This document shows positions 1-64,000 of a DNA stretch of 64,000 nucleotides, piece by piece. The stretch covers positions 4,650,001 to 4,714,000 of the forward strand of contig NZ_JARUBH010000009.1 of assembly GCF_029626105.1 (NCBI RefSeq), given 5' to 3'. How positions within the stretch are numbered: the first letter of the stretch is position 1; each line of letters starts with the position of its first letter. The stretch is from Solwaraspora sp. WMMD792 (GTDB lineage: Bacteria > Actinomycetota > Actinomycetes > Mycobacteriales > Micromonosporaceae). The notes under the pieces are model-generated. The model was not told the origin of the DNA. It saw nothing but the letters and a program-made list of their open reading frames with translations, and did no database searches. The position numbers were made by a program, and so were the translations under genes.

Positions 1-2316
1 GCGATAGTCGACGACGCCGGCCGGCTGCTCGACGTCTGCGAGATCGGCGACGACCCGGCCGGCTACGCCCGGCTGAGCTGCATGCTCATCGAGCGGTCGG
101 GCGGTGCGAGCGGAGCTGCCATCGCCGCTGACAGCGACGACCACGTCGTCACCTCGCTGCTGACCGCCGCCGGCCGCCCACTCGCGGTGGCCGACGACGA
201 CGCCGCGGACGACTACGCCGAACGGTTCGCCGACGACGAGTCGCTGGACGAGATGTCCTCCGCGCCGGCCCAGCGGCGTGCCGTCGGGCTGGCCCGGGCG
301 CTCCAGGCCGGGGCGATGTCCGCAGTGGCCCTGCCCGTCTCCCGCGACCTCGTCGCGTACAAGCCGGTGCTGGCCGCGCACGCCGCGTTGGCCAACGGCC
401 GGCAGGCCGCCGCCGTGGCACTGCGCGAGGTGCTCCGGGAGCTGTACCCGGCCGCGCTGCGGGCCTATCCCGACCCGGCCGAGCCGGTCGCGCTCGCGGT
501 GCTCGACGCCCTGCCGGAGCCGGGCATGCTCAGCGGCACCAGCTCACGCAACCGGGAGCTCACCGTCGCCGCTGACGCGGTCGCCGCTCACCTCGCCTCC
601 GACGGGGTGGCCGACGCGCAGACCATCGACGCGGCGGTGACCGCCCTACGGGTGGCGATCGTCGAGTCACCCCGCCGCGGCAGCGTCAACAAGGCGCTCA
701 CCTCCGCCACCGCCGAGACGGTGCGGCACGCCGTCGCCGCCGTCCGGGCCTGCGACGCCGCCGCCGACGCTCTGGTCGCCACCCTGACCGCCCGGGTCGT
801 CACCCCGACACCGATCGGCGGGCCGCACGCCGCGCGCCGGGCCGCCGACCCGACCTCCGGTCCGCCGTCACCCGGGCTGCACGCGGTACCGCCGGCCCCG
901 GACGCCGGCCCGAGCCGGACCCCCGCCGGCGGCCGGCGGGCCCGTCCACAGCCGGTCGGCGGCGGCGTTCCCGCCTCCCCCCAGCCGATGACCACACCGC
1001 CGGTGGCACCGGCCCCGGTGGCGCCCCCGCCGAACGCGCCGACGCCACTCACCCCGCTCGCCCCGGTGGCCAGGCGTTCCGCCGATCCGGGCAGCGACCG
1101 TCCGGTGTCCGCCCCTCCCCCGCCACCGCCCGGGATGACCCCGATGCCGGCGCAGCGTCCCGGCATCGCGCCGGCGGACGCCGGCGAGCCGTTCCGCGCC
1201 ACGCTCACCACCGCTGCCATCAACGACGCGCGGGCACAACGCCGGCCGACCCCGATCACTCCTCGGCCCAACACCCGGGCAGGTGCCGGTCCGGCCGGTC
1301 CTGCCCCGGCCGCCGCGCCACGGTCGGCGCCGCCGGCGGGTACGGCACCGATCTCCGGGGCACCGATGTCCGGAGCACCGGCCTCGGCAGCGCCGGTCAG
1401 TGGTTCACCACTTGCCGAGCCGCCGACCGGAGGCTTCTCCGCGACCGATTACAGCCTGCCCGTTCCCGCCCCGCGGCCCGGTCCACCGACGTCGTCACCA
1501 CCCGGTTCCCGGTCCAACTGGCCGCTGGTGCCGCCGGGTCCCGACGGCGGCGACGAATCCGCTCCGGGCTACCCGGGAGGGCACGAGGAGCACCGGCCGG
1601 CCGCGTCCAACGGGCACAGCGGCCGGGTCAAGCCACCGTGGCTGGCCGACGACCTCCCGCCGGAGCCACCGATGCTGCGTCTGGTCGAGCCGCCGGTCGC
1701 CGACCAGGTCCGTCACGACGACTTCCGACCCGACGGCTACGGACGGCCCGAGGACTACAGCCGGCCCGACGCGCCGGTGGAGACGCCACCACTGCGCCTC
1801 GTGGACGCTCCCCAGCCACCCCCCGAGTACGGTCGCGGCCGTCGGGCCGCCGTGGAGCCGCTGAGCGCCCCGCCCGTACCCGATGAGGGCGACGGCGACC
1901 TGCTGATCTTCGCGGCGGCACGGTCGGCCTGGTTCGTCCGGCATCCGGAGGCCGACGGGGCGGAGTTCGCGACGCAGGCGGACAACGGCTGGCGGGCCGC
2001 CGAGTTGGCCGCGCAACCGTCCATCGGTGCCGCGACCAACGCCGGGCTACCGAAGCGGGTGCCGCAGGCCAACCTGGTTCCGGGCTCACCGCTGCGCGAC
2101 GAACGCCCGCTGCGGATCGTCCGGGACGCGGCGAGCATCGCAGAGCACACCAACGGCTACTTCCGGGGCTGGCGTCGAGGTCAGGAGATCGGCGGGTACG
2201 CCGTCGGCGGGCGGCCCGGCCGGGAGGCCGCCGGCGGGTGGGACTTCAGCCGGGACCAGAGTGGGCAGGGCGACGGCCGCGAGTACGAGTACCGGCCGGC
2301 CGGTCACCACTCCTGA
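1..2316 (+). CDS. IS110-like domain protein with proline-rich linker and CvnA-type tail (5' end outside window)
   Basis: The frame is open from base 1, so the start lies upstream and the 772 codons seen are partial. The first ~260 residues resemble the N-terminal half of IS110-family (DEDD) transposases: an opening AIVDDAGRLL strand, then DPAGYARL, a stretch ending ARALQAG, SRDL, and LRELYPAALRAYP. The usual catalytic acidic motif after the second block is degenerate (ADDESLDEMSS), so recombinase activity is doubtful. Residues ~265-620 are Pro/Ala/Gly-rich and probably disordered. The last ~140 residues (RSAWF at ~641, DNGWRAAE, GLPKRVP at ~682, LVPG, then a Gly/Arg-rich end) match the end of the histidine kinase encoded at 4090-7593. 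It converges on the conservon. Inference: a domesticated transposase domain recruited into conservon signalling. Confidence 0.6.
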   Translation, partial: AIVDDAGRLLDVCEIGDDPAGYARLSCMLIERSGGASGAAIAADSDDHVVTSLLTAAGRPLAVADDDAADDYAERFADDESLDEMSSAPAQRRAVGLARALQAGAMSAVALPVSRDLVAYKPVLAAHAALANGRQAAAVALREVLRELYPAALRAYPDPAEPVALAVLDALPEPGMLSGTSSRNRELTVAADAVAAHLASDGVADAQTIDAAVTALRVAIVESPRRGSVNKALTSATAETVRHAVAAVRACDAAADALVATLTARVVTPTPIGGPHAARRAADPTSGPPSPGLHAVPPAPDAGPSRTPAGGRRARPQPVGGGVPASPQPMTTPPVAPAPVAPPPNAPTPLTPLAPVARRSADPGSDRPVSAPPPPPPGMTPMPAQRPGIAPADAGEPFRATLTTAAINDARAQRRPTPITPRPNTRAGAGPAGPAPAAAPRSAPPAGTAPISGAPMSGAPASAAPVSGSPLAEPPTGGFSATDYSLPVPAPRPGPPTSSPPGSRSNWPLVPPGPDGGDESAPGYPGGHEEHRPAASNGHSGRVKPPWLADDLPPEPPMLRLVEPPVADQVRHDDFRPDGYGRPEDYSRPDAPVETPPLRLVDAPQPPPEYGRGRRAAVEPLSAPPVPDEGDGDLLIFAAARSAWFVRHPEADGAEFATQADNGWRAAELAAQPSIGAATNAGLPKRVPQANLVPGSPLRDERPLRIVRDAASIAEHTNGYFRGWRRGQEIGGYAVGGRPGREAAGGWDFSRDQSGQGDGREYEYRPAGHHS

Positions 2317-2349
2317 CCGGGGCCACCACCCGCCGCTGGCGGGGTGCCC

Positions 2350-2422
2350 GCGTGCTCGGGCTCGGCGCTGGTGTGCTCCGGCTCGGCCCCCGCGTGCTCG
2401 GGCCTGGTGCCGGCGTGCTCCG
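2350..2422. repeat. 21-bp imperfect tandem repeat, about 3.5 copies
   Basis: Units begin at 2350, 2371, 2392 and 2413 and share the core GTGCTC(G/C)GG. The array lies just after the stop of the IS110-like gene. Translated either way it gives heptapeptide repeats, but neither frame has a credible ribosome site. Confidence 0.6.
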
Positions 2423-2529
2423 TCCGCCCGTCGTGGCACGCCCGTCGTGCCGCAGGCACCAACTGCCGCCCACGCCCACCCCCGCCGATGTCGACAGGCA
2501 CCACACGCGGGCCGGTTGCAAACGACACC

Positions 2530-2562
2530 TACCGGCGGCACCTGGGTCAGGTGCCGCCGGTA
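2530..2562. terminator. Perfect 15-bp hairpin between convergent genes
   Basis: TACCGGCGGCACCTG (2530-2544) pairs perfectly with 2548-2562 around a GGT loop. It sits between the stop of the plus-strand IS110-like gene and the stop of cvnD, so it can serve as a bidirectional terminator. There is no U-tract, as is common in high-GC actinomycetes. Confidence 0.75.
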
Positions 2563-2604
2563 CAGGTCGGAGATCGGGAGAGTCTGTGCCGGGTGAGCTG
2601 GCGG

Positions 2605-3213
2605 TCAGGCCGGTGCCACCGCACGCTGACGCCGCATGGTCAGCACGTACTCGACCAGCGAGATCAGCACGTGCTTCGTCGACTCACGGTTCCGCGCGTC
2701 ACACGGGACGACTGGGACATCGCTGGAGATGGCCAGCGCGTCCCGCACGTCCTGCGGATCGTGGTACTGCATGCCGTCGAAGCAGTTGATCGCCACCAGG
2801 TAGGGCAGCCGCCGATGCTCGAAGAAGTCGATCGCCGCGAAGCAGTCGGCCAGTCGACGGGTGTCGACCAGCACCACCGCCCCGATCGCTCCCCGCACCA
2901 GTTCGTCCCACATGAACCAGAATCGAGTCTGGCCCGGCGTACCGAACAGATAGAGGATCAGATCTCGGTCGATCGAGATACGTCCGAAGTCCATGGCGAC
3001 CGTGGTGGTCGTCTTTCCCGGCACCTGTCGCGTGTCGTCCACGCCGACACCGGCCGAGGTCATGATCGCCTCGGTGGTCAACGGCGTGATCTCCGAGACC
3101 GAGCCGACCAGCGTCGTCTTGCCGACGCCAAACCCACCGGCGATCACAATCTTCGCCGATGTCACGCGCCCGGCCATGGGGCGGTGCGCCATGTCAGAGC
3201 CTGCGAAGTCCAC
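2605..3213 (-). CDS. cvnD: Conservon GTPase-like protein CvnD
   Basis: A 202-residue small P-loop protein. Visible motifs are Walker A GGFGVGKTT (~residues 25-33), a switch/G3-like FGTPGQ (~90), a run of hydrophobic strands, and NCFD in the place of the NKxD base-recognition motif. Length and motifs fit the CvnD / DUF-ATP-GTP-binding proteins that act with a sensor kinase and a roadblock protein at the membrane. Its start overlaps the end of cvnC by 20 bp, so the two are translationally coupled. It is the last gene of the conservon and is followed by the hairpin at 2530-2562. Confidence 0.93.
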   Translation of the reverse strand: MDFAGSDMAHRPMAGRVTSAKIVIAGGFGVGKTTLVGSVSEITPLTTEAIMTSAGVGVDDTRQVPGKTTTTVAMDFGRISIDRDLILYLFGTPGQTRFWFMWDELVRGAIGAVVLVDTRRLADCFAAIDFFEHRRLPYLVAINCFDGMQYHDPQDVRDALAISSDVPVVPCDARNRESTKHVLISLVEYVLTMRRQRAVAPA

Positions 3214-3571
3214 TCAGCACCCTCTCCAGCAGTTCCGTGCCCACCGCGTCGTTCGTGTCGTCCAGGGATGTCGGCTCGTACACCGCGACCAGGCCGTCCG
3301 AGGCCATGTCCGCGATGATGACCCGGGCTACTCCGAGTGGGAGCTGCATCCGCGCCGCGATCTCCGCGAGCGACTGCAGCCGGCCGTCACACAGCGCGGC
3401 AATGTATTGGTGCTCCCGGCCCGAGCCGCCTTTCACAGCGCCTGAGGACCGGCCGCGCACCGTCGTTTCCACGAGCGCCTCGAGGGCGATTTCCAGCTTC
3501 GGCCGGGTACGACCACGGGTAACGGCGTACGGCCTGACCAGAGCACCGGTCGGTTCATCGCGCTCGGTCAT
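3194..3571 (-). CDS. cvnC: Conservon DUF742 protein CvnC
   Basis: A 125-residue DUF742 protein. The N-terminal part carries LVRPYAVTRGRTRP, the hallmark of the family. The C-terminal half has a winged-helix-like segment (IAALCDGRLQSLAEIAAR, then LPLGVARVIIADMASDG). Family members are the third component of conservons, probably an adaptor or DNA-binding partner of CvnD. It lies between cvnB and cvnD on the same strand and overlaps cvnD. Confidence 0.93.
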   Translation of the reverse strand: MTERDEPTGALVRPYAVTRGRTRPKLEIALEALVETTVRGRSSGAVKGGSGREHQYIAALCDGRLQSLAEIAARMQLPLGVARVIIADMASDGLVAVYEPTSLDDTNDAVGTELLERVLSGLRRL

Positions 3572-3688
3572 CTGCCGTCACCCCCTCTCGTCCTGCCCGC
3601 AGCTCCACCTGTCGGAGCTCGTAGCGTCCAGTTCTTCTCTGCAGACCGGTGCCGGTCGTCGACGCCGGCACCGGTCTCGTCAGCGTGG

Positions 3689-4093
3689 TCAGCCCAGCAT
3701 TCCAGCGGCCGTGCGGGGCGCTGGCGTCAGCGCCTCGCCAACCCGGTCCACCAGCAGGGCCATCTCGTACCCCACCTGGCCGACGTCGGAGCTTCGAGCG
3801 GCCAGTACCGCGAACGACGAACCGTCCGATATCGACATGAGGAAGAGGAAGCCGTTGTCCATCTCAACCACTGTCTGCAGCACCGCACCACCCTCGAAAC
3901 ACCGCGCCGCGCCCTGGGTGAGGCTGACCAGTCCGGAGGCGATGGCCGCGAGCTGGTCCGCACGGTCCCGGGGAAGATCCCGGGACGCCGCCAGGAGCAG
4001 ACCGTCCGCTGAGACCGCAATCGCGTGAGCGACCCCCGGCACGCGATCGGCGAAGTTGGCCAGCAGCCAACCGAGATCCTGCGTAGTTGTCAT
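3689..4093 (-). CDS. cvnB: Conservon roadblock/LC7 protein CvnB
   Basis: A 134-residue roadblock/LC7-domain protein. Recognisable features are the N-terminal [16 protein letters not shown] helix, the [18 protein letters not shown] hairpin and the central [13 protein letters not shown] helix. Roadblock proteins act as regulators (GAP-like or scaffolds) of partner small GTPases, here presumably CvnD. The ATG overlaps the cvnA stop in an ATGA (4090-4093), which fixes the start and implies coupling. A gap of ~115 bp separates it from cvnC. Confidence 0.93.
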
Positions 4094-7000
4094 CCCTCAT
4101 GCTCCTTGCCAGCCTGCGAGGATTGCTGCCCTCCCGGGGTCGCCCCCGGGTTGGTCGAGTGGTCGTCCTTGGGCTGAGTACGGCCGCGTTGCACACCACG
4201 GTGGTACGCGGACAATAGCCCACGGACCGCTTCCGGTGTGCGACGCTGTACCGAACTTGACGCCTTGTCTACGCCACCTGGTACTAGCTGTGCCATCGGG
4301 ACCCGCTTCGGCAGGCCCGCCTGGGTCTTTTCGGCCACTTCGACATCAGCCGCAGCGCTTGCCGCGCGCCAGCCGTCGTCTGCGGCAGTCTGCCAACTGT
4401 CCGGCGGACCCTCGCCACCCCCGCCACCGGCGGCAGCCGGCCGCGAGGTGGCGGCCACCGGCTCCGGCCGGCGCGGCAACGCCGAACCGGGCCTGCCGGC
4501 CGTGGTCGCCCCGGCTTCCGACGCCGGAGCGGGAGGCCGGGAGGCGTCCACCTTGGCGATCGGCTGGGTGGTGGCGGTCGAGGCCGCACCACCGGACTGC
4601 TTGATCATCGCCCCCGCCGCCGCCCGCGCTTCGTCCGCGGTGGGGCGCCGGGTCCGGAACCAGGCCGACTCCAGCTCGCGGAAGATCGGCAGTTCCATTG
4701 TCTCGTCGGCGAACTGCTTGGGTGCCGCTGGCGGGGTGACCGTCGGGTGTTGGGCGGTCGCCGCGTTGTCCGGACCCGACCGGGACACCCTCGGCAGTTC
4801 GGCGGTCATGTCCAGCGCCGCAGCGAGCTTCTCCGGCACCGGCGGTGCCGGAGTGTCCCGCTGCTCTGCCGCGACCGGCGGCCAGGCCGGTGGTGCCGCG
4901 CTGGGCGGCGGCGCGGCCGAAGGCGCCGGAGCGGCCGGCGGCGGTGTCGCCGACCGCTGCTGGTGCGCCGGTGGCTGCGGTGGGCGTTGGAAGCTGGCCG
5001 GCTGCTGGAACGCGGCGGGCTGCGGGGCCGCTGTCGGCGGCACCGGCGGAGCCGAGAACGGCCGCACCGGGGGCGCGGAGACCGGCGGGACGTACGGCTG
5101 CCCGCTGACCGGTTGGTGGCCGGTCGGCGCGCCGTGGGTCTCCGGCGAGGTGGCGGCCTGACGCGGAATGCCGCTGGTAGGCGCTGCTCCGGTCACCTCG
5201 CCGTCGACTGTCCAGTGATCGTTGGATCGGCGCTGTGGTAGCGGACCGGTGCGCTGCTGACCATTGGCCGGCGGGGCTCCCAGCACGTCGGAGCCGTTGG
5301 CACCGTTCGTGCCGTTGGTCGCTCCGGTCAGGTCCGACCAGGCTGGCATCGGGCGGGCCGGGGCGGCCGGCGGTGTCGCCGGGCCACCACCGTTGATCGG
5401 CGCCGGTTCGAACGGTCGCGGCGGGGGGCCGGCGGGTGCCGGCGGCTCGGCCGGTCGGCCGCCGAAGCCACCGCCCGACGGCCCGTTGCCGCCCTCCAGC
5501 GCAAGGGGTGCGGCGAACGACGGCCGGGCGACGGCGGGCATCTCCTGGCCGCCACCGGAGCCGAACGTGGCCGGGGCGGCGTTGCGGCCGGCGAGGGCCC
5601 GCGGAATCAGCACCGAGGTCGGCAGGGTGACGTCGGCGACTGTGCCCCGGTCGGCGGCCGGGCGCAGCTCGACCTTGACACCGTGCCGCTTGGCCAGCCG
5701 GGCGACCACGACGAGACCCATCATCCGGGACACCGCCACGTCGACCATCGGTGGGTTGGCCAACCGGTCGTTGAGCTCCCGCAGCTGGTCGGCGCTGACG
5801 CCGATACCGCGGTCCTCGACGTAGAGCACGGCACGGTCGCCGACCCGGCGGGCCTCGACCATCACCTGCGAGTCCGGCGGCGAGAAGGCCGTGGCGTTGT
5901 CGAACAGCTCGGCGACCAGGTGGACCAGGTCGTTGACGGCGTGCGCGGCGACCTCGATGTCCCGGTCGACCATCCCGAATTCGATCCGGGTGTAGTGCTC
6001 GACCTCGGACTGCGCGGCGCGCAGCACGTCGATCAGTGCCGCCGGCTCACGCTGCACGCGGGTAGAGTCCGCGCCGGCGAGAACCAGCAGGTTCTCGTCG
6101 TTCCGCCGCATCCGGGTGGCAAGGTGGTCGAGCTGGAAGAGTTCGCCAAGCCGGTCCGGGTCCTCCTCGCCGCGCTCCAACCGGTCCAGGTGGCCGATCA
6201 GCCGGTCGACCAGGATCTGTGACCGGCGGGCAAGGTTGACGAACATCGTCGACACCGAGGAACGCAGTGCGGCCTGTTCGGCGGCGGTCTTCACCGCCTC
6301 CAGGTGGACCGCGTTGAACGCCTCGGTCACCTGACCGAACTCGTCCTTGCTGCGGACCGGCAGCGGCTCGGCGATCTGGTTGGCCAGTTGCATCGGCGAG
6401 CTCTGCGCGGTGACCTGCGGGTCCCGCAGTCGGGCAACAGCATGCGGGAGACCGTGCTGGGCCACGGCGAGCGCGCCCTGGCGCAGTTCACGTAGCGAAC
6501 GCGCCATCGCCCGGGCGACCAGAGCGGCGAAGAGGATCGCCAGCAGCAGAACGACGAGCAGCAGGATCGTCTCGACCAACAACTGCTGCTGTACGTCGTC
6601 GCGCAGGATGGTGGCCTCGTTGACCACGTCGCCGTCGATCTTCTGCTCGACGGTGCGGATCAGGTCCGCGTGTCCGGTCAGCGCCGCGTCCCAGGCGTCG
6701 GCGTCGAACGGCGTGTCACGCATCGACTCTTCGTTCTGGCCCCGGATGAAACCGCCGTAGGTGTCCGCTTCCCGCAGCGCCGGTCCGGCCACCGTCTGGT
6801 TGTAGAACTCCAGGTCGTCCTGGGTGGCGGCAGCCTCGAAGCTCTGCCGGGACTGGGCCTGGCCGGCCCGGGTACTGATGTAGTCGGTACGCAGTGACGG
6901 GGTCAACGCGTTCTGGCTGAACGCCCGCAGCACGACGATCCGCTCGCGGGAGAGGAACTCCTTGTTGCGGGCCAGCGAAGCGGCGGCCCGCATGTGGTCG

Positions 7001-7593
7001 CTGAGCTCGGTGTCGTTGGCCAGCTGGGCGGCCGAGTCGCGGATGTCGAGCAGGTCGCTGAGCAGCACCTCGTAGGCGCGGGCAGCCTCGGTGAGACGGT
7101 AGGTGCCGTCAGCGGTGGCGCTGTTGACCACCTGGCTGCGTACCCCGGGCAGGTCGGCGAGGTTCTGGTCGATCCGGGAGAGCAGGTTACGGAAGTTCAC
7201 CGGCAGGTCGGTCAGCTCCGCGCGGCGCTGCGAGTACGGCGTCCGGGCCTCGTCGACGGTTTCGTGCAGGGCGTTGTACGCATCGAGGTAGCCCTGCCGG
7301 CGCTGCTCGTTCCCGGTGCCGAGCAGGAGCACTGCGGCGGCCCGCTCGTTCTGCAGGTCGTGGACCAGGTCGCCGGAGGCGGCGGCCAACGTGGCAAGCG
7401 TGCGCGCCTGGGACGCGTTCCCGGCGGTCTCCAGGTGCCCGATGAGGCCGTTGGTGCCGACCACGATCGTCGCCAGGGTCGGCACGATCATGATCAGACC
7501 GAGCTTGGACCAGATCGGCAGATCGTTGAGCCGGCCAACCGGCCGGCGGAGACGCGACAGGAATGAATCTGCCGTCTTCGGCCGCTCGCTCAC
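4090..7593 (-). CDS. cvnA: Conservon sensor histidine kinase CvnA (nitrate/nitrite-sensing type)
   Basis: About 1167 residues. TM1 lies near residues 27-50 ([19 protein letters not shown]). A long extracytoplasmic helical domain of the nitrate/nitrite-sensing (NIT) type follows to ~335, then TM2 (~339-361) and a HAMP-like region. The GHKL ATPase domain has its N-box at ~560 ([11 protein letters not shown]) and a DRGIGV G-box. A ~400-residue Pro/Ala-rich segment follows, then a C-terminal tail with [15 protein letters not shown] (~1091) and YHRGVQRGR. The start is taken as GTG at 7593 because GAGGAGGG lies 8 nt upstream; an in-frame ATG 34 codons further up has no such site. It heads the cvnABCD operon. 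The tail is shared with the gene at 1-2316. Confidence 0.92.
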
Positions 7594-7998
7594 GTCACCG
7601 CCCTCCTCATCGGTGCCGGTCCGTTGCACCGGACACCGCCCATCGGCCGACCCGGGCGGATCGGACCCCCGAGATTCCATCACGACGCCACGCAAAGAGA
7701 AAGCCCAGGTGGCTCGTCACTGCGAGTGTGATGCGATGGTTATCCCGACATATGACAAATAGCACTTGCCTGATTACGCTAAGTGAACGCTTCGGTCCGT
7801 GTTGCCGGCTTCGAGAGCAACTGTGCTCTCGGAGCGCGACGAGCATCTTACGCCCACCACGTCGAGCCGCCACCACCGATGGGACCCGCCGGACATAGCC
7901 CTCCGCGACCAGCCACCGACCGGGTGGCCGGCTACCGGTGGCCCGAACGGGGGACCGCTGTCGGCGGCCGACGGGCCGCCGGCGGGCCGGCTACCAGG
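7594..7998. other. Intergenic region upstream of cvnA
   Basis: No supported gene. It should hold the conservon promoter and is locally AT-richer around 7735-7790. An 8-bp perfect inverted repeat (CGAGAGCA at 7812-7819, pairing with 7824-7831, loop ACTG) is the only clear structure. Short reading frames here lack ribosome sites. Confidence 0.5.
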
Positions 7999-9078
7999 TC
8001 AGCCGATCAGCTTGGCGTACGCGGGCTTGATGACGTCGTCGATGACCGCCAGCCGCTCGTCAAACGGGATGAACGCACTCTTCATCGCGTTCACCGTCAA
8101 CCACCGCAACTCCGACCACCCCCACCCGAACGCCTCCACCAACAACCACATCTCCCGCGACATCGACGTCCCACTCATCAACCGGTTGTCCGTGTTCACC
8201 GTCACCCGGAACCGCAGATCACGCAACAACCCCACCGGATGCTCACCGATCGAACCCACCGCACCCGTCTGCACATTCGACGACGGACACAACTCCAACG
8301 GAATCCGCTTGTCCCGCACATACGACGCCAACCGCCCCAACCGCACCCCACCCCCACCCACCTCGATGTCATCCACAATCCGCACCCCATGCCCCAACCG
8401 ATCCGCACCACACCACTGAATCGCCTGCCAAATCGACGGCAACCCGAACGCCTCACCCGCATGAATCGTGAAATGAAAATTCTCCCGCTGCAAAAACTCG
8501 AACGCGTCCAAATGCCGCGTCGGCGGAAAACCCGCCTCCGCACCCGCGATATCGAACCCCACCACCCCCACATCCCGGTACCGCACCGCCAACTCCGCGA
8601 TCTCCTGCGACCGCGCCGCATGCCGCATCGCCGTCAACAACGTCCCCACCCGGATCACCCGACCCGCCTCCGCCGCCTCCGCACACCCCGCCGCGAACCC
8701 CGCCAACACCGCCTCCACCACCTGACCCAACCCCAACCCCCGCGACAGATGCTGCTCCGGCGCGAACCGCACCTCCGCGTACACCACCCCGTCCGCCGCC
8801 AGATCCACCGCACACTCCGCCGCCACCCGGAACAACCCCGCCTCCGTCTGCATCACCGCCACCGTGTGCGCAAACGTCTCCAGATACCGCTCCAACGACC
8901 CCGAATCCGCCGCCGACACGAACCACCGACCCAACTCCGACGGATCCGTCACCGGCAACACATGACCCACCTCGTCCGCCAACTCCACCACCGTCGCCGG
9001 CCGCAACCCACCATCCAGATGGTCATGCAGCAGCACCTTCGGCGCCCGAACGATCTCCGCCAACGAAACAGCCACCAT
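7999..9078 (-). CDS. add: Adenosine deaminase
   Basis: About 359 residues of the metal-dependent adenosine/adenine deaminase family, converting adenosine to inosine. Metal and catalytic motifs are all present: [12 protein letters not shown] near the N-terminus (HxH), [16 protein letters not shown] and VTVNTDNR (the usual TDDP-like position). The start is set at ATG 9078 ([15 protein letters not shown]), which matches the usual beginning of the family; a GTG 13 codons upstream is possible, and no strong ribosome site is visible for either. The coding strand is rich in G and T at third positions and unusually poor in C, unlike neighbouring genes. It belongs with the salvage genes at 10.9-13.1 kb. 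Confidence 0.95.
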
Positions 9079-9179
9079 GGGTGGAGGGTAGTGGGTTCCG
9101 ACGTCGCACTCCGGCACGGGACACGGGTATCGCCGATGCCGGCGCGGGTGCCGGTCACCAGCCAGGCAGGATGTCTACG

Positions 9180-10088
9180 ATGCTCACCGACGTACTGCCG
9201 TACCTGCGCTGCCCGGTCTGCCGCGCGCCGCTCGCCGCCCACGACGGCGGCGTCCCCCGCGCTGGCGACACCAACTGCAACGCCGACGGCGCCGGCGCCG
9301 TACGGGCACTGCGCTGCCCGGCTGGACACAGCTTCGACGTGGCCCGGCAGGGCTACGTGGACCTGATGACCGGCCGGGTCCGGCACGCCGGCGACTCCGC
9401 CGAGATGGTCGCTGCCCGCGACGAGTTTCTTCGGACCGGGCATTTCGACATGGTCGCCACGGGGCTGGTCGAGGCGGTGGGCAGCCCGGCCCCCGACGAC
9501 CGGGCCGGGCCGATCGTGGTCGATGCCGGTGCCGGAACCGGGGCCTACCTCGCGGCGGTGCTCGACGCGCTGCCCGGTGCTGTCGGACTCGCCCTGGACC
9601 TGTCCAAGGCGGCGGTACGCCGGGCCGCCCGCGCCCATCCGTCGGCCGCCGCGGTCCGCTGCGACACCTGGCGGCCGTTGCCCGTCGCCGACGCCTGTGC
9701 CGACCTGGTGCTGAACGTGTTCGCTCCGCGCAACGGCGGGGAGTTCGCCCGGATCCTGCGGCCGCGCGGCGCGCTGATCGTGGTCACCCCGCTGCCCGAC
9801 CATCTCGGCGAGGTGATCGGCCCCCTCGGGTTGCTCCGGGTGGACCCGGCGAAGGACGACCGTACCGGCGCGGCGCTGCGGCACCACTTCGACCGGGTCG
9901 CGCTGCACGTCCTGCGCCGACGGCTGCGCTTGTCGCACCGCGACGTCACCGCGCTGGTACGGATGGGGCCGAGCGCCCGGCACACCGACCCGGCCGACCT
10001 GGCCTCGGCGATCGCCGCGCTGCCGGAACCGGTCACCGTCACCGCCGCCGTCCAACTGGCGGTCTACCGCTGCCGGCCGGGCAGCTGA
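9180..10088 (+). CDS. rlmA: 23S rRNA (guanine-N1)-methyltransferase, RlmA/TlrB type
   Basis: About 302 residues. It opens with a zinc-binding module (LRCPVCRAPL and later RCPAGHSFDVARQGYVDLM), characteristic of RlmA(I)/RlmA(II)/TlrB enzymes that methylate N1 of G745 or G748 in helix 35 of 23S rRNA. A Rossmann SAM-binding core follows (VVDAGAGTGAYL, then NVFAPRNGGEFARILRP). Gram-positive RlmA(II) members can affect susceptibility to tylosin-type macrolides. AGGCAGGA 9 nt upstream favours ATG 9180 over ATG 9171. It is divergent from add with ~100 bp between starts. Which guanine is modified cannot be told from sequence alone. Confidence 0.88.
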   Translation: MLTDVLPYLRCPVCRAPLAAHDGGVPRAGDTNCNADGAGAVRALRCPAGHSFDVARQGYVDLMTGRVRHAGDSAEMVAARDEFLRTGHFDMVATGLVEAVGSPAPDDRAGPIVVDAGAGTGAYLAAVLDALPGAVGLALDLSKAAVRRAARAHPSAAAVRCDTWRPLPVADACADLVLNVFAPRNGGEFARILRPRGALIVVTPLPDHLGEVIGPLGLLRVDPAKDDRTGAALRHHFDRVALHVLRRRLRLSHRDVTALVRMGPSARHTDPADLASAIAALPEPVTVTAAVQLAVYRCRPGS

Positions 10089-10099
10089 CCGAGGACCGG

Positions 10100-10780
10100 T
10101 CAGGTCGACAGGTCGACCTCTTCCCAGCCGGGCGGTGCGTCGTGGTACGGGCCACGGAAGACGACCGCCCATTCCAGGGCCCACCGCCGTTGCCCGATGG
10201 CGTTGGCGTCCACCACCCCGGGCAACGGGTCGCCCCGCCGTTCCGCCTCCAGGTAGCCCCAGTCCAGGCAGTAGTAGAAGTCGAGCAGTACGGCGGCCTC
10301 GGCCGCGTCGCGGGGGGCGACGAGGGTCCGGGAGCGCCATTGGGCGAAGGTTTCGCCGGCCGCCAGGTTCGGCAGCAACGCCATCAGCCGGTCGTCGGAG
10401 ACCGCGACCGGGTCGAGATGCCGGGTCAGCCCCAGCACCCAGGCCAACGCGAAGATCGCGTCGTGGTGCAGGACGAACGAGCGGTGGTCGCCGCGCCCCC
10501 CGATGACGAACTGCCACTCCGGCGGGGTGACCAGCTCGACCAGATGCGAGTTGAGCAGCCAGCTCATCGCCGCCTGCGGCGGCATCCCGAAGCAGCGGGC
10601 CAGCACCAGATGCAGGATCGCGGTGCGGGCCTCGATCTCCGGGGTGGGCCGCAGCTCGACCCCGTCGCCCGGCTCCCAGACCAGCGGAAAGCCGGCCGGA
10701 GGCAACGGTAGGCGGAGCCGGCGCAGCTCGTCGAGACTCTCCGCGCGAATGGCCCGGGGGTCAGGAGCGAGTACGGTCAC
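10100..10780 (-). CDS. DUF4272-like protein
   Basis: A 226-residue soluble, largely helical protein resembling DUF4272 proteins: an N-terminal IRAESLDELRRLRLPLPP, an ARTAILHLVLARCFG helix, SWLLNSHLVELVTPPEW and a C-terminal FYYCLDWGY...RRWALEWAV segment. No catalytic motif is evident and the function is unknown. The start is GTG at 10780 with AGGGA 9 nt upstream. It converges with the rlmA-like gene (11 bp apart) and follows deoA on the same strand. Confidence 0.65.
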   Translation of the reverse strand: MTVLAPDPRAIRAESLDELRRLRLPLPPAGFPLVWEPGDGVELRPTPEIEARTAILHLVLARCFGMPPQAAMSWLLNSHLVELVTPPEWQFVIGGRGDHRSFVLHHDAIFALAWVLGLTRHLDPVAVSDDRLMALLPNLAAGETFAQWRSRTLVAPRDAAEAAVLLDFYYCLDWGYLEAERRGDPLPGVVDANAIGQRRWALEWAVVFRGPYHDAPPGWEEVDLST

Positions 10781-10902
10781 AGGCTTCGTTCCCTGCTAGT
10801 CGGCGTCGGCTTCTCTCCTGAACGGACCCCCGGCGAGGCAGGATATCCGCTCTGTGTCACGGGTACCACGACAAGGGGTGTCGGTACGCCGGTCGCGGCG
10901 GA

Positions 10903-12225
10903 TCAGGCGATCCGGTCGACGACCAGCTCGGTGGTCGCCGGTGGCGCGTCGGTGAGCTGAACGGGATCCGTCGGGCCGAACCCGCCGGAGAGGGCCGGCA
11001 GCACGTCGGCGATCCGACCGGGGTCGTCGGCGCGCAGCTCGACGAGGGGGTCGCCGGCCCGGACCGGCTCCCCCGGCCGGCGGTGCAGGATCACTCCGGC
11101 GGCGGCGCTGACCGGATCCTCCTTGCGGGCCCGGCCGGCACCGAGCCGCCAGGCGGCCACCCCGATCGCGCGGGCGTCGACCGCGGCGACGTAGCCGTCC
11201 CGGTCGGCGCGGACCAGTTCGGTTTCGGCGGCGACCGGTAGCGGGGCGTGCGGGTTCCCGCCCTGGGCGGCGATCATCGCCCGCCAGGTGTCCATCGCCC
11301 GGCCGTCGCGCAGCGCGGCGGCCGGGTCGGCGTCGGGCAGGCCGGCGGCGGCCAGCATTTCGCGGGCCAGCGCGAGGGTGAGGTCGACGACGTCGGCCGG
11401 TCCGCCGCCGGCGAGCACCTCCACCGCCTCGGTCACCTCGACCGCGTTGCCGACCGCCCGACCGAGCGGGGTGGACATGTCGGTGAGCAGGGCGACCGTG
11501 CGGACGCCGTGTGCGGCGCCCAGGTCGACCATGGTGCGGGCGAGCTGCCGGGCGTCGGCGACCGACGCCATGAAGGCTCCGCTGCCCACCTTGACGTCGA
11601 GGACCAGCGCGCCGGTGCCTTCGGCGATCTTCTTGCTCATGATCGAGCTGGCGATCAGTGGGATCGCTTCGACGGTGCCGGTGACGTCGCGCAACGCGTA
11701 CAGCTTGCGGTCGGCCGGGGCGAGGCCGTCGCCGGCCGCGCAGATGACCGCGCCGACGTCGCGCAGTTGGTCGACGAAGCGGGCGTTGGTCAGGTCCGCC
11801 CGCCAGCCGGGGATCGACTCCAGCTTGTCCAGGGTGCCGCCGGTGTGGCCGAGCCCTCGGCCGGACAGCTGCGGTACGGCGGCGCCGCAGGCGGCGACCA
11901 GCGGGGTCAACGGCAGGGTGATCTTGTCTCCGACGCCGCCGGTGGAGTGCTTGTCGACGGTGGGCCGGGCGACGCCCGACAGGTCGAGCCGCTCGCCGCT
12001 GGCGATCATGGCGGCGGTCCACCGGGCGATCTCGGCGGTGTCCATGCCGCGCAGCAGGATCGCCATGGCCAGCGCCGACATCTGCTCGTCGGCGATCTCA
12101 CCCCGGGTGTACGCGGCGATGGTCCAGTCGATCTGGGCGTCGCTGAGTCGGCCGCCGTCGCGTTTGGTGCGGATCACGTCCACGACGCCGGCTATCTTGG
12201 TGCTGTCACTAGACAAGTCGGTCAT
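10903..12225 (-). CDS. deoA: Thymidine phosphorylase / pyrimidine-nucleoside phosphorylase
   Basis: A 440-residue nucleoside phosphorylase that splits thymidine (or uridine) with phosphate into base and (deoxy)ribose-1-phosphate. The N-terminal helical domain begins VDVIRTKRDGGRLSD. HSTGGVGDK is the phosphate-binding loop and SGRGLGHTGGTLDKLE is the family signature. SSIMSKKIAEG and DVKVGSGAFM follow, with a C-terminal ALRDGRAMDTW region. ATG 12225 is used; only a short GAAGG lies immediately upstream, so a start a few codons downstream is possible. It follows cdd by ~90 bp, consistent with joint pyrimidine salvage. Confidence 0.96.
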   Translation of the reverse strand: MTDLSSDSTKIAGVVDVIRTKRDGGRLSDAQIDWTIAAYTRGEIADEQMSALAMAILLRGMDTAEIARWTAAMIASGERLDLSGVARPTVDKHSTGGVGDKITLPLTPLVAACGAAVPQLSGRGLGHTGGTLDKLESIPGWRADLTNARFVDQLRDVGAVICAAGDGLAPADRKLYALRDVTGTVEAIPLIASSIMSKKIAEGTGALVLDVKVGSGAFMASVADARQLARTMVDLGAAHGVRTVALLTDMSTPLGRAVGNAVEVTEAVEVLAGGGPADVVDLTLALAREMLAAAGLPDADPAAALRDGRAMDTWRAMIAAQGGNPHAPLPVAAETELVRADRDGYVAAVDARAIGVAAWRLGAGRARKEDPVSAAAGVILHRRPGEPVRAGDPLVELRADDPGRIADVLPALSGGFGPTDPVQLTDAPPATTELVVDRIA

Positions 12226-12316
12226 ACCTTCACGATGGCTCCAGGGTCGCGGGCGACGCTGGAGAGGGCGGGGTAGGAAATCGGCTGCCGGGTGCTCGCG
12301 GTGCTGCCGCGCTCGA

Positions 12317-13138
12317 TCAGCCGGTCCAGCGGGTGCTCACCTCGGTCGGCGGGTCACCCTCGCCGGCCCAGGAGACCCCGCCGTCGGCATCGACCACCAC
12401 CACCCGGTGGGTGCGCGCCCGGCCCCAGGCCACCACCGACTCGGCTGACGGCCAGCTCGGCGCCTCCTCCAGGATGCCCGAGCCGGCCGCCTCGCCGGTA
12501 GATTCGGACCGTTCCCAGTAGCCGGTCCAGACCAGCTCGCCGCCGGCCGAGTCGGGGTGTACGAAGACGGTGCCCCGGCCCCGCCACTTGGCCAGCCGGG
12601 CCGGCACCGCGGTGTCCGGCGCCACCACCGGGCGGCCGGCGGCGTCGGCCCGCCCGACGTGCTCGGGGCCGACCCGGTCCCGCTCCACCGCGCCACGACC
12701 GGCGCCGCGACCGGTGCCCCGGCCGACGCCGACGCCGGGGGCGAGCGCGGCGGCCGCGAGATCCGCCGGGCCGAACGCGTGCGGCAGCAGCTCCGCCACG
12801 GTCAACGGCGCCGGCAGCGCCTCGACCTGGCATTCCGGCCCGCCGTGCTCCCACAGCAGTTGGCGGCAGCGCCCGCAGGGCATCAGCGGCTGACCGTCCC
12901 CGCCGACACAGGACAACGCCACCAGCCGGCCACCGCCGGTGCTGTGCAGCGACGAGACGACACCGCACTCGGCGCAGAGCACCACGCCGTACGCGGCGTT
13001 CTCGACGTTGCAGCCGACGACCACCCGGCCGTCGTCGACCAGCCCGGCCGCGCCGACCGGGAAGTTCGAGTACGGCGCGTACGCGTGCCGCATCGCCTCG
13101 GTCGCGGCCCGCCGCAGCTCCACCCAGTCGATCTCCAC
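12317..13138 (-). CDS. cdd: Cytidine deaminase with a C-terminal extension
   Basis: 273 residues, about twice the usual ~130 of bacterial cytidine deaminase. The N-terminal half is canonical: YAPYSNFPVGAAGLV, NVENAAYG, the zinc motif CAEC and PCGRCRQ. The enzyme deaminates (deoxy)cytidine to (deoxy)uridine. After a Gly/Arg-rich linker (~residues 140-180) comes an extra ~95-residue domain (RLAKWRGRGTVFVHPD, WTGYWERS, PSWPSAESVVAWGRAR, GVSWAGEGDPP) of unknown role that looks like a small standalone domain. The start is GTG 13138 because AGGAGG lies 6 nt upstream; a GTG 7 codons earlier lies before that site. It sits between the nucleoside permeases and deoA. Confidence 0.9.
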   Translation of the reverse strand: MEIDWVELRRAATEAMRHAYAPYSNFPVGAAGLVDDGRVVVGCNVENAAYGVVLCAECGVVSSLHSTGGGRLVALSCVGGDGQPLMPCGRCRQLLWEHGGPECQVEALPAPLTVAELLPHAFGPADLAAAALAPGVGVGRGTGRGAGRGAVERDRVGPEHVGRADAAGRPVVAPDTAVPARLAKWRGRGTVFVHPDSAGGELVWTGYWERSESTGEAAGSGILEEAPSWPSAESVVAWGRARTHRVVVVDADGGVSWAGEGDPPTEVSTRWTG

Positions 13139-13238
13139 GACTGCCCTCCTCACCTGCACCGGCCACCGCCACCGGCCGGTCGGCCCGGTTCGTACGACCG
13201 GACCTGACCGGCCAGTAGTAAACGGTAACCGGCGTTGA

Positions 13239-14525
13239 TCAGGCTTTGATGTAGGGCTTGCCGTCGGCGGCCGGTGCCCGTACCCGGCCGACCAGTCCGG
13301 CGACCGCGAGCAGCGTCGCCAGGTACGGCAGCATCGCCAGGAACTGGCTCGGGATGGCGCTGCTGATCGCCCCCAGGTAGGCGCCGAGCTGGTCGGCGAA
13401 GCCGAAGAACAGCGACGCCAGCAGCGCCCCGGTCGGGCTCCACCGGCCGAAGATCATCGCGGCGAGGGCGATGAAGCCCTTGCCGCCGATCATGTTCTTG
13501 GTGAACGAGTAGAGCAGCAGGGTGTACGACCCGCCGCCGATCCCGGCCACCATGCCGGCCAGCAGCACGTTGCGGTAGCGCAGCCCCAGCACCCGTACGC
13601 CGAGGGTGTCCGCCGCGATCGGATGTTCGCCGATCGACCGGGTCCGCAGCCCCCACCGGGTCCGGAACAACGCCACGTTGATCACCACGACCAGGATCAG
13701 CGCCAGGTAGAGGAAGATGCTGCCCCGGAACAACGCCGGCCCGAGCACCGGGATGTCGGACAGCAGCGGGATCTCCCAGGTGCCGAAGTGCGGCGGCTGG
13801 TTGTAGGCCGGCTGGTCGGTCTGCATCAACCGCTCGTAGAGGAAGCCGGTCAGACCGATCGCGAACAGGTTCAGCACGATGCCGATGACCACCTGGTCGA
13901 CCAGGTAGCGGATGGCGAACAGGGCCAGCAGCAGCGAGATGAACGCCCCGCCGAGGGCCGCGGCGATCAGCCCGACCCAGACGTTGCCGGACATGGTGCC
14001 GATCAGCGCACCGGCGAACGCACCCATCAGCAGCTGGCCTTCGATGGCCACGTTGACCACCCCGGAGCGTTCGCAGAGCACCCCGGCCAACGAGCCGAAG
14101 ATCAGCGGCAACGCCAGCAGGAAGGTGCCCCGGACGATGTTGACCATCGGCATGAAGTTCTGCCCGGTCGGCGCGGTGGAGATCTGCCAGCAGAGGAAGC
14201 TGACCACGAAGCCGACGATGCCGACGCCGAGCAGCCAGCGGAACCAGCGGGCGCCGTACGGGCTGAGCAGCAGCGCGCCGGCGGCGAGGGTCGCCAGACC
14301 GAACAGCACCGCGCCCAGGTTGCCGGGGATCCGCAGCGCGGCCCCGCCAGCGGTCTCGCTGAGCGTGAACCGGGCCTGCTGCTCGGCGGCGAGCGAGCCG
14401 AAGACGGCCGCCGCGACCACGCCGGCGGCGACCAGGACGGCACCGCTGATCCGGGTACGGCTCCAGAACCGTTGTGCCACAGCCACCGGTGCGTCAGTTG
14501 CGATCATGGTGGACAACGCGGTCAC
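13239..14525 (-). CDS. Nucleoside ABC transporter permease (second subunit)
   Basis: About 428 residues, a multi-spanning permease of the branched-chain/BMP family (YufQ/NupQ type). Typical segments are GVLCERSGVVNVAIEGQLL, the YLVDQVVIGIVLNLFAIGL helix, GEHPIAADTLGVRV and IGGKGFIALAAMIFGRWSP. The start is GTG 14525, overlapping the TGA of the first permease (GTGA); an ATG six codons further in lacks a ribosome site. Together with the other permease, the ATPase and the lipoprotein it should form a nucleoside importer; the adjoining deaminase and phosphorylase genes support that substrate. Confidence 0.92.
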   Translation of the reverse strand: MTALSTMIATDAPVAVAQRFWSRTRISGAVLVAAGVVAAAVFGSLAAEQQARFTLSETAGGAALRIPGNLGAVLFGLATLAAGALLLSPYGARWFRWLLGVGIVGFVVSFLCWQISTAPTGQNFMPMVNIVRGTFLLALPLIFGSLAGVLCERSGVVNVAIEGQLLMGAFAGALIGTMSGNVWVGLIAAALGGAFISLLLALFAIRYLVDQVVIGIVLNLFAIGLTGFLYERLMQTDQPAYNQPPHFGTWEIPLLSDIPVLGPALFRGSIFLYLALILVVVINVALFRTRWGLRTRSIGEHPIAADTLGVRVLGLRYRNVLLAGMVAGIGGGSYTLLLYSFTKNMIGGKGFIALAAMIFGRWSPTGALLASLFFGFADQLGAYLGAISSAIPSQFLAMLPYLATLLAVAGLVGRVRAPAADGKPYIKA

Positions 14526-15885
14526 CAGCCCTTCGCCATGCTGGTCTGCAACCGGGCGGACCGCGCCGCCCGGAGCTGGAAGATCGCCTTCACCAGGGCG
14601 GGGGCGGCGATGAAGATGACGATCAACGCCTGGAGCACGGTGACCAGTTCCAGCGAGATGCCGGAACCCGACTGCATCGCGTTGCCACCGGCCCGCAGCG
14701 CCCCGAACAGCAGCGCCGCCAGCGCGACGCCCCAGGGTCTGACCCGGCCGAGCAGGGCGACCAGGATGCCGTCGAAGCCGATCTGGGCCGCGACCAGCGG
14801 GGTCAACGCGTTCGCCGTACTGCCGAGCACCATGTTGGCGCCGCCCAGCCCGGCGAGCCCGCCGGCGACCACCATCAGCAGTACGTACGTGCCGGTGACG
14901 CTGATCCCGGCGGTCCGCGCGGCGTCCGGGTTGGCGCCGACGGCGCGCAGTTCGAAGCCGAACGTGGATCGGTTGAGCAGCCACGCGACGGCGGCGGTGA
15001 CGGCGACCGCCAGCAGGATGCCGGCGTGCACCCGCAGCCCGTCGCCGAGCAGCCGGGGCAGCTGGGCGGTGGTGTCCACCGGCCGGCTGATCGCGTCCGG
15101 CCGGTCCGGGTTCTGCACGCCGGGCTGCACGATGATCCAGGTGAGGAAGTACAGCGCCACGTAGTTGAGCATGATCGTGGTGATCACCTCGTGGGCGCCG
15201 GTACGGGCCTTGAGGAATCCGGGGAAGAAGCCCCACAGCGCGCCGCCGAGCGCCCCGGCCAGCACCGCGACGACCGCGTGCAGCACCAGCGGCAGTGGCA
15301 GCAGGAATCCGGCCAGCGCGGCCACCACGACGCCGATGATCGCCTGCCCTTGGGCGCCGATGTTGAACAGGCCGCCCCGGAAGGCCAACGCCACCGACAG
15401 CCCGGTGAAGACCAGCGGCGCGGTGTAGGTCAGCGTCTCGGAGATCGGCCGGAACACCGTCGACCACTCGGTGTCCCCGGCGATCCAGGACCGTACCGCC
15501 GCCGGGTCGATCACCGAGCCCTTGAACAGGTTGGCGTACGCCTCGCTGACCAGGGTCCAGCTGGCGGACAGCGCGTCGGCCGGGCGGGCGAAGAAGTAGG
15601 TGTAGGTGGCGAGCACCTCCGGGTCGGAGATGATCATCAGTACGCCGCCGATGACGACGGCCAGCAGGAGCGCGAGCACCGTCACGGTGACGGTGTTGGC
15701 GGCCCACAGGTTGTGCAGGAAGCGCTGGCCGAGGGAGTCACCGCCGGGGGCGGGCGGGCCGGTGCCGGCGGGCGGCTCGGCGTCGGCCGCGGTGCTGGCG
15801 TCGACGGCGGCGTGCGCGGCGGCCGCCGGCTCGGCGTCGGCGGGCGGCTTGTCCGGCGAACCGGCCGACGAGCCGTTGTCGCTGC

Positions 15886-15889
<4 letters not shown>
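14522..15889 (-). CDS. Nucleoside ABC transporter permease (first subunit)
   Basis: 455 residues. It begins with ~70 Ala/Pro/Asp-rich, probably cytoplasmic and disordered residues, then ~9-10 membrane segments of the YufP/NupP type ([16 protein letters not shown], the [15 protein letters not shown] region, [33 protein letters not shown]). The ATG overlaps the ATPase stop as ATGA (15886-15889), and the stop overlaps the next permease start, so three transporter genes are translationally coupled. An internal insertion of ~60 extracytoplasmic residues lies after the first helix. Confidence 0.92.
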
Positions 15890-17466
<1,577 letters not shown>

Positions 17467-17472
17467 CGGAGC

Positions 17473-17478
17473 CTCCCG
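17473..17478 (-). promoter_or_regulatory. Shine-Dalgarno site supporting the CTG start
   Basis: GGGAGG on the minus strand, 6 nt before CTG at 17466. No ATG/GTG/TTG is correctly placed for it in the ATPase frame. Confidence 0.7.
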
Positions 17479-17527
17479 GGGAGACTCCGGGCCACCGGCG
17501 GGTGCCCGGAGGGGTCGATGGCTGAGG

Positions 17528-17571
17528 CCGCCCCTGTCACCGGGGTCTGTGGACCCCGGTGACAGGGGCGG
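17528..17571. terminator. 20-bp perfect hairpin between lipoprotein and ATPase genes
   Basis: 17528-17547 pairs perfectly with 17552-17571 around a TGTG loop. It lies 51 bp after the lipoprotein stop and ~60 bp before the ATPase start on the same strand. Inference: a partial terminator or mRNA 3'-end stabiliser, giving more binding protein than transporter, a common arrangement in ABC importers. Confidence 0.85.
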
Positions 17572-17621
17572 GGTGTCGCTCGCGAGGCGCGCCGGGGCAG
17601 CCCCGGCGCGCCAGCCGCCGG

Positions 17622-18716
17622 TTACTCCGGCTGCGCGGCGGAGGTGACCTCGATGGTGCCGGCGATGATGTCCGCCTTGAGCTGCTCGACCTCGGCCTTC
17701 AGCTCGTCGGAGACGCGGTCTTCGAACTCGTTGTACGGGGCCAGCGAGACGCCGTTGTTCTCCAGGTTGCCCAGGTAGCCCGGGTCGGCGCTGAGCTCGT
17801 CGCCGTTCGCGCCGGCCAGCACGGCCTGCTTCACCGCGTCCGGGATGTTCTTGACCACGGTGGTCAGGAAGGTGTCGCAGTACTGCTCGGCGCTCTCGCA
17901 GCCGTCGACGTCGACCCAGATGACGCTGTACGCGCCACCGGCGGCCTGCGCGGCGGCGGCGGTGCCGAGCCCGGCGCCACCGGCGACCGGCATGATCACG
18001 TCGGCGCCCTGGGCGACCAGGCTGTCGCCGACCTTCTTGCCCTCGTCCTGCTTGACGAAGTCGTTGGTGAACGAACCGTTCTGGGTCGCCTTGTCCCAGC
18101 CGAGCACCTGCACGTCGGCGCTCTTGACCTCGTTGTAGTGGGCGACGCCGTCGACGAAGCCGTCCATGAAGATGGTCACCGGCGGGATCGGCAGGCCGCC
18201 GTAGGTGCCGACGACGCCGCTCTCGGAGAAGCCGGCCGCCAGGTAGCCGGCGAGGAACGCGGCCTGGGCGGTGTCGAACTGCATCGGGTAGACGTTGGGC
18301 TGGCCGGTCGTGGCGTCGACGATGCCGAACTGCTGGTCCGGGTTGGCCTCGGCGACCGCCTTGGTGGCGTCGCCCATCAGGCCGCCGACGGCGAGGATGA
18401 AGTCGCAGTCCCCGGTGACGTAGCCGGTCAGGTTCGGCTCGTAGTCGGCCTCGGCGCTGGAGGCGACGTAGTCCCCGTCGACCGCGTCGTTCTCGCTCTG
18501 CGCCGCCTCGATGCCGGCCCAGGCCGAGGCGTTGAAGGACCGGTCGTCGATGCCGCCGACGTCGGTCACCATGCACGCCTTGTACGCCTCGGTGGGCTCG
18601 CCACCGGTGCCGTCCGTGCCTTCGTTATCGGGTGCCTCGCCGCACGCGGCAGCGGTGAGCGCCAGCCCACCCGCCGCGAACATCGAGACGATCCGCATCC
18701 CACGCGTAGCGCGCAA
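17622..18716 (-). CDS. BMP-family nucleoside-binding lipoprotein
   Basis: About 364 residues. A lipoprotein signal peptide ([19 protein letters not shown], Cys ~25) is followed by a Gly/Thr/Glu linker and a periplasmic-binding fold of the BMP/Med type: [20 protein letters not shown], the YEPNLTGYV region, [20 protein letters not shown] and a late [17 protein letters not shown]. It should capture nucleosides outside the membrane for the downstream permeases. The start is taken as TTG 18716, with AAGGAG 6 nt upstream; ATG 18698 has no site. It is the first gene of the importer operon and is separated from the ATPase by a strong hairpin. Confidence 0.92.
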
Positions 18717-19018
18717 GACGGTCTCCTTCCATTGCACACCGCAGACTGTCGCGGCATCGCGTCCCCACCCGGCCGGTCGGACCGGACGTACTTTGGACGG
18801 GAGCGTACGCGCGGTCCCGTCCACCGGCCGACAATCGTGCACGACTGTTGAGCCGCCGTTACCCTCGCGTAACTCTCCCGTGCGGGAGGTCACCCACGGA
18901 TCCGCAGCATCGCTCCCGCCGCCGACCCTATAAGGGGCGGCAGCGGGTCGTCGGCGGTTCACCCGGTCGTGACCGGGGCAGGTGACGGCACGGTCGGTCG
19001 CCGTACGGTGGCGTGGTG
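18717..19018. other. Intergenic region upstream of the nucleoside importer
   Basis: No supported gene. It should hold the importer promoter. On the minus strand a TATAGG box falls within an imperfect CCCGCC...GGCGGG inverted repeat near 18914-18947, but no matching -35 is clear, so no promoter is asserted. Confidence 0.4.
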
Positions 19019-19360
19019 TCAGCGCCAGAAGACGGCGACGGCGGCGTTGACCAACGTCAGCACGATGATCGCCAGGAAATGCCCCTTGTTGACCGATTCG
19101 CGCTTACGGGAGAAGAAGACCATCGCCAGGATGGCGAGCCCGAGCACCAGTTTGGTAACGAGTTTCGCCGGGGCCGGCTCGGCGCCGTCGCGCAGCGGCG
19201 CGGACAGCCCGATGCCGGTGACCACCTGGATGACCGCACCCCACAGCATGGCCGGGTTGATCCGGATGTGACCGCTGAACCACTGGACGGCGGCACCACC
19301 GAGCAGCAACGCGAACCCGATCAGGTGGGCGTAGAGCAGTACGAGTCTGAGAGCTTCCAC
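19019..19360 (-). CDS. Small four-helix membrane protein
   Basis: About 113 residues with four predicted membrane helices (VLLYAHLIGFALLLGGAAV; NPAMLWGAVIQVVTGIGLS; LVTKLVLGLAILAMVFFSRK; HFLAIIVLTLVNAAVAVFW). It resembles uncharacterised actinobacterial integral membrane proteins. GGGAGG sits directly against ATG 19369, too close to use it, but 9 nt before GTG 19360, which is chosen. It overlaps the end of the PAP2 gene by ~40 bp, so it is probably co-transcribed and coupled. Confidence 0.7.
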   Translation of the reverse strand: MEALRLVLLYAHLIGFALLLGGAAVQWFSGHIRINPAMLWGAVIQVVTGIGLSAPLRDGAEPAPAKLVTKLVLGLAILAMVFFSRKRESVNKGHFLAIIVLTLVNAAVAVFWR

Positions 19361-20640
19361 GACCTGCATCCTCCCGTACCGTGGCCGCCCGGACCGCCCC
19401 CGGGGTCCGACGCGGCCGGGACGGGCCGGATCGTCCACCAGCAGGCACCCACCCAGCACCCGGCGAGCAGCAGACTGCCGGCCAGATCGAGCGGATGATG
19501 CACCCCCCAGTAGAGCCGGGACAGCCCGACGCCGGTCGGCGCGAGCACGGCGGCCACGACCGCCGCCCAGCGTGGCCAGCCTCGGGACCAGTGCCAGACC
19601 AGCAGGGCGACGGCGAGGTACAGGCACGCCGGCGCGGCCAGGTGCCCGGACGGAAAACTCGCCGTCGGCGGGATCTCCTCCCCGAGCCGCGGCACAGCGG
19701 GCCGGTCGCGGGCGACCACGCCGGACGAGGCAAGGAACAGCGTGATCTCACCGACCATCACCGCCGCGAGGAAGATCACGGGTCGCAGCCGCCGACGTGA
19801 CGCGACGATCACGACCCCGGCGCCGAGAGCCCCGGCCGTGGACCAGTTGGTGTCGCCGAACCGGTTGCCGGCCGCCGCGACCGGATCGAGCGTGCTGTCG
19901 CGGTGCGCGACGAACCACTCCACCGCCGCCTGGTCGGCGGCGACCAGCGCGGAACCGGCCAACGGTCCGGTGACCAGCAGGCCGGCACCGACCAACAGGC
20001 CGAAGGTGAACACCCAGGCCGCCGCCAGGCAGGTGGCGGTCCGCCAGGGCCGGGGCAGGACGGTCTGCTCGTTCGGCGCGGCCCGCAGACCCTGGTCGAC
20101 CCGGCTCCGGCCCTCAGGCGTGGCCCCGACGGCCAACAGGTCGTCGCCGGTCAGCCGGCGGTAGCCGGCCACGGTCACCGCCAGCCAGCCCAGACCCAGC
20201 AGCCAGCCGACGGCGACGGCGCCGAGCGGCGGCCCACCGAGCAGCCAACGGAGCACCTCCAACCCGATGGCCAGCGACGCGGCGGTGACGACAGCCGGTA
20301 TCCGCCACCGAGGTGCCGCCGCCGGCAGAAACACCAGCAGCAGTACGCCGTACGCCACGACCGAGGCGACCGCCGACCGGCTGGACAAGCTCAGCTCGAC
20401 CAGTTGGAAGGCCACCGCGCCGCCGGCGGTGACCACGACGTATCCGGCGAGCCGGGGCCGCCGACGGATCAGCAGGTACGCGGTAGCCAGCAGCAGTACC
20501 CGTACCAGCATGATGTCGCCGCCGAAGTCGGTGACTCCGTGCAGCACCTCGCTCCCGACGCCGCCACCCGCAGTGAGCACAGCCATGCCCGGCTGCGCTA
20601 CCCGCTGACGCGGCTGCCCCAAACCGGCGGGTGAATCCAC
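19321..20640 (-). CDS. PAP2-family membrane phosphatase
   Basis: About 439 residues. The N-terminal half has several hydrophobic helices of no recognised family. The C-terminal half carries the three PAP2 motifs: RDRPAVPRL, FPSGHLAA, and SRLYWGVHHPLD with its catalytic His. Such enzymes dephosphorylate phosphatidic acid, undecaprenyl pyrophosphate or phosphatidylglycerol phosphate at the membrane; the substrate here is unknown. The start is uncertain: GTG 20640 is used, but ATG 20586 or 20511 are possible and none has a good ribosome site. It follows the phospholipase D gene by 18 bp, suggesting a lipid-processing operon. Confidence 0.82.
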   Translation of the reverse strand: MDSPAGLGQPRQRVAQPGMAVLTAGGGVGSEVLHGVTDFGGDIMLVRVLLLATAYLLIRRRPRLAGYVVVTAGGAVAFQLVELSLSSRSAVASVVAYGVLLLVFLPAAAPRWRIPAVVTAASLAIGLEVLRWLLGGPPLGAVAVGWLLGLGWLAVTVAGYRRLTGDDLLAVGATPEGRSRVDQGLRAAPNEQTVLPRPWRTATCLAAAWVFTFGLLVGAGLLVTGPLAGSALVAADQAAVEWFVAHRDSTLDPVAAAGNRFGDTNWSTAGALGAGVVIVASRRRLRPVIFLAAVMVGEITLFLASSGVVARDRPAVPRLGEEIPPTASFPSGHLAAPACLYLAVALLVWHWSRGWPRWAAVVAAVLAPTGVGLSRLYWGVHHPLDLAGSLLLAGCWVGACWWTIRPVPAASDPGGGPGGHGTGGCRSWKLSDSYCSTPT

Positions 20641-20658
20641 CAGTCGGTCGGGGACCGG

Positions 20659-22248
20659 TCACCAGGTCGCGGTGCGGCGCAGCCGTCGCGGTCGACCGTC
20701 GGGGTCGTAGAACAGGCGGTACGGCGGGGTGGCCCACGCCCGGGTGAACGTGGACAGCTTCGCCGGGTCGTGCCGGCGCAGCCGCCCGGCCGGCCGCGGC
20801 CCCCGGCGGCCGTCGCGGTACCAGGCGTCCAGCGTGTCCGCCGCCGCGCCGACGGCCCGGACCGTGTCGGCCGGGTCGAGCAGGTCGTGGTCCCAGCTGC
20901 CGTCCGGGGCCCGGTCCAGATGCTCGCGCAGCAGGGTGAGCCGCAGATCCCGGGCGAAGGTACGGGCGTGGTCGCCCAGCCCGGCCGGGTCGTACGGGGC
21001 ACGCGGGTCCCGGGTGTCGTCGAGGACCGCGCAGGACAGTTCGCTGTCGTGGGTCCAGGAACGCCGGTTGAAGTTGTCGCTGCCGACGCTGGCCCAGACG
21101 TCGTCGACGACGCACACCTTCGCGTGCACGTACACCGGGGTCCCGGCGTGGTTCTCCACGTCGAACACGTGCACCCGGTCCGGGTCGGCCCGGCGGCAGA
21201 CGTCGATGGCGTGTTCCCGGCCGACCACGTTCGGCGGCAGCGCCAGCCGGCCGTCCACGTCGGGGTGACGCGGCACCACGACGATCAGATGCAGGTCGGG
21301 GTTGGCCCGCAGGGCGTCGGCGAACAACTGCGCGACCTGCGACGACCACATGTACTGGTCCTCCAGGTAGATCAGCCGGCGGGCCCGACGGATCGCCTTG
21401 GCGTAGCCGAGGGCCACCGTACGCTCGCCGTGCGGCGCGTACGGGTAGGGCCGTGACTTCGCCGGATAGGTACGCAGCACCTGCACGGCGTGCGGGCCGC
21501 AGGCCGCCGGCGGGTCCGCCGGTGCCGGCAGCGGCCCGCCCCGGGCCGGGCGCCCGGCCAGCCGGTCCCGCAGCATCGCGACCGGGTTGCCCCGCCGCAG
21601 CGCGGCCGGGTCGGTCCACCGTTCCCGGAAGGTCAGGTCGAGCGCGGCGACGACCGGGCCGCGCAGCTCCAACTGGACGTCATGCCAGGGTGGCCGGTCG
21701 CCGTACCGGGGCGACATGCTCACCGGCTGCGGATCGCCCAGGTGGGCGGCGTCGTCGCGCCGGCTGTGGCACAGGTCGATCCCGCCGGCGAAGGCGACGT
21801 CCCGTTCCGGCCGGCCGGGGTGGCGGGCCACCACCAGCTTCTGGTGGTGCGAGCCGAACCGGCGTACCCGCTGGTCGAGCAGCACCTGGCCACCGTCGTC
21901 GTTGATCTCCTCGGCCAGGTTGCGGTTCTGCTCCGCGCTGTAGATCAGCACGTCGAGGTGGGAGCGCCAGACCAGGCCACGGACCGCCACGCCCCGGCCA
22001 GCGGCGGCGGAGAGCAGATCGGCCACGGTCGGCCCGTCCGGGCGCAGCCGCTGGTCGGGGTCGCCCCGCCAGTCGGTGAAGAACAACTGGTCGCCGTCGC
22101 CCATCGCGGCGACGACCTCGACCAGGCGGTCGAAGTACGCGGCCCCGTGCACGTGTACGCGTACCTGGTTGCCCTCGGACCACGCCGGCAACCCAGAGGC
22201 CGGGTTGCCACGCTGCTCCCCGGTGAGGAACCAGTCGTCGATCGGCAT
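20659..22248 (-). CDS. Phospholipase D-like protein
   Basis: 529 residues with two HKD-type motifs: HHQKLVVARH near residue 130 (followed by a short insert before the Gly-Gly) and HAKVCVVDDVWASVGSDNF near 372. Other PLD features are ALGYAKAIRRARRLIYLEDQ and the NFNRRSWTHDSEL segment. There is no signal peptide, so a cytoplasmic or membrane-surface role is likely, hydrolysing phosphodiester bonds of phospholipids (or acting as a cardiolipin-synthase-like transferase). GGAGG 6 nt before ATG 22248 fixes the start. The PAP2 phosphatase follows immediately, which would dephosphorylate the phosphatidate a phospholipase D makes. Confidence 0.9.
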   Translation of the reverse strand: MPIDDWFLTGEQRGNPASGLPAWSEGNQVRVHVHGAAYFDRLVEVVAAMGDGDQLFFTDWRGDPDQRLRPDGPTVADLLSAAAGRGVAVRGLVWRSHLDVLIYSAEQNRNLAEEINDDGGQVLLDQRVRRFGSHHQKLVVARHPGRPERDVAFAGGIDLCHSRRDDAAHLGDPQPVSMSPRYGDRPPWHDVQLELRGPVVAALDLTFRERWTDPAALRRGNPVAMLRDRLAGRPARGGPLPAPADPPAACGPHAVQVLRTYPAKSRPYPYAPHGERTVALGYAKAIRRARRLIYLEDQYMWSSQVAQLFADALRANPDLHLIVVVPRHPDVDGRLALPPNVVGREHAIDVCRRADPDRVHVFDVENHAGTPVYVHAKVCVVDDVWASVGSDNFNRRSWTHDSELSCAVLDDTRDPRAPYDPAGLGDHARTFARDLRLTLLREHLDRAPDGSWDHDLLDPADTVRAVGAAADTLDAWYRDGRRGPRPAGRLRRHDPAKLSTFTRAWATPPYRLFYDPDGRPRRLRRTATW

Positions 22249-22402
22249 CCGTACCTCCCTCCGGCCGGTCGGCGCGGTCGGCTTGCAGCTACCCCGGAAC
22301 GCGGCCGGCGACACCTGCCCCGATGGTGCGGTCGCTGCGGCGACGGGGCAGCCCCGCCCGTCCTCAGCATGCTCACAGCGCGTCTGCAGCATCATCGCCC
22401 GC

Positions 22403-23389
22403 ATGCGAGCGGTGATGTTCGACGCGTACGGCCCGCCCGACGTGCTCACCCAGGTCGATCTGCCGACACCCGTACCCCGTGGCGACCAGGTGCTGATCCG
22501 GGTGCACGCCACCACGGTGACCTCCGCCGAGTGCGGGATGCGCCGGGGTGAGCCCCGGTGGGGCCGGGCGATCATCGGTCTGCGTCGTCCGCGCAAGGGA
22601 ATCCGGGTGCTCGGGCTGGAGTTCGCCGGCGAGGTCACCGCGACCGGGCCGGCGGCCAGCCGGTTCCGGGTCGGCGACCGGGTCTTCGGCTTCACCGGCT
22701 TCGGCGTCGGGGCGAACGCCGAGTACAAGTGCCTGTCGGAGCGGGCGTCGATGACAACGATGCCGGCGAATGTGACGTACCCGCAGGCTGCCGCGACCGT
22801 CGACGGCTTCACCACCGCCTGGCACTTCCTGCATGACCTGGCCGGCCTGCGACCCGGCCAGAAGGTGCTGGTCGTCGGCGCCTCCGGCAGCATCGGCACG
22901 TACGCCGTCCAGCTCGCGAAGCACCTCGGCGCCGAGGTGCACGGCGTGTGCAGCGGCCGCAACGCCGAGTTGGTCGGCTCGCTCGGCGCACACCGGGTGT
23001 TCGACTACACCGCCGAGGATTTCACCGCCAGCGGCGAACGCTACGACGTGGTCTTCGACACGGTCGGTCGCAGCTCGTTCGCCCGGTGCCGGCCGGTGCT
23101 CGCCCGGCGCGGCTGCTACCTGCCGACGACCGGGCTGATGACGAACAGCCTGCTGACGGCCGGCACGGCTGTCGGCGGCGGCCGGCGGGTCCGGACCGGG
23201 ATGTCGGTACGCAAGCACACCGCCCTGGCCGCGCTGCGGGACCTGCTCGGCGACGGCCGGCTCCGGGTCGTCATCGACCGCAGCTACCCGTTGGCCGAGA
23301 TCGTCGAGGCCCACCGGTACGCCGACAGCGGGCACAAGGTCGGCAACGTCGTGATCACCGTGGTGGACGGCGACGCCCCGCCTTGGTGA
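22403..23389 (+). CDS. NAD(P)-dependent alcohol dehydrogenase, MDR superfamily
   Basis: 328 residues, zinc-independent quinone oxidoreductase-like MDR protein. It starts MRAVMFDAYGPPDVL. GLEFAGEVTATG and FRVGDRVFGF mark the catalytic domain, and VLVVGASGSIGTYAVQLAK is the nucleotide-binding loop. The C-terminal part has SYPLAEIVEAHRYADSGHK, the usual end of the family. No ribosome site precedes ATG 22403; CATCAT 7 nt before it may be a weak -10, so the message may be leaderless. It is divergent from the phospholipase D gene. Confidence 0.9.
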   Translation: MRAVMFDAYGPPDVLTQVDLPTPVPRGDQVLIRVHATTVTSAECGMRRGEPRWGRAIIGLRRPRKGIRVLGLEFAGEVTATGPAASRFRVGDRVFGFTGFGVGANAEYKCLSERASMTTMPANVTYPQAAATVDGFTTAWHFLHDLAGLRPGQKVLVVGASGSIGTYAVQLAKHLGAEVHGVCSGRNAELVGSLGAHRVFDYTAEDFTASGERYDVVFDTVGRSSFARCRPVLARRGCYLPTTGLMTNSLLTAGTAVGGGRRVRTGMSVRKHTALAALRDLLGDGRLRVVIDRSYPLAEIVEAHRYADSGHKVGNVVITVVDGDAPPW

Positions 23390-23507
23390 GCCGGTGTTCG
23401 GGCCGGCCGCGTGATCGGTGTTTGTCACCGAGGTGGCAGCGGTGCACAAGCCCTGAGTGGCGACGCGCCGTGCACGCGGCTCGGGAACCCAAGGTGTCTT
23501 CGCAGGG

Positions 23508-23547
23508 TTGATGCCACAGGTGCATCAAGATGCACCTGTGGCATCAA
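23508..23547. terminator. Perfect 40-bp palindromic hairpin
   Basis: 23508-23526 pairs perfectly with 23529-23547 (19 bp) around an AA centre. It lies in the 273-bp gap between convergent genes (alcohol dehydrogenase and the PadR-linked membrane protein), so a bidirectional terminator is the simplest reading. The rest of the gap (23390-23662) shows no gene. Confidence 0.8.
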
Positions 23548-23662
23548 ACCCGAACCGGTACCCCGACCCGATGAGGTGGCGCTGTGTCGAGCGGCCGGGG
23601 CGTGCCTGACGATCCCCTTCGTTACGGCCGCCGCTCGGGTGACGTCAGGACCGGTCGGCGGC

Positions 23663-25867
23663 TCAGCCGGACGGAAGCTGAGCAGGTGCGGGGTTGTCAT
23701 GGGTGGCTGGTGACGGGGATGGTCCAGGTCGGTCGAGGCGGGTTGCGGTGATGAATCCGAGCAGCAGACCGACGGCGATCGCGCCCGGTAGGTACGGCAC
23801 ACCGTCGTAGGCTCGCCCGTACTCCATCGGGAAGAGCACGAGCAGGGACAGGACCACGCCGACGGTCACGGTGCCGGGCGTGGCGAGGATCCCGACGATG
23901 AACAGCGGCAGGGCGAGGAGCATCCGTTGCCCGAGGCGTCGCAGGGAGGCAGTTCGGCCGCGGATCGCGACGATCGTCCAGGCCGCTACGGGGACCGCCA
24001 GTCCCGGTGCCGCCGTGACGGACAGGTAGTCGACCATCAGCCATTCTCCAGAGAGGGTGGGCTCGGGAGAGTACTGGTAGTAGAGGACACCACCGATGGC
24101 GGTCAGCAGTGCGAAGGTGGCGGGTAGCCGCCAGTACGGCCCGCTCAACTGGCGACTGGACGTGGCCAGGACACCCATGGCGGCGACAATGGCGAGTACG
24201 GTCGGCAGGCCGACTGCGACCAGCAGCAGGACGGGCGGCGCCTGCCTGTCCCCCAGGTACAACCGGGCGAGGAAGCCGCCCGGGACGAGGAACGCGGCCA
24301 GCACGGTGATGGTGATGACGAGCCGGCGTGGTCGCCGGGGTGGCCGCCGGGTCACGGCCGGGTTGGTCGAGGCCGTCCAGACGGCGATGCCGAGGATGAT
24401 CCCGCCCGCGGCGAGCCAGGGCAGCAACCGGGGCGTCGTCCAGCCGCCGCGCACCACCGCCATGTTCACCCCCAGCAGTACGGCCGAACCGGCCAACGTC
24501 GGCAGCAGGGGTCGGCCACGGTAGGCGGCGGCGAGGAGCATGCACAGGGCGGCACAGACGATGCCGGAGAGCTGAAGCTCATGCATCCACACCCGCTCCT
24601 CCTCACCCGACCACCCGGGCCAGCCGGCGGGCTGCGGGGGCAGCAGCGAGCCGTCCGGCATTATCCGGCTGGGCCAGGAGTTCTGCACCCCGATGTTGGG
24701 CGTCAGGTAGGTCAGCGTCACCGCCCAGGCCAGGACCGAGTAGATCGCGCCTGCCAATGCGACGCGGTGCCACCATGGGCCACGCGCAGCGGCCGGGACC
24801 TGGCTGGCCCTGACCTGATTGGGCTCGATCGCGGACAGCGGGGTAATCGCTGGAGTCACAGTCGCGGACGGCGCTGCGGACGCGGTCGGCACTGCGGACG
24901 TGCTCGGCACTGCGGACGCGGCAGAGCGGAGCGGTCTGGCCAGCCGTACCGTGTGGGCCAGCGCGAGCACCACCGCGATGAACACGAGCCCGGGCAGGAC
25001 CGGCAGAACGGTCTCGATCGGCAGCGAGTCGCCCTGGTCGTGGTAGGAAAACAACAGTAAGGGCCCTCGGCCGAGGTATGCCAGCCACCACCAGGGCCGT
25101 CCTGCCGCCACGGCCGGTGTCTGAGGTGCCTGCAGCACCATGGCGTAGGCGGTAGCCAGCGTCAGGGCAGGAGCGGCGAGCCCGGCCAGGATGGTGGCCG
25201 ACACCCGACGCGCCCGGCGGGACAGCGCGGCGACACCCGCCGCCACCGGCGGGAGCAGCACCGACAGGCACAGGGCTGCGACGACGGCGAACAAGGCGCC
25301 GTCCCAGACCTGGTTCACGGCACGCGCGAGCACATCGACGGCGAGCAGGCCGGCGATCACCGGTAGCGTCGCCCACCCGCAGCCTGCCACGCCGAGCGCC
25401 CGGCCGGCACGCCGCCGGAGCAGCCGCCGGGCCAGCAGCGTGCCGACCGTTGCCGCGAGGGCCACATGAACCACGTAGTTCAGGGCCAACAGGGAGATCG
25501 CCGTGGCAGGCGTGTACCGCAGCCAACCGGTCAACGGCCCCAGGGAGACCGTCGCCGCCATTGCCAGCACCAGGCTGAACAGGGGCGCGAGGAACAACCA
25601 TCCCGCGTGTGCCCGTACCTGCGACGGTCCGCGCAGCCAGGGCAGCGGCGCCGGGTCGGCACCTGGTGGGCGGGCGAGCGCGAGACTGGCCGCGAAGCGA
25701 AGCTGCCGCCACTTCCGTAGCGCAGCGACAACGCTTTCCTCATGGCCGAGTGCGTGTAGCTCGCCGGCCCACTCCCGGCTCATCTCCTCGCGCAGGTGTG
25801 CCGGCCAACGCCGTGCCGCCACGGCCAGCAGCCAATCGGCGATCCGCTGGGACACGCCGTTCACCAC
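23663..25867 (-). CDS. Large multi-spanning membrane protein, PadR-linked
   Basis: 734 residues. The first ~70 are soluble and helical (RWPAHLREEMSREWAGELHAL), the segment usually seen in actinobacterial membrane proteins paired with PadR regulators. About 14-16 hydrophobic helices follow, split by a low-complexity Ser/Ala/Val/Pro loop (~residues 310-350) encoded by short imperfect tandem repeats near 24830-24930. No transporter signature is recognised and the function is unknown. Its GTG start at 25867 overlaps the end of the padR-like gene by 7 bp, so the pair is co-expressed. Confidence 0.75.
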   Translation of the reverse strand: MVNGVSQRIADWLLAVAARRWPAHLREEMSREWAGELHALGHEESVVAALRKWRQLRFAASLALARPPGADPAPLPWLRGPSQVRAHAGWLFLAPLFSLVLAMAATVSLGPLTGWLRYTPATAISLLALNYVVHVALAATVGTLLARRLLRRRAGRALGVAGCGWATLPVIAGLLAVDVLARAVNQVWDGALFAVVAALCLSVLLPPVAAGVAALSRRARRVSATILAGLAAPALTLATAYAMVLQAPQTPAVAAGRPWWWLAYLGRGPLLLFSYHDQGDSLPIETVLPVLPGLVFIAVVLALAHTVRLARPLRSAASAVPSTSAVPTASAAPSATVTPAITPLSAIEPNQVRASQVPAAARGPWWHRVALAGAIYSVLAWAVTLTYLTPNIGVQNSWPSRIMPDGSLLPPQPAGWPGWSGEEERVWMHELQLSGIVCAALCMLLAAAYRGRPLLPTLAGSAVLLGVNMAVVRGGWTTPRLLPWLAAGGIILGIAVWTASTNPAVTRRPPRRPRRLVITITVLAAFLVPGGFLARLYLGDRQAPPVLLLVAVGLPTVLAIVAAMGVLATSSRQLSGPYWRLPATFALLTAIGGVLYYQYSPEPTLSGEWLMVDYLSVTAAPGLAVPVAAWTIVAIRGRTASLRRLGQRMLLALPLFIVGILATPGTVTVGVVLSLLVLFPMEYGRAYDGVPYLPGAIAVGLLLGFITATRLDRPGPSPSPATHDNPAPAQLPSG

Positions 25868-26217
25868 CCCGGCGCCGACGTGAAGGTCGCGGCGTCGGCG
25901 GCCCGAGTGCCACCGGCGCCGCGCGGGCGCAGTTTCGCCCGCAGGGCCGCGAGCTCGGCGCGGGCCGCCACCGCCCCCTCCGGTGTCAGACGGTGGTAGC
26001 GCCGGGCAGGCCGTCCTTCTGTGCTGGGGTCGATGTCCTCCCAGTCGGCCCGTAGCCAGCCTGCTTCCTGCAGCCGGGCCAGGATCGGATACAAGGTGCC
26101 GCTGGGCTGACCGGTGGCCTGCATGAGTTCCAGGCCGTACCGGCCAGTCTGCGGGTCATCGAGCAGCACCGCCAACACCTGGGCCACGCTGGTGGTGACC
26201 CGGACACGTTCGGTCAT
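25861..26217 (-). CDS. PadR-family transcriptional regulator
   Basis: 118 residues, a short PadR winged-helix repressor: VAQVLAVLLDDPQTGRYGLELM, QPSGTLYPILARLQEAGWL (recognition helix and wing) and RPARRYHRLTPEGAVAA. The C-terminal dimerisation helix is short. It is encoded directly before the large membrane protein and overlaps it, the classic layout of PadR controlling its own operon. No palindromic operator was picked out with confidence in the ~80 bp upstream. Confidence 0.92.
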   Translation of the reverse strand: MTERVRVTTSVAQVLAVLLDDPQTGRYGLELMQATGQPSGTLYPILARLQEAGWLRADWEDIDPSTEGRPARRYHRLTPEGAVAARAELAALRAKLRPRGAGGTRAADAATFTSAPGW

Positions 26218-26299
26218 GGATGGACCATACTCGTTTCGCTACATAGGGTCCATCCCCCGATCCGACCTGGCTGCGCCAAGACGCCTTCGCGGCCACTGT

Positions 26300-27607
26300 T
26301 CAGGGTTGCAGCCACCACGGACTGCTGTACGCCACCCCGAAGTCGTTGCACGGGTGCCCGGCCGGGCCGGGCGTCGGGTTGACCAGCTCCGGGTCGGAGA
26401 CCCGCAGCACGACCCAGTCGCCGTCGGCGACGTCGAGCGGCACGGTGAAGTCGGCGACCGACCCGGCGACGGTGTCGACGACGTCGACGACGGTCGGCAC
26501 CGAGGTCCCGGGGCGCAGCACCTGGATCCGCAGCGGCTTGCCGTCCCAGACCGCACCCCGGTCCAGGTCCACCTGGAACCGGACGTCACCGGCGGCCAGG
26601 CCGAGGACCCCACCCATCCGTACGCCGTTGGCGGTCGCGTCGAGCCGCAGTCCGGATACCCGGGTGGCGAAGCAGCGACGGGCCGCCATCGCCTCGAACA
26701 CCGCCGCGCGGGTGTTCTCGGCGACCCACAGGCCGCTGCGGCCCTTGCCCTCATGGAAGCCCCAGGTGGTGCCGTGCTCGTCGGTGACCCCGGTCAGACC
26801 GGGCCGCCAGCCGGCGTTGAGGCAGGCCACCAGCGGCGAGGCCGTCCGGGACGACCAGCCTTCAAACAGGTAATCGTCGGTGCGGTTGAACATCTCCAGG
26901 CCGACGAGCTGCGGGCGGGCCGAGGCGTCGTACGAAAAGTTGTCGAACCGGCCGATCTCCCGGCCCGGATGGTTGAAGCTGGCCAGGCCACCCGGCCGCC
27001 CGACCAGCCACCGGTAGAGGCTGCCGGGGCTGCCGGCCCGCAGCAGGTCGGCGAAGTCCGAGGTGTTCCACACGTTGATGTGGCCCTGCAACGGGTGCGA
27101 CCACTCGAAGCCGCGGATCGCGGTGAACTGGCCGGGGTCGTCGGCCGCGTTGGCGAGGTCTCCGGTGGCCCGCCACTCGGACTGGCTGAGCCCGCTGATG
27201 GCGAACATCGTCGCGTGGTCGGTGAGCGCGGCGACGTCGAGCCCGGCCTCGCGCATCGAGGCGAACGCGTCGTCGGCGCTGCCGTCCCCGTCGGACATGA
27301 CGGTGTGGTTGTGCAGGTCGGCGTGGACCAGGGTGGTCCCCTGGCTGATCCGCGACGCCCGGGACGCGCCGGGCGCGGCCACGGCCGACGCACCGGCCGA
27401 CGTCGCACCGGCTGTCATCGCGGTGGCGGCCCGCGCGGTGCCGGGGACGGCGGCGAGCATCAGCATGCCGCCGGCGGCGGCCAGCATTGATCTGCGTCCG
27501 AGGCCGCCGGCCGGGTGCGAGGCGGGGTCGATCTGGCCGTACGGCAGCTGGCCCGTCTGGTGGTCGTCGGGTGTGTGATGGCAGTGGTGGGGGTGTGATC
27601 CACTCAT
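26300..27607 (-). CDS. Tat-exported PHP-domain metal-dependent phosphohydrolase
   Basis: About 435 residues. A His-rich N-terminus (HPHHCHH at ~5-11) precedes a twin-arginine-like signal (GLGRRSMLAAAGGMLML...ARA). The PHP domain follows: HADLHNHTVMSDGDGS, LDVAALTDHATMF, FEWSHPLQGHINVW, GGLASFNHPGRE and GVTDEHGTTWG, which supply the His/Asp metal ligands. The last ~110 residues form a beta-rich domain. Relatives (CehA/McbA-like) are metal-dependent hydrolases acting on phosphoesters or carbamates; the substrate is not known. ATG 27607 is chosen (ATG 27616 is also possible); neither has a clear ribosome site. Confidence 0.82.
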   Translation of the reverse strand: MSGSHPHHCHHTPDDHQTGQLPYGQIDPASHPAGGLGRRSMLAAAGGMLMLAAVPGTARAATAMTAGATSAGASAVAAPGASRASRISQGTTLVHADLHNHTVMSDGDGSADDAFASMREAGLDVAALTDHATMFAISGLSQSEWRATGDLANAADDPGQFTAIRGFEWSHPLQGHINVWNTSDFADLLRAGSPGSLYRWLVGRPGGLASFNHPGREIGRFDNFSYDASARPQLVGLEMFNRTDDYLFEGWSSRTASPLVACLNAGWRPGLTGVTDEHGTTWGFHEGKGRSGLWVAENTRAAVFEAMAARRCFATRVSGLRLDATANGVRMGGVLGLAAGDVRFQVDLDRGAVWDGKPLRIQVLRPGTSVPTVVDVVDTVAGSVADFTVPLDVADGDWVVLRVSDPELVNPTPGPAGHPCNDFGVAYSSPWWLQP

Positions 27608-27716
27608 GCCAATCATTAGATCGATATAAGTCTTTCCAGCACGCTGCACCGAGTTGTCCGGCAGACGAACACCACACGTCTCACCCGACGGGGCCCACCC
27701 GCCGACTGTGGTTCGG

Positions 27717-27783
27717 CATGATCACTTAACCTGCAGCTGGGAGAGCGTCGGCGTGTCGCCCAGCAGAACGTCAAGTGATCATG
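27717..27783. repeat. 11-bp perfect inverted repeat flanking 45 bp
   Basis: CATGATCACTT (27717-27727) is repeated in inverse at 27773-27783, and similarity continues inward (TTAAC / GTCAA). It lies in the 241-bp gap between the PHP gene and the methyltransferase gene, which otherwise holds a 7-bp stem (27799-27805 with 27816-27822) but no gene. It could be an operator pair or the remains of a small mobile element. Confidence 0.6.
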
Positions 27784-27848
27784 GAGCAAGGTGCCTGACT
27801 GGCGCGACCCACTTGGCGCCAGAGCAGGGTGCTACCGCGCCGCCGACC

Positions 27849-28526
27849 CTATTTGCGGTGCTCTGCAGGGCCGGTGGCGCGGTAGAAGACGAAGCTGGCG
27901 AGTCGACCGAGCCGACCACGACTGCGGCCGTTCTCCGTACCGCCGATCAGGCCGGCCTCGGCGAGCGCGGCCAGCACCCGCTCGGGCCGGCTGGCCACCA
28001 CCCGGGGATCGTTGTGCAGACGTCCGGACCCGTGGCCCGGGGCCGTACCGTCGATGTCGACGACGTGGAACTGGCCACCGGGGCGCAGCACCCGGCGGAC
28101 CTCCCGCAGCGTGCGGCCCCGTTCCTCATCGGCCAGGTGGTGCAGCATGAACGCGGACAACACCCGGTCGACGCTGGCGTCGGGCAGCGGCAGGTCGCCA
28201 GCGAAGGCGACCTCGTAGCGGATCGGCAGCTTGGCGCGGGCGGCCTTGCGCCGGGCCAGCCGCAGCGCACCCTGGTCCGGGTCGATGCCGACAGCGTCGA
28301 CGTCCGGCTGCCGGCGCAGCAGCGCCCGCAGCAAGTTGCCGGTGCCACAGCCGATCTCCAACACACGCTGGCCGGGCCGGATCTCGGCCCGGTCGAGCAA
28401 CTGCTGGTGCACCCGCCCCGCGCCGACGAGCCGGCTGAACGGGTCGTACAGCGGCAGCAACCACTGCCGCCCCATCGCGGGCAGGTAGTGCTGGTGGGGA
28501 CGACTGGCGCTGCCCTGTCCGGTCAT
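27849..28526 (-). CDS. Class I SAM-dependent methyltransferase
   Basis: 225 residues. SAM-binding motif I is VLEIGCGTGNLL, motif II VGIDPDQGALRLAR, and the post-motif is ASVDRVLSAFMLHHLADEER. LREVRRVLRPGGQFHVVDID is typical of the UbiE/Methyltransf_11 group. The acceptor is unknown. GGAGG 5 nt before ATG 28526 decides the start over ATG 28559. It is divergent from the AraC-type regulator at 28614, which is a candidate controller. Confidence 0.9.
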   Translation of the reverse strand: MTGQGSASRPHQHYLPAMGRQWLLPLYDPFSRLVGAGRVHQQLLDRAEIRPGQRVLEIGCGTGNLLRALLRRQPDVDAVGIDPDQGALRLARRKAARAKLPIRYEVAFAGDLPLPDASVDRVLSAFMLHHLADEERGRTLREVRRVLRPGGQFHVVDIDGTAPGHGSGRLHNDPRVVASRPERVLAALAEAGLIGGTENGRSRGRLGRLASFVFYRATGPAEHRK

Positions 28527-28613
28527 GTCACCCTCCGGTATCAGACGAGATTCGGTCATGCTTCCAGCATCGGTTGCTGATCGCAGCGTGGCATCGGTGA
28601 GGTTGTGGAAACG

Positions 28614-29636
28614 ATGCGACAAAGTTTGGTGCCGGCTCGCCGCGTGGTCGGTGCCGCGGGGCGGGGCGTACCGATGGTCGGCTTCCCCCGGGTGCCCGGC
28701 GTCGCCCCGGTAGCGGTGGCCCGGGTCCAGGAGCGCATGCCGGCCATCGCCGCGATCCCCGCCGACGCGCACACCCACGATTTCGTCGCACTCTGCTACG
28801 CCGAGCGGGCCGACGCGACGGTGTGCATCGACGATCGGACCTGGCCGCTGACCGACGGGGACCTACTCGTCGTCGCCCCGGGCCAGGTCGTCTCGTTCGG
28901 CGAGCGGCCCGAGCAGCTCGCCATCGACGGCTGGGTGGTGTGGTTCCCCGCCGACGCGGTCCGCCCCGGGACCACCGGGGCGTACGCCTCCTGGCGGACC
29001 CACCCGCTGCTCTTCCCGTTTGCCCGGGGCACCGACCGGGCGCAGCGGCTCAACGTCCCACCACCGGACCGGGCCGCCTGGTCCGGGCGCTTCGCCGCGC
29101 TCGACGACGAGCTGCGGGCTCGACGCGACGGCCATCAGGACGCCGCGCTCGCCCACCTGACCCTGCTGCTGGTGGCCGCGGCCCGGCTGTCGACCAGCGT
29201 CGCCGACCAGCTGCGTGCCTCGGACGAGCCGCTGCTCGCGGCCGTATTCGACTTCATCGAGCAGCGCTACCACGAGCCGATCTCGCTGGCCGACGTCGCC
29301 GCCGCCCTCTCACTCACCGCCGGCCACCTCACCACCGTGGTACGCCGCCGGACCGGCCGTACCGTCCAGCAGTGGATCGCCCAGCGGCGCATACAGCAGG
29401 CCCGCGTGCTGCTCACCGAGACCTCGCTGACCGTGGCGACGATCAGCCACCGGGTCGGATACCCGGACGTCAGCTACTTCATCAAGCGGTTCCGGGCCGA
29501 ACACTCCGTCACCCCGGCGCAGTGGCGGGCCGCCGGATCCCGACGGCAGGGCCCGCCACCCGGTCAGACTGACTTCTCCGCTACGGCAACTGCTTCAACT
29601 CGTCGACAACGGCCCGCCGCACCACCGCCTGGCTGA
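28614..29636 (+). CDS. AraC-family transcriptional regulator
   Basis: About 340 residues. The N-terminal part is a cupin-like ligand domain (HTHDFVALCYAERA, GDLLVVAPGQVVSF). The C-terminal double HTH has ISLADVAAALSLTAGHLTTV and, at the second HTH, VATISHRVGYPDVSYFIKRF followed by the SVTPAQWR family ending. The start (ATG 28614 or GTG 28605) is uncertain. It overlaps the convergent CU044_5270-family gene by 56 bp at the 3' end. It probably regulates itself and the divergent methyltransferase. Confidence 0.92.
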   Translation: MRQSLVPARRVVGAAGRGVPMVGFPRVPGVAPVAVARVQERMPAIAAIPADAHTHDFVALCYAERADATVCIDDRTWPLTDGDLLVVAPGQVVSFGERPEQLAIDGWVVWFPADAVRPGTTGAYASWRTHPLLFPFARGTDRAQRLNVPPPDRAAWSGRFAALDDELRARRDGHQDAALAHLTLLLVAAARLSTSVADQLRASDEPLLAAVFDFIEQRYHEPISLADVAAALSLTAGHLTTVVRRRTGRTVQQWIAQRRIQQARVLLTETSLTVATISHRVGYPDVSYFIKRFRAEHSVTPAQWRAAGSRRQGPPPGQTDFSATATASTRRQRPAAPPPG

Positions 29637-30669
29637 ACGTCACCGTGCCGGCCGGGATGATGCTGTCCGGCACCGCCGTGGTGTACACCGACCGCGAACC
29701 GAGGAAGGTGTAGTCCTCCCGGTCGAAGATCCATTCGTTGCGTACGCCGGTGCCTTCCTCGACCCGAGCCACCGCGATGCCGCTGCGGCCGATCGCGTCG
29801 GTCGCGTCGTCGACCAGCAGTACGCCCGGGATCCTCGCCGCCGCCCGGTAGAGGGCGGCGCTCAGCTCGGCCGGCGGGTACTGCTCGCCGATCAGGTCAC
29901 CGATGGTGGTGAACGCCTGGTGGTCCGGGTGGTTGCCCTGCCCCCGGGTCTCGGCGTAGATCCACTCCAGCAGCGCCGCCGGATCGGTCGGCAACGTGGC
30001 CAGCCGGTCGTACGCGCCGAAGTGCTGTACGTCGCTGTCGAGGGTGATGCCGGCCGGCTCGTTCAGCTCGTCGATCAGCCAGCCACGGTGGCCGTCCGGC
30101 GACAGCCACACCTGACGCAGGTGCAGCCCTTGGCGTACCAGTCGGGTTTCGCCGCTGTCCGCGTTGTGCGCTTCGTACGTGTTGGCGATCTGGCTCTCGA
30201 CGTAGATGAACTGGTCCGGCCGAACCGGACCGGTGTCCCGGGTGGCGGCGACCAGCGCGATCTCGTCGAGCAGCGCGGTCGCGCCCTCGGCGGTGCCGGC
30301 GGCGGGGTCGGCGAACTGGGCCGGGCCTTCCGCCATCTGATCGGGGCCGGCGGTGGTGCCGACCGGGCCGGCCGGATCGCCGGCCCGACCGCCGCCGGGG
30401 TTCAACGCCAGGCCGACGACGATCAGGCCGGCCAGTGCGGTCGCGACGGTCGGCACCGCGACGGACAACCGGGGCAGCCGCCACCGGCGGTCCGGCCCGG
30501 CCGCAGCACCCGGTGTCGGGATGCCTCGGCGCTCCTGCTCGATCATGGTCATCAGTCGCTCCCGGTGGAAGAGGTGACGTCCGGCCGGCAGGTCCCGGGC
30601 TGCCGGCGGCCCAAGCGACGCGTCGGGCTGCCGGCCGGTCTCCCCGGGGCGGGTTCCGTTGGTCCTCAT
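29581..30669 (-). CDS. CU044_5270-family membrane protein, partner of ECF sigma factor
   Basis: 362 residues: a cytoplasmic N-terminus of ~70 residues, one membrane helix (LSVAVPTVATALAGLIVVGLA) and an extracytoplasmic domain with the family pattern (a YVESQIANTYEAHN strand, HLRQVWLSPDGHRGW, RSGIAVARVEEG, EWIFDREDYTFLGSRSVYT). Family members are encoded directly after ECF sigma factors and may act as anti-sigma or sensor proteins, although that role is inferred. The ATG overlaps the sigma stop (ATGA, 30666-30669). A similar pair occurs at 56.1-57.7 kb. Confidence 0.85.
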   Translation of the reverse strand: MRTNGTRPGETGRQPDASLGPPAARDLPAGRHLFHRERLMTMIEQERRGIPTPGAAAGPDRRWRLPRLSVAVPTVATALAGLIVVGLALNPGGGRAGDPAGPVGTTAGPDQMAEGPAQFADPAAGTAEGATALLDEIALVAATRDTGPVRPDQFIYVESQIANTYEAHNADSGETRLVRQGLHLRQVWLSPDGHRGWLIDELNEPAGITLDSDVQHFGAYDRLATLPTDPAALLEWIYAETRGQGNHPDHQAFTTIGDLIGEQYPPAELSAALYRAAARIPGVLLVDDATDAIGRSGIAVARVEEGTGVRNEWIFDREDYTFLGSRSVYTTAVPDSIIPAGTVTFSQAVVRRAVVDELKQLP

Positions 30670-31319
30670 CGGATTCCCTCCGTGACGGTCCGTGCCGCAG
30701 GATTGCGGTCACCTCTTACCTGTCCGGGCAGCGGCGCGGGTTCCACCTTCCCGTTGCCCAGCTGAGGTGGTACGCCGAGCAGGTCGCGGAGTTTGCGGCG
30801 GGCACGCGACAGCCGGGACCGGACGGTGCCGACCGGTACGCCGAGCGCCGCCGCCGCGGTGGCGTAGTCCACCCCCTCCCACAGGCAGAGGGTGACCACC
30901 TCGCGTTCCGGGCGGCGCAGCGATGCGAGCGCGGTCAGCACATGGCCGAGCCGACGGTCGTCGTCGAGGCGGCGGCCGACGTCGTCGGCGTGGTCGGCGA
31001 CGCTGCCGCCACCGGCGGCTTCCGCAGCGGCGAACGTGGCAACCGCCGCCCGGTAGCGCCGGTTGCCCCGCTGGGCGTTGCGGGCCACGTTGGTGGCGAT
31101 GCCGAGCAGCCAGGCCCGCAGCGAGCCGCCGTCGGCGTCGATGCGCCCCCGCAGCCGCCAGGCCTGCAGGAACGTCGTCGACATCACGTCCTCGGCGCTC
31201 GACCAGTCGGCCGTCAACCGGAACGCGTGGTTGTACACCGTCTTCGCGTACCGGTCGAACAGCTCGCCGAAGGCGGCGGGGTCACCGGCCCGCGCCCGGG
31301 CGCGTAGGTCCGTCGTCAT
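30666..31319 (-). CDS. ECF RNA polymerase sigma factor
   Basis: 217 residues. Region 2 includes [33 protein letters not shown] and [15 protein letters not shown]. Region 4 has [19 protein letters not shown] and [19 protein letters not shown]. It should direct RNA polymerase to a small regulon, probably including its own operon. It is translationally coupled to the CU044_5270-type membrane protein, which is the likely signal input. Confidence 0.95.
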
Positions 31320-31365
31320 GTCCTGTGTCTGTCCGCCACCACCACCCGGGTTCCCGCTCGGCGGG

Positions 31366-31818
31366 TCACCGCAGCGGCAGCTTCATGCCTTCGTGGCTCG
31401 CGACGAAGCCGAGCCGCCGGTAGAAGCGGTGCGCGTCGGTCCGTGCCTTGTCGGTGGTGAGTTGGACCAACCCGCAGCCCCGCTCCCGCGCCCGCTCGAT
31501 CACCCACCTCATCAGACTCCCGCCGAGACCCTCGCCACGACGGTCGGAGCGGACCCGGACGGCTTCGACGAGGGCCCGTTCTGCCCCGTGCCGGCCCAAC
31601 CCGGGGATGTAGGTGACCTGCAGGCACGCGACGACGGATCCGTCGTCTTCGTCGGCCGCGACGATCAGGTGGTTGCGCGGGTCGGCGTCGATCTCGGCGA
31701 ACGCCCGTTCGTACGCGTCGTCGACGGCGGCGAGGTCCCGCGCCTTGCCCAGCACATCGTCGGCGAGCAGCGCCACGATCGCCGGCAGGTCGGCACGTAC
31801 GGCTTCCCGGAAAATCAC
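31366..31818 (-). CDS. GNAT-family N-acetyltransferase
   Basis: 150 residues: N-terminal [19 protein letters not shown], the acetyl-CoA motif [20 protein letters not shown] and the C-terminal [19 protein letters not shown]. It transfers an acetyl group to an unidentified amine. The start is GTG 31818; AGG precedes it very closely, so a start a few codons further in is possible. It is the first gene upstream of the sigma factor and is oriented the same way. Confidence 0.93.
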
Positions 31819-31962
31819 CTGGTGAACCTAGCGTCTCGCCGCTGGCCGGCACAGCGTCGAGCGGTACGCCAGCCACCGCACCCGTACGCCGATGTGGCTT
31901 GTCGATCAGCCGTGGCCGGGAGCGAACCGGCGAGTTCCCGGCCGGTGTGCCAGGATCGCGTC

Positions 31963-32472
31963 GTGGCAGTCATCGAGGTCGTCGTCGGCGACATCACCCG
32001 TGCGGACGTCGACGCCATCGTCACCGCCGCTAACGAGTCACTGCTCGGCGGCGGCGGTGTCGACGGGGCCGTCCACCGTGCGGCCGGCCCCCGCCTGGCA
32101 CGGGCCGGCGGCGCGATCGCCCCGTGCGAGCCGGGCGATGCCAAGGCGACTCCCGCCTTCGACCTCGACCCGCCGGTACGGCACGTCATCCACACCGTCG
32201 GGCCGATCTGGGAAGGCGGCGGCCACGGCGAAGCTGAGATCCTGGCCTCCTGCTACCGGCGCAGCCTGCAGGTCGCCGACGAACTCGGCGCCCGGACTGT
32301 CGCCTTCCCCGCGATCGCCACCGGCGTCTACGGCTTCCCCGCTGACCGGGCCGCCCGGATCGCCGTTCAGACCGTCACCGCCACCCCGACAGCCGTGGAA
32401 CGGATCCGACTCGTCGCGTTCGACGAGGACACCGCAGCTCATCTCCAGTCGGCGCTGGCCGCCGCCGGCTGA
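31963..32472 (+). CDS. Macrodomain protein, O-acetyl-ADP-ribose deacetylase type
   Basis: 169 residues, a complete single macrodomain: [37 protein letters not shown] (the substrate-binding Gly loop), [14 protein letters not shown] and [18 protein letters not shown]. It matches the MacroD-type YmdB enzymes that hydrolyse O-acetyl-ADP-ribose or ADP-ribosyl-carboxylate bonds. GTG 31963 has AGGA 8 nt upstream. No partner ADP-ribosyltransferase gene is adjacent. Confidence 0.92.
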
Positions 32473-32612
32473 CCGGATCGGAACCGAGGGCTGACCGGCT
32501 ACAGCCGATGGTTCTCCGTTCAGCCGACGGCTCCAGGGTGCGGTGGATACGCGGACCAACACCAACAGGGAGAACATGTGCGAGTTTCCGGTTCTGATGC
32601 ACACCCCAGCCG

Positions 32613-32813
32613 ATGTGGACTGGCTCGTGTTGGGTTGACGGCGACGGCGACCGCAAGCTCGCATTCCAACACGTGCTCGGATTGATAGGGCCTACCTGGC
32701 CGTCGCCCGAGGTCCCCAGCAGCTGCACCTGAATCTGCGGGTCCCGACCGTCGACGAGCTGGAGCGGCACCGCCGGGCACCTGTTCTGCATCCTCGTCGG
32801 TCACCGGTGACCA
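32613..32813 (+). pseudogene. Remnant of a VOC/glyoxalase-like gene
   Basis: Fragments of a glyoxalase_6-like protein can be read, but in shifting frames: GDGDRKLAFQHVLG...PTWPSPEVP in one frame, PQQLHLNLRVPTVDELERH in the next and GHLFCILVGHR in a third. At least two indels and a missing middle make it non-functional. It ends against the convergent LLM oxidoreductase gene. Confidence 0.6.
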
Positions 32814-33694
32814 AGCGCCGCGCGAACCTCGGCGAGCAGCTCGACCTGGGTCCGCCAGTCCGGGCCGGACAGGCCGATGACGAGGTGTTCCGCGCCCTCG
32901 GCGGCGTACCGCGCGATGCGTTCGGCGGCCTCGTCCGGCCCGCCGGTGACGGGCAGTTCCGCCGCGACGCCGGCGGTGTGCCGGTAGACCTTGGCGAGCC
33001 CTGCCGCCAGATCCGTACGTGACGGAGTGTCGCTGGCGTGTCCCAGCGCGCCGGTGGCACCGATCGTGATCGTCGGTGACGGCCGCCCGGCGGCGGTGGC
33101 CGCCGCGCGGAGCCGGGTCCGGCCCGCCGCCAAGGCCTCGGGAGTGATCAGCGACGGAAACCAACCGTCGCCGAGGCGGGCCGCGCGGTCGATCGCCACC
33201 GTCGAGGCGTTACCCACCCACAACCGTGGGATCCGCACTGCCGGTGAGAGGGCGACCGTGGAGCCGTTCGGCAGGGTCATCGGCTCGCCGGCGAGCAGTC
33301 CGGGCAGTGACCGCAGCGCGGTGTCGGTACGCGGACCGCGCTCGCTGAACGCCACGCCGGCCGCCGCCCACTGCGCGGCCCCACCACCGGAGCCGATCCC
33401 GAGCAGCAGCCGGCCGCCGGACACCAGTTGCAGGCTGGCCACTTGCTTCGCGGCCCAGATCAGCGGGCGGATCGCCGGGATGAAGACGCTCGCGCCGATC
33501 CGGATGCGGGTGGTGGCGGTCGCGGCGACGGCCAGGGCGATCGCACAGTCCATTGTGGGGGTCTCGATCGCGAGATGGTCGCCGTGCCAGATGCTGTCCA
33601 GCCCGGCGTCCTCGGCGTGCCGGGCGGCAGCCGCGAGGTCGAGGTTGTCCCGCCGCTGTACCGGCAGGGAGGGCAGGATCATGCCGATCTTCAC
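32801..33694 (-). CDS. LLM-class F420-dependent oxidoreductase
   Basis: 297 residues of the bacterial luciferase-like fold: MKIGMILPSLPVQRR, HAEDAGLDSIWHGDHLAIET, RIRIGASVFIPAIRPLIWAA, the GGRLLLGIGSGG loop and a C-terminal GGPDEAAERIARYAAEGAEH. Actinobacterial members mostly use F420 for hydride transfer; the substrate is unknown. The GTG start overlaps the stop of the quinone oxidoreductase gene (GTGA, 33691-33694), so the two redox enzymes form an operon. Confidence 0.9.
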   Translation of the reverse strand: MKIGMILPSLPVQRRDNLDLAAAARHAEDAGLDSIWHGDHLAIETPTMDCAIALAVAATATTRIRIGASVFIPAIRPLIWAAKQVASLQLVSGGRLLLGIGSGGGAAQWAAAGVAFSERGPRTDTALRSLPGLLAGEPMTLPNGSTVALSPAVRIPRLWVGNASTVAIDRAARLGDGWFPSLITPEALAAGRTRLRAAATAAGRPSPTITIGATGALGHASDTPSRTDLAAGLAKVYRHTAGVAAELPVTGGPDEAAERIARYAAEGAEHLVIGLSGPDWRTQVELLAEVRAALGHR

Positions 33695-34599
33695 GCGACC
33701 AGCACCACCTTGCCACGGCCGTGGCCGGTCTCCACCTCGCGGTGGGCGTCGGCGGCCTCGGCCATCGGATAGGTGCGGCGGATCAGGAAACGCAGGTCAC
33801 CTGCGGCGTGGCGGGCGGCGAGCGCGGCCAGGCGGTCGGCCGATCGCAGGTTCTCGGTGGTCCGGATGCCGAGCTCGGCGGCTCGGTCGTGCTCGACCAG
33901 CGTGAGAATCCGGGACCGGTCGGCGCACAGGTCGAGCGACAGGTCCAGTGCCGCGCCGCCGGCACCGTCGAGCACCGCGTCGGCCCCGTCGGGCAGCAGC
34001 GTACGGAGCTGTTCGGCCAGCCCTTGACGGTAGTCGACCGGTACGGCGCCGAGGGAACGGAGATAGTCGTGGTTGGCGGTGCTGGCCGTGCCCACCACGC
34101 GGGCACCCGCGTCAACGGCGAGCTGCACCGCGACCGCGCCGACGGCACCGGCCGCGCCGTGCACGATCAGGGTCTCACCGGTCACGGGACGGATCAGCTC
34201 GAGGGCGATGTGCGCGGTCTGGGCCGCACCGCTGAAACCGCCGGCGACCTCCCATGCCATCCCGGCCGGTTTGGCGGTCACCTGGTCGGCGGGTACGACG
34301 ACGAACTCGGCCGCCGCGTTCATAAACCCGAAGCCCAACACCTCATCGCCGACGGTGACCCCGGCTACACCGGCGCCGATCTGATCGACCACCCCGGCGA
34401 ACTCGTTGCCCGGCACAGCGGGCAGGGTCGACATCAGCCAGACGGGGGTGAACCCGGCCCGTACCGCGCAGTCGATGGGTTGCACGCCGGCCGCCCGCAC
34501 CCGGACCCGGACCTCGTCGGGCCCCGCAGCCGGGGTGTCGACCTGCCCCCATTCCAGCACCTCCGGCCCGCCGTGCCGCCGGAAAACCGCAGCCTGCAT
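33691..34599 (-). CDS. NADP-dependent quinone oxidoreductase-like protein
   Basis: 302 residues, MDR superfamily without structural zinc: MQAAVFRRHGGPEVLEW, VPGNEFAGVVDQIG, TLIVHGAAGAVGAVAVQLAV (nucleotide-binding loop) and a C-terminal TYPMAEAADAHREVETGHGR. GGAGG 7 nt before ATG 34599 sets the start. Upstream lies a MerR-type promoter/operator (34636-34663), suggesting induction by a thiol-, redox- or drug-sensing MerR regulator that is not encoded next to it. It is coupled to the LLM oxidoreductase. Confidence 0.92.
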   Translation of the reverse strand: MQAAVFRRHGGPEVLEWGQVDTPAAGPDEVRVRVRAAGVQPIDCAVRAGFTPVWLMSTLPAVPGNEFAGVVDQIGAGVAGVTVGDEVLGFGFMNAAAEFVVVPADQVTAKPAGMAWEVAGGFSGAAQTAHIALELIRPVTGETLIVHGAAGAVGAVAVQLAVDAGARVVGTASTANHDYLRSLGAVPVDYRQGLAEQLRTLLPDGADAVLDGAGGAALDLSLDLCADRSRILTLVEHDRAAELGIRTTENLRSADRLAALAARHAAGDLRFLIRRTYPMAEAADAHREVETGHGRGKVVLVA

Positions 34600-34635
34600 T
34601 CGTCCGCCTCCCTGATCCTGGTCGCCGGAGACAGT

Positions 34636-34663
34636 CTCGAACTTCAACTCGACGTGAAGTCAA
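34636..34663 (-). promoter_or_regulatory. MerR-type operator/promoter
   Basis: On the minus strand a TTGACT -35 box (34658-34663) runs into a dyad, ACTTCA (34641-34646) and TGAAGT (34655-34660), with an 8-nt centre. A long ~19-bp spacer to a weak -10 around GAGACT follows. A -35 overlapping a central dyad with a long spacer is the MerR-family pattern. It would drive the oxidoreductase starting at 34599. The remaining intergenic DNA to 34820 holds a 14-bp palindrome (34671-34684) but no gene. Confidence 0.5.
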
Positions 34664-34820
34664 GGCTCACCGATGGCGCCATCGGCCGTCCTCGTGACAT
34701 CGGGTGAAGCGGGTACCCGACAAGCAGCGCGCCACATCGACCGCGAGGGCTCGTCTGAGCGGCACTGGTGCCGTGTCGGCGATGTGCGACTGGCCGTCGG
34801 GCGCAGCACTGCCGGCGGGT

Positions 34821-35270
34821 CTATGCCAGGTCGGAGCCGGGGACGTGCACGTAGAGGTCGTGCACCTGCGGCTGGGCGTCGGCGCGGTAGCCGAGGTCGA
34901 GCTTCATGCCGCCGACCGGCCGGCCCTGGTCGCGTAGCCACTGTTCGATCGCGCCGAAGGTCTCCCCGATATCGGCCACCGGCCCAGTGTGCCGGCAGTA
35001 CGCCCAGTCGCCCGCCGGAACATGGGCGGCCGTCCACTGACCGGGGATCGGCGTCTGCGGTGGCACCGCCACCCCGATGACCTCGTGGTACCGCCCCTCT
35101 CCGAGGTGGTAGCTCGCCTCGGCGAAGGTGCCGTCGGCGGACGGCGGCAGGGCCGCGCACCGGTCGAACAGTTGCCGCCACGCGGCGGGGACCAGCGTGC
35201 TCAGGTCCTGGAACGGCGCGACGACCGGCAGACCGATCACGACGACCGGCTCCCGGCTGACGATCTGCAT
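34821..35270 (-). CDS. GyrI-like effector-binding domain protein
   Basis: 149 residues forming a GyrI/AraC effector-binding (SOUL-like) domain: EPVVVIGLPVVAPFQDLSTL, GTFAEASYHLGEGRYHEVIG, IPGQWTAAHVPAGDWAY and DIGETFGAIEQWL. Standalone members bind small hydrophobic or cationic ligands; the same domain is the drug sensor of BmrR-type MerR regulators. No DNA-binding domain is attached here. GGGAG 5 nt before the ATG supports the start. Confidence 0.82.
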   Translation of the reverse strand: MQIVSREPVVVIGLPVVAPFQDLSTLVPAAWRQLFDRCAALPPSADGTFAEASYHLGEGRYHEVIGVAVPPQTPIPGQWTAAHVPAGDWAYCRHTGPVADIGETFGAIEQWLRDQGRPVGGMKLDLGYRADAQPQVHDLYVHVPGSDLA

Positions 35271-35320
35271 GATGTCTCCCTCACTAACCCCGGTTTCGGA
35301 TCATGATGCCGGACCGGCTC

Positions 35321-35326
35321 TATAGT
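35321..35326 (+). promoter_or_regulatory. -10 box of a leaderless promoter
   Basis: TATAGT lies exactly 6 nt before ATG 35333. There is no Shine-Dalgarno site, so the transcript probably begins at or next to the start codon. Confidence 0.55.
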
Positions 35327-35332
35327 GGGGCG

Positions 35333-35767
35333 ATGGCGTCGGTCAGGCAGTTCCAGGTCACCTTCGACTGCGCACAACCTGAGCGCGTCGCCCGCTTCTG
35401 GTGCGAGGCGCTGGGGTACGTCGTACCGCCGCCCCCGAAGGGGTTCGCCAGTTGGGACGACTTCGACCGCGCACTGCCGCCCGAGCGTCAGGGTTCGGCG
35501 TTCGCCTGCGTCGATCCCGCCGGGGTGGGTCCACGGCTGTTCTTCCAGCGTGTGCCCGAAGGCAAGACCGTCAAGAACCGACTGCATCTCGACGTACGGG
35601 TCGGCACTGGTCTCGTCGGTGACGAGCGGGTGGCCGCGCTCGAGGCCGAATGCGCACGACTGGTCGCGCTCGGCGCGGTACGCGTACGGCTGCTGCGCGC
35701 CGACGGTGTCAGCGAGTCGTGCCTCGTCATGCAGGACGTCGAGGGCAACGAGTTCTGCCTCGACTGA
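35333..35767 (+). CDS. VOC/glyoxalase-like domain protein
   Basis: 144 residues, one VOC module of the glyoxalase_6 type: RQFQVTFDCAQPERVARFWC, RLFFQRVPEGKTVKNRLHLD and the final MQDVEGNEFCLD. Such proteins use paired beta-alpha-beta-beta-beta units to bind a metal or ligand; the substrate is unknown. ATG 35333 is preferred over ATG 35303 because the alignment-like start MASVRQFQVTFD follows and a TATAGT box sits 6 nt before it. Confidence 0.88.
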   Translation: MASVRQFQVTFDCAQPERVARFWCEALGYVVPPPPKGFASWDDFDRALPPERQGSAFACVDPAGVGPRLFFQRVPEGKTVKNRLHLDVRVGTGLVGDERVAALEAECARLVALGAVRVRLLRADGVSESCLVMQDVEGNEFCLD

Positions 35768-35857
35768 GCAGTAGAAGACAGGTGACCGCTGCCGTCGCTG
35801 GCCGTACGGCGGTCAAATCGATGGCGTCGTGAAGACCTCGGCGGCACACTGGCGGCC

Positions 35858-36363
35858 ATGCTGGCACAGGTACGAGACGTCGCCGATCTGGTGGCCGCCG
35901 GCCACCCGGTGAAGTTCCTGTTCTTCTGGGGCCATCAGCCGGAGGCGGACGGCAGCGTCGGCGCGGGTTGCCTCAGCCAGTGGTCGCCGATCGGATCCTC
36001 GTCGCACCCCACCCTCGCGCCGCCAAGGTGCTCGGCGGCCGGGTCGCCGGATTCGACCAGCGGACGTGGAACGCCCATCGCGTCCCGATCGTGGTCGCCG
36101 GGAACCTGGCCAAGTTCAGCCAGCACCCCGACCTGCGCGGGTACCTGCTCGCCACCGGGCAACGCGTGCTGGTCGAGGCCAGCCCGATGGACCGGATCTG
36201 GGGCATCGGCCGGACCCGCGATGACCCAGCCGCCACCGACCCCGCCCGGTGGCGCGGCCTCAACCTGCTCGGCTTCGCCCTGATGCAGGTCCGGGACGCG
36301 CTACGGGAGCAGATCGGCGGTAGCCACGGCCGGGTCGACGGGTTCACCGCCGGGTCGGGCTGA
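35858..36363 (+). pseudogene. Broken NADAR-family gene
   Basis: The N-terminal part reads FLFFWGHQPEADGSVGAGCLSQW in one frame. The C-terminal part reads RILVAPHPRAAKVLGG, then IVVAGNLAKFSQHPDLRGYL and SPMDRIWGIG in another. Both match NADAR proteins (ribA/ribD-fused N-glycosidase family, YbiA-like). Between them roughly 40-45 family residues (the segment normally containing the AEHWMMAGKA block) are missing and the frame shifts near 35970-35985. The C-terminal frame (35968-36363) alone encodes 131 residues without the first half of the fold, so it is probably inactive. It overlaps the convergent TetR gene by 20 bp. Confidence 0.75.
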
Positions 36364-36880
36364 TTCCCTCCAGGGCGAGACGCATCAGCCGTTGCGCCTC
36401 GGTCGCGCTGGCCGACTCCGTGGCCAGCGCGATCGCGTTGACGAGGGTCACCAGGTCGGCCATGGCGACGTCCGGCCGTACCGCGCCCTCGTCGACGGCG
36501 CGGCGGCGCAGCGGTTCGCCGGCCGCCACGAGCATCGCGCAGCAGGACTCGTCCTCCGGTGGTTCCTGCAGCAGCGAGGCGACCAGGCCACGGGTGGTCG
36601 CGTTGTACGCCGCCAGCTCGCACAGCCAGGTCGTCAGCGCCTGGCCGGCGTCCGGCCCGGCCGCCAACTGTGCGGCGCGGTCGCACAGCGCTTCGACTCG
36701 GTCATGGAAGACCGCCTCCAGCAACGCCCATCGGGACGGGAAATGCCGGTGCAGGGTCGCCGAACCCACGCCAGCGGCGCGGGCGATCTCCTCCAGGGAG
36801 GCGTACGCGCCGTCGCGGGCGACCGCCTCGCTGGCCGCCGCGACGATCAGGGCGCGGTTGCGTTGTGCGTCAGCTCTCAT
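36344..36880 (-). CDS. TetR-family transcriptional regulator
   Basis: 178 residues. The N-terminal HTH is clear: RALIVAAASEAVARDGAYAS, LEEIARAAGVGSATLHRHFP and the following helix RWALLEAVFHDRV. The C-terminal ligand domain matches TetR proteins of the SCO-type with a VTLVNAIALATE helix. ATG 36880 is chosen as the natural start of the HTH (MRADAQRNRA). It is divergent from the NmrA-family gene, with two inverted AAGTGGGGTG motifs in between as likely operators. Confidence 0.93.
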   Translation of the reverse strand: MRADAQRNRALIVAAASEAVARDGAYASLEEIARAAGVGSATLHRHFPSRWALLEAVFHDRVEALCDRAAQLAAGPDAGQALTTWLCELAAYNATTRGLVASLLQEPPEDESCCAMLVAAGEPLRRRAVDEGAVRPDVAMADLVTLVNAIALATESASATEAQRLMRLALEGISPTRR

Positions 36881-36896
36881 CGTCTGCCATTTGGAG

Positions 36897-36951
36897 AAGT
36901 GGGGTGTCCCCCCATATCGTAGCCGACAGGAAACGGGGCACCACCCCACTT
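36897..36951. promoter_or_regulatory. Paired inverted motifs, likely TetR operators
   Basis: AAGTGGGGTG (36897-36906) recurs as its perfect inverse CACCCCACTT (36942-36951), 35 bp apart, in the only gap between the divergent tetR-like and nmrA-like genes. Each copy is followed by a C-run that makes a local GGGG-CCCC dyad. Confidence 0.55.
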
Positions 36952-36965
36952 ATCCAGGAGGAAGC

Positions 36966-37856
36966 ATGACCGCCCTTGTCATCGGCGCGACCGGCAAGCA
37001 GGGCGGGGCCACCGCCCGGGCCCTGCTCGACCGAGGTGTCGCGGTGCGCGCCCTGGTCCGCGACACCAGTTCCGACGCCGCGCGGGCCCTGCGGGACCGG
37101 GGAGCCGAGCTGGTACGGGGCGACCTGGACGACCCCGCCTCGCTACTCACCGCCGCCACCGGAGCCGACGGTGTCTTCTCCATCCCGTACCCCGACGTCA
37201 CGAATCTGCAGGGCGACGCCGAGCTCCGCCGGGGCCGCAACGTCGTCGAAGCCGCCCGCAAGGCGGGCGTGGCACAGTTCGTCCACAGCAGCGTCGCCGG
37301 CGCCGGCGACTTCCACCGCAACCAGCCCGGCTGGACCGAGGGACGCTGGGAACGGCACTACTGGGAGAGCAAGGCGGCCGTCGACGAACTCGTGCGCACC
37401 GGCGGCTTCGCCCGTTGGACCATCCTCAAGCCCGCGACCTTCATGGAGAACCTGATCGGCTGGTCCTACCTGTTCGGTGACTGGTCCAGCGGCACCATCG
37501 TCACCGCCTTCGCCAAGGACACCCGCATCGCCTGGGTCGCGGTCGACGACATCGGCCACGCCGCGGCCACCGCCTTCACCACGCCGGACACCCTCGACGG
37601 TCTGGACGTGGAACTCGCCAGCGACCTACGTACGATGACCGAGGTCGCCGCGATCCTCAGTGAGGTCACCGGTCGGACCATCACCGCTCCGGTCCTCAGC
37701 CCGCAGGAAGCGGTGGAACGCGGCGTGCCGCCGTTCGCGGTCAACGCCGCCGAGCAGATCAACGAGAACGGCTCCCCCGCCCGCCCGGAGATCGCCCAGG
37801 CGCTCGGCCTGCCCACCACCGACCTGCACACCTGGGCCCGGCGGACCTTCTCCTGA
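36966..37856 (+). CDS. NmrA-family NAD(P)-binding protein
   Basis: 296 residues, atypical short-chain dehydrogenase of the NmrA/HSCARG type: ALVIGATGKQGGATARALLD dinucleotide loop, VRALVRDTSS, FVHSSVAGAGD, WTILKPATFMENL, and a late AEQINENGSPARPEIAQALG. Members act as redox-sensing regulators or NADPH-dependent reductases. AGGAGG lies 5 nt before ATG 36966. The divergent TetR gene and shared operators suggest inducible control. Confidence 0.92.
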   Translation: MTALVIGATGKQGGATARALLDRGVAVRALVRDTSSDAARALRDRGAELVRGDLDDPASLLTAATGADGVFSIPYPDVTNLQGDAELRRGRNVVEAARKAGVAQFVHSSVAGAGDFHRNQPGWTEGRWERHYWESKAAVDELVRTGGFARWTILKPATFMENLIGWSYLFGDWSSGTIVTAFAKDTRIAWVAVDDIGHAAATAFTTPDTLDGLDVELASDLRTMTEVAAILSEVTGRTITAPVLSPQEAVERGVPPFAVNAAEQINENGSPARPEIAQALGLPTTDLHTWARRTFS

Positions 37857-37865
37857 CCCGCACCG

Positions 37866-37902
37866 CTGGGCGGACCGGCGGCCGGCCGACCGGTCCGCCC
37901 AG
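37866..37902. terminator. 13-bp perfect hairpin between convergent genes
   Basis: CTGGGCGGACCGG (37866-37878) pairs with 37890-37902 over an 11-nt loop that is itself GC-palindromic. It lies 9 bp after the NmrA stop and ~80 bp from the response-regulator stop. Confidence 0.8.
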
Positions 37903-37983
37903 TGCTGTCGACGGCGTCATCACTCTCGTCCGGGACGGGCTGCGCCGCCGGTCACCGTCGGGCGGAGCTCAGTCGCCTCACGG

Positions 37984-38604
37984 CTAGCGGAGCAGGCCGC
38001 GCCGGTAACCTTCGGCGACAGCAGCAGCCCGGTCCCGTACGCCGAGTTTGTCGTAGATGTGCTGCAGGTGGGTCTTGATGCTCGCCTCGCTGATGAACAG
38101 CAGTCTCGCCGCCTCCCGGTTGGCGGCACCGTCGGCGACCAGTTGGAGCACTTCCCGCTCCCGGCTGCTCAGCGCCAACCCGGTCGGCCGGCGTACCCGG
38201 CCCATGAGCCGGCCCGCCGCGGACGGCGCGAGGACCGACTCGCCACGGTGAGCGGCCCGGACGGCCCGGATCAGGTCCTCGGGCGGAGTGTCCTTGAGCA
38301 GGTAGCCGGTGGCACCCGCCTCGACCGCAGGCAGCACGTCGGTCTCGCTGTCGAACGTGGTGAGCACCAGAACGCGTACCGAGGGCGCGGCTCCGGCGAG
38401 GGCGGCGATCGCCTCGACGCCGGACATCTGCGGCATCCGCAGGTCCATCAGCACCACGTCGACCCGCAGCCGTACGGCCTCGGTGACTGCCTCCCTGCCG
38501 TCGGCGGCCTCGCCGACCACCTCGATGTCGGGCAGATCCGCGAAGGCCCCCCGGAGTCCGTTGCGGACGATCGGGTGGTCGTCGGCGATCAGGATGCGGA
38601 TCAC
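37984..38604 (-). CDS. Two-component response regulator, NarL/LuxR type
   Basis: 206 residues. The receiver has acidic DDH (~8-10), phospho-acceptor Asp in VVLMDLRMPQMSG (~54), VLVLTTFD and KDTPPEDL with the conserved Lys. The LuxR HTH is LSSREREVLQLVADGAANRE...ASIKTHLQHIYDKLGVRDR. It starts at GTG 38604, overlapping the kinase stop (GTGA). It is likely to control the ABC exporter genes of the same operon. Confidence 0.95.
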   Translation of the reverse strand: MIRILIADDHPIVRNGLRGAFADLPDIEVVGEAADGREAVTEAVRLRVDVVLMDLRMPQMSGVEAIAALAGAAPSVRVLVLTTFDSETDVLPAVEAGATGYLLKDTPPEDLIRAVRAAHRGESVLAPSAAGRLMGRVRRPTGLALSSREREVLQLVADGAANREAARLLFISEASIKTHLQHIYDKLGVRDRAAAVAEGYRRGLLR

Positions 38605-39818
38605 GCCGCCCCCGTGGGGATCGCCGGCACCCGTACGCTGATCGCCGTACCCTCACCCGGAGCGCTCTCGATCTCCATCACGCCTCCCACGCCACGGACC
38701 CGCTGCATCATGCTCCGCAGGCCGAACCCCTGGTCCGCGCCACCGTTCATGCCCTGCCCGTCGTCGCGGACGTCGAGCAGGACCACGTCGGTCAGGTAGG
38801 AGAGGGTAACCCCCACCCGGGACGCGTCGGCGTGTCGCAGCACGTTGTGCAGCGTCTCCTGGGCGACCCGCAACAGCGTGACGTCGATCGCCGGGCTCAG
38901 CGCGACCTGCTCGCCGGTGACGTCGAACCGCACGGCCAGGCCGGTGTCGTCCGCCCAGCACCCGACCAGCTCACCCAGCGCCGCCGGCAGGTGGGCGGCC
39001 TCCAGCTGCCGCGGCTGCAACGCCTGCACCGATCGCCGGGCCTCGTCCAGCCCGTCCCGGGCCAGGGCCAACGCCCGGTCCACATGCTCACGCGCCCGGG
39101 TCGGCGAGTGCCAGACCCGTTGCGCCGCCTGCACCTGGGTGATGATGCCGGTCAGCCCCTGCGCCAACGAGTCGTGGATCTCCCCCGCCATCCGCTGCCG
39201 CTCGTCGCGCACGCCGGCCGCGCGGGCCTGGGCGAGCAGTTGGGCGTGCAGTTCGGCGTTCTCCTCCAGCGCCGCCTCCAGCCGGGCGACCAGTTGCCGG
39301 CGCTGCTCGTGCTGGGCGGTGGTCCGCTCGGCCAGCACGATGCCGGCGCTGATCGCCACGGTCTGCACGACGATCACCCCCAGGTACGTGCCGAGCGACG
39401 GCACCGTCATGGCCGGCACACCGGACGCCATGGTGTTGATGACGATCGAGGTGCCGAACACGCCGGCCGCCCCCAGCGGCCACGGTCGCAGGTGGTACGC
39501 GTGGAAGAACCCGGTGATGGCGAAGAGGAGGAAGATCACGTCCCGGGTCATCAGCGCGACGCAGAGCGTGAGCAGTCCGGCGAAGTAGCTCAGCATCGGC
39601 AGGGTCCGCCTGCGGCGGTCCGGCGGCACCCGGGTGTGTCCCAGGTACACCCATCCGGCCGTCGCCCCGACCAGGCCCAGGGTGATCGCGTGGTCGCGCC
39701 AGGTCCGGCCGGGCTGGGTCAGGGCGATCACCGTCGAGGCGGGCAGCAGCAGCCAGGGCGTCCAGACGAGCAACGTGTCGTACCAGCGGTCCCCGTCGGG
39801 CCCGGCGTCACCGCTCAT
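38601..39818 (-). CDS. Two-component sensor histidine kinase (HisKA_3)
   Basis: 405 residues: five to six membrane helices without a large external domain in the first ~160, then a coiled segment, the HisKA_3 phospho-acceptor region RQRMAGEIHDSLAQGLTGI and the ATPase domain (LRVAQETLHNVLRHADAS N-box, DVRDDGQGM G1, FGLRSMMQRV G2). The architecture is that of intramembrane-sensing kinases that monitor envelope stress or an adjacent transporter. It is coupled to the response regulator and lies 43 bp after the ABC permease gene. Confidence 0.95.
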   Translation of the reverse strand: MSGDAGPDGDRWYDTLLVWTPWLLLPASTVIALTQPGRTWRDHAITLGLVGATAGWVYLGHTRVPPDRRRRTLPMLSYFAGLLTLCVALMTRDVIFLLFAITGFFHAYHLRPWPLGAAGVFGTSIVINTMASGVPAMTVPSLGTYLGVIVVQTVAISAGIVLAERTTAQHEQRRQLVARLEAALEENAELHAQLLAQARAAGVRDERQRMAGEIHDSLAQGLTGIITQVQAAQRVWHSPTRAREHVDRALALARDGLDEARRSVQALQPRQLEAAHLPAALGELVGCWADDTGLAVRFDVTGEQVALSPAIDVTLLRVAQETLHNVLRHADASRVGVTLSYLTDVVLLDVRDDGQGMNGGADQGFGLRSMMQRVRGVGGVMEIESAPGEGTAISVRVPAIPTGAA

Positions 39819-39861
39819 CGGCGCTCACACCTTCGGCTCGTTGCCCCAGAAAACCTTCGGC

Positions 39862-40623
39862 TCACTCCCAGCGGAACGACTTCGCCGCCGCCCCGCCGGC
39901 CGCGACCGCGATTAGCGCCATTGTCTTCAGTTGCAGCAGGTACGCGGAGCCTGCCGGCCCGGCGGCCGCCACCGTGTCACCGGACCAGGCGGACAGCAGC
40001 GTCTGCGCCCCGGGCGGGGTGTATTCGCCGAGGCGCATCAGAAAGCCCGGCAGCAGGAAACGCGGCAGGAAGACACCGCCAGCGAACATGGTCAGCAGGT
40101 ACCCGACCATCGCCAGCCCGGTGGCGGCCCGGGCGGTGGGTGCGACTGCGGCGATCAGCATGCCGATCGCCAGGAGCGCGCCGAAGCCGAGCAGGAACGC
40201 GACGGCGAACCTGACCGGGTGTCGCGGCAGCGGCACGTCGAGGACCAACCAGGCCGAGACGATCAGCAGTACGGCCGCCACGACCGCCGCCGCCAGGGCG
40301 ACGACGAGCTGCGCCACCAGAACCGTACCGGGGTGGACCGGGGTGGTCGACATCCGCCGCAGGATGCCCCGCTCCCGGTAGCCGGCGACCACCCCCGGGA
40401 GGTGCTGCAGTCCGACGATGCCGAGGCCGAGCACGAGTGCGCTCGGTGCCCAGAGCTCGATGAACCGTGCCCCGCCGAACTCCGGCGACGGCTCCCGCAG
40501 CGCCGGTGCGGCACCGAGCCCGAGCAGGATCGCGGTCGGGAACAGCACTCCGAAGACGACGGCCATCGGCTCCCGCAGGAACAGCTTCGCCTCGGCGACG
40601 GTCAGTTTGAACAGAGCGGACAT
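39862..40623 (-). CDS. ABC-2 type exporter permease
   Basis: 253 residues with six membrane helices and the ABC2 signature region: KLFLREPMAVVFGVLFPTAI, YRERGILRRMSTTPVHPGTV and a C-terminal PPGAQTLLSAW loop. It pairs with the ATPase just upstream (the stop TGA and ATG share one base) to make a DrrAB-like exporter. The substrate may be a drug, lipid or peptide; the coupled two-component system suggests a self-protection or envelope-stress role. Confidence 0.92.
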   Translation of the reverse strand: MSALFKLTVAEAKLFLREPMAVVFGVLFPTAILLGLGAAPALREPSPEFGGARFIELWAPSALVLGLGIVGLQHLPGVVAGYRERGILRRMSTTPVHPGTVLVAQLVVALAAAVVAAVLLIVSAWLVLDVPLPRHPVRFAVAFLLGFGALLAIGMLIAAVAPTARAATGLAMVGYLLTMFAGGVFLPRFLLPGFLMRLGEYTPPGAQTLLSAWSGDTVAAAGPAGSAYLLQLKTMALIAVAAGGAAAKSFRWE

Positions 40624-41528
40624 CAGGTGGACTTCTTCCGGGTGAGGGCGACGAAGGCGTCGTCCAGGCTGGTCTGCTCGACCCGCAGGTCCCCGGCGGT
40701 GATCTGCTGCTCGGCCAGGACCGAGGTGACCGCCTGCAGCAGGTTCCCGGTGCCGGCCACCACCACCTGCGGCCCGTGGCGGTGGACGCTGGTCACCTCG
40801 GGCAGGTCGGTCAGCAGCCGCTCGTCCAGCGCCGCCGACGGGCGGAACCGTACCCGCTGCTCGGCCGCCACGGACGCGACCAGGCCGGCGGGGGTGTCGA
40901 GCGCGACGACGCGCCCGGCGTCGATCAGCGCAAGCCGGTCGCAGAGCCGTTCCGCCTCGTCCATGAAGTGGGTGACGAGGACGATCGTCACGCCGGTGTC
41001 GCGTACCTGCTCGATCAGGTCCCAGGTGTCCCGCCGAGCCTGCGGGTCGAGCCCGGTGGTCAGCTCGTCGAGCACCGCGACGGTGGGTCGACCGGCCAGG
41101 GCGAGCGCGACCGACAGTCGCTGCCGCTGCCCGCCGGAGAGCTTCCGGTACGGAATGTCACGCTTGCCGGCGAGCCCGAGCATGTCCAGCAGCCGCCGCC
41201 CGTCGGCCGGCTCGCGGTAGAACGACCGGTACAGATTCATCGCCTCGGCCACCGTCTGCTTGTCCGGCAGCCGGTGCTCCTGCAACTGCACCCCGACCTT
41301 TTCCCGTAACTCACGCCGGTCGCGTCGCGGATTGAGGCCGAGCACCGTGACCTGGCCATGATCGGGGGTACGCAGACCGCTCACGCATTCGACGGTGGTC
41401 GTCTTGCCGGCACCGTTCGGGCCAAGGATGCCGAAGATCTCGCCCGCCTCGACGGTGAACGACACGTCGTCGACGGCGACCGTGTCCCCGTACCGCTTGT
41501 GGAGTCTCGCCACCTCGATGATGCCCAT
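40623..41528 (-). CDS. ABC exporter ATPase (DrrA-like)
   Basis: 301 residues. Walker A GPNGAGKTTTVE, Q-loop LQEHRLPDKQTV, signature LSGGQRQRLSVALA, Walker B VAVLDELTTGLD and switch His in VTHFMDEAE. The C-terminal ~80 residues form the regulatory extension seen in DrrA-type exporter ATPases. It is the first gene of a four-gene operon (ATPase, permease, kinase, response regulator). Confidence 0.95.
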   Translation of the reverse strand: MGIIEVARLHKRYGDTVAVDDVSFTVEAGEIFGILGPNGAGKTTTVECVSGLRTPDHGQVTVLGLNPRRDRRELREKVGVQLQEHRLPDKQTVAEAMNLYRSFYREPADGRRLLDMLGLAGKRDIPYRKLSGGQRQRLSVALALAGRPTVAVLDELTTGLDPQARRDTWDLIEQVRDTGVTIVLVTHFMDEAERLCDRLALIDAGRVVALDTPAGLVASVAAEQRVRFRPSAALDERLLTDLPEVTSVHRHGPQVVVAGTGNLLQAVTSVLAEQQITAGDLRVEQTSLDDAFVALTRKKST

Positions 41529-41645
41529 GGGGACCAGCGTGGCCGCCGCAGGGGATTGCCGGGTCGCCCGACCGGCGGCGAGGTCGGTCGATCCGTGTAT
41601 CCACCGATCGGTTGACGCCCGCCGTGGCCTCCCTGGTATTCGAGG

Positions 41646-42365
41646 TCAGGCGAGGGTGTCGAGGTCCCGCAGAGCGAAGCGGAGGTGCTCCCACTCCTCC
41701 TTCAGGATCACGTGCAGGCAGTGCAGTACGGACACGGTGTGCTCGGGCGACCAGGCGCTCGGACGTGGCTCGGCGAGCACCTCCGCCGTCACGCTCGCGA
41801 GGAAGTCCCGGACCATGGCCTGCCGCTCGGCACGCACCTGGAGTACCGCCGCGAACGTCGGCTTCTCCGTCACGAAGATCGACATGTCGAAGCCGTCCGT
41901 CTCGTACTCGGCGTGCGGCTGGCCCAGTGGATGGAAGGGTCGCGGCAGACGCAGGACCGCCTTGCCGAGCCAGGCGTCGGTAGCGAACACGAGATGGCGC
42001 AGCGTCTGCGCGAACGACCACTCGCCGTCGACCGACACGTCGACGGCACCCTCGGGCAGTGCTGGGATCCGATCGACCACGGCCGCCCACGCCTGTTCGA
42101 GCGCCGCCCACGCCGTACGCAGGCCAGCGGGATCGTCGGCCCGCTTCAGCTCCCGTCCGGGGAACCGCCGGTCGAGTTCCGCCTCGACGAGTGGCGCGAT
42201 GTCGACCCCGTTGACCAGCAGGGCACCGTCGGCCAGCCACGGCGCGTCGATGTCCAACCCGCGTACGTCGACGCCACGCATCACCGCGCCGGCCAGCGTC
42301 GACCTGTCGAACCGCGCACCTCGCAGGTCCCGGTCGACGAACCGGGTGACGTCCTCCCGAGCCAT
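41646..42365 (-). CDS. DinB-like protein with short pentapeptide-type N-terminus
   Basis: 239 residues. The first ~50 residues look like a short pentapeptide-repeat stretch (DLRGARFDRSTLAGAVMRGVD). The rest is a DinB_2-type four-helix bundle: WSFAQTLRHLVFATDAWLGK supplies the first metal His, and LHVILKEEWEHLRFALRDLD the late His pair. DinB-like proteins include thiol-dependent transferases (mycothiol users in actinobacteria). GGGAG 8 nt before ATG 42365 fixes the start. Confidence 0.85.
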   Translation of the reverse strand: MAREDVTRFVDRDLRGARFDRSTLAGAVMRGVDVRGLDIDAPWLADGALLVNGVDIAPLVEAELDRRFPGRELKRADDPAGLRTAWAALEQAWAAVVDRIPALPEGAVDVSVDGEWSFAQTLRHLVFATDAWLGKAVLRLPRPFHPLGQPHAEYETDGFDMSIFVTEKPTFAAVLQVRAERQAMVRDFLASVTAEVLAEPRPSAWSPEHTVSVLHCLHVILKEEWEHLRFALRDLDTLA

Positions 42366-42432
42366 GGTGTCCACTCCCTTCCGCGATCCGGCGATGCTAG
42401 CGCTGCGGTACGACGACGGGGGCGTTCCGGCG

Positions 42433-43884
42433 TCAGGTCCGTCCAGCGGCGACCTCGGCGTCACTGCGCAGGATGCAGAACTCGTTACCCTCCGGATCGG
42501 CGAGCACGACCCATCCCGTACCGTCCGCGTTGCGTCGGTCGTCGACGGTGGTCGCGCCCATCTCGTGCAGTCGGGCCAGTTCGGCGTCGCGGGGGCCTTC
42601 GACCGGGCGCAGATCGAAGTGAATCCGGTTTTTGACCCGCTTCGCGTCCGGCACCTCGATGAACAGCAGTCGATGCGCACGGTCACGAGAGAAGATGATG
42701 CATTCCTCGTCGCCCGGCTCGTTGGGATCATCAGGGTCCTCGACGTAGTCGAGCACGGCCTGCCACCAGCGGGACAGGGCGTACGCGTCGGCGCAGTCGA
42801 CGGTGGTGTGCGAGATGTACGAGGTCACCCGGGCATCGTGGCAGGAGCCGCCGGGCAGGTCGAACGGTTTCGACCCGAGCGACCCCGGTGACGTCCCGAT
42901 CGCGGCCGAGCCGCTGGCCGGCGGGAGTGCCGCGCTGAAGCGGGCCGCGACCGTGGCGACCGCCGCCCGCAGTTCGGGGCCTTGCTCCACAGTGAAGTCG
43001 AACGGGATGACGGCCAGCCACTCCTGGGCGTACATCGCGGGGTTGCGGGTGCTGCCGACCAGGACGCACCGCTCGCCGTCCGGAGTGAGGCGGCCCATCG
43101 GCGGCCGGATCCACGGGGCGACCTGTTCCTGCGGCGCGTGGAACACGACCCGGGTGGGGTACTGCCAGCCCACGCCAAGATGCGTTTCGAGGGCGGCGAC
43201 CGGGTCCAGGTCGTCGGGCGGGGTGAAGCCGTGCGACAGCTGCCGTACGGCCCGGACCCGGTCGATCCGGTACGTGCGTACCGCGTCCGCGCGGTGCGAG
43301 TGGCACAGCAGGTACCAGCGGCGGTGCCGGACCACGACCGCCCACGGGTCGACCTCGGCGTCGGACTGCTCACCACTCTCACCCCGATAGGTGACGATCA
43401 CGCGGCGTCGGTCGGCGACGGCGGTGACCAGGGCGTTGGTGATGGTCGGGTCCGGACGGGCCGAATGCCGGTCGGGGGTGGCCGAGGCGTACCCCCGCAG
43501 GGCCGCCGCCTGCCGGCCGACGCTGTCCGGCAAGGCCCGGATGACCTTGCTGAGTGCCGCGCCGATCGGGTCGTCGGGGTCGATCGCGGCGGGCTGCCCG
43601 TCGAGCACCGCCATGACCAGGCCGAGGGCCTGCTCCTGGGTGAAGACGACCGGTGGCAGCCGGGTGCCCCGGCCGAGCCGGTAGCCGCCGTACGGCCCAC
43701 GGACCGATTCGACCTCGATGCCGGCCTCCCGCAGGATGCCGATGTAGCGTCGCGCGGCCCGCTCGGTCACGCCCAGGGCGGCGGCGAGCTGGTCGGCGGT
43801 GGTGCCGGGGCGGTCCCGCAGGATCTCCAGCGTTCGGACGGCGCGGGCGGTCGGGCTCGGTCCGGTGCGCACAGCCCAGAACAT
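42433..43884 (-). CDS. WYL-domain regulator fused in frame to a VOC domain
   Basis: 483 residues read without interruption. Residues 1-~320 are a helix-turn-helix/WYL regulator: ADQLAAALGVTERAARRYIG, GPYGGYRLGRG, a WYL core (VDPWAVVVRHRRWYLLCHSH, RTYRIDRVRAV) and a C-terminal WCX region. Residues ~353-483 are a complete VOC domain (SYISHTTVDCADAYALSRWW, RLLFIEVPDAKRVKNRIHFD, DPEGNEFCILRSD). The VOC part starts at an in-frame GTG (42828), so it was probably once a separate gene, but no stop codon or ribosome site now separates them. It is divergent from the alpha/beta hydrolase at 43926. Confidence 0.85.
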   Translation of the reverse strand: MFWAVRTGPSPTARAVRTLEILRDRPGTTADQLAAALGVTERAARRYIGILREAGIEVESVRGPYGGYRLGRGTRLPPVVFTQEQALGLVMAVLDGQPAAIDPDDPIGAALSKVIRALPDSVGRQAAALRGYASATPDRHSARPDPTITNALVTAVADRRRVIVTYRGESGEQSDAEVDPWAVVVRHRRWYLLCHSHRADAVRTYRIDRVRAVRQLSHGFTPPDDLDPVAALETHLGVGWQYPTRVVFHAPQEQVAPWIRPPMGRLTPDGERCVLVGSTRNPAMYAQEWLAVIPFDFTVEQGPELRAAVATVAARFSAALPPASGSAAIGTSPGSLGSKPFDLPGGSCHDARVTSYISHTTVDCADAYALSRWWQAVLDYVEDPDDPNEPGDEECIIFSRDRAHRLLFIEVPDAKRVKNRIHFDLRPVEGPRDAELARLHEMGATTVDDRRNADGTGWVVLADPEGNEFCILRSDAEVAAGRT

Positions 43885-43885
43885 A

Positions 43886-43906
43886 CCGGAAGTAGAACGT
43901 CCGGAA
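43886..43906. promoter_or_regulatory. Candidate operator: direct CCGGAA repeats
   Basis: CCGGAA occurs at 43886-43891 and 43901-43906 in the 41-bp gap between the divergent WYL-VOC and hydrolase genes, upstream of the hydrolase -10 box. Confidence 0.3.
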
Positions 43907-43913
43907 TCGCCGT

Positions 43914-43919
43914 TAGGTT
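43914..43919 (+). promoter_or_regulatory. -10 box of a leaderless promoter
   Basis: TAGGTT lies exactly 6 nt before ATG 43926, and no ribosome site is present. Confidence 0.5.
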
Positions 43920-43925
43920 GAAGCC

Positions 43926-44621
43926 ATGACTGAGTCCATGACCGCAGAACAGATCGTGCTCATCGGTGGCTTGTGGCTCGACGGGTCGGCGTGGAACGAC
44001 GTCGCCGCCGAGTTGGAGAAGATGGACCGGCGTCCGGTGCCGGTGACCCTGCCGGGGCAGGGCGACGGGAACACCTCGGCGACGCTCGCCGACCAGCTGG
44101 CCACGGTCCTCGCCGCCGTGGACGCAGCCCCCGGCCGGTCGGTGGTGGTGGGGCATTCGGCGGCCTGCAGCCTGGCCTGGATGGCGGCCGACGCCCGGCC
44201 CGAACGGGTGGCGAAGGTCGTACTGATCGGCGGGGTCCCGGCGGTCGACGGAGACACCTACGCCGACTTCTTCGAGGTCGACGACGGTGTGGTGCCGTTC
44301 CCGGGCTGGGTGCCGTTCGAGGGTGCGGACGCGGCCGACCTGGACGAGCAGGCCCGGCGGGACTTCGCCGCGGCGGCCGTCCCGGTCCCCAAGGGCGTGG
44401 CCAAAGGCGTCGTACGGCTGACGAACGAGCGGCGGTTCGACGTACCGGTGGTGCTGGTGTGCCCGGAGTTCACGCCGGCCCAGGCGCAGGAGATGATCGC
44501 CGCCGGGCAGGTGCCCGAGCTCGCCCGGGTCACGAACCTCGACCTGGTCGACATCGACTCCGGGCACTGGCCGATGCTCACCCGACCCGCCGAGCTCGCC
44601 CGGATCCTCGCCGAGGTCTAG
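43926..44621 (+). CDS. Alpha/beta hydrolase
   Basis: 231 residues. IVLIGGLWLDGSAWNDVAAE begins the fold, the nucleophile elbow is VVVGHSAACSLAW (Ser), and the catalytic His is in DIDSGHWPMLTRPAELARIL. It resembles small esterase/hydrolase proteins of unknown substrate. It is divergent from the WYL-VOC gene, which is its likely regulator. Confidence 0.9.
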   Translation: MTESMTAEQIVLIGGLWLDGSAWNDVAAELEKMDRRPVPVTLPGQGDGNTSATLADQLATVLAAVDAAPGRSVVVGHSAACSLAWMAADARPERVAKVVLIGGVPAVDGDTYADFFEVDDGVVPFPGWVPFEGADAADLDEQARRDFAAAAVPVPKGVAKGVVRLTNERRFDVPVVLVCPEFTPAQAQEMIAAGQVPELARVTNLDLVDIDSGHWPMLTRPAELARILAEV

Positions 44622-44651
44622 CGGCACAGCGGCGTTGGCGGGTAAGGGCAC

Positions 44652-44657
44652 TATCGT
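44652..44657 (+). promoter_or_regulatory. -10 box of a leaderless promoter
   Basis: TATCGT lies exactly 6 nt before GTG 44664, with no ribosome site. Confidence 0.5.
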
Positions 44658-44663
44658 GCTGGC

Positions 44664-45161
44664 GTGCGTATCCGTTTCGATGTCCCCGCCGATCCCGACT
44701 ACCCCGGCAAGGCGGCTGCCGCGCTCAGCGGGGTGCGGCTAGCCAAGTACGGCTACATCGGCGCGATCCTGGCGGTGACCGGGGTGGCCGCTTTCGTCGC
44801 CGCGCGGGAGTACGGCTGGGGCGAGCAGTTCTCGCTGCTGTGGATGTCGCTGGTCACCGCCGGTGTGCTGTCGATGCTGTACGGGCCGTGGGTGCGCTCG
44901 CGGGCCCGACGCCGGTCCGGCGAGTACGCGGTCGACGGCGGCTACGACATCACCGACGACACCATCACTATGCGCAGCGGTACGGAGTTCGGCGACATCG
45001 CCTGGGACGGGGTCAGCCAGGTCCGCGACACCCCGGGCTTCTGGATCGTGTACGTGGGCCGGATGCCGGCGACGGTGATCCCCCGTGAGTTGATGTCCGC
45101 TGAGGACGTCGAGACGTTGCGGGACTTCATGGTCAGTCGCGGCCTGCTCCAGACCGGCTGA
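44664..45161 (+). CDS. YcxB-like membrane protein
   Basis: 165 residues: a short cytoplasmic N-terminus, two membrane helices (LAKYGYIGAILAVTGVAAFV; FSLLWMSLVTAGVLSMLYG) and a C-terminal beta-rich YcxB-like domain (YDITDDTITMRSGTEFGDIA, WDGVSQVRDTPGFWIVYVG, the VIPRELMSAEDVETLRDFM end). The function is unknown. It starts with GTG at 44664, preceded by a leaderless-type -10. Confidence 0.8.
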   Translation: MRIRFDVPADPDYPGKAAAALSGVRLAKYGYIGAILAVTGVAAFVAAREYGWGEQFSLLWMSLVTAGVLSMLYGPWVRSRARRRSGEYAVDGGYDITDDTITMRSGTEFGDIAWDGVSQVRDTPGFWIVYVGRMPATVIPRELMSAEDVETLRDFMVSRGLLQTG

Positions 45162-45192
45162 GGAGTCCGGAGCCGGACCGCTCGACGAGCTC

Positions 45193-46140
45193 TCAGCCGT
45201 ACCGCTCGACGAGCGCGGTGCCGAGCGCGGCCAGGTGGTCCCGCACACCGGCGGGGCCGGTCACCTCCAGCCAGTCGACCTGCCAGGCGAGTTCGCCGGC
45301 GAGCGTGTACTCGCTGTAGCCACGGATCACGACTTCGACGCGGCCGTCGGTCGTGGGGCCACCCACCTCGAGCCGGTCGCCGAGCGCCATCCGCAGGTTG
45401 CCGATCCCGTCGGGCGCGCAGACCGCCTGGATTTCGACGGGCATCCGCCTGCGGTCGACCTCGTCGGCGATCTCCCGCCAGCTGCCGGCGAGGTCGAAGT
45501 CCGCGGGTCGGTGCACTGGATCGTCGGTGGGGTCGACGGACGACACGCGGTCGATCCGGAAGGTCCGTCGGCCAGACTCGGTGGTGGCGACGAGGTACCA
45601 CCACGGATTCTTGGCGACGATGCCCAGCGGGTGGACGGTCCGCTCGGTTACGGTGCCGGTCCTGTCGACGTAGCCGAGCCGCACCTGGACGCCCCGGATC
45701 ACCGCGTCCTGGAGTTCGTCGAGGAGGCGCGGCGGCGGGCGGTCGATCCGGCTCGTCCCCCATCGTTGCGGGTCCACGACAATCGACGACGCTGCTGCCT
45801 GCGCCTGCGCCCGGAACGGCTCCGGCAGGGCCTGAACGAGCTTGCGCAGCGCTGCTTTCACCTCCGGTGTCGCGGCCGAGGCCGGGCCGGCGACCAGGAA
45901 CAGGGCGCGGGCCTCACTCGCGGTCAACCCGGACAGATCGGTACGGGCACCGCCCACGAGACGCCAGCCGCCGCCTCGGCCCTGCGTGGCGTAAATGGGC
46001 ACCCCGGCCATGGCCAGGGCGTCGAGGTCGCGGCGGGCGGTGCGCTCGGAGACCTCCAGCTCCCGGGCGACCTCCGCCGCGGTCACCTGCTCGCGCTGTT
46101 GCAGCAGCAGGAGTACGGCCACCAGCCGGTCGGTTCGCAT
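45193..46140 (-). CDS. WYL-domain transcriptional regulator
   Basis: 315 residues: N-terminal HTH (RTDRLVAVLLLLQQREQV, ELEVSERTARRDLDALAMAG, GRGGGWRLVGG), WYL domain (VHPLGIVAKNPWWYLVATTE, RRTFRIDRVSSV) and C-terminal WCX domain. It is divergent from an epoxide-hydrolase-like gene and separated from it by a strong 9-bp inverted repeat (46161-46183), the probable operator. A weak -10 (CAATCT) 7 nt before the ATG suggests a leaderless message. Confidence 0.93.
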   Translation of the reverse strand: MRTDRLVAVLLLLQQREQVTAAEVARELEVSERTARRDLDALAMAGVPIYATQGRGGGWRLVGGARTDLSGLTASEARALFLVAGPASAATPEVKAALRKLVQALPEPFRAQAQAAASSIVVDPQRWGTSRIDRPPPRLLDELQDAVIRGVQVRLGYVDRTGTVTERTVHPLGIVAKNPWWYLVATTESGRRTFRIDRVSSVDPTDDPVHRPADFDLAGSWREIADEVDRRRMPVEIQAVCAPDGIGNLRMALGDRLEVGGPTTDGRVEVVIRGYSEYTLAGELAWQVDWLEVTGPAGVRDHLAALGTALVERYG

Positions 46141-46160
46141 GCCGCCAAGATTGTCAGATA

Positions 46161-46183
46161 AACCGGTCATGAGGTGACCGGTT
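46161..46183. promoter_or_regulatory. 9-bp inverted repeat, probable WYL-regulator operator
   Basis: AACCGGTCA (46161-46169) and TGACCGGTT (46175-46183) are perfect inverses around TGAGG. The right arm abuts a TATGGT box (46183-46188) ahead of the hydrolase gene and the left arm is ~20 bp from the divergent regulator start, so one bound protein could block both promoters. Confidence 0.7.
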
Positions 46184-46203
46184 ATGGTCGGCAGGATGGC
46201 GAC

Positions 46204-47148
46204 ATGAATTTTCCCGAGCCAAGTCTTGTCCCCGTCAACGGCGTGAAGCTCGAAGTCTTTGAAGCCGGCCGGCGCAACGCCGGCAAGCCGATCGTGCTCT
46301 GTCACGGCTGGCCGGAGCACGCCTACTCCTGGCGTCATCAGATGGCTGCCCTGGCCGAGGCGGGCTACCACGTCATCGCCCCGAACCAGCGGGGCTACGG
46401 CAATTCGTCGCGCCCGGCCGAGGTGACCGACTACGACATCGCACACCTGTCGGGTGATCTCGTCGCGCTGCTCGATCACTACGGGTACGAGGACGCCACC
46501 TTCGTCGGCCACGACTGGGGTGCGATGGTCGTCTGGGGGCTGACCCTGCTGCATCCGGACCGGGTGAACAAGGTGATCAACCTGAGTCTGCCGTACCAGG
46601 AGCGCGGCGAGACGCCCTGGATCGAGCTGATGGAAGCCGTCCTCGGTGGCGACTTCTACTTCGTCCACTTCAACCGGCAGCCGGGGGTCGCGGACGCCGT
46701 GTTCGACGAGAACACCTTCCAGTTCCTGCGCAACCTGTACCGGAAGAACCTGCCCCTGATGGAACCTCAGCCCGGCATGGCGTTCATCGAGCTGGCCAGG
46801 GCGGCAGCGCCACTCGGTGAGCCGGTGATGAGCGACGACGAGCTGGCCGTCTTCGTCTCCGCCTTCGAGTCGACCGGGTTCACCGGCAGCATCAACTGGT
46901 ACCGCAACCTCGACCGCAACTGGCACCTACTGGCGGACGTCGACCCGATCATCCGACAGCCCACGCTGATGATCTACGGCGACCGGGATCTGATCGCGAA
47001 GTCCGACCGACTGGCGGAGTTCGTGCCCAACGTGGAGGTGGTCACCCTGGACTGCGGCCACTGGATCCAGCAGGAGAAGCCGGAAGAAACGACCCAGGCG
47101 ATCCTGCAGTGGCTGGCGCAGCAGGACGGCACCGTCCGCGTCCGTTGA
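46204..47148 (+). CDS. Epoxide hydrolase-like alpha/beta hydrolase
   Basis: 314 residues: VLCHGWPEHAYSWRHQM (HGxP oxyanion motif), VIAPNQRGYGNSSRP, nucleophile Asp in FVGHDWGAMVVW, acid in MIYGDRDLIA and His in LDCGHWIQQEKPEE. These are the marks of epoxide hydrolases and related haloalkane or fluoroacetate dehalogenases. AGGA 7 nt before ATG 46204 is used. A three-codon ATG GCG ACA TGA frame (46196-46207) overlaps the start. Confidence 0.9.
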   Translation: MNFPEPSLVPVNGVKLEVFEAGRRNAGKPIVLCHGWPEHAYSWRHQMAALAEAGYHVIAPNQRGYGNSSRPAEVTDYDIAHLSGDLVALLDHYGYEDATFVGHDWGAMVVWGLTLLHPDRVNKVINLSLPYQERGETPWIELMEAVLGGDFYFVHFNRQPGVADAVFDENTFQFLRNLYRKNLPLMEPQPGMAFIELARAAAPLGEPVMSDDELAVFVSAFESTGFTGSINWYRNLDRNWHLLADVDPIIRQPTLMIYGDRDLIAKSDRLAEFVPNVEVVTLDCGHWIQQEKPEETTQAILQWLAQQDGTVRVR

Positions 47149-47160
47149 CCCGACGCCTGA

Positions 47161-47575
47161 CGTGCCCGGCTAGGCTCCGGGGCCGACGCTGGTCACCTCG
47201 GGGATGAGCGAACTGCCGATGACGCGACGGGGTGGCCGTTGCACGTCCTCAGGCAGGTGGCCCGGCTGCCGCACGAGTACAGCACCTGGATCGGTGATTG
47301 GCACTCCGTGCCGAACGGCGACCCGCCGCAACCTTACGCGGCGGGTACGCCGTTCGCCGGGGTTGTCGTCACGCCGGCCGATGCTGCGGGTGTCTCCCGA
47401 CGCTAGGACGATCGCCGTCCCCGACGGCAGCCGGATCGCCCTGCTGGCGGTGGTCCCGCTGCACGCCGACGAGATGGCGGTCAAGATCGAACACGGTACG
47501 GACGCACTCATCGAGATCCTCGACCGTGGTGGCGTCACCGAGTTGTTGGACCCGCAGCGATCCTCGTACGCCTGA
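47161..47575 (+). pseudogene. Broken suppressor-of-fused (SUFU) domain gene
   Basis: The first frame reads GWPLHVLRQVARLPHEYSTW, DWHSVPNGDPPQPYAAG and TPFAGVVVTPADAAG before a stop at ~47405. The second frame carries the family's C-terminal block VVPLHADEMAVKIEHGTDAL, then DRGGVTELLDPQRSSYA to 47575. Both belong to one SUFU-like protein, split by a frameshift near 47380-47400, and the 5' end of the domain and any start codon are missing. SUFU-like proteins often occur as immunity-type partners; here the gene is dead. Confidence 0.65.
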
Positions 47576-47589
47576 CCACTCGGCCGAGC

Positions 47590-47680
47590 GCGTCGACGCG
47601 GCCGGCAAGGTCCCGGGCCGGGCACCTCAGATCTGCCAGGAGTCCAGCCACACCAGCTTCTCCACGGTTGCCCTTGTCGC
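47590..47680 (-). pseudogene. Remnant of a DUF6578-like gene
   Basis: VEKLVWLDSWQI followed by a stop, then a nearby DLAGRVDALGRV in another frame, match the start and a later block of the intact gene at 52824-53234 (VEKTVWLDSWQM and DLAGRVDAAEEH). About 30 codons between them are deleted. It lies just downstream of the CoaD-like gene. Confidence 0.65.
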
Positions 47681-47701
47681 GCCGAGTTTGCGGCGTTCGG
47701 T

Positions 47702-48136
47702 TCAGGTCGGCTGCGCCGCACGGTGTGCGCGTACGGCGGTGGACGAGGTGGCGGCCAGCTGCGGACGGGTCGGCAACCAGACGGTCTGGATGCCGAGTCG
47801 CTCGTTCATCGCGGCAAGCTGGCTCTCGTAGTGGAGGTCCGCAGCCGTACGCACGCCACGGACAATGACCGTGACTCCGCGACGCAGGCAGTAGGTGGCG
47901 GTCAGGCCGGTCCAGGTGTCCACCTCGACATTGCCCCAGTCCGCCGGCAGGGCGTCGCGCACGCGTACCGCCCTGGCCGTAGCCTCCGTGGTCGGTTGCT
48001 TGTCGGCGTTCACCGCCAACAGCACAATGATCCGGTCGAACATCACCCGGGCACGGGCCACCAGGTCGCGGTGCCCCGGGGTGAACGGGTCGAACGTACC
48101 GGGATAGACCGCCAACGAACCGCGCACCGGCGTCAA
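47702..48136 (-). CDS. CoaD-like nucleotidyltransferase (phosphopantetheine adenylyltransferase family)
   Basis: 144 residues, slightly shorter than the usual ~160 of CoaD. AVYPGTFDPFTPGHRDLVAR is the nucleotide-binding GTFDPxTxGH motif, VIVRGVRTAADLHYESQLAA the central helix and ATSSTAVR the C-terminal ST-x-VR motif. Genuine CoaD adenylates 4'-phosphopantetheine in CoA synthesis. Its setting in decayed accessory DNA and its short C-terminus make a paralogue with another substrate more likely than the housekeeping enzyme. The start is TTG 48136, overlapping the stop of the HD gene; GTG 48127 is an alternative. Confidence 0.75.
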   Translation of the reverse strand: MTPVRGSLAVYPGTFDPFTPGHRDLVARARVMFDRIIVLLAVNADKQPTTEATARAVRVRDALPADWGNVEVDTWTGLTATYCLRRGVTVIVRGVRTAADLHYESQLAAMNERLGIQTVWLPTRPQLAATSSTAVRAHRAAQPT

Positions 48137-48717
48137 CCGGCCGTGGTGGGGTAGCTGTTCTGGAAGGCGAGCCGCTGGTCAGCGTCCGCCGCGATGCCGT
48201 CAAGGTGATCGTCGAGGTTGACGAAGGCCTGCCAGGGTTCCTGCCCAGAGGCGGCAGCGAGACGGTCGACGACGAGTTGTTCGAGGTCGACGACCCGCTT
48301 GGCTTTCCAGATCTTGTCGGCGAGGCTGACGAGCAGGTCTTCGCACTCGATGCCGGGCGACTGCCAACTGGCGTGCGTCGCGGCGAAGCGTGCCAGGTAC
48401 GGATCGATGCCGGTGTCGAGCAGAAGCTGTTGACCGGCCGGCTCGTGCCCCGAACCCGGCCCGGACAACTCCGCCACGTGAACGGTCTTGCCGATGTCGT
48501 GGGTGGCTGCGCCGAAGAGTACGGCGTCGCGGTCGACGGCCAGGGCCGGGTAGTGGACGGTCAGCCAGTCCGTGAGCTGGGCGGCAACGTCGTGTACCGC
48601 ACGCAGATGTGCGGCCAGCCGCGGCGGCGCGTCGAGCCGCAGGAGAAGGTCGCCGACCGGGGCCGGTAGCGGCCGCAGCGGCGGATCGTCCAGGGCATGG
48701 CGCAGCGTCAACGGCAT
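48133..48717 (-). CDS. HD-domain phosphohydrolase-like protein
   Basis: 194 residues: LAAHLRAVHDVAAQLTDWL supplies the first His, then LFGAATHDIGKTVHVAELSG (HD motif) and AATHASWQSPGIECEDLLVS, followed by LADKIWKAKRVVDLEQLV with the last Asp. This is the metal-binding pattern of HD nucleotidases. GGAG 5 nt before ATG 48717 decides the start. It overlaps the CoaD-like gene, suggesting an operon around nucleotide chemistry. Confidence 0.85.
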   Translation of the reverse strand: MPLTLRHALDDPPLRPLPAPVGDLLLRLDAPPRLAAHLRAVHDVAAQLTDWLTVHYPALAVDRDAVLFGAATHDIGKTVHVAELSGPGSGHEPAGQQLLLDTGIDPYLARFAATHASWQSPGIECEDLLVSLADKIWKAKRVVDLEQLVVDRLAAASGQEPWQAFVNLDDHLDGIAADADQRLAFQNSYPTTAG

Positions 48718-49336
48718 ATCTGCTCCATGGTGGTCGGCTGTTGGGTCCCCGGCGAACAATAGTAGGGCGCAATCAACTGACCACGTGCCGCCCGTAGCGC
48801 CCAGCCCGCTGACCGGTCCGCCGGCATCAAGGGCGCCTACGATCGAGGCCGAACTTGTCCGGAGCGTGCACCCGCCGCTCAACGTTCGCGGCGTCGAGCC
48901 CGGGCACCTCCAAGCGGCTGTGGTCGCAGCCCGGAGCTCGTACAACTCCAGCAGCCGCTTCGGATGCTCCGTCGAGGTGACGCCTACGCACGTCAAAATT
49001 GCCCCGTGAGGTGTCTGAGCGTCACCTCGACGCACGTCTGCCGTCAGCAGCGCTTCGATGGCATCTGGTGCGGGGGTGGCAGATCGTCGAGGGTCACGGT
49101 GTCGTGCATCAGATCGACGACCCGGCCGCGTGTCCTGGCCGCGCTGGCCTCCCGCCGCTGGTGGCGTGGTCGGGGCGGTCCCTCAGCAGCTCGCTCGACG
49201 CCCTGACGGGGTCCGGCATCCCGCCCTGACCCTCCTCGGTGGACTCAGCCGGCTGACCGAAGTCTGGCGAGTTTCCTGTACTGGTCGTCGGCTTATTGGT
49301 GGCCGGAATAGTGTCGGTGGATCAACCATTTGGTTC
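48718..49336. other. Gene-free stretch
   Basis: Only short overlapping reading frames without ribosome sites; none was recognised as a family. A small palindrome (AACCA-TT-TGGTT, 49324-49335) lies 1 bp before the monooxygenase start and could be a repressor site. Confidence 0.45.
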
Positions 49337-50575
49337 ATGGCAACATATGACAAAGGAAAGCGAGCCCTGATCGTCGGGCTCGGGATCAGCGGCATCTCCA
49401 CCGCCATCCGGCTACGTTCGATCGGCTGGGAGCCGGTGATCGTGGAACGGGCACCGGCCCGCCGTGGGGGCGGCTACTTCCTCGGCGTTTTCGGCGCGGG
49501 TCAGGACGCCGCGCGCAGGCTGGGCATCCTGGACGCCATTCCGGACCGGGTGCCGACGGACACCACCACCTTCGTCGTGAACCGCGCCGGCGGGAGGCGG
49601 CGCGGGATGGGGTTCACCGACTTCCCCGGCCGGCTCCGGTGCATGCTGCGGGGTGACGTGGAGCGGGGCGCGTTCTCGGCGTTACCCGACGATGTGGAGA
49701 TCCGGTACTCGACCTCACCGACCCGGATCGAACAGGACGACGACGGTGTCGACGTGACGCTGGAACGCAACGGCGTTGCCGTCACCGAGCGCTTCGATCT
49801 CGTGGTGGGTGCCGACGGTGTCCGCTCCACTGTGCGCCGCCTGGCGTTCGGCCCGCATCCGCAGTTCCTGCACCCGCTCGGTTACCAGATCGGCGCGTGT
49901 CTGCTGCCGCACCCGATCGCCGGCATGGGCCCCAACGAGGGTGCCATCCTGCTCGAACTGAACCGTTCCCTATGGGTTTTCCCGATCAAGGATCATCCGC
50001 CGACGGCTTTCTTCTCCTACCGTACCGATGATATTGATCGCGAATTCAGCGGCCGCCCCATCGACCGGCTTCGCGCCGCTTTCGGGCCTCAGTCGTACGG
50101 TCGCCTGCTCGGCGAGGCCCTCGACGCGTACGAGGCCGCGGACCAGCCGCTGTTCGACACGGCCGAACAGGTGCGGATGCGCAAGTGGTCGACGGGCCGG
50201 GTGGTGCTCGTCGGGGACTCCGCCTGGTGCCTGACTGTCTTCTCGGGCATGGGAGTGTCGTCGGCCATCGCCGGAGCCGACGTGCTGGGCACGATGCTGC
50301 AGCGCCACGGTGACCGCGTGCTACCAGCCCTGCAAGCCTGGGAGGACCACCTGCGGCGGCCCATCGACTCGTACCAGCGCGCCGGGGTCGACATGATCCC
50401 GTTGTTCACGCCGCAGACTCCGCGCCAGATCACGGTGCGGACCGCCTTCGAGGTGGGCGAACGGCTGCCGCTGATCGGCCGGGCGCTGCGCTGGATCTCC
50501 AGCGGCGAGCACGCCGAGAAGGACCGGGACATTGCCCTGGTGACCGACGATGCCCCTGCCCTCGTCGGCGGGTAA
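49337..50575 (+). CDS. FAD-dependent monooxygenase
   Basis: 412 residues of the PHBH/UbiH class A flavoprotein family: FAD motif ALIVGLGISGISTAIRL, EPVIVERAPARRGGG, the DG motif DLVVGADGVRSTVRR and the GD motif GRVVLVGDSAWCLTVFSGMG. No other domain is present. Such enzymes hydroxylate aromatic or polyketide substrates using NAD(P)H. Its stop is 7 bp from the stop of the convergent AraC gene. Confidence 0.92.
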   Translation: MATYDKGKRALIVGLGISGISTAIRLRSIGWEPVIVERAPARRGGGYFLGVFGAGQDAARRLGILDAIPDRVPTDTTTFVVNRAGGRRRGMGFTDFPGRLRCMLRGDVERGAFSALPDDVEIRYSTSPTRIEQDDDGVDVTLERNGVAVTERFDLVVGADGVRSTVRRLAFGPHPQFLHPLGYQIGACLLPHPIAGMGPNEGAILLELNRSLWVFPIKDHPPTAFFSYRTDDIDREFSGRPIDRLRAAFGPQSYGRLLGEALDAYEAADQPLFDTAEQVRMRKWSTGRVVLVGDSAWCLTVFSGMGVSSAIAGADVLGTMLQRHGDRVLPALQAWEDHLRRPIDSYQRAGVDMIPLFTPQTPRQITVRTAFEVGERLPLIGRALRWISSGEHAEKDRDIALVTDDAPALVGG

Positions 50576-50582
50576 CGCCCAG

Positions 50583-51368
50583 CTACCGGGGCTGGGACCG
50601 TAGCTCGGCCTGGTACCGGCCGGGTGTCTGACCGACGACCTCGGTGAACGCGTCGATGAAGCTGGACGGGTTGGACCAGCCGCACCTTGTCGCGGTCTCG
50701 GTGACGGACCGGCCGTCGGTGAGATGCATGAGCGCATGATGGACGCGCAGCATGGTCCGCCAGCGGTGGAAGCTCATGCCGAGTTCGGCGTTGAACAGCC
50801 GGCTGAGCGTCCGCTCGCTCGCGCCGACGGCCCGGCCGAGGACAGCGAGCGTGGCATTCTGGCCGGGGTCGGCGTGCAGCCGGTCGGTCACCGCGCGCAG
50901 CCGGTCGTCGGTCGGCTCCGGCAGGTGCAGCGACGGTTCGGAGGTCTCGGCGAACTCGTCGAGCAGGACCGCGCGGATCCGCTCGTAGGCACCGGGTCGT
51001 GTCTCCGGACGGTCGGTCAACGCCAGGAACGTCTCGCGCAGCAGTAGGTTGACCGTGCACACGCTGGGATGCGCTGGCAGGTCGCCGCAGAGTTCGCGCG
51101 GGACCATGACGAGCCGTACGTCGGTGGTGCCGATCGAGCGGTGGGCGTGCTCGAAGCCGGGCGGGGTCCAGGTGACCCGGTTGGCCGGGGCCACCCACGT
51201 GCCGCGTGCGGTGGTGGTGGCCAGGGCGCCGGTCGCCGCCCACAGCAGCAGACCGTCGGTGTGCTGATGGCGGTCGAGGAGGAAGCCGTGCGGGAGCCGC
51301 CCCCAGCCGGCGGGGGTCGCCAGCCGGAACGAGCCACGAAGTGGCAAATCTTGGCGGGTTTCAGGCAT
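50583..51368 (-). CDS. AraC-family transcriptional regulator
   Basis: 261 residues: N-terminal cupin (GFLLDRHQHTDGLLLWAATG, WVAPANRVTWTPPGFEH) and C-terminal HTH pair (TLAVLGRAVGASERTLSRLF, SVTETATRCGWSNPSSFIDA, then GQTPGRYQAEL). TAAACT on the minus strand at 51377-51382, 8 nt from the ATG, may be its -10. It is divergent from the siderophore-interacting protein by 53 bp and probably controls it. Confidence 0.93.
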   Translation of the reverse strand: MPETRQDLPLRGSFRLATPAGWGRLPHGFLLDRHQHTDGLLLWAATGALATTTARGTWVAPANRVTWTPPGFEHAHRSIGTTDVRLVMVPRELCGDLPAHPSVCTVNLLLRETFLALTDRPETRPGAYERIRAVLLDEFAETSEPSLHLPEPTDDRLRAVTDRLHADPGQNATLAVLGRAVGASERTLSRLFNAELGMSFHRWRTMLRVHHALMHLTDGRSVTETATRCGWSNPSSFIDAFTEVVGQTPGRYQAELRSQPR

Positions 51369-51421
51369 CGGCTGTCAGTTTACCGGTGGTCGGCATTCTT
51401 CGGCCAGCCCAGGATTGCCGC

Positions 51422-52255
51422 ATGAGTGGTGTGTCACTGGGGATGATCGGCAAATATCGGCGCCCCGCGCAACGGCGGATGCTGGCGCTGAGCGTGCTGG
51501 AGCAGGAACGGATCAGTCCGCACTTCGTTTCCGTCACGCTCGGCGGAGACGACTTCGCGCACCTCGAGCAATCCGGGTACGACCAGTTCGGTCGCCTCTT
51601 CTTCAGCCCGCCGGGCCAGGCCGAGGCGACGCTGCCGACCAGCGACAAGTGGATGCGTCAGTACGCGCTCCTGCCGGCCCGGCGCCGCCCACGTACCCGG
51701 ATGTACTCGATCCGACGCTTCCGGCCGGAGATCTCCGCCTTCGACATCGAGGTCGCCGTACACGAAGAAGCCGGTGGCGGGCCGTCGGCGCCCGGCACCG
51801 CCTGGGCACTGGCGGCCAAACCTGGCGACCGGGTCACCTTCCTCGACGAGGGCTACTGCTACCAGCCCACCCACGCCGCCACCTGGCAGCTGCTGGTCGG
51901 CGACGAGAGCGCGCTGCCGGCCATCCTCGCGATCCTGGACAGCGCCGGGCCGACCCTGCCCACCGAGGTCTTCGTCGAGGTACCCACCAGCGCGGACATC
52001 CGGCACGACGTGACCGTGCCCGCCGGCACGACGATGCACTGGCTGCCCCGCGACGACCCCGACCGCAAACCTGGCGCCCTGGCACTACCGGCCGTACGCG
52101 ACGCCACGCTCCCCTCGGGCCCCTCCTACACCTGGACGGCCGGGGAATCGGCGCTGGCCACCGGTCTTCGCCGGCATCTCGTCACCGACCGTGGCGTACC
52201 GAAGTCCGACATCGCGTTCGTCGGATACTGGAAACACGGCCACGCCAGCCTCTGA
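51422..52255 (+). CDS. Siderophore-interacting flavoprotein (SIP family)
   Basis: 277 residues: RPAQRRMLALSVLEQERISP, FAD-binding RTRMYSIRRF, GTAWALAAKPGDRVTFLDEG, then the C-terminal SIP domain VGDESALPAILAILDSAGPT, VFVEVPTSADIRH and YTWTAGESALATGLRRHLV. SIP proteins reduce ferric siderophores in the cytoplasm to release iron. AGGA 7 nt before ATG 51422. It is controlled perhaps by the divergent AraC regulator; no siderophore transporter lies nearby. Confidence 0.92.
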   Translation: MSGVSLGMIGKYRRPAQRRMLALSVLEQERISPHFVSVTLGGDDFAHLEQSGYDQFGRLFFSPPGQAEATLPTSDKWMRQYALLPARRRPRTRMYSIRRFRPEISAFDIEVAVHEEAGGGPSAPGTAWALAAKPGDRVTFLDEGYCYQPTHAATWQLLVGDESALPAILAILDSAGPTLPTEVFVEVPTSADIRHDVTVPAGTTMHWLPRDDPDRKPGALALPAVRDATLPSGPSYTWTAGESALATGLRRHLVTDRGVPKSDIAFVGYWKHGHASL

Positions 52256-52823
52256 TCGCGGTTCTCGTCGCTGGTCAGCGTCGCGCCGTTGCTGGTCGGC
52301 TATCGTGGCCTGCCCCACTGTGGGTCAGTGCCAAGCCTACCGACGGAAAGAAGGGGTCCTGTGATGCAGTCCGCTGACCTACCCGAGGTGTCTCACTTCA
52401 CCTACCGCGTGACGTGATCGGCTGAGGTCACCGCTTTCGTGGAGCGGTGGTTACCTCACGCCGGTCGGCGCCGGGATGGTTCCGTTCGAGTCTGGCTGAG
52501 GGGTGAAAGCCGAGATGACGGGTACGGGCGCGGGTCGGCCGCCGAGCCGGGTAGCCGGTCGACGGTAACCGGCTCACCGTCGCGGCCGAGCTACAGACCG
52601 ATGCCGCTGGCCTCGTTGATATCGCCGCCCAGCGCTTCGTCATGGCGTTCGTAGCCGACCGACGATCGTGGCAGGGCCACCGCCCAGTCGAGGCAACGAC
52701 GGGCGACCGAGCCGTTCGCCGCACCCTGTCCCGCTGGATGACGATCACGGCCCAGATTCCCTCCGCCGATTTCTGCGCACCAGCGAGTATCCGGCGCCGG
52801 TACCGAGATCGCCGCTGCACGGC
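52256..52823. other. Stretch of gene debris
   Basis: Contains the HicB-like start fragment at 52364-52426. On the plus strand beyond it runs an open frame reading AELQTDAAGLVDIAAQRFVM that has no start of its own and was not identified. No intact gene is supported. Confidence 0.45.
52364..52426 (+). pseudogene. HicB-like antitoxin N-terminal fragment with a nonsense codon
   Basis: GAAGGGG 7 nt before the ATG gives a good start. The 17 residues MQSADLPEVSHFTYRVT are followed by TGA and then SAE. HicB-like proteins typically run TYRVTWSAED here, so the TGA replaces the Trp codon. Beyond SAE no family sequence is recognisable. No HicA partner is visible. Confidence 0.4.
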
Positions 52824-53234
52824 CTACGCGGGTCGGGTCCTGACTCCGGTCAGCTGAACCACATAGCCGACGAACCGGAGGTCCTCGCTTTCGGGCGGCC
52901 AACCATCCGCAGAGCTGACCGCGCTGACTGCTCCAGAGCCGGGGACGGGGTACAAGTAGTTGTCCGGCCCGTCCGCGTGGGGAGCGTACCGGCAGTGCGC
53001 GGTCTGGATGGACGCTACCGTCCCGACGGTCACCGACACCGATGCGGCGACGCCGCCGTGGTGCTCCTCGGCCGCGTCTACGCGGCCGGCCAGGTCTGCA
53101 CCAAGCACCTCCGACAGCCACTCGACATTCGGGTCATGCAGCGTCCACGCGACTTCGTCGCCGAGCGCGAAGGGCTCCCCGCAGCACTGCATCTGCCAGG
53201 AGTCCAGCCACACCGTCTTCTCCACCCTGCCCAT
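52824..53234 (-). CDS. DUF6578-like protein
   Basis: 136 residues: VWLDSWQMQCCGEPFALGDE, VAWTLHDPNVEWLSEVLG, then DLAGRVDAAEEHHGG. The Cys-Cys pair in the first block is notable. It resembles uncharacterised actinobacterial DUF6578 proteins; the function is unknown. ATG 53234 is used; GTG 53225 (VEKTVW) is possible and is the only start conserved in the decayed copy at 47.6 kb. Confidence 0.65.
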   Translation of the reverse strand: MGRVEKTVWLDSWQMQCCGEPFALGDEVAWTLHDPNVEWLSEVLGADLAGRVDAAEEHHGGVAASVSVTVGTVASIQTAHCRYAPHADGPDNYLYPVPGSGAVSAVSSADGWPPESEDLRFVGYVVQLTGVRTRPA

Positions 53235-53267
53235 TGTCGTACCTGGTTGATGGCGACGACATAACCG

Positions 53268-53522
53268 CTAGTCATGCTCCGCTGGCTCGTAGCCGTGGGC
53301 GACCAGGACGGCCATGAGCCACGTCTCCCACGCCTCCTCGTCCGGATCGAGCCATCGGTGCTGGTGCGGGCACTGCCAGTTCGGTCGCTCCTCAGCGACC
53401 AGGCAGCCGCCAAGCGCCAGCTGTCCGTTGGCGGCAGCCGCCCGCGCTTGCGGAATGGGAAGGCCGAACAGCAGCGGAGCGCCGGCGGCGCCGCAACGAG
53501 GACAACACGGGCTCACGTTCAC
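53268..53522 (-). CDS. Small Cys-rich (zinc-ribbon-like) protein
   Basis: 84 residues: SPCCPRCGAAGAPLLFGLPI with CxxC, then ALGGCLVAEERPNWQCPHQH giving a second Cys/His cluster, which together look like a zinc ribbon. The start is GTG 53522 or 53516, as the frame further up belongs to debris. It lies between a CoaD-like remnant and the DUF6578-like gene on the same strand. Confidence 0.6.
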   Translation of the reverse strand: MNVSPCCPRCGAAGAPLLFGLPIPQARAAAANGQLALGGCLVAEERPNWQCPHQHRWLDPDEEAWETWLMAVLVAHGYEPAEHD

Positions 53523-53552
53523 ACCGTACCGACGACGGATGCGCCGCCTCGC

Positions 53553-53640
53553 CCAGGAATTTCTGGACGCCCAGCCGCTCGTGCATCGCAGCGAGCCGGT
53601 GCTCGTAGTGAAGGTCCACCGCTGTGCGCAGGTGATCAGT
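53553..53640 (-). pseudogene. Fragment of a CoaD-like gene
   Basis: LRTAVDLHYEHRLAAMHERL closely matches VRTAADLHYESQLAAMNERL in the CoaD-like protein at 47702-48136. The N-terminal GTFDP motif and the C-terminus are absent. Confidence 0.7.
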
Positions 53641-53811
53641 TGTCGGCGAACGCCGGGCTGGTCTGGCATCCAGACGCGTCGTCGAGGTGAGCATCGGGAC
53701 ATCGGGTCGGATGATCGCGGGTGATCACCAAGCCTTGATCAACTGTGGGTGCCATCGGCACCCTCACTCTTCAAGATCGACCTGAGCTGATGCTAATTTG
53801 CACGCCCACCC

Positions 53812-53817
53812 TACGAT
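53812..53817 (+). promoter_or_regulatory. -10 box of a leaderless promoter
   Basis: TACGAT lies exactly 6 nt before ATG 53824, with no ribosome site. Confidence 0.5.
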
Positions 53818-53823
53818 GCGCGC

Positions 53824-54363
53824 ATGGCCGTTGATCACAAACTCGGACCGACACCACAGAGTCCAGAAGCCAGTAACCCTGAGATGGAGAACGCCCGCGT
53901 CGGCTATCAAGCAGCGGTTTCTCTGATGGCATTTGAGGGCAACCTGGTGTGGGCACGTTACGGGCTGATGGTCCTAGTGCATACGATCATCCTGACGGCA
54001 ATCGGGCTGACATCCGGCGCACAGCAGCCAACAAGAACCATCACTTTGGTCGGCCTCTCACTGGTCGGACTCACGCTGTGTGTCGTCTGGTGGCTGGTCA
54101 ACGACATCGGCTTTCGCTACTACTTCTACTGGCTGTTCGCGGCACGCGAGCTAGAGGAGCGCTATTTAGCTCCCACGCAGACTCTCAGCAGAGGCATCCC
54201 CCTCGAAAGGAACGAAGCGATGACGATCATCCTTGGCGGGAAAGAATATCCGCCGAACGTCAAGATGGAAGATCGGTTCCGAATGGTGAATTCGTCGAAG
54301 GCCGTGATCATCATCTTTGGCGTGCTCTACCTGGCTCTCGTCGCCGCACTCCTCCTGCCATGA
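53824..54363 (+). CDS. RipA-like two-to-three-helix membrane protein
   Basis: 179 residues: a soluble start (~1-38), two helices (YGLMVLVHTIILTAIGLTSG; TRTITLVGLSLVGLTLCVVWW), an aromatic-rich GFRYYFYWLFAARELEERYL helix, a soluble loop and a C-terminal helix (AVIIIFGVLYLALVAALLLP). It resembles small RipA-type oligomeric membrane proteins, though only by layout. It is less GC-biased than the flanking genes, consistent with acquired DNA. No partner gene follows. Confidence 0.6.
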   Translation: MAVDHKLGPTPQSPEASNPEMENARVGYQAAVSLMAFEGNLVWARYGLMVLVHTIILTAIGLTSGAQQPTRTITLVGLSLVGLTLCVVWWLVNDIGFRYYFYWLFAARELEERYLAPTQTLSRGIPLERNEAMTIILGGKEYPPNVKMEDRFRMVNSSKAVIIIFGVLYLALVAALLLP

Positions 54364-54458
54364 TCGTGGGGAAGGTCGACGTGACCTGGTTCGTGTCAGT
54401 TCACTCCGACACTGGCCGTGGTGACGCAATCGGCCTCCCGAACAGCAGGCTCCGCCCG

Positions 54459-55076
54459 TCAGCGGCGGCGGTGGGCGGCGCCGTCGAGGCGGTGGCGGGC
54501 GATGGTGAACAGTTCGGTGATCTCGGCCGGCAGCCGGGCGGCGGTCTCCCGGTGCAGATGGCGGCGGGACGCTGGCGGCAGGCCGGTGAGCACGAAGTCG
54601 TCCAGCCCGGTCACCAGGCACAACCCGCCCAGCCGCGCCTCGAAAGCCGGCAACGGTTCGCCGCGCTGTAGGCGTACGGTCAGACGGGCCCAGGCCCAGG
54701 CGGCCCGGTTCATGTCGGTCGGGACATGGACCACGGCGGTGGTCAGCAGCCGGCGGCGTACCGTCCGGGGCCGGACCACGCCCGCCGCGGTCAGCCGCCG
54801 GGCGACCTGGCCGTGGGCCCGCGGCGCCAGCAACGCCAACCACGTTCCTACCCGCCGGTGCCTCGGCTCCGCGTCCAGCCAGCGCAGGATCCAGCCGCCG
54901 AGCGCGTCCACCGGTACGTGCCGCGCGGCCAGCCACAACCGGCCATCGTGCACCCGCAACGCGCCCGCGTCGACCAGGTCGGCCAGCAGGGCTACGGCAG
55001 ACGGTACCGCCGCAACCGGCGCTGAAGACCCAGCGGCAGCTGCGGTGGCGGCAGGGAAGATCGAGACGTAGTGGTC
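54459..55076 (-). pseudogene. Truncated duplicate of the GPP34-family gene
   Basis: Residues from ALRVHDGRLWLAARHVPVDA to the end match the intact gene at 57846-58574 almost throughout (differences such as AFEARLGG for DVEARLGG). Upstream the frame still reads an Ala-rich start (AATAAAAGSSAPVAAV) but ~45 codons encoding the PLLADEFFLLAADD block are missing and no ATG/GTG begins the frame. The first PI4P-like binding segment of the GPP34 fold is therefore lost. Confidence 0.8.
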
Positions 55077-55186
55077 ATGAAGGCAAATATCTGGCCAATT
55101 TCGCTCGGATGACAGCGAGACGCCCAGCTTTTGTCAGGCTCCCTGGAGATTCACTGCCACCACATGTCGACCAAGGTCCGACAGAC

Positions 55187-55300
55187 ATGACGATCCAAAT
55201 AATTGACAAAAACCAGCCAGATTCCTGTCCACAATCCATCATCAGCCAGACCGACTTATGCCTCGAAAAGAGATCCTTCCTCAGGGCGACTTGCTGCTAG
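55187..55300 (+). CDS. Small Cys-containing peptide, uncertain
   Basis: A 37-residue frame (MTIQIIDKNQPDSCPQSIIS to the ending RATCC) with an AAGG 10 nt before ATG 55187; the frame can extend up to ATG 55109. It is AT-richer than the surroundings and lies ~50 bp before the secreted I36-like gene, so it could be a leader peptide, a small secreted or modified peptide, or chance. No peptide-modifying enzyme is near. The rest of the 55077-55349 gap shows no gene. Confidence 0.25.
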   Translation: MTIQIIDKNQPDSCPQSIISQTDLCLEKRSFLRATCC

Positions 55301-55301
55301 C

Positions 55302-55328
55302 TTGAATGGAAGCTCGACACCGTAAGAT
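55302..55328 (+). promoter_or_regulatory. Candidate promoter of the I36-like gene
   Basis: TTGAAT (55302-55307) and TAAGAT (55323-55328) are separated by 15 bp, upstream of a strong AAGGAGG site and GTG 55350. The spacing is short, so this is tentative. Confidence 0.35.
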
Positions 55329-55349
55329 CAATTTACGCAAGGAGGCAGG

Positions 55350-56045
55350 GTGAGACTGACGCCACAATCAGCAATTTACAGAACGCTTGTGATCAGCATT
55401 TTGATTTCGATCACATTCTCCGGCCAGATGGGCGCGGCATACGCAGCGCCGAGCCCAGCTGCGCCGACCGAGCCGACTTCACCTCGAGTCACGCAAGAGT
55501 CAGAAGAACCCACGCCTGTAGATCTTGAATCAACCGGGCCAAGCAACAGAAAGGAGATCACTGCAGCGGACATACTTCGAGCCAACCCGAATGCAAAACA
55601 GGTCCGAGAAAACGCGGTCAACATCGCACCGGGAGTCGATGTACTACTGCCACCGAAAAGAACCGGGCAGGACAACACGCAAGCTCGGACAGATATTTGC
55701 GACTACTACAACCTTTGCTTTTGGGAACACAGCTACGCGGACCTGTTTGGTGCCGGACTTGGATTCTATGCCTGCCAACCAGCAAATGCCATCATGAACC
55801 TCGGTGGCATGCGATATCCCGATAGAGCATGGGTAGGAACAGGCAGCTCGGCGCCGAAGTGGAACGACCGCATCTCATCGTTCGAGAACAACCAAACACC
55901 CGGAACAGTCAGCCGCTTCTACAACTACCTTGGATCCAACAACTGGAGCGTCGCAGCCACAAGCTATGCATTCGACTACGAAAGCAATATGCGCAACCGG
56001 AACGCGAATGACATAGTCGACGGGATTCATGTCTGCACCGAATGA
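55350..56045 (+). CDS. Secreted peptidase-inhibitor I36-like protein
   Basis: 231 residues. A signal peptide (IYRTLVISILISITFS...AYA) is followed by a Pro/Glu/Thr-rich propeptide-like stretch (~30-115), then a Cys-containing beta/gamma-crystallin-like domain: ICDYYNLCFWEHSYADLFGA, PKWNDRISSFENNQ, SRFYNYLGSNNW and a final IVDGIHVC. The WNDRISSxxN block is typical of the peptidase inhibitor family I36. It is exported, possibly inhibiting metalloproteases. GGAGG 4 nt before GTG 55350. Codon use is AT-richer than the neighbours, suggesting acquisition. Confidence 0.75.
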   Translation: MRLTPQSAIYRTLVISILISITFSGQMGAAYAAPSPAAPTEPTSPRVTQESEEPTPVDLESTGPSNRKEITAADILRANPNAKQVRENAVNIAPGVDVLLPPKRTGQDNTQARTDICDYYNLCFWEHSYADLFGAGLGFYACQPANAIMNLGGMRYPDRAWVGTGSSAPKWNDRISSFENNQTPGTVSRFYNYLGSNNWSVAATSYAFDYESNMRNRNANDIVDGIHVCTE

Positions 56046-56080
56046 CATGCAGCAAGCCCAGCTCTCCCCTTGAGGTGCGT

Positions 56081-56114
56081 CGGGGCGGCTTCCATCGACC
56101 TGGAAGCCGCCCCG
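56081..56114. terminator. 14-bp perfect hairpin between convergent genes
   Basis: 56081-56094 pairs with 56101-56114 over a TCGACC loop. An outer TGAGGT/ACCTCA pair (56071-56076 and 56120-56125) could lengthen the structure. It separates the I36-like gene from the convergent CU044_5270-type gene. Confidence 0.85.
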
Positions 56115-56121
56115 GTCAACC

Positions 56122-57180
56122 TCAGCCAGCTTCAGCTGTGCGTCCGTAACTCAGAATCAGGTTGTAGACCTGCACCTGTCGCGGTTCGGTAAGCTTGACC
56201 AGCTCGTGTGCAAGCAGTTCTCCGTTAACCGGGTCGAAGATCAGCAAGTGTTGGACGTTGTGCTCGGTGTCGTCGGCCGTGACAGCCACACCAGTCCGAC
56301 CAGCGCGGTCGACAACCTCGCCCCGCCAGTGCAGACCGGGCGTGTCGGCGAGGATGCGTAGGATCTGCGAACGGACCGAACGCGGCACCAGGTACAGGCT
56401 GTAAATGTCGTTGACTGCCTTGACAGTTGCCCCTGCACCGGCACCGGCACCGGCACCGGCCTTGAGCTTCCTGGCGAGTTCGGACGGGTCCTCGGTGATC
56501 GGCTGATCCGGACCAACCAGCCCTGTTGACGTAACGGGCGCACCGGGCGTCCGGGAACCGGGTTCGAGGACGCCTTCCCAATACTGTCGGGACTCTTCAG
56601 TGGGGAATTCCGGCATCAACTGCTGAGTCCTGGTCATGCCGTTTCCGCTACTGTCCGACCAGGTCTCGACCTCCTCCGCGATACTCATGACATGACCGCC
56701 TGGCCCCAGCGCTTGCCGGGCCCCCCAGGACTTACGCCGATGATACGAGTAGGTCCCGCCGGCGTTGTCATATGGGGCATCAGAAATACGGTCGGCGAGG
56801 TCCATGAGCATTGGTCCAGCAGCCGGAGGACTGTCCGGCTGCTGGTATGCCACAGGCGTCAACACCTCCAGTTCAGCTCCGGCAGCCGCACCGAGGGAAT
56901 CGTTCGGTGCAGGGCCGGTGGTTCGGTCCCCCAACATCCAGGCCGGCACAGTCACCGCCGCCGCTGCTACAACGATCGCGACAGCAACCACAACGGCCAG
57001 TCGTGGCCTGCGGACAAGTGACGGACGCACGTCGCCGCCAGCCGTCAGACCCAACTGCACCGAGCTGTGGTCAGTACGCTCGATGATCTCGTGTGCTGCT
57101 TCTCTGGGGGATGGAAAACTCGTTCCTTGGATCGGGTCAGCCGGCCCGAGAAGTTCTTGAACTCGCTGGGATGCGCGCAT
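56122..57180 (-). CDS. CU044_5270-family membrane protein, partner of sigma factor
   Basis: About 352 residues: cytoplasmic N-terminus (~1-80), one helix (RLAVVVAVAIVVAAAAVTVP) and an extracytoplasmic domain with the family pattern (GGTYSYHRRKSWGARQ, IYSLYLVPRSVRSQILRILA, GRTGVAVTADDTEHNVQHLL, FDPVNGELLAHEL). A GA dipeptide run (KAGAGAGAGAGATV) is encoded by a 6-bp tandem repeat near 56436-56462. ATG 57180 is preferred over GTG 57195. It overlaps the sigma gene by 44 bp. It is the second such pair in the window. Confidence 0.82.
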   Translation of the reverse strand: MRASQRVQELLGPADPIQGTSFPSPREAAHEIIERTDHSSVQLGLTAGGDVRPSLVRRPRLAVVVAVAIVVAAAAVTVPAWMLGDRTTGPAPNDSLGAAAGAELEVLTPVAYQQPDSPPAAGPMLMDLADRISDAPYDNAGGTYSYHRRKSWGARQALGPGGHVMSIAEEVETWSDSSGNGMTRTQQLMPEFPTEESRQYWEGVLEPGSRTPGAPVTSTGLVGPDQPITEDPSELARKLKAGAGAGAGAGATVKAVNDIYSLYLVPRSVRSQILRILADTPGLHWRGEVVDRAGRTGVAVTADDTEHNVQHLLIFDPVNGELLAHELVKLTEPRQVQVYNLILSYGRTAEAG

Positions 57181-57730
57181 CCTCGCCCCTCTCACTTACA
57201 GAGTCGTTCCGCTGTGCGGTACCACCGGTTGTCGAGTCGATGGCTGACTTCAGGCGGCGGCGGGCGCGGTGTAATCGCACCGCTGCTGCCGTCCGACTGC
57301 AGCCGAGCGCCGATGCGGCTTCGGCGACTGATAGACGCTCCCAGCCGATGAGACGCAGCAGCTCCTGATCCGCCTCAGGCAAGGTCAGCAGGGCCCGCCG
57401 AAGATCGACCATCTCTGCCCTGGACTCGGGATGAGACCAACTGCTCGCATCGGGCTGACTCATCTCGGCAAGCGGCGTCGTGGGTGGCCTAGCGCGTTGT
57501 ACCCGCCAGAGATTGGCCAGGAGCCGCCGGGCGACGCCGTACAGCCAGGGAAGCTCGCGGTCCGGCACGTCAGCACGCCGCCGCCAGGCGACCGTGAAGA
57601 CCTCCTGGGCGAGCTCGACCGAGACATCCATGTCAGCCGTACGCCTCACCCCGTACGCCACTATGTTTCGGTAGTGGGCGGCGTAGACGCCAGTGAACCA
57701 GCGTTCGTCACGCTCCCCCGTGGGCTTCAT
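57137..57730 (-). CDS. RNA polymerase sigma factor, ECF-like
   Basis: 197 residues: region 2 (WFTGVYAAHYRNIVAYGVRR, SVELAQEVFTVAWRRRAD, ELPWLYGVARRLLANLWRVQ) and region 4 (LPEADQELLRLIGWERLSVA, ALGCSRTAAAVRLHRARRRL). AGGAG 5 nt before ATG 57730 sets the start; a 47-codon upstream extension of the frame is rejected. It is paired with the membrane protein that follows and overlaps it. Confidence 0.93.
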   Translation of the reverse strand: MKPTGERDERWFTGVYAAHYRNIVAYGVRRTADMDVSVELAQEVFTVAWRRRADVPDRELPWLYGVARRLLANLWRVQRARPPTTPLAEMSQPDASSWSHPESRAEMVDLRRALLTLPEADQELLRLIGWERLSVAEAASALGCSRTAAAVRLHRARRRLKSAIDSTTGGTAQRNDSVSERGEDARIPASSRTSRAG

Positions 57731-57845
57731 ACGGTCTCCTGACTGACGGGCTGATGCGGTCTCCCTTACTTGTGTACAGATTCGCGTGAGTGTTACCGCC
57801 AAGGACGCGTCGATCAGCAGCCGGGCAAGACTGCCCGGTGTCCCG

Positions 57846-58574
57846 TCAGCGGTGGCGGCGGTGGGCGGCACCGTCGAGGCGGTGGCGGGCGATGGTGAAC
57901 AGTTCGGCGATCTCGGCCGGCAGCCGGGCGGCGGTCTCCCGGTGCAGATGCCGGCGGGCCGCCGCAGGCAGGCCGGTCAGCACAAAGTCATCCAGCCCGG
58001 TCACCAGACACAACCCGCCCAGCCGCGCCTCAACATCCGGCAACGGCTCACCGCGCTGTAGGCGTACGGTCAGACGGGCCCAGGCCCAAGCGGCCCGGTT
58101 CATGTCGGTCGGCACATGGACCACGGCGGTGGTCAGCAGCCGGCGGCGTACCGTCCGGGGCCGGACCACGCCCGCCGCGGTCAGCCGCCGCGCGACCTGG
58201 CCGTGCGCCCGCGACGCCAGCAACGCCAACCACGTCCCCACCCGCCGGTGCCCCGGCTCCGCAGCCAGCCAGCGCAGGATCCAGCCGCCGAGCGCGTCCA
58301 CCGGCACGTGCCGCGCGGCCAGCCACAACCAGCCATCGTGCACCCGCAGCGCGCCCGCGTCGACCAGGTCGGCCAGCAGCGCGGCGGCCAGACCGTACCC
58401 GACCGGCCCGGCCGGCAGACGCGGCCGACCCGTCACATCATCGGCCGCCAACAGGAAGAACTCGTCCGCCAGCAGCGGCGACCGGCCCCGTACCGCCGCA
58501 GCCGGCACCGGCACCCCACCACCGGAAGCAACAGCGGCGGCGGCCGTGGTGGTCCGGGTGCGGTAGACTGTCAT
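57846..58574 (-). CDS. GPP34-family (GOLPH3/VPS74-like) protein
   Basis: 242 residues. After an Ala/Gly-rich start comes the family block PLLADEFFLLAADDVTGRPR, the GYGLAAALLADLVDAGALRV helix, ALGGWILRWLAAEPGHRRVG, ARRLTAAGVV and the C-terminal RLGGLCLVTGLDDFVLTGLP. In eukaryotes the fold binds PI4P; the bacterial role is unknown. Its ATG overlaps the stop of the 85-residue gene (ATGA), so it ends a four-gene operon. A truncated copy lies at 54459-55076. Confidence 0.88.
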   Translation of the reverse strand: MTVYRTRTTTAAAAVASGGGVPVPAAAVRGRSPLLADEFFLLAADDVTGRPRLPAGPVGYGLAAALLADLVDAGALRVHDGWLWLAARHVPVDALGGWILRWLAAEPGHRRVGTWLALLASRAHGQVARRLTAAGVVRPRTVRRRLLTTAVVHVPTDMNRAAWAWARLTVRLQRGEPLPDVEARLGGLCLVTGLDDFVLTGLPAAARRHLHRETAARLPAEIAELFTIARHRLDGAAHRRHR

Positions 58575-58828
58575 GCCGGCTCCCGCCGCCGCGCCCAGGC
58601 GATGAACCGCGCGTACGTCTGCGCCGGGGTCAGGCCGGGCAGGTCACGGGCGGCTTCGGCGGCGAGCTCGGCGACGTACATGCAGCGGCCGATCCGGTCG
58701 AAGCTCGCCATCAGCTCCGCGCGGGCCGGCTCGCACGGCCACGGCCGGCGGCAGGCCCGGCACCGCCACGACGGACGCCACGCCACATGCCCGACCCGGC
58801 CCACCACGGCCACCACCCGCGCGGTCAC
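58571..58828 (-). CDS. Small Cys-motif protein of the GPP34 operon
   Basis: 85 residues: VGHVAWRPSWRCRACRRPWP with a CxxC and a following Cys, then MYVAELAAEAARDLPGLTPA and a C-terminal ARFIAWARRREPA. It resembles a common actinobacterial small-protein family of unknown function, sometimes mislabelled flavin reductase. GTG 58828 overlaps the preceding stop (GTGA) and its own stop overlaps the GPP34 start. Confidence 0.7.
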   Translation of the reverse strand: MTARVVAVVGRVGHVAWRPSWRCRACRRPWPCEPARAELMASFDRIGRCMYVAELAAEAARDLPGLTPAQTYARFIAWARRREPA

Positions 58829-59085
58829 CGGCCGGCCCGCCGCCGGGCCCGGCCGGGCCACACCCAGGTCCGCCGCAGGGTGGCGGTCCGCGCCGGCTGC
58901 GGCGCCCACCGACGCCCGGCCGCCTCGACCTGCGCGGGCAGCAGCCCGCCGGTCGGACATGCCGGGCAGGTCAGGGTACGGCCACAGCCGGGACACCAGC
59001 GGTGCCGATGCCGACACAGACTGAACCCGACCACCGCGCCGACCAGCACCGCGATGGTGGCGGCGAGCACCACATCCAGCATCAA
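58825..59085 (-). CDS. Small membrane protein with zinc-ribbon-like motif
   Basis: 86 residues: one N-terminal helix (LDVVLAATIAVLVGAVVGFS) followed by HRHRWCPGCGRTLTCPACPT (CPxC...CPxC, a plausible zinc ribbon) and an Arg-rich C-terminus. The function is unknown. It is coupled to the next gene by a GTGA overlap and lies ~30 bp after the DivIVA-like gene. Confidence 0.65.
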   Translation of the reverse strand: MMLDVVLAATIAVLVGAVVGFSLCRHRHRWCPGCGRTLTCPACPTGGLLPAQVEAAGRRWAPQPARTATLRRTWVWPGRARRRAGR

Positions 59086-59116
59086 GCTACCCCTCTCCCT
59101 GCTTCGTCCACAGTGT

Positions 59117-59527
59117 TCAACCGACCGGCCGGGCCTGGAACTGCTGCGACTGCCAGTCCCGCAACGCCTGCTTGATCCGCACGTTCTCGTCCCGGGTGGC
59201 CGCCAACTCGGCCCGCACGGCGGTCAACTCGTCGGCGACCAGGTGCAGGAAGGCGCGTACCTCGGTCGGGTCGCAACCGCGCCGGGTGCGGACCGGGAAC
59301 CGCCGGTCGCGGACCAGCCCGGGGCTGATCGACGGCCGCACCACACCGGCGCCGTAGTAGAGGTGGGTGCCGGCGTTGCCGCCGCGCCGGGCCGGCGGAC
59401 GCGACCCGCCGCCGGCAGCGGCGGGAGGCCGGGCGGGCGGCCGGGTCTGGTTGGCGAGGCTGGCGAGCAGCCGGGACTGCCGCCGGGTACGCCGAGGGAA
59501 CAGGACAAGGTCGAGGAGTCTGCGCAC
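59117..59527 (-). CDS. DivIVA-domain protein
   Basis: 136 residues: a basic N-terminus and a Pro/Gly-rich linker, then RRGCDPTEVRAFLHLVADEL and RDENVRIKQALRDWQSQQ, the short DivIVA-like coiled-coil form common in actinobacteria. DivIVA proteins mark poles or curved membrane. It is the first gene of the operon with the two small Cys proteins and GPP34. The start is GTG 59527, with GGAAGGG ~11 nt upstream. Confidence 0.82.
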   Translation of the reverse strand: MRRLLDLVLFPRRTRRQSRLLASLANQTRPPARPPAAAGGGSRPPARRGGNAGTHLYYGAGVVRPSISPGLVRDRRFPVRTRRGCDPTEVRAFLHLVADELTAVRAELAATRDENVRIKQALRDWQSQQFQARPVG

Positions 59528-60470
59528 GGGTGGGACCGCCCTTCCAATAGGTCACGGGATCGCCGCTACAACGCGGTTCGGTGGGGAAGCTGGGATGGGC
59601 GGCCCGACCCCGAACGGGGGCGCGGAGGTCGGGCCACCCGCCCTGCGCACGCAGCCACAAACGGCGGTACGCCCACAGGGCCGCTGGTACGGGCATCCGG
59701 CGGCTCACGTTCCGCCGAACGCCGAGAATCGGGAGCACTTCTGGGTTGTGTGCAGTGGCCGACGGTGCCGCGTGCACCGGCTCGGCCGGGGCGTCGATGG
59801 GGATCGCCGAGGTAGCGCCGATCGTCGAAGGAGCAGCTGAGCGCCGCTCCACGGGATCGACGCCACCCCGGCGGGTCTCCCGCAAAGGCCGAGCTGGGGC
59901 ACGATTTCGACATGCCCGCACGTCAATTCGAGCCGCACTACCGGCGCATCATGGCCGACATCCGGCAGCGCATCCTCCGGCATGACCGGGGCCTCGTCGT
60001 CGGGCAACCGGGGCGGCACGCACCGCTTCGAGCATCACAACCCCTTTCCGGGTACGTCCACTGTGTTGGCCGGTGGGCCTGGGCTTCTTCGCGGGGCCTG
60101 CCGCCGCCGGTCACGGGGGGCTTCCGGCGGCGGCAGGCCGCGTCGGGGTCCGGCAACGTCAGCGGTACGGCGTCTGTGCCGAATCCCGCACACACCGTGG
60201 CCGATAACTGACCGCCTGCGGTAGGCGTCCCGCCTGGGACGGGGCCACGCTCCCCCACTACTGGAAGGGATGCTTCCCGTTGCGGCAACCATCCCCTGCC
60301 TCCCCACTTGACAATTCCGCGTCGACGTATTCCCTGGCAGCAACAGGAATTGCTCGACGCAGATGGTTGAAGACGGCATTCACCAGGTGGGATACTGTCC
60401 AAAATCGATTACCGCCACAGGCAGTTCGCGCCATCACGCATCAGATCGTGCGCCACACTTCGGGGGTGTC
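59528..60470. other. Long intergenic region between the GPP34 operon and the XRE gene
   Basis: It must contain both divergent promoters. At 59912 a short frame reads FEPHYRRIMADIRQRIL, which recalls the first helix of GntR regulators but nothing of the family follows. A strong hairpin lies at 60095-60139. No other gene is supported. Confidence 0.45.
60095..60139. terminator. 16-bp perfect hairpin
   Basis: GGCCTGCCGCCGCCGG (60095-60110) pairs with 60124-60139 over a 13-nt loop. No gene ends here, so it may be a terminator left by lost genes, or a leader structure for the XRE gene. Confidence 0.6.
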
Positions 60471-61691
60471 ATGCAGAACCATCCGCTCACCGCAGCACGC
60501 GAACGCCTGGGCCTGACCCGCCGGCAACTCGCCGACGCCGTCAACAAGATCCTCTACCCCGACCCCGGACAAGCCGCCCACAGCGCCTTCACCGCCAACT
60601 ACCTCGGCAAACTCGAAAACGGCAAGATCCGCTACCCCGCCGAGGACTACCGCACCGCCCTGCGCATCGCCCTCAACGCCGACACCGACGACGAACTCGG
60701 ATTCCGGCGGCGGGATATCAGCATGCGAACGAAAGGCATGCTCGCCGTTCGATCCAATCGATACGAGTCCCCGACAACAGGGCTCAGTCCCGCCGCCGCC
60801 TCGTTGACATCCGACGCCATCCCGTTGATGTCGTTGCTCGGCCCGCCGGTCGTTGACGAGTTGCCGCGTCAGGTCAGCCAGGAACACATCGCCCAGGTTC
60901 TTGAGGCGGCGGAGATCTTCGAACAGTGGGACAACGCGCACGGTGGCGCGCTGGTCCGGGAGATCGCCGACGACAAGCTGCACCGCATGTCCCGGCTACT
61001 GGAGGTGAGCTGCCCGGCGCACCTACGCCCCGCGCTACACAGGGCGCTGGCCCAGTTGGCGGGGGTCGTGGCGTTCATGCTCTTCGACGCCTACCACCAC
61101 GAGGCGGCCCGGCAACGCTTCACGTTCGCCCTGCGCTGCGCCAGCATCGGCGGCGACTGGCACCAGCGCGCGATGCTGCTGTCCAGCCTGGCCCGGCAGG
61201 CGGTGTGGTGCGGTCAGCCTGACGACGGGCTCACCCACATCGAAATGGCCCTGGTCCGCGCCGACTGGCTCACCGCATCCGAGCGCGCCATGCTACACAC
61301 CGTACGGGCACGGGCACTCGCCAAGCTCGGACCGGGCAGAGCACAAGAGGCGCTGGCCGCTGTCGGGGCCGCCGACGAAGCCTTCGCGCACGCCGCGCCG
61401 GCGGAGGACCCGCCGTGGATGTGCTTCTACGACGACGCGCAGCACCACGGAGACACCGCCCACGCACTGTTCGACGTGGCCCTGCACACCAGACTCGTTA
61501 CGGAGTCGGCCGACCGGTTCGCCTACTCAGTGGAGCACCATCTTCCGGCGTACCTGCGGTCCAGGGCTATCTCCCGGATCAAGCTCGCGTCCCTCACGAT
61601 GGTGCAAGGTGACCCGCTCGAGGCCGTGACGATCGGCAACCTGGCCCTCGACGACGCCGGGCCGGTCCGGTCCCGAGTCTTATCAAATTAG
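60471..61691 (+). CDS. XRE-family regulator, 3' end displaced by IS insertion
   Basis: Now 406 residues. The N-terminal HTH is AARERLGLTRRQLADAVNKI...AFTANYLGKLENGKIRYP. The rest is a helical, TPR-like sensor region (HIAQVLEAAEIFEQWDNAHG, CPAHLRPALHRALAQLAGVV, ASIGGDWHQRAMLLSSLARQ, QGDPLEAVTIGNLALDDAGP). After GPVRS the frame enters the IS at 61673 and ends five residues later. Joining 60471-61672 to 63566-63683 restores a 439-codon frame, so the insertion removed only ~38 native residues. The original stop overlaps the phosphotransferase start. GGGGG 4 nt before the ATG is its only ribosome site. Confidence 0.88.
   Translation: MQNHPLTAARERLGLTRRQLADAVNKILYPDPGQAAHSAFTANYLGKLENGKIRYPAEDYRTALRIALNADTDDELGFRRRDISMRTKGMLAVRSNRYESPTTGLSPAAASLTSDAIPLMSLLGPPVVDELPRQVSQEHIAQVLEAAEIFEQWDNAHGGALVREIADDKLHRMSRLLEVSCPAHLRPALHRALAQLAGVVAFMLFDAYHHEAARQRFTFALRCASIGGDWHQRAMLLSSLARQAVWCGQPDDGLTHIEMALVRADWLTASERAMLHTVRARALAKLGPGRAQEALAAVGAADEAFAHAAPAEDPPWMCFYDDAQHHGDTAHALFDVALHTRLVTESADRFAYSVEHHLPAYLRSRAISRIKLASLTMVQGDPLEAVTIGNLALDDAGPVRSRVLSN
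61428..61672 (+). repeat. Left copy of exact 245-bp direct repeat (target duplication)
   Basis: Identical base for base to 63321-63565. Both copies encode the same XRE-gene segment (YDDAQHHGDTAHALFDVALH to DDAGPVRS). Confidence 0.97.
61673..61685 (+). repeat. Left terminal inverted repeat
   Basis: CCGAGTCTTATCA; matches the right end with one substitution and one missing base. Confidence 0.75.
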
Positions 61692-63237
61692 TGCGCACCT
61701 GGGTGGGCGTGGATGGTCTTGAGGGCGTGGCGGAGGTCGTCGGGTAGGGGGTCGGCTGCGGTGAGGGTGTGGTCGCCGGCCTGGATGCGGATGGTGCGGT
61801 AGCGGCGGGCGGTCCGGACGAACTTCCTGATCGACCAGCCGGTGCGGTCCTCGATCCATCTGGCGACGGCCAGGGCGGCGAACACGATCGTCAGGTGCGC
61901 CTCGATGGACTCGCGTTTGTGGTGGTAGATCGGCCGGGCAGCGAGGTCGTGCTTGGACATCCGGAACGACTTCTCGATCTGGAACAGCCGGTGGTAGGCG
62001 TCGATCACGAACCCAGCGGTGACCGGTGCCCCGTCAGGGCTGGTCGTGAGGTTGGTGGCATAGCCTTTCAGCCCGGCCAGGGCGCGGGCCTTCGCCTCCA
62101 GGGTCCGGTTGACGGTCCTGGTCTCCCCGGCCAGGTGGATGAACCGGTTGCGTTTCACCGGGGCCTTGCCCGCCACCGCCTTGACGGCCTTCGCGACCTG
62201 CTCGTCGATGCCGCGCAGGGTGCGTCGGGCCCGGTCCGCCTTGTACTGGTAGTAGATGACCTGGTCGCGGCGTCGGTCGCCGGGGCCGGCGGGCCACGGC
62301 TGGCAGAACACGTGCCCGTCACCGATCTCCTGGCCGGGGTGCTCACGCCGCCACTCGGACACCACGTAGGGAACCTCGGCGATACGGGCGCCGAGGATGA
62401 ACGACAACCCGGCGTCCTCGATCGCGCGCTGGTTCGCCGCCGAGATCATCCCCGCGTCGGCCACGACCGTGACATCGGGCAGCCGGTGCGCGTCCATGAA
62501 CGACCGGATGGTCGGCACCATCGTCAACGTCTCGGCCTTGTTGCCCTCGAACGCCTCGACCATCAGCGGGAACCCGCCCGCGTCGGTCAGCAGCCCGATC
62601 GTGATCTGCGGTTCGAGGCGGCGTTCCTTGGAGAACCCGGACTCGCGGAACCCGTCACCGGTGTCGGTCTCGAAGTACAGGGTCGACACGTCGTACAGCA
62701 CCAACGACGCCGGTCCCAGCCGGGCGTGCGCCGCGCACGCCGCCGACAGGCGTTGACGCCAGCCGGCCTTGGCGTACTGCGGCAGGCGGCGGTTCACCGT
62801 CGGATACGACACCGCGTCGACGCCGACCTCGTCCAGGACCCGCAGGCTGTCCTGCTTACTGGTCGGCTCGATGATCCGGGCCAGGACCAGCTGCCGGAAC
62901 ACCTCGTCACCGCCGGTCGCCTCGGCGAACCCGAGCTGGTCGTAGCCGCGGCACAACGCGTCCCACAGGTGCCCATCCGCGAACTCGTGATCTCCAACGG
63001 ACCGCCCGCGTCCGAACTGTCGTCCAGCCCCAGGTCGAGCTCGCCCTGACCCGCCGCCAACCGCTGCCGCGCGACCGACTTCAACACCGCGAGCTGCGTC
63101 TCGTCGTGCGCCGACCCGATGTGCTCGATATCGCGTGACCCCCGCCGCGAGGAGTGCACGATCTGCACGGCCCTCGCACCCGAAGCCGTCTTCACAGTCC
63201 GGACGTACGGCGACACACCCGACAGCCTAGACGCCAC
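61688..63237 (-). pseudogene. IS1634-family transposase, frameshifted
   Basis: The N-terminal frame (from GTG 63237: SPYVRTVKTASGARAVQIVH, GSAHDETQLAVLKSVARQRL, PLEITSSRMG) and the main frame (CRGYDQLGFAEATGGDEVFR to the end, 422 residues from its first start at 62956) belong to one protein of ~515 residues. One base appears to be missing at ~62971-62977, where GGGCACC would need one more base to continue MGHLWDALCRGYD. The DDE region shows YDVSTLYFETD, VTVVADAGMISAANQRA and FQIEKSFRMSKHDLAARPIY with the YREK-like motif. A sequencing error or recoding cannot be excluded. Confidence 0.85.
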
Positions 63238-63306
63238 GGTTTAGTGCACATCCACCACACCAAAACCCCAGGTCAGCGAACTACGGTCCGCCAAAACCCA
63301 GCCCCG

Positions 63307-63320
63307 TGATAAGAGTCAGG
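63307..63320 (-). repeat. Right terminal inverted repeat
   Basis: CCTGACTCTTATCA read on the minus strand; partner of 61673-61685. Confidence 0.75.
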
Positions 63321-63565
63321 TACGACGACGCGCAGCACCACGGAGACACCGCCCACGCACTGTTCGACGTGGCCCTGCACACCAGACTCGTTACGGAGTC
63401 GGCCGACCGGTTCGCCTACTCAGTGGAGCACCATCTTCCGGCGTACCTGCGGTCCAGGGCTATCTCCCGGATCAAGCTCGCGTCCCTCACGATGGTGCAA
63501 GGTGACCCGCTCGAGGCCGTGACGATCGGCAACCTGGCCCTCGACGACGCCGGGCCGGTCCGGTC
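63321..63565 (+). repeat. Right copy of exact 245-bp direct repeat (target duplication)
   Basis: Identical to 61428-61672; continues directly into the native 3' end of the XRE gene. Confidence 0.97.
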
Positions 63566-63679
63566 GCTGCGCGCCGCCGACGACCTGCGGGAGCTGCACC
63601 GGATGGCCGGACCGCACGGCAAGCTCACGGAAGTGCAGGAGCTGCGCGTCCGGATCCGGAAAACGGTCGGAGCCGTCGC

Positions 63680-64000
63680 ATGACGGATCCGCAGGAAGCG
63701 CTGCTGCTCGCCTGCGAGCAGGTCGGGGTCGACGCGGCCGGCGCTGAGCTGATCCGCTCTGCGGAGAACGTCATCTACCGCCTGCCCGGCGGCGTTGTCG
63801 CCCGCGTCAGCCGCGACGGGCAGCTCGCCACCGCCGGCAAGGAAGTCCGGGTGTCCCGCTGGCTCAACGAATCCGGGATACCGGCTGTCCGCGCGATCGA
63901 GGAGCTGCCCCAACCAGTCGCGGTCGACGGGCGAGCGGTCACCTTCTGGCACGAGCTGCCACCGCACCGGGAAGGCAGCATCGGCCAGCTGGCCCAGGTG
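63680..64000 (+). CDS. Phosphotransferase family protein (3' end outside window)
   Basis: 107 codons are visible: EALLLACEQVGVDAAGAELI, then ENVIYRLPGGVVARVSRDGQ (the N-lobe with its Lys/Arg-type ATP-binding strand), KEVRVSRWLNESGIPAVRAI and VTFWHELPPHREGSIGQLAQ. This is the N-terminal lobe of aminoglycoside phosphotransferase/choline-kinase-like enzymes. The catalytic HGD and DFD motifs lie beyond the window, so activity and substrate cannot be judged. The ATG overlaps the stop of the XRE gene, so the two were an operon before the IS arrived. Confidence 0.82.
   Translation, partial: MTDPQEALLLACEQVGVDAAGAELIRSAENVIYRLPGGVVARVSRDGQLATAGKEVRVSRWLNESGIPAVRAIEELPQPVAVDGRAVTFWHELPPHREGSIGQLAQV

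Follow-up and report, generated by a model that had tools for sequence, protein, structure and literature searches.

An insertion sequence (IS) of the IS1634 family in Solwaraspora sp. WMMD792 is flanked by a perfect 244-bp duplication of its target, and long duplications are common among its surveyed relatives (50 of 89 copies). Most transposable elements attach both of their ends together. At the boundaries of the long repeats we found a short core sequence with a 5-bp spacing. Judged from these bases, it is fairly probable that the DDE transposase of such elements joins the two ends singly, at separate sites of the 5-bp type, and that host synthesis copies the DNA between them.

The element and its target site

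The window, i.e. the whole stretch of DNA analysed here (64,000 nucleotides of contig NZ_JARUBH010000009.1), holds the element near the 3' end of a regulator gene (Table 1). The preliminary description had placed here a 1648-bp element with inverted terminal repeats between exact 245-bp repeats. The inverted ends CCCGAGTCTTATCA and CCTGACTCTTATCA match at 12 of 14 positions, and the flanks are indeed identical over 245 bp (61428-61672 and 63321-63565), but the agreement of base 63565 with the first IS base is accidental. Since all five genomic copies start one C earlier, the element measures 1649 bp and the true duplication 244 bp.

Table 1. Features of the IS insertion and its surroundings (window coordinates)
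Feature	Position	Strand	Remarks
Target gene, 5' part, helix-turn-helix regulator	60471..61671	+	440 aa, uninterrupted in congener L251
244-bp target duplication, left copy	61428..61671	.	= 63321-63564; one copy in congeners
IS1634-family insertion sequence, 1649 bp	61672..63320	-	ends common to five genomic copies
Terminal inverted repeat 3' of transposase gene, "IRR"	61672..61685	-	+ strand reading CCCGAGTCTTATCA
Window transposase gene	61688..63237	-	one-base frameshift near residue 87
Terminal inverted repeat 5' of transposase gene, "IRL"	63307..63320	-	- strand reading CCTGACTCTTATCA
244-bp target duplication, right copy	63321..63564	.	one copy in congeners
Target gene, 3' end, beyond right duplication copy	63565..63683	+	
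Overlapping downstream gene, start, phosphotransferase enzyme family	63680..64000	+	intact in L251, 291 aa
202-bp duplication of second IS copy, window part	63864..64000	.	whole = 63864-64065, window numbering

The regulator scores 23.6 bits against HTH_31 here and 23.7 bits in L251, both below the Pfam cut-off of 27. The IS occurs a second time 745 bp downstream of the window copy, in opposite orientation, where it breaks the phosphotransferase-family gene just beyond the window. Both genes are uninterrupted in L251.

Empty sites were compared for the window copy and for its neighbour with the 202-bp repeat. In two congeners the site of the window copy is continuous and the duplicated segment has a single copy, with 244 bp at 95.9% identity in G003 (L251) and 242 of 244 bp at 94.2% in G001 (L252). 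This follows from the two query halves, the left one running to the repeat end and the right one starting at the repeat start, whose matches overlap by the repeat length. The same overlap of query halves is seen in the distant relatives G327 and G103 at 66-73% identity. The 202-bp repeat of the neighbouring copy is likewise single copy in the congeners. The comparison with an uninterrupted strain that the preliminary description had proposed thus yielded one copy of the segment at the empty site, and not the two copies that it had named as an argument against a target duplication. A recent insertion, which it had deduced from the identity of the repeats, also agrees with the data: the repeats are perfect, four genomic copies are identical in sequence and the site is empty in the congeners. 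The earlier observation was real and had been read correctly.

Five copies in the genome

The 7.4-Mb genome harbors five full copies of the IS, and all five are abutted by perfect direct repeats, of 1004, 116, 244, 202 and 221 bp. Five copies with five repeat lengths and perfect repeats abutting both ends exclude chance and support the reading as target duplications. None of the five has a 5-bp duplication. Hence the other copies do not carry short duplications only, which had been named as a second finding that would speak against the earlier reading. Four of the copies are identical in sequence (1649 bp) and share one frameshift in the transposase gene, while the fifth (G000:C9:827055; 1650 bp) encodes an intact transposase of 516 aa. 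Because four independently inserted copies carry the identical frameshift, they were probably mobilised in trans by the product of the intact copy. Recoding is a possible alternative.

Repeat lengths among relatives

Transposase matches were gathered from whole genomes, from the GTDB contig collection (best 80 of 95 matches, 79 distinct loci) and from plasmids (28 records matched, 12 taken into the survey). Because the large protein searches at family, order, class and phylum level were limited to three to six scored candidates per genome, the survey is a sample. The motif CCYGASTYNNNYCA served to locate the IS ends, after which the repeats were measured. The 249 loci contained 264 transposase match groups, many of which covered one and the same place, and these gave 87 distinct two-ended copies and, with two more, 89; copies with an unrecognised end, including L168 (G420) and L182 (G286), were left out. 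No relative was found in viral contigs, and the searches in the family of G964 and in the phylum added no new relative.

All 89 distinct copies are actinobacterial. The long repeats of the 50 copies range from 15 to 1004 bp with a median of 98 bp; 45 are exact and five contain 1-7 mismatches. In another 15 copies the duplication is exactly 5 bp, and the remaining 24 show no repeat or a chance repeat of 4 bp. Repeats of 6-14 bp do not occur among the 89 copies with recognised ends. One and the same element can use both modes: the element of G284 has repeats of 5, 15, 23, 459 and 615 bp and that of G700 repeats of 5, 64, 128 and 365 bp. The repeat lengths are without helical phasing (p 0.09-0.60), and the repeats do not differ in G+C content from their flanks.

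Six of the 24 copies without a repeat are accounted for. Two form a composite in Gordonia sp. ABSL11-1 with a 352-bp repeat at the outer flanks, and a plasmid of Corynebacterium faecale holds another two, as a composite whose outer repeat measures 513 bp. At L240 a 151-bp repeat is split by a 1346-bp insertion with an annotated IS3-family transposase gene, and a repeat of 67 bp belongs to the nested unit that includes L227. Three further copies (L045, L057, L113) touch a contig end or a run of N, and 15 others are left. When losses of target DNA were looked for at two repeat-less copies, L218 and L184, their flanks matched scattered places in relatives. Insertions of IS elements without duplications are treated in PMC11708052. 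The repeat-less copies of our survey could hide events in which target DNA was lost.

A core sequence at the junctions

The strand attacked by each IS end was read at the long repeats after removing the IS and one repeat copy in silico. The 50 insertions provided 99 usable junctions, of which 55 have T at position +1 (background 18%, p 2e-24) and 41 have A at position +5 (p 8e-9). Smaller deviations are seen at -2, where C is found at 52 of the 99 junctions (p 9e-5), and at -1, where T is found at only five (p 5e-4). Within 28 bases of the junctions, no further position survives correction. Both IS ends behave nearly equally, with T at +1 in 27/50 and 28/49 junctions and A at +5 in 21 and 20. 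When the junctions are divided by hand, based on the tree and the search lists, T at +1 occurs in both strata (35/57 in the clade of the window element, 20/42 in other clades), and so does A at +5 (26/57 and 15/42). Of the 99 junctions, 28 show the combination T-NNN-A, whereas 2000 null draws gave 2.7 on average and nine at most. The core is a preference and not a rule, as 31 of the 99 junctions have neither T at +1 nor A at +5. The window copy itself has the core at one boundary (TACGA) and ACCGG at the other.

Twelve short duplications are of the type YCNGR and share the same T/A frame. They have G at +4 in 10 of 12 sites, mostly from other clades; this base is not enriched at the long-repeat junctions (25/99). 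Repeats of 15 to 1004 bp thus carry a 5-bp spacing at each of their boundaries, as would be expected from two separate target captures. The occurrence of this core at both boundaries of a long duplication may be new, since it appears in none of the papers examined, in those parts of them that were accessible.

Distribution of duplication types on the transposase tree

The tree comprised 56 transposases, including one row (L094) in a wrong reading frame whose long branch is meaningless. The clade of the window element (28 rows, support 100/100) contains 19 copies with long repeats and nine without. Duplications of 5 bp are absent from it, both among these 28 rows and among the 42 rows listed for the clade, which were placed there manually and do not include L108, the second copy of the composite. 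Two other clades gave only 5-bp duplications among copies with recognised ends; the tree rows concerned are G420 together with L185 and L239, and G211/G286. The remaining branches are mixed. Shuffling of the labels showed clustering on the tree for 5 bp (0 of 500 shuffles as low) but not for long repeats (268 of 500).

For a count of duplications in the window clade, short or broken copies (L080, L116, L119, L132, L134, L140, L149) were left out, and with them L094 and L130 (unusable frames), L113 (N run) and L107 (composite). The 31 copies kept have a longest frame of about 500 aa or more and include frameshifted ones such as the four of the Solwaraspora genome. Repeats are present at 26 of these 31 copies (p 2e-4 against one half).

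The transposase

The IS1634-like identity proposed for the element is borne out by the intact transposase, which reaches 360.5 bits with the NCBIfam model NF033559 (transpos_IS1634; cut-off 100). The window's own frame matches Pfam DDE_Tnp_1. Residues D183, D261 and E422 are invariant across 18 transposase sequences and are the putative DDE catalytic triad. The length of the element lies within the range of 1500-2000 bp listed for the family (PMC2266710, Table 1). The same table gives the family ends as C-----YT; the ends here have C at position 1 and T at position 7, while position 8 is C at both ends and T in many relatives. The direct repeats of 5-6 bp listed there are clearly exceeded by the five genomic copies (116-1004 bp). 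This leaves the membership in the family intact because PMC2266710 itself, in the part available, lists IS1549 and IS1634 as exceptions with long repeats whose length varies between copies, and a variable length is exactly what the five copies display.

An AlphaFold2 model of the transposase (18 sequences, mean pLDDT 76) has as its best Foldseek structure match the Tn5 transposase 1muh (E 1.9e-8, 11% identity, TM-score 0.39-0.43). The predicted fold thus resembles Tn5 without being a close match, and with Tn5 as the best hit the enzyme looks like a DDE enzyme of the ordinary kind.

A stretch QxxL(D/E)L is found in most of the surveyed transposases. In P0001 it reads QGELDL and falls within a low-confidence linker of the model (residues 63-79, pLDDT <50). 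It resembles the clamp consensus QxxL(x)F quoted in PMC5371812, but ends in L. An IS1634 transposase of Acidiphilium is able to bind the beta sliding clamp; when its clamp motif was made stronger in a variant, transposition in E. coli increased (PMC4549789). The motif is placed at the C-terminus of the Acidiphilium protein, whereas the clamp-like motif here lies in an N-terminal linker. For the Acidiphilium element the accessible part of PMC4549789 lists 6-bp sequences at the insertion sites, which the legend calls inverted repeats and which we read as target repeats. If this reading holds, clamp binding alone is not the cause of long duplications. Tethering of the transposition complex to the replication clamp is therefore a possible lead with a weak link. 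Several transposases of the 5-bp type have F in place of L in the QxxL(D/E)L motif, but so do two long-repeat ones. The exchange is confounded by kinship and is kept only as a lead.

How the long duplications may arise

We infer a sequential single-end strand transfer followed by fill-in. Each IS end would attack its own site of the 5-bp type, recognised by T at +1 and A at +5 of the strand that it joins. For the second end this would be the opposite strand, some 15 to 1000 bp downstream, toward the free 3' end of the target, and host DNA synthesis would copy the stretch between the two joints into a long direct repeat. The ordinary 5-bp duplication of the family would result if the two ends acted at a single site. 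The coupling of the ends seems to be lost in the window clade. A more elaborate version is tentative and rather unlikely as a whole: with the ends uncoupled, the first would be joined, the host polymerase would copy the target downstream of it, perhaps with the transposase riding on the clamp via the conserved QxxLDL linker motif, and the second would be joined to the opposite strand at whichever T-NNN-A site is reached. The repeat length would then equal the run of synthesis, and the 5-bp and the 15-1004-bp modes would be separable by clade.

Other explanations have to be weighed against this. The two IS ends might each be joined to a different sister chromatid close to a replication fork, so that after resolution one chromatid gains a duplication and the other suffers a loss. 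Such joining would also leave a 5-bp core at each junction and freely variable lengths. However, unconstrained attack at two sites should make losses and duplications equally common, and at most five of the 31 window-clade copies kept for the count could be losses. The excess of duplications hence favours an event on one duplex that is filled by host synthesis, and we consider the sister-chromatid route unlikely. A 5-bp core at both repeat ends is equally predicted if two ordinary 5-bp insertions occur close together on sister chromosomes and recombine unequally inside the IS. This would need 5-bp precursors to be common, yet they are absent from the surveyed window-clade copies and from the five copies of the Solwaraspora genome, and the G at +4 that is frequent at 5-bp sites is not enriched at the long-repeat junctions; we regard this origin as very improbable.

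Another possibility is a single complex that makes one concerted cut of both strands with a long stagger, for instance in a replication or transcription bubble. Strictly, the sequences require no more than attack on opposite strands in the direction of duplication, and the first 42 repeat lengths are compatible both with an exponential distribution (KS p 0.55) and with a log-normal one (p 0.998). On the other hand, A at +5 mirrors T at +1 across 5 bp, as expected of duplex DNA in a two-fold symmetric complex and less so of single-stranded DNA, and we see only a small chance for the staggered cut. In principle, a single active complex might also recognise these bases if it stretched its target. 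That the segment was already doubled in the target and the IS inserted between the copies is exceedingly improbable. The single copy in two close congeners rules out a pre-existing tandem repeat at the window site, the two distant relatives have the same overlap of query halves, and the repeat length differs at every genomic copy.

The split between clades supplies natural pairs of transposases for swap experiments. The long repeats may also have consequences for the host and for annotation. They may leave the target gene whole on one side, may allow recombination to remove the IS cleanly, and may escape IS callers that expect short duplications.

Comparison with known systems

Long and variable duplications are already known for IS1549 of Mycobacterium smegmatis and IS1634 of Mycoplasma mycoides, which PMC2266710 places in one family with repeats of 8-514 bp. 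The likeness to IS1549 noted in the preliminary description therefore holds for the long variable repeats, but not for its view of the same mechanism in another family. According to the accessible part of PMC2266710, no mechanistic model for these duplications had been proposed as of 2008, and a literature search that had most subscription papers outside its scope found no later one. The junction core offers a concrete and testable answer to this open mechanism, namely two separate single-end joins.

IS1549 and IS1634 share with the window element the family and the long, variable direct repeats. Compared by description only, their repeats of 8-514 bp stand against up to 1004 bp here. Other members of the family differ in repeat length: ISGka5 has 6-bp repeats (PMC8024623), three 6-bp sequences, read by us as target repeats, are listed for the Acidiphilium IS1634-1 (PMC4549789), and the surveyed elements of G420, G211/G286 and G1009 have exactly 5 bp. 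The transposase of IS50/Tn5 has the closest solved fold to that predicted for the window element, but unlike the latter the IS50 subgroup makes duplications of 8-9 bp (PMC2266710, Table 1). Outside the bacterial elements, HERV-K (HML-2) also has occasional long repeats of 13-450 bp, and for some of them the pre-integration site has been confirmed (PMC5488345). This system is retroviral, its long repeats are the exception, and later rearrangement is also discussed as their cause in the same paper, as far as it was accessible.

Paired IS copies

The IS1634-type copy in the window has a close neighbour just beyond the window's right edge, a second copy of the same IS only 745 bp away. The two are inserted in two overlapping genes, one each (a helix-turn-helix regulator and a phosphotransferase-family gene), and each carries its own long duplication, that of the second copy reaching into the window at 63864-64000. 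Two tandem repeats were seen near IS copies of this genome. One, about 8.5 kb to the right of the window IS (L009), consists of two adjacent copies of 184 bp that are 100% identical. Close to the copy with the 116-bp repeat, a 138-bp unit is present in 8.7 tandem copies (93% matches), with a higher-order unit of 414 bp (96%), in what looks like a repeat-protein gene.

Paired copies and a tandem array
Feature	Location	Coordinates	Orientation
Second copy of window IS	G000:C9	4714066-4715714	opposite to window IS
Tandem array	G000, L008	7452-8716	
IS pair L107/L108	Gordonia sp. ABSL11-1 contig 15	7923-9540 and 28231-29848	
IS1634-type pair with cargo	Corynebacterium faecale plasmid pCFAEC45971a, L238	2206-7558	

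The Gordonia copies are identical to each other, lie 18.7 kb apart and share a 352-bp exact repeat at their outer flanks. Two readings fit this structure: a composite transposon that made a long duplication, or a single insertion into which a circle carried by the IS recombined. On the C. faecale plasmid, two identical copies, each 1674 bp long, flank a 2004-bp cargo region (two SMR transporters and a TetR regulator); the outer repeat measures 513 bp, and no separate repeats were found for the individual copies of this pair.

An element within IS1634-type transposase genes

In G582, a genome of the same order, IS1634-type transposase genes are themselves split, at about residues 201-204, by one 3232-bp element (loci L226, L227, L228 and L229). 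It is identical over its full length in the first three loci and in shorter stretches in L229, occurs in both orientations and ends in perfect terminal inverted repeats of 103 bp. Since its frames, as we read them, look like three putative tyrosine recombinases, this suggests what we take to be a RIT-like element with a preferred site.
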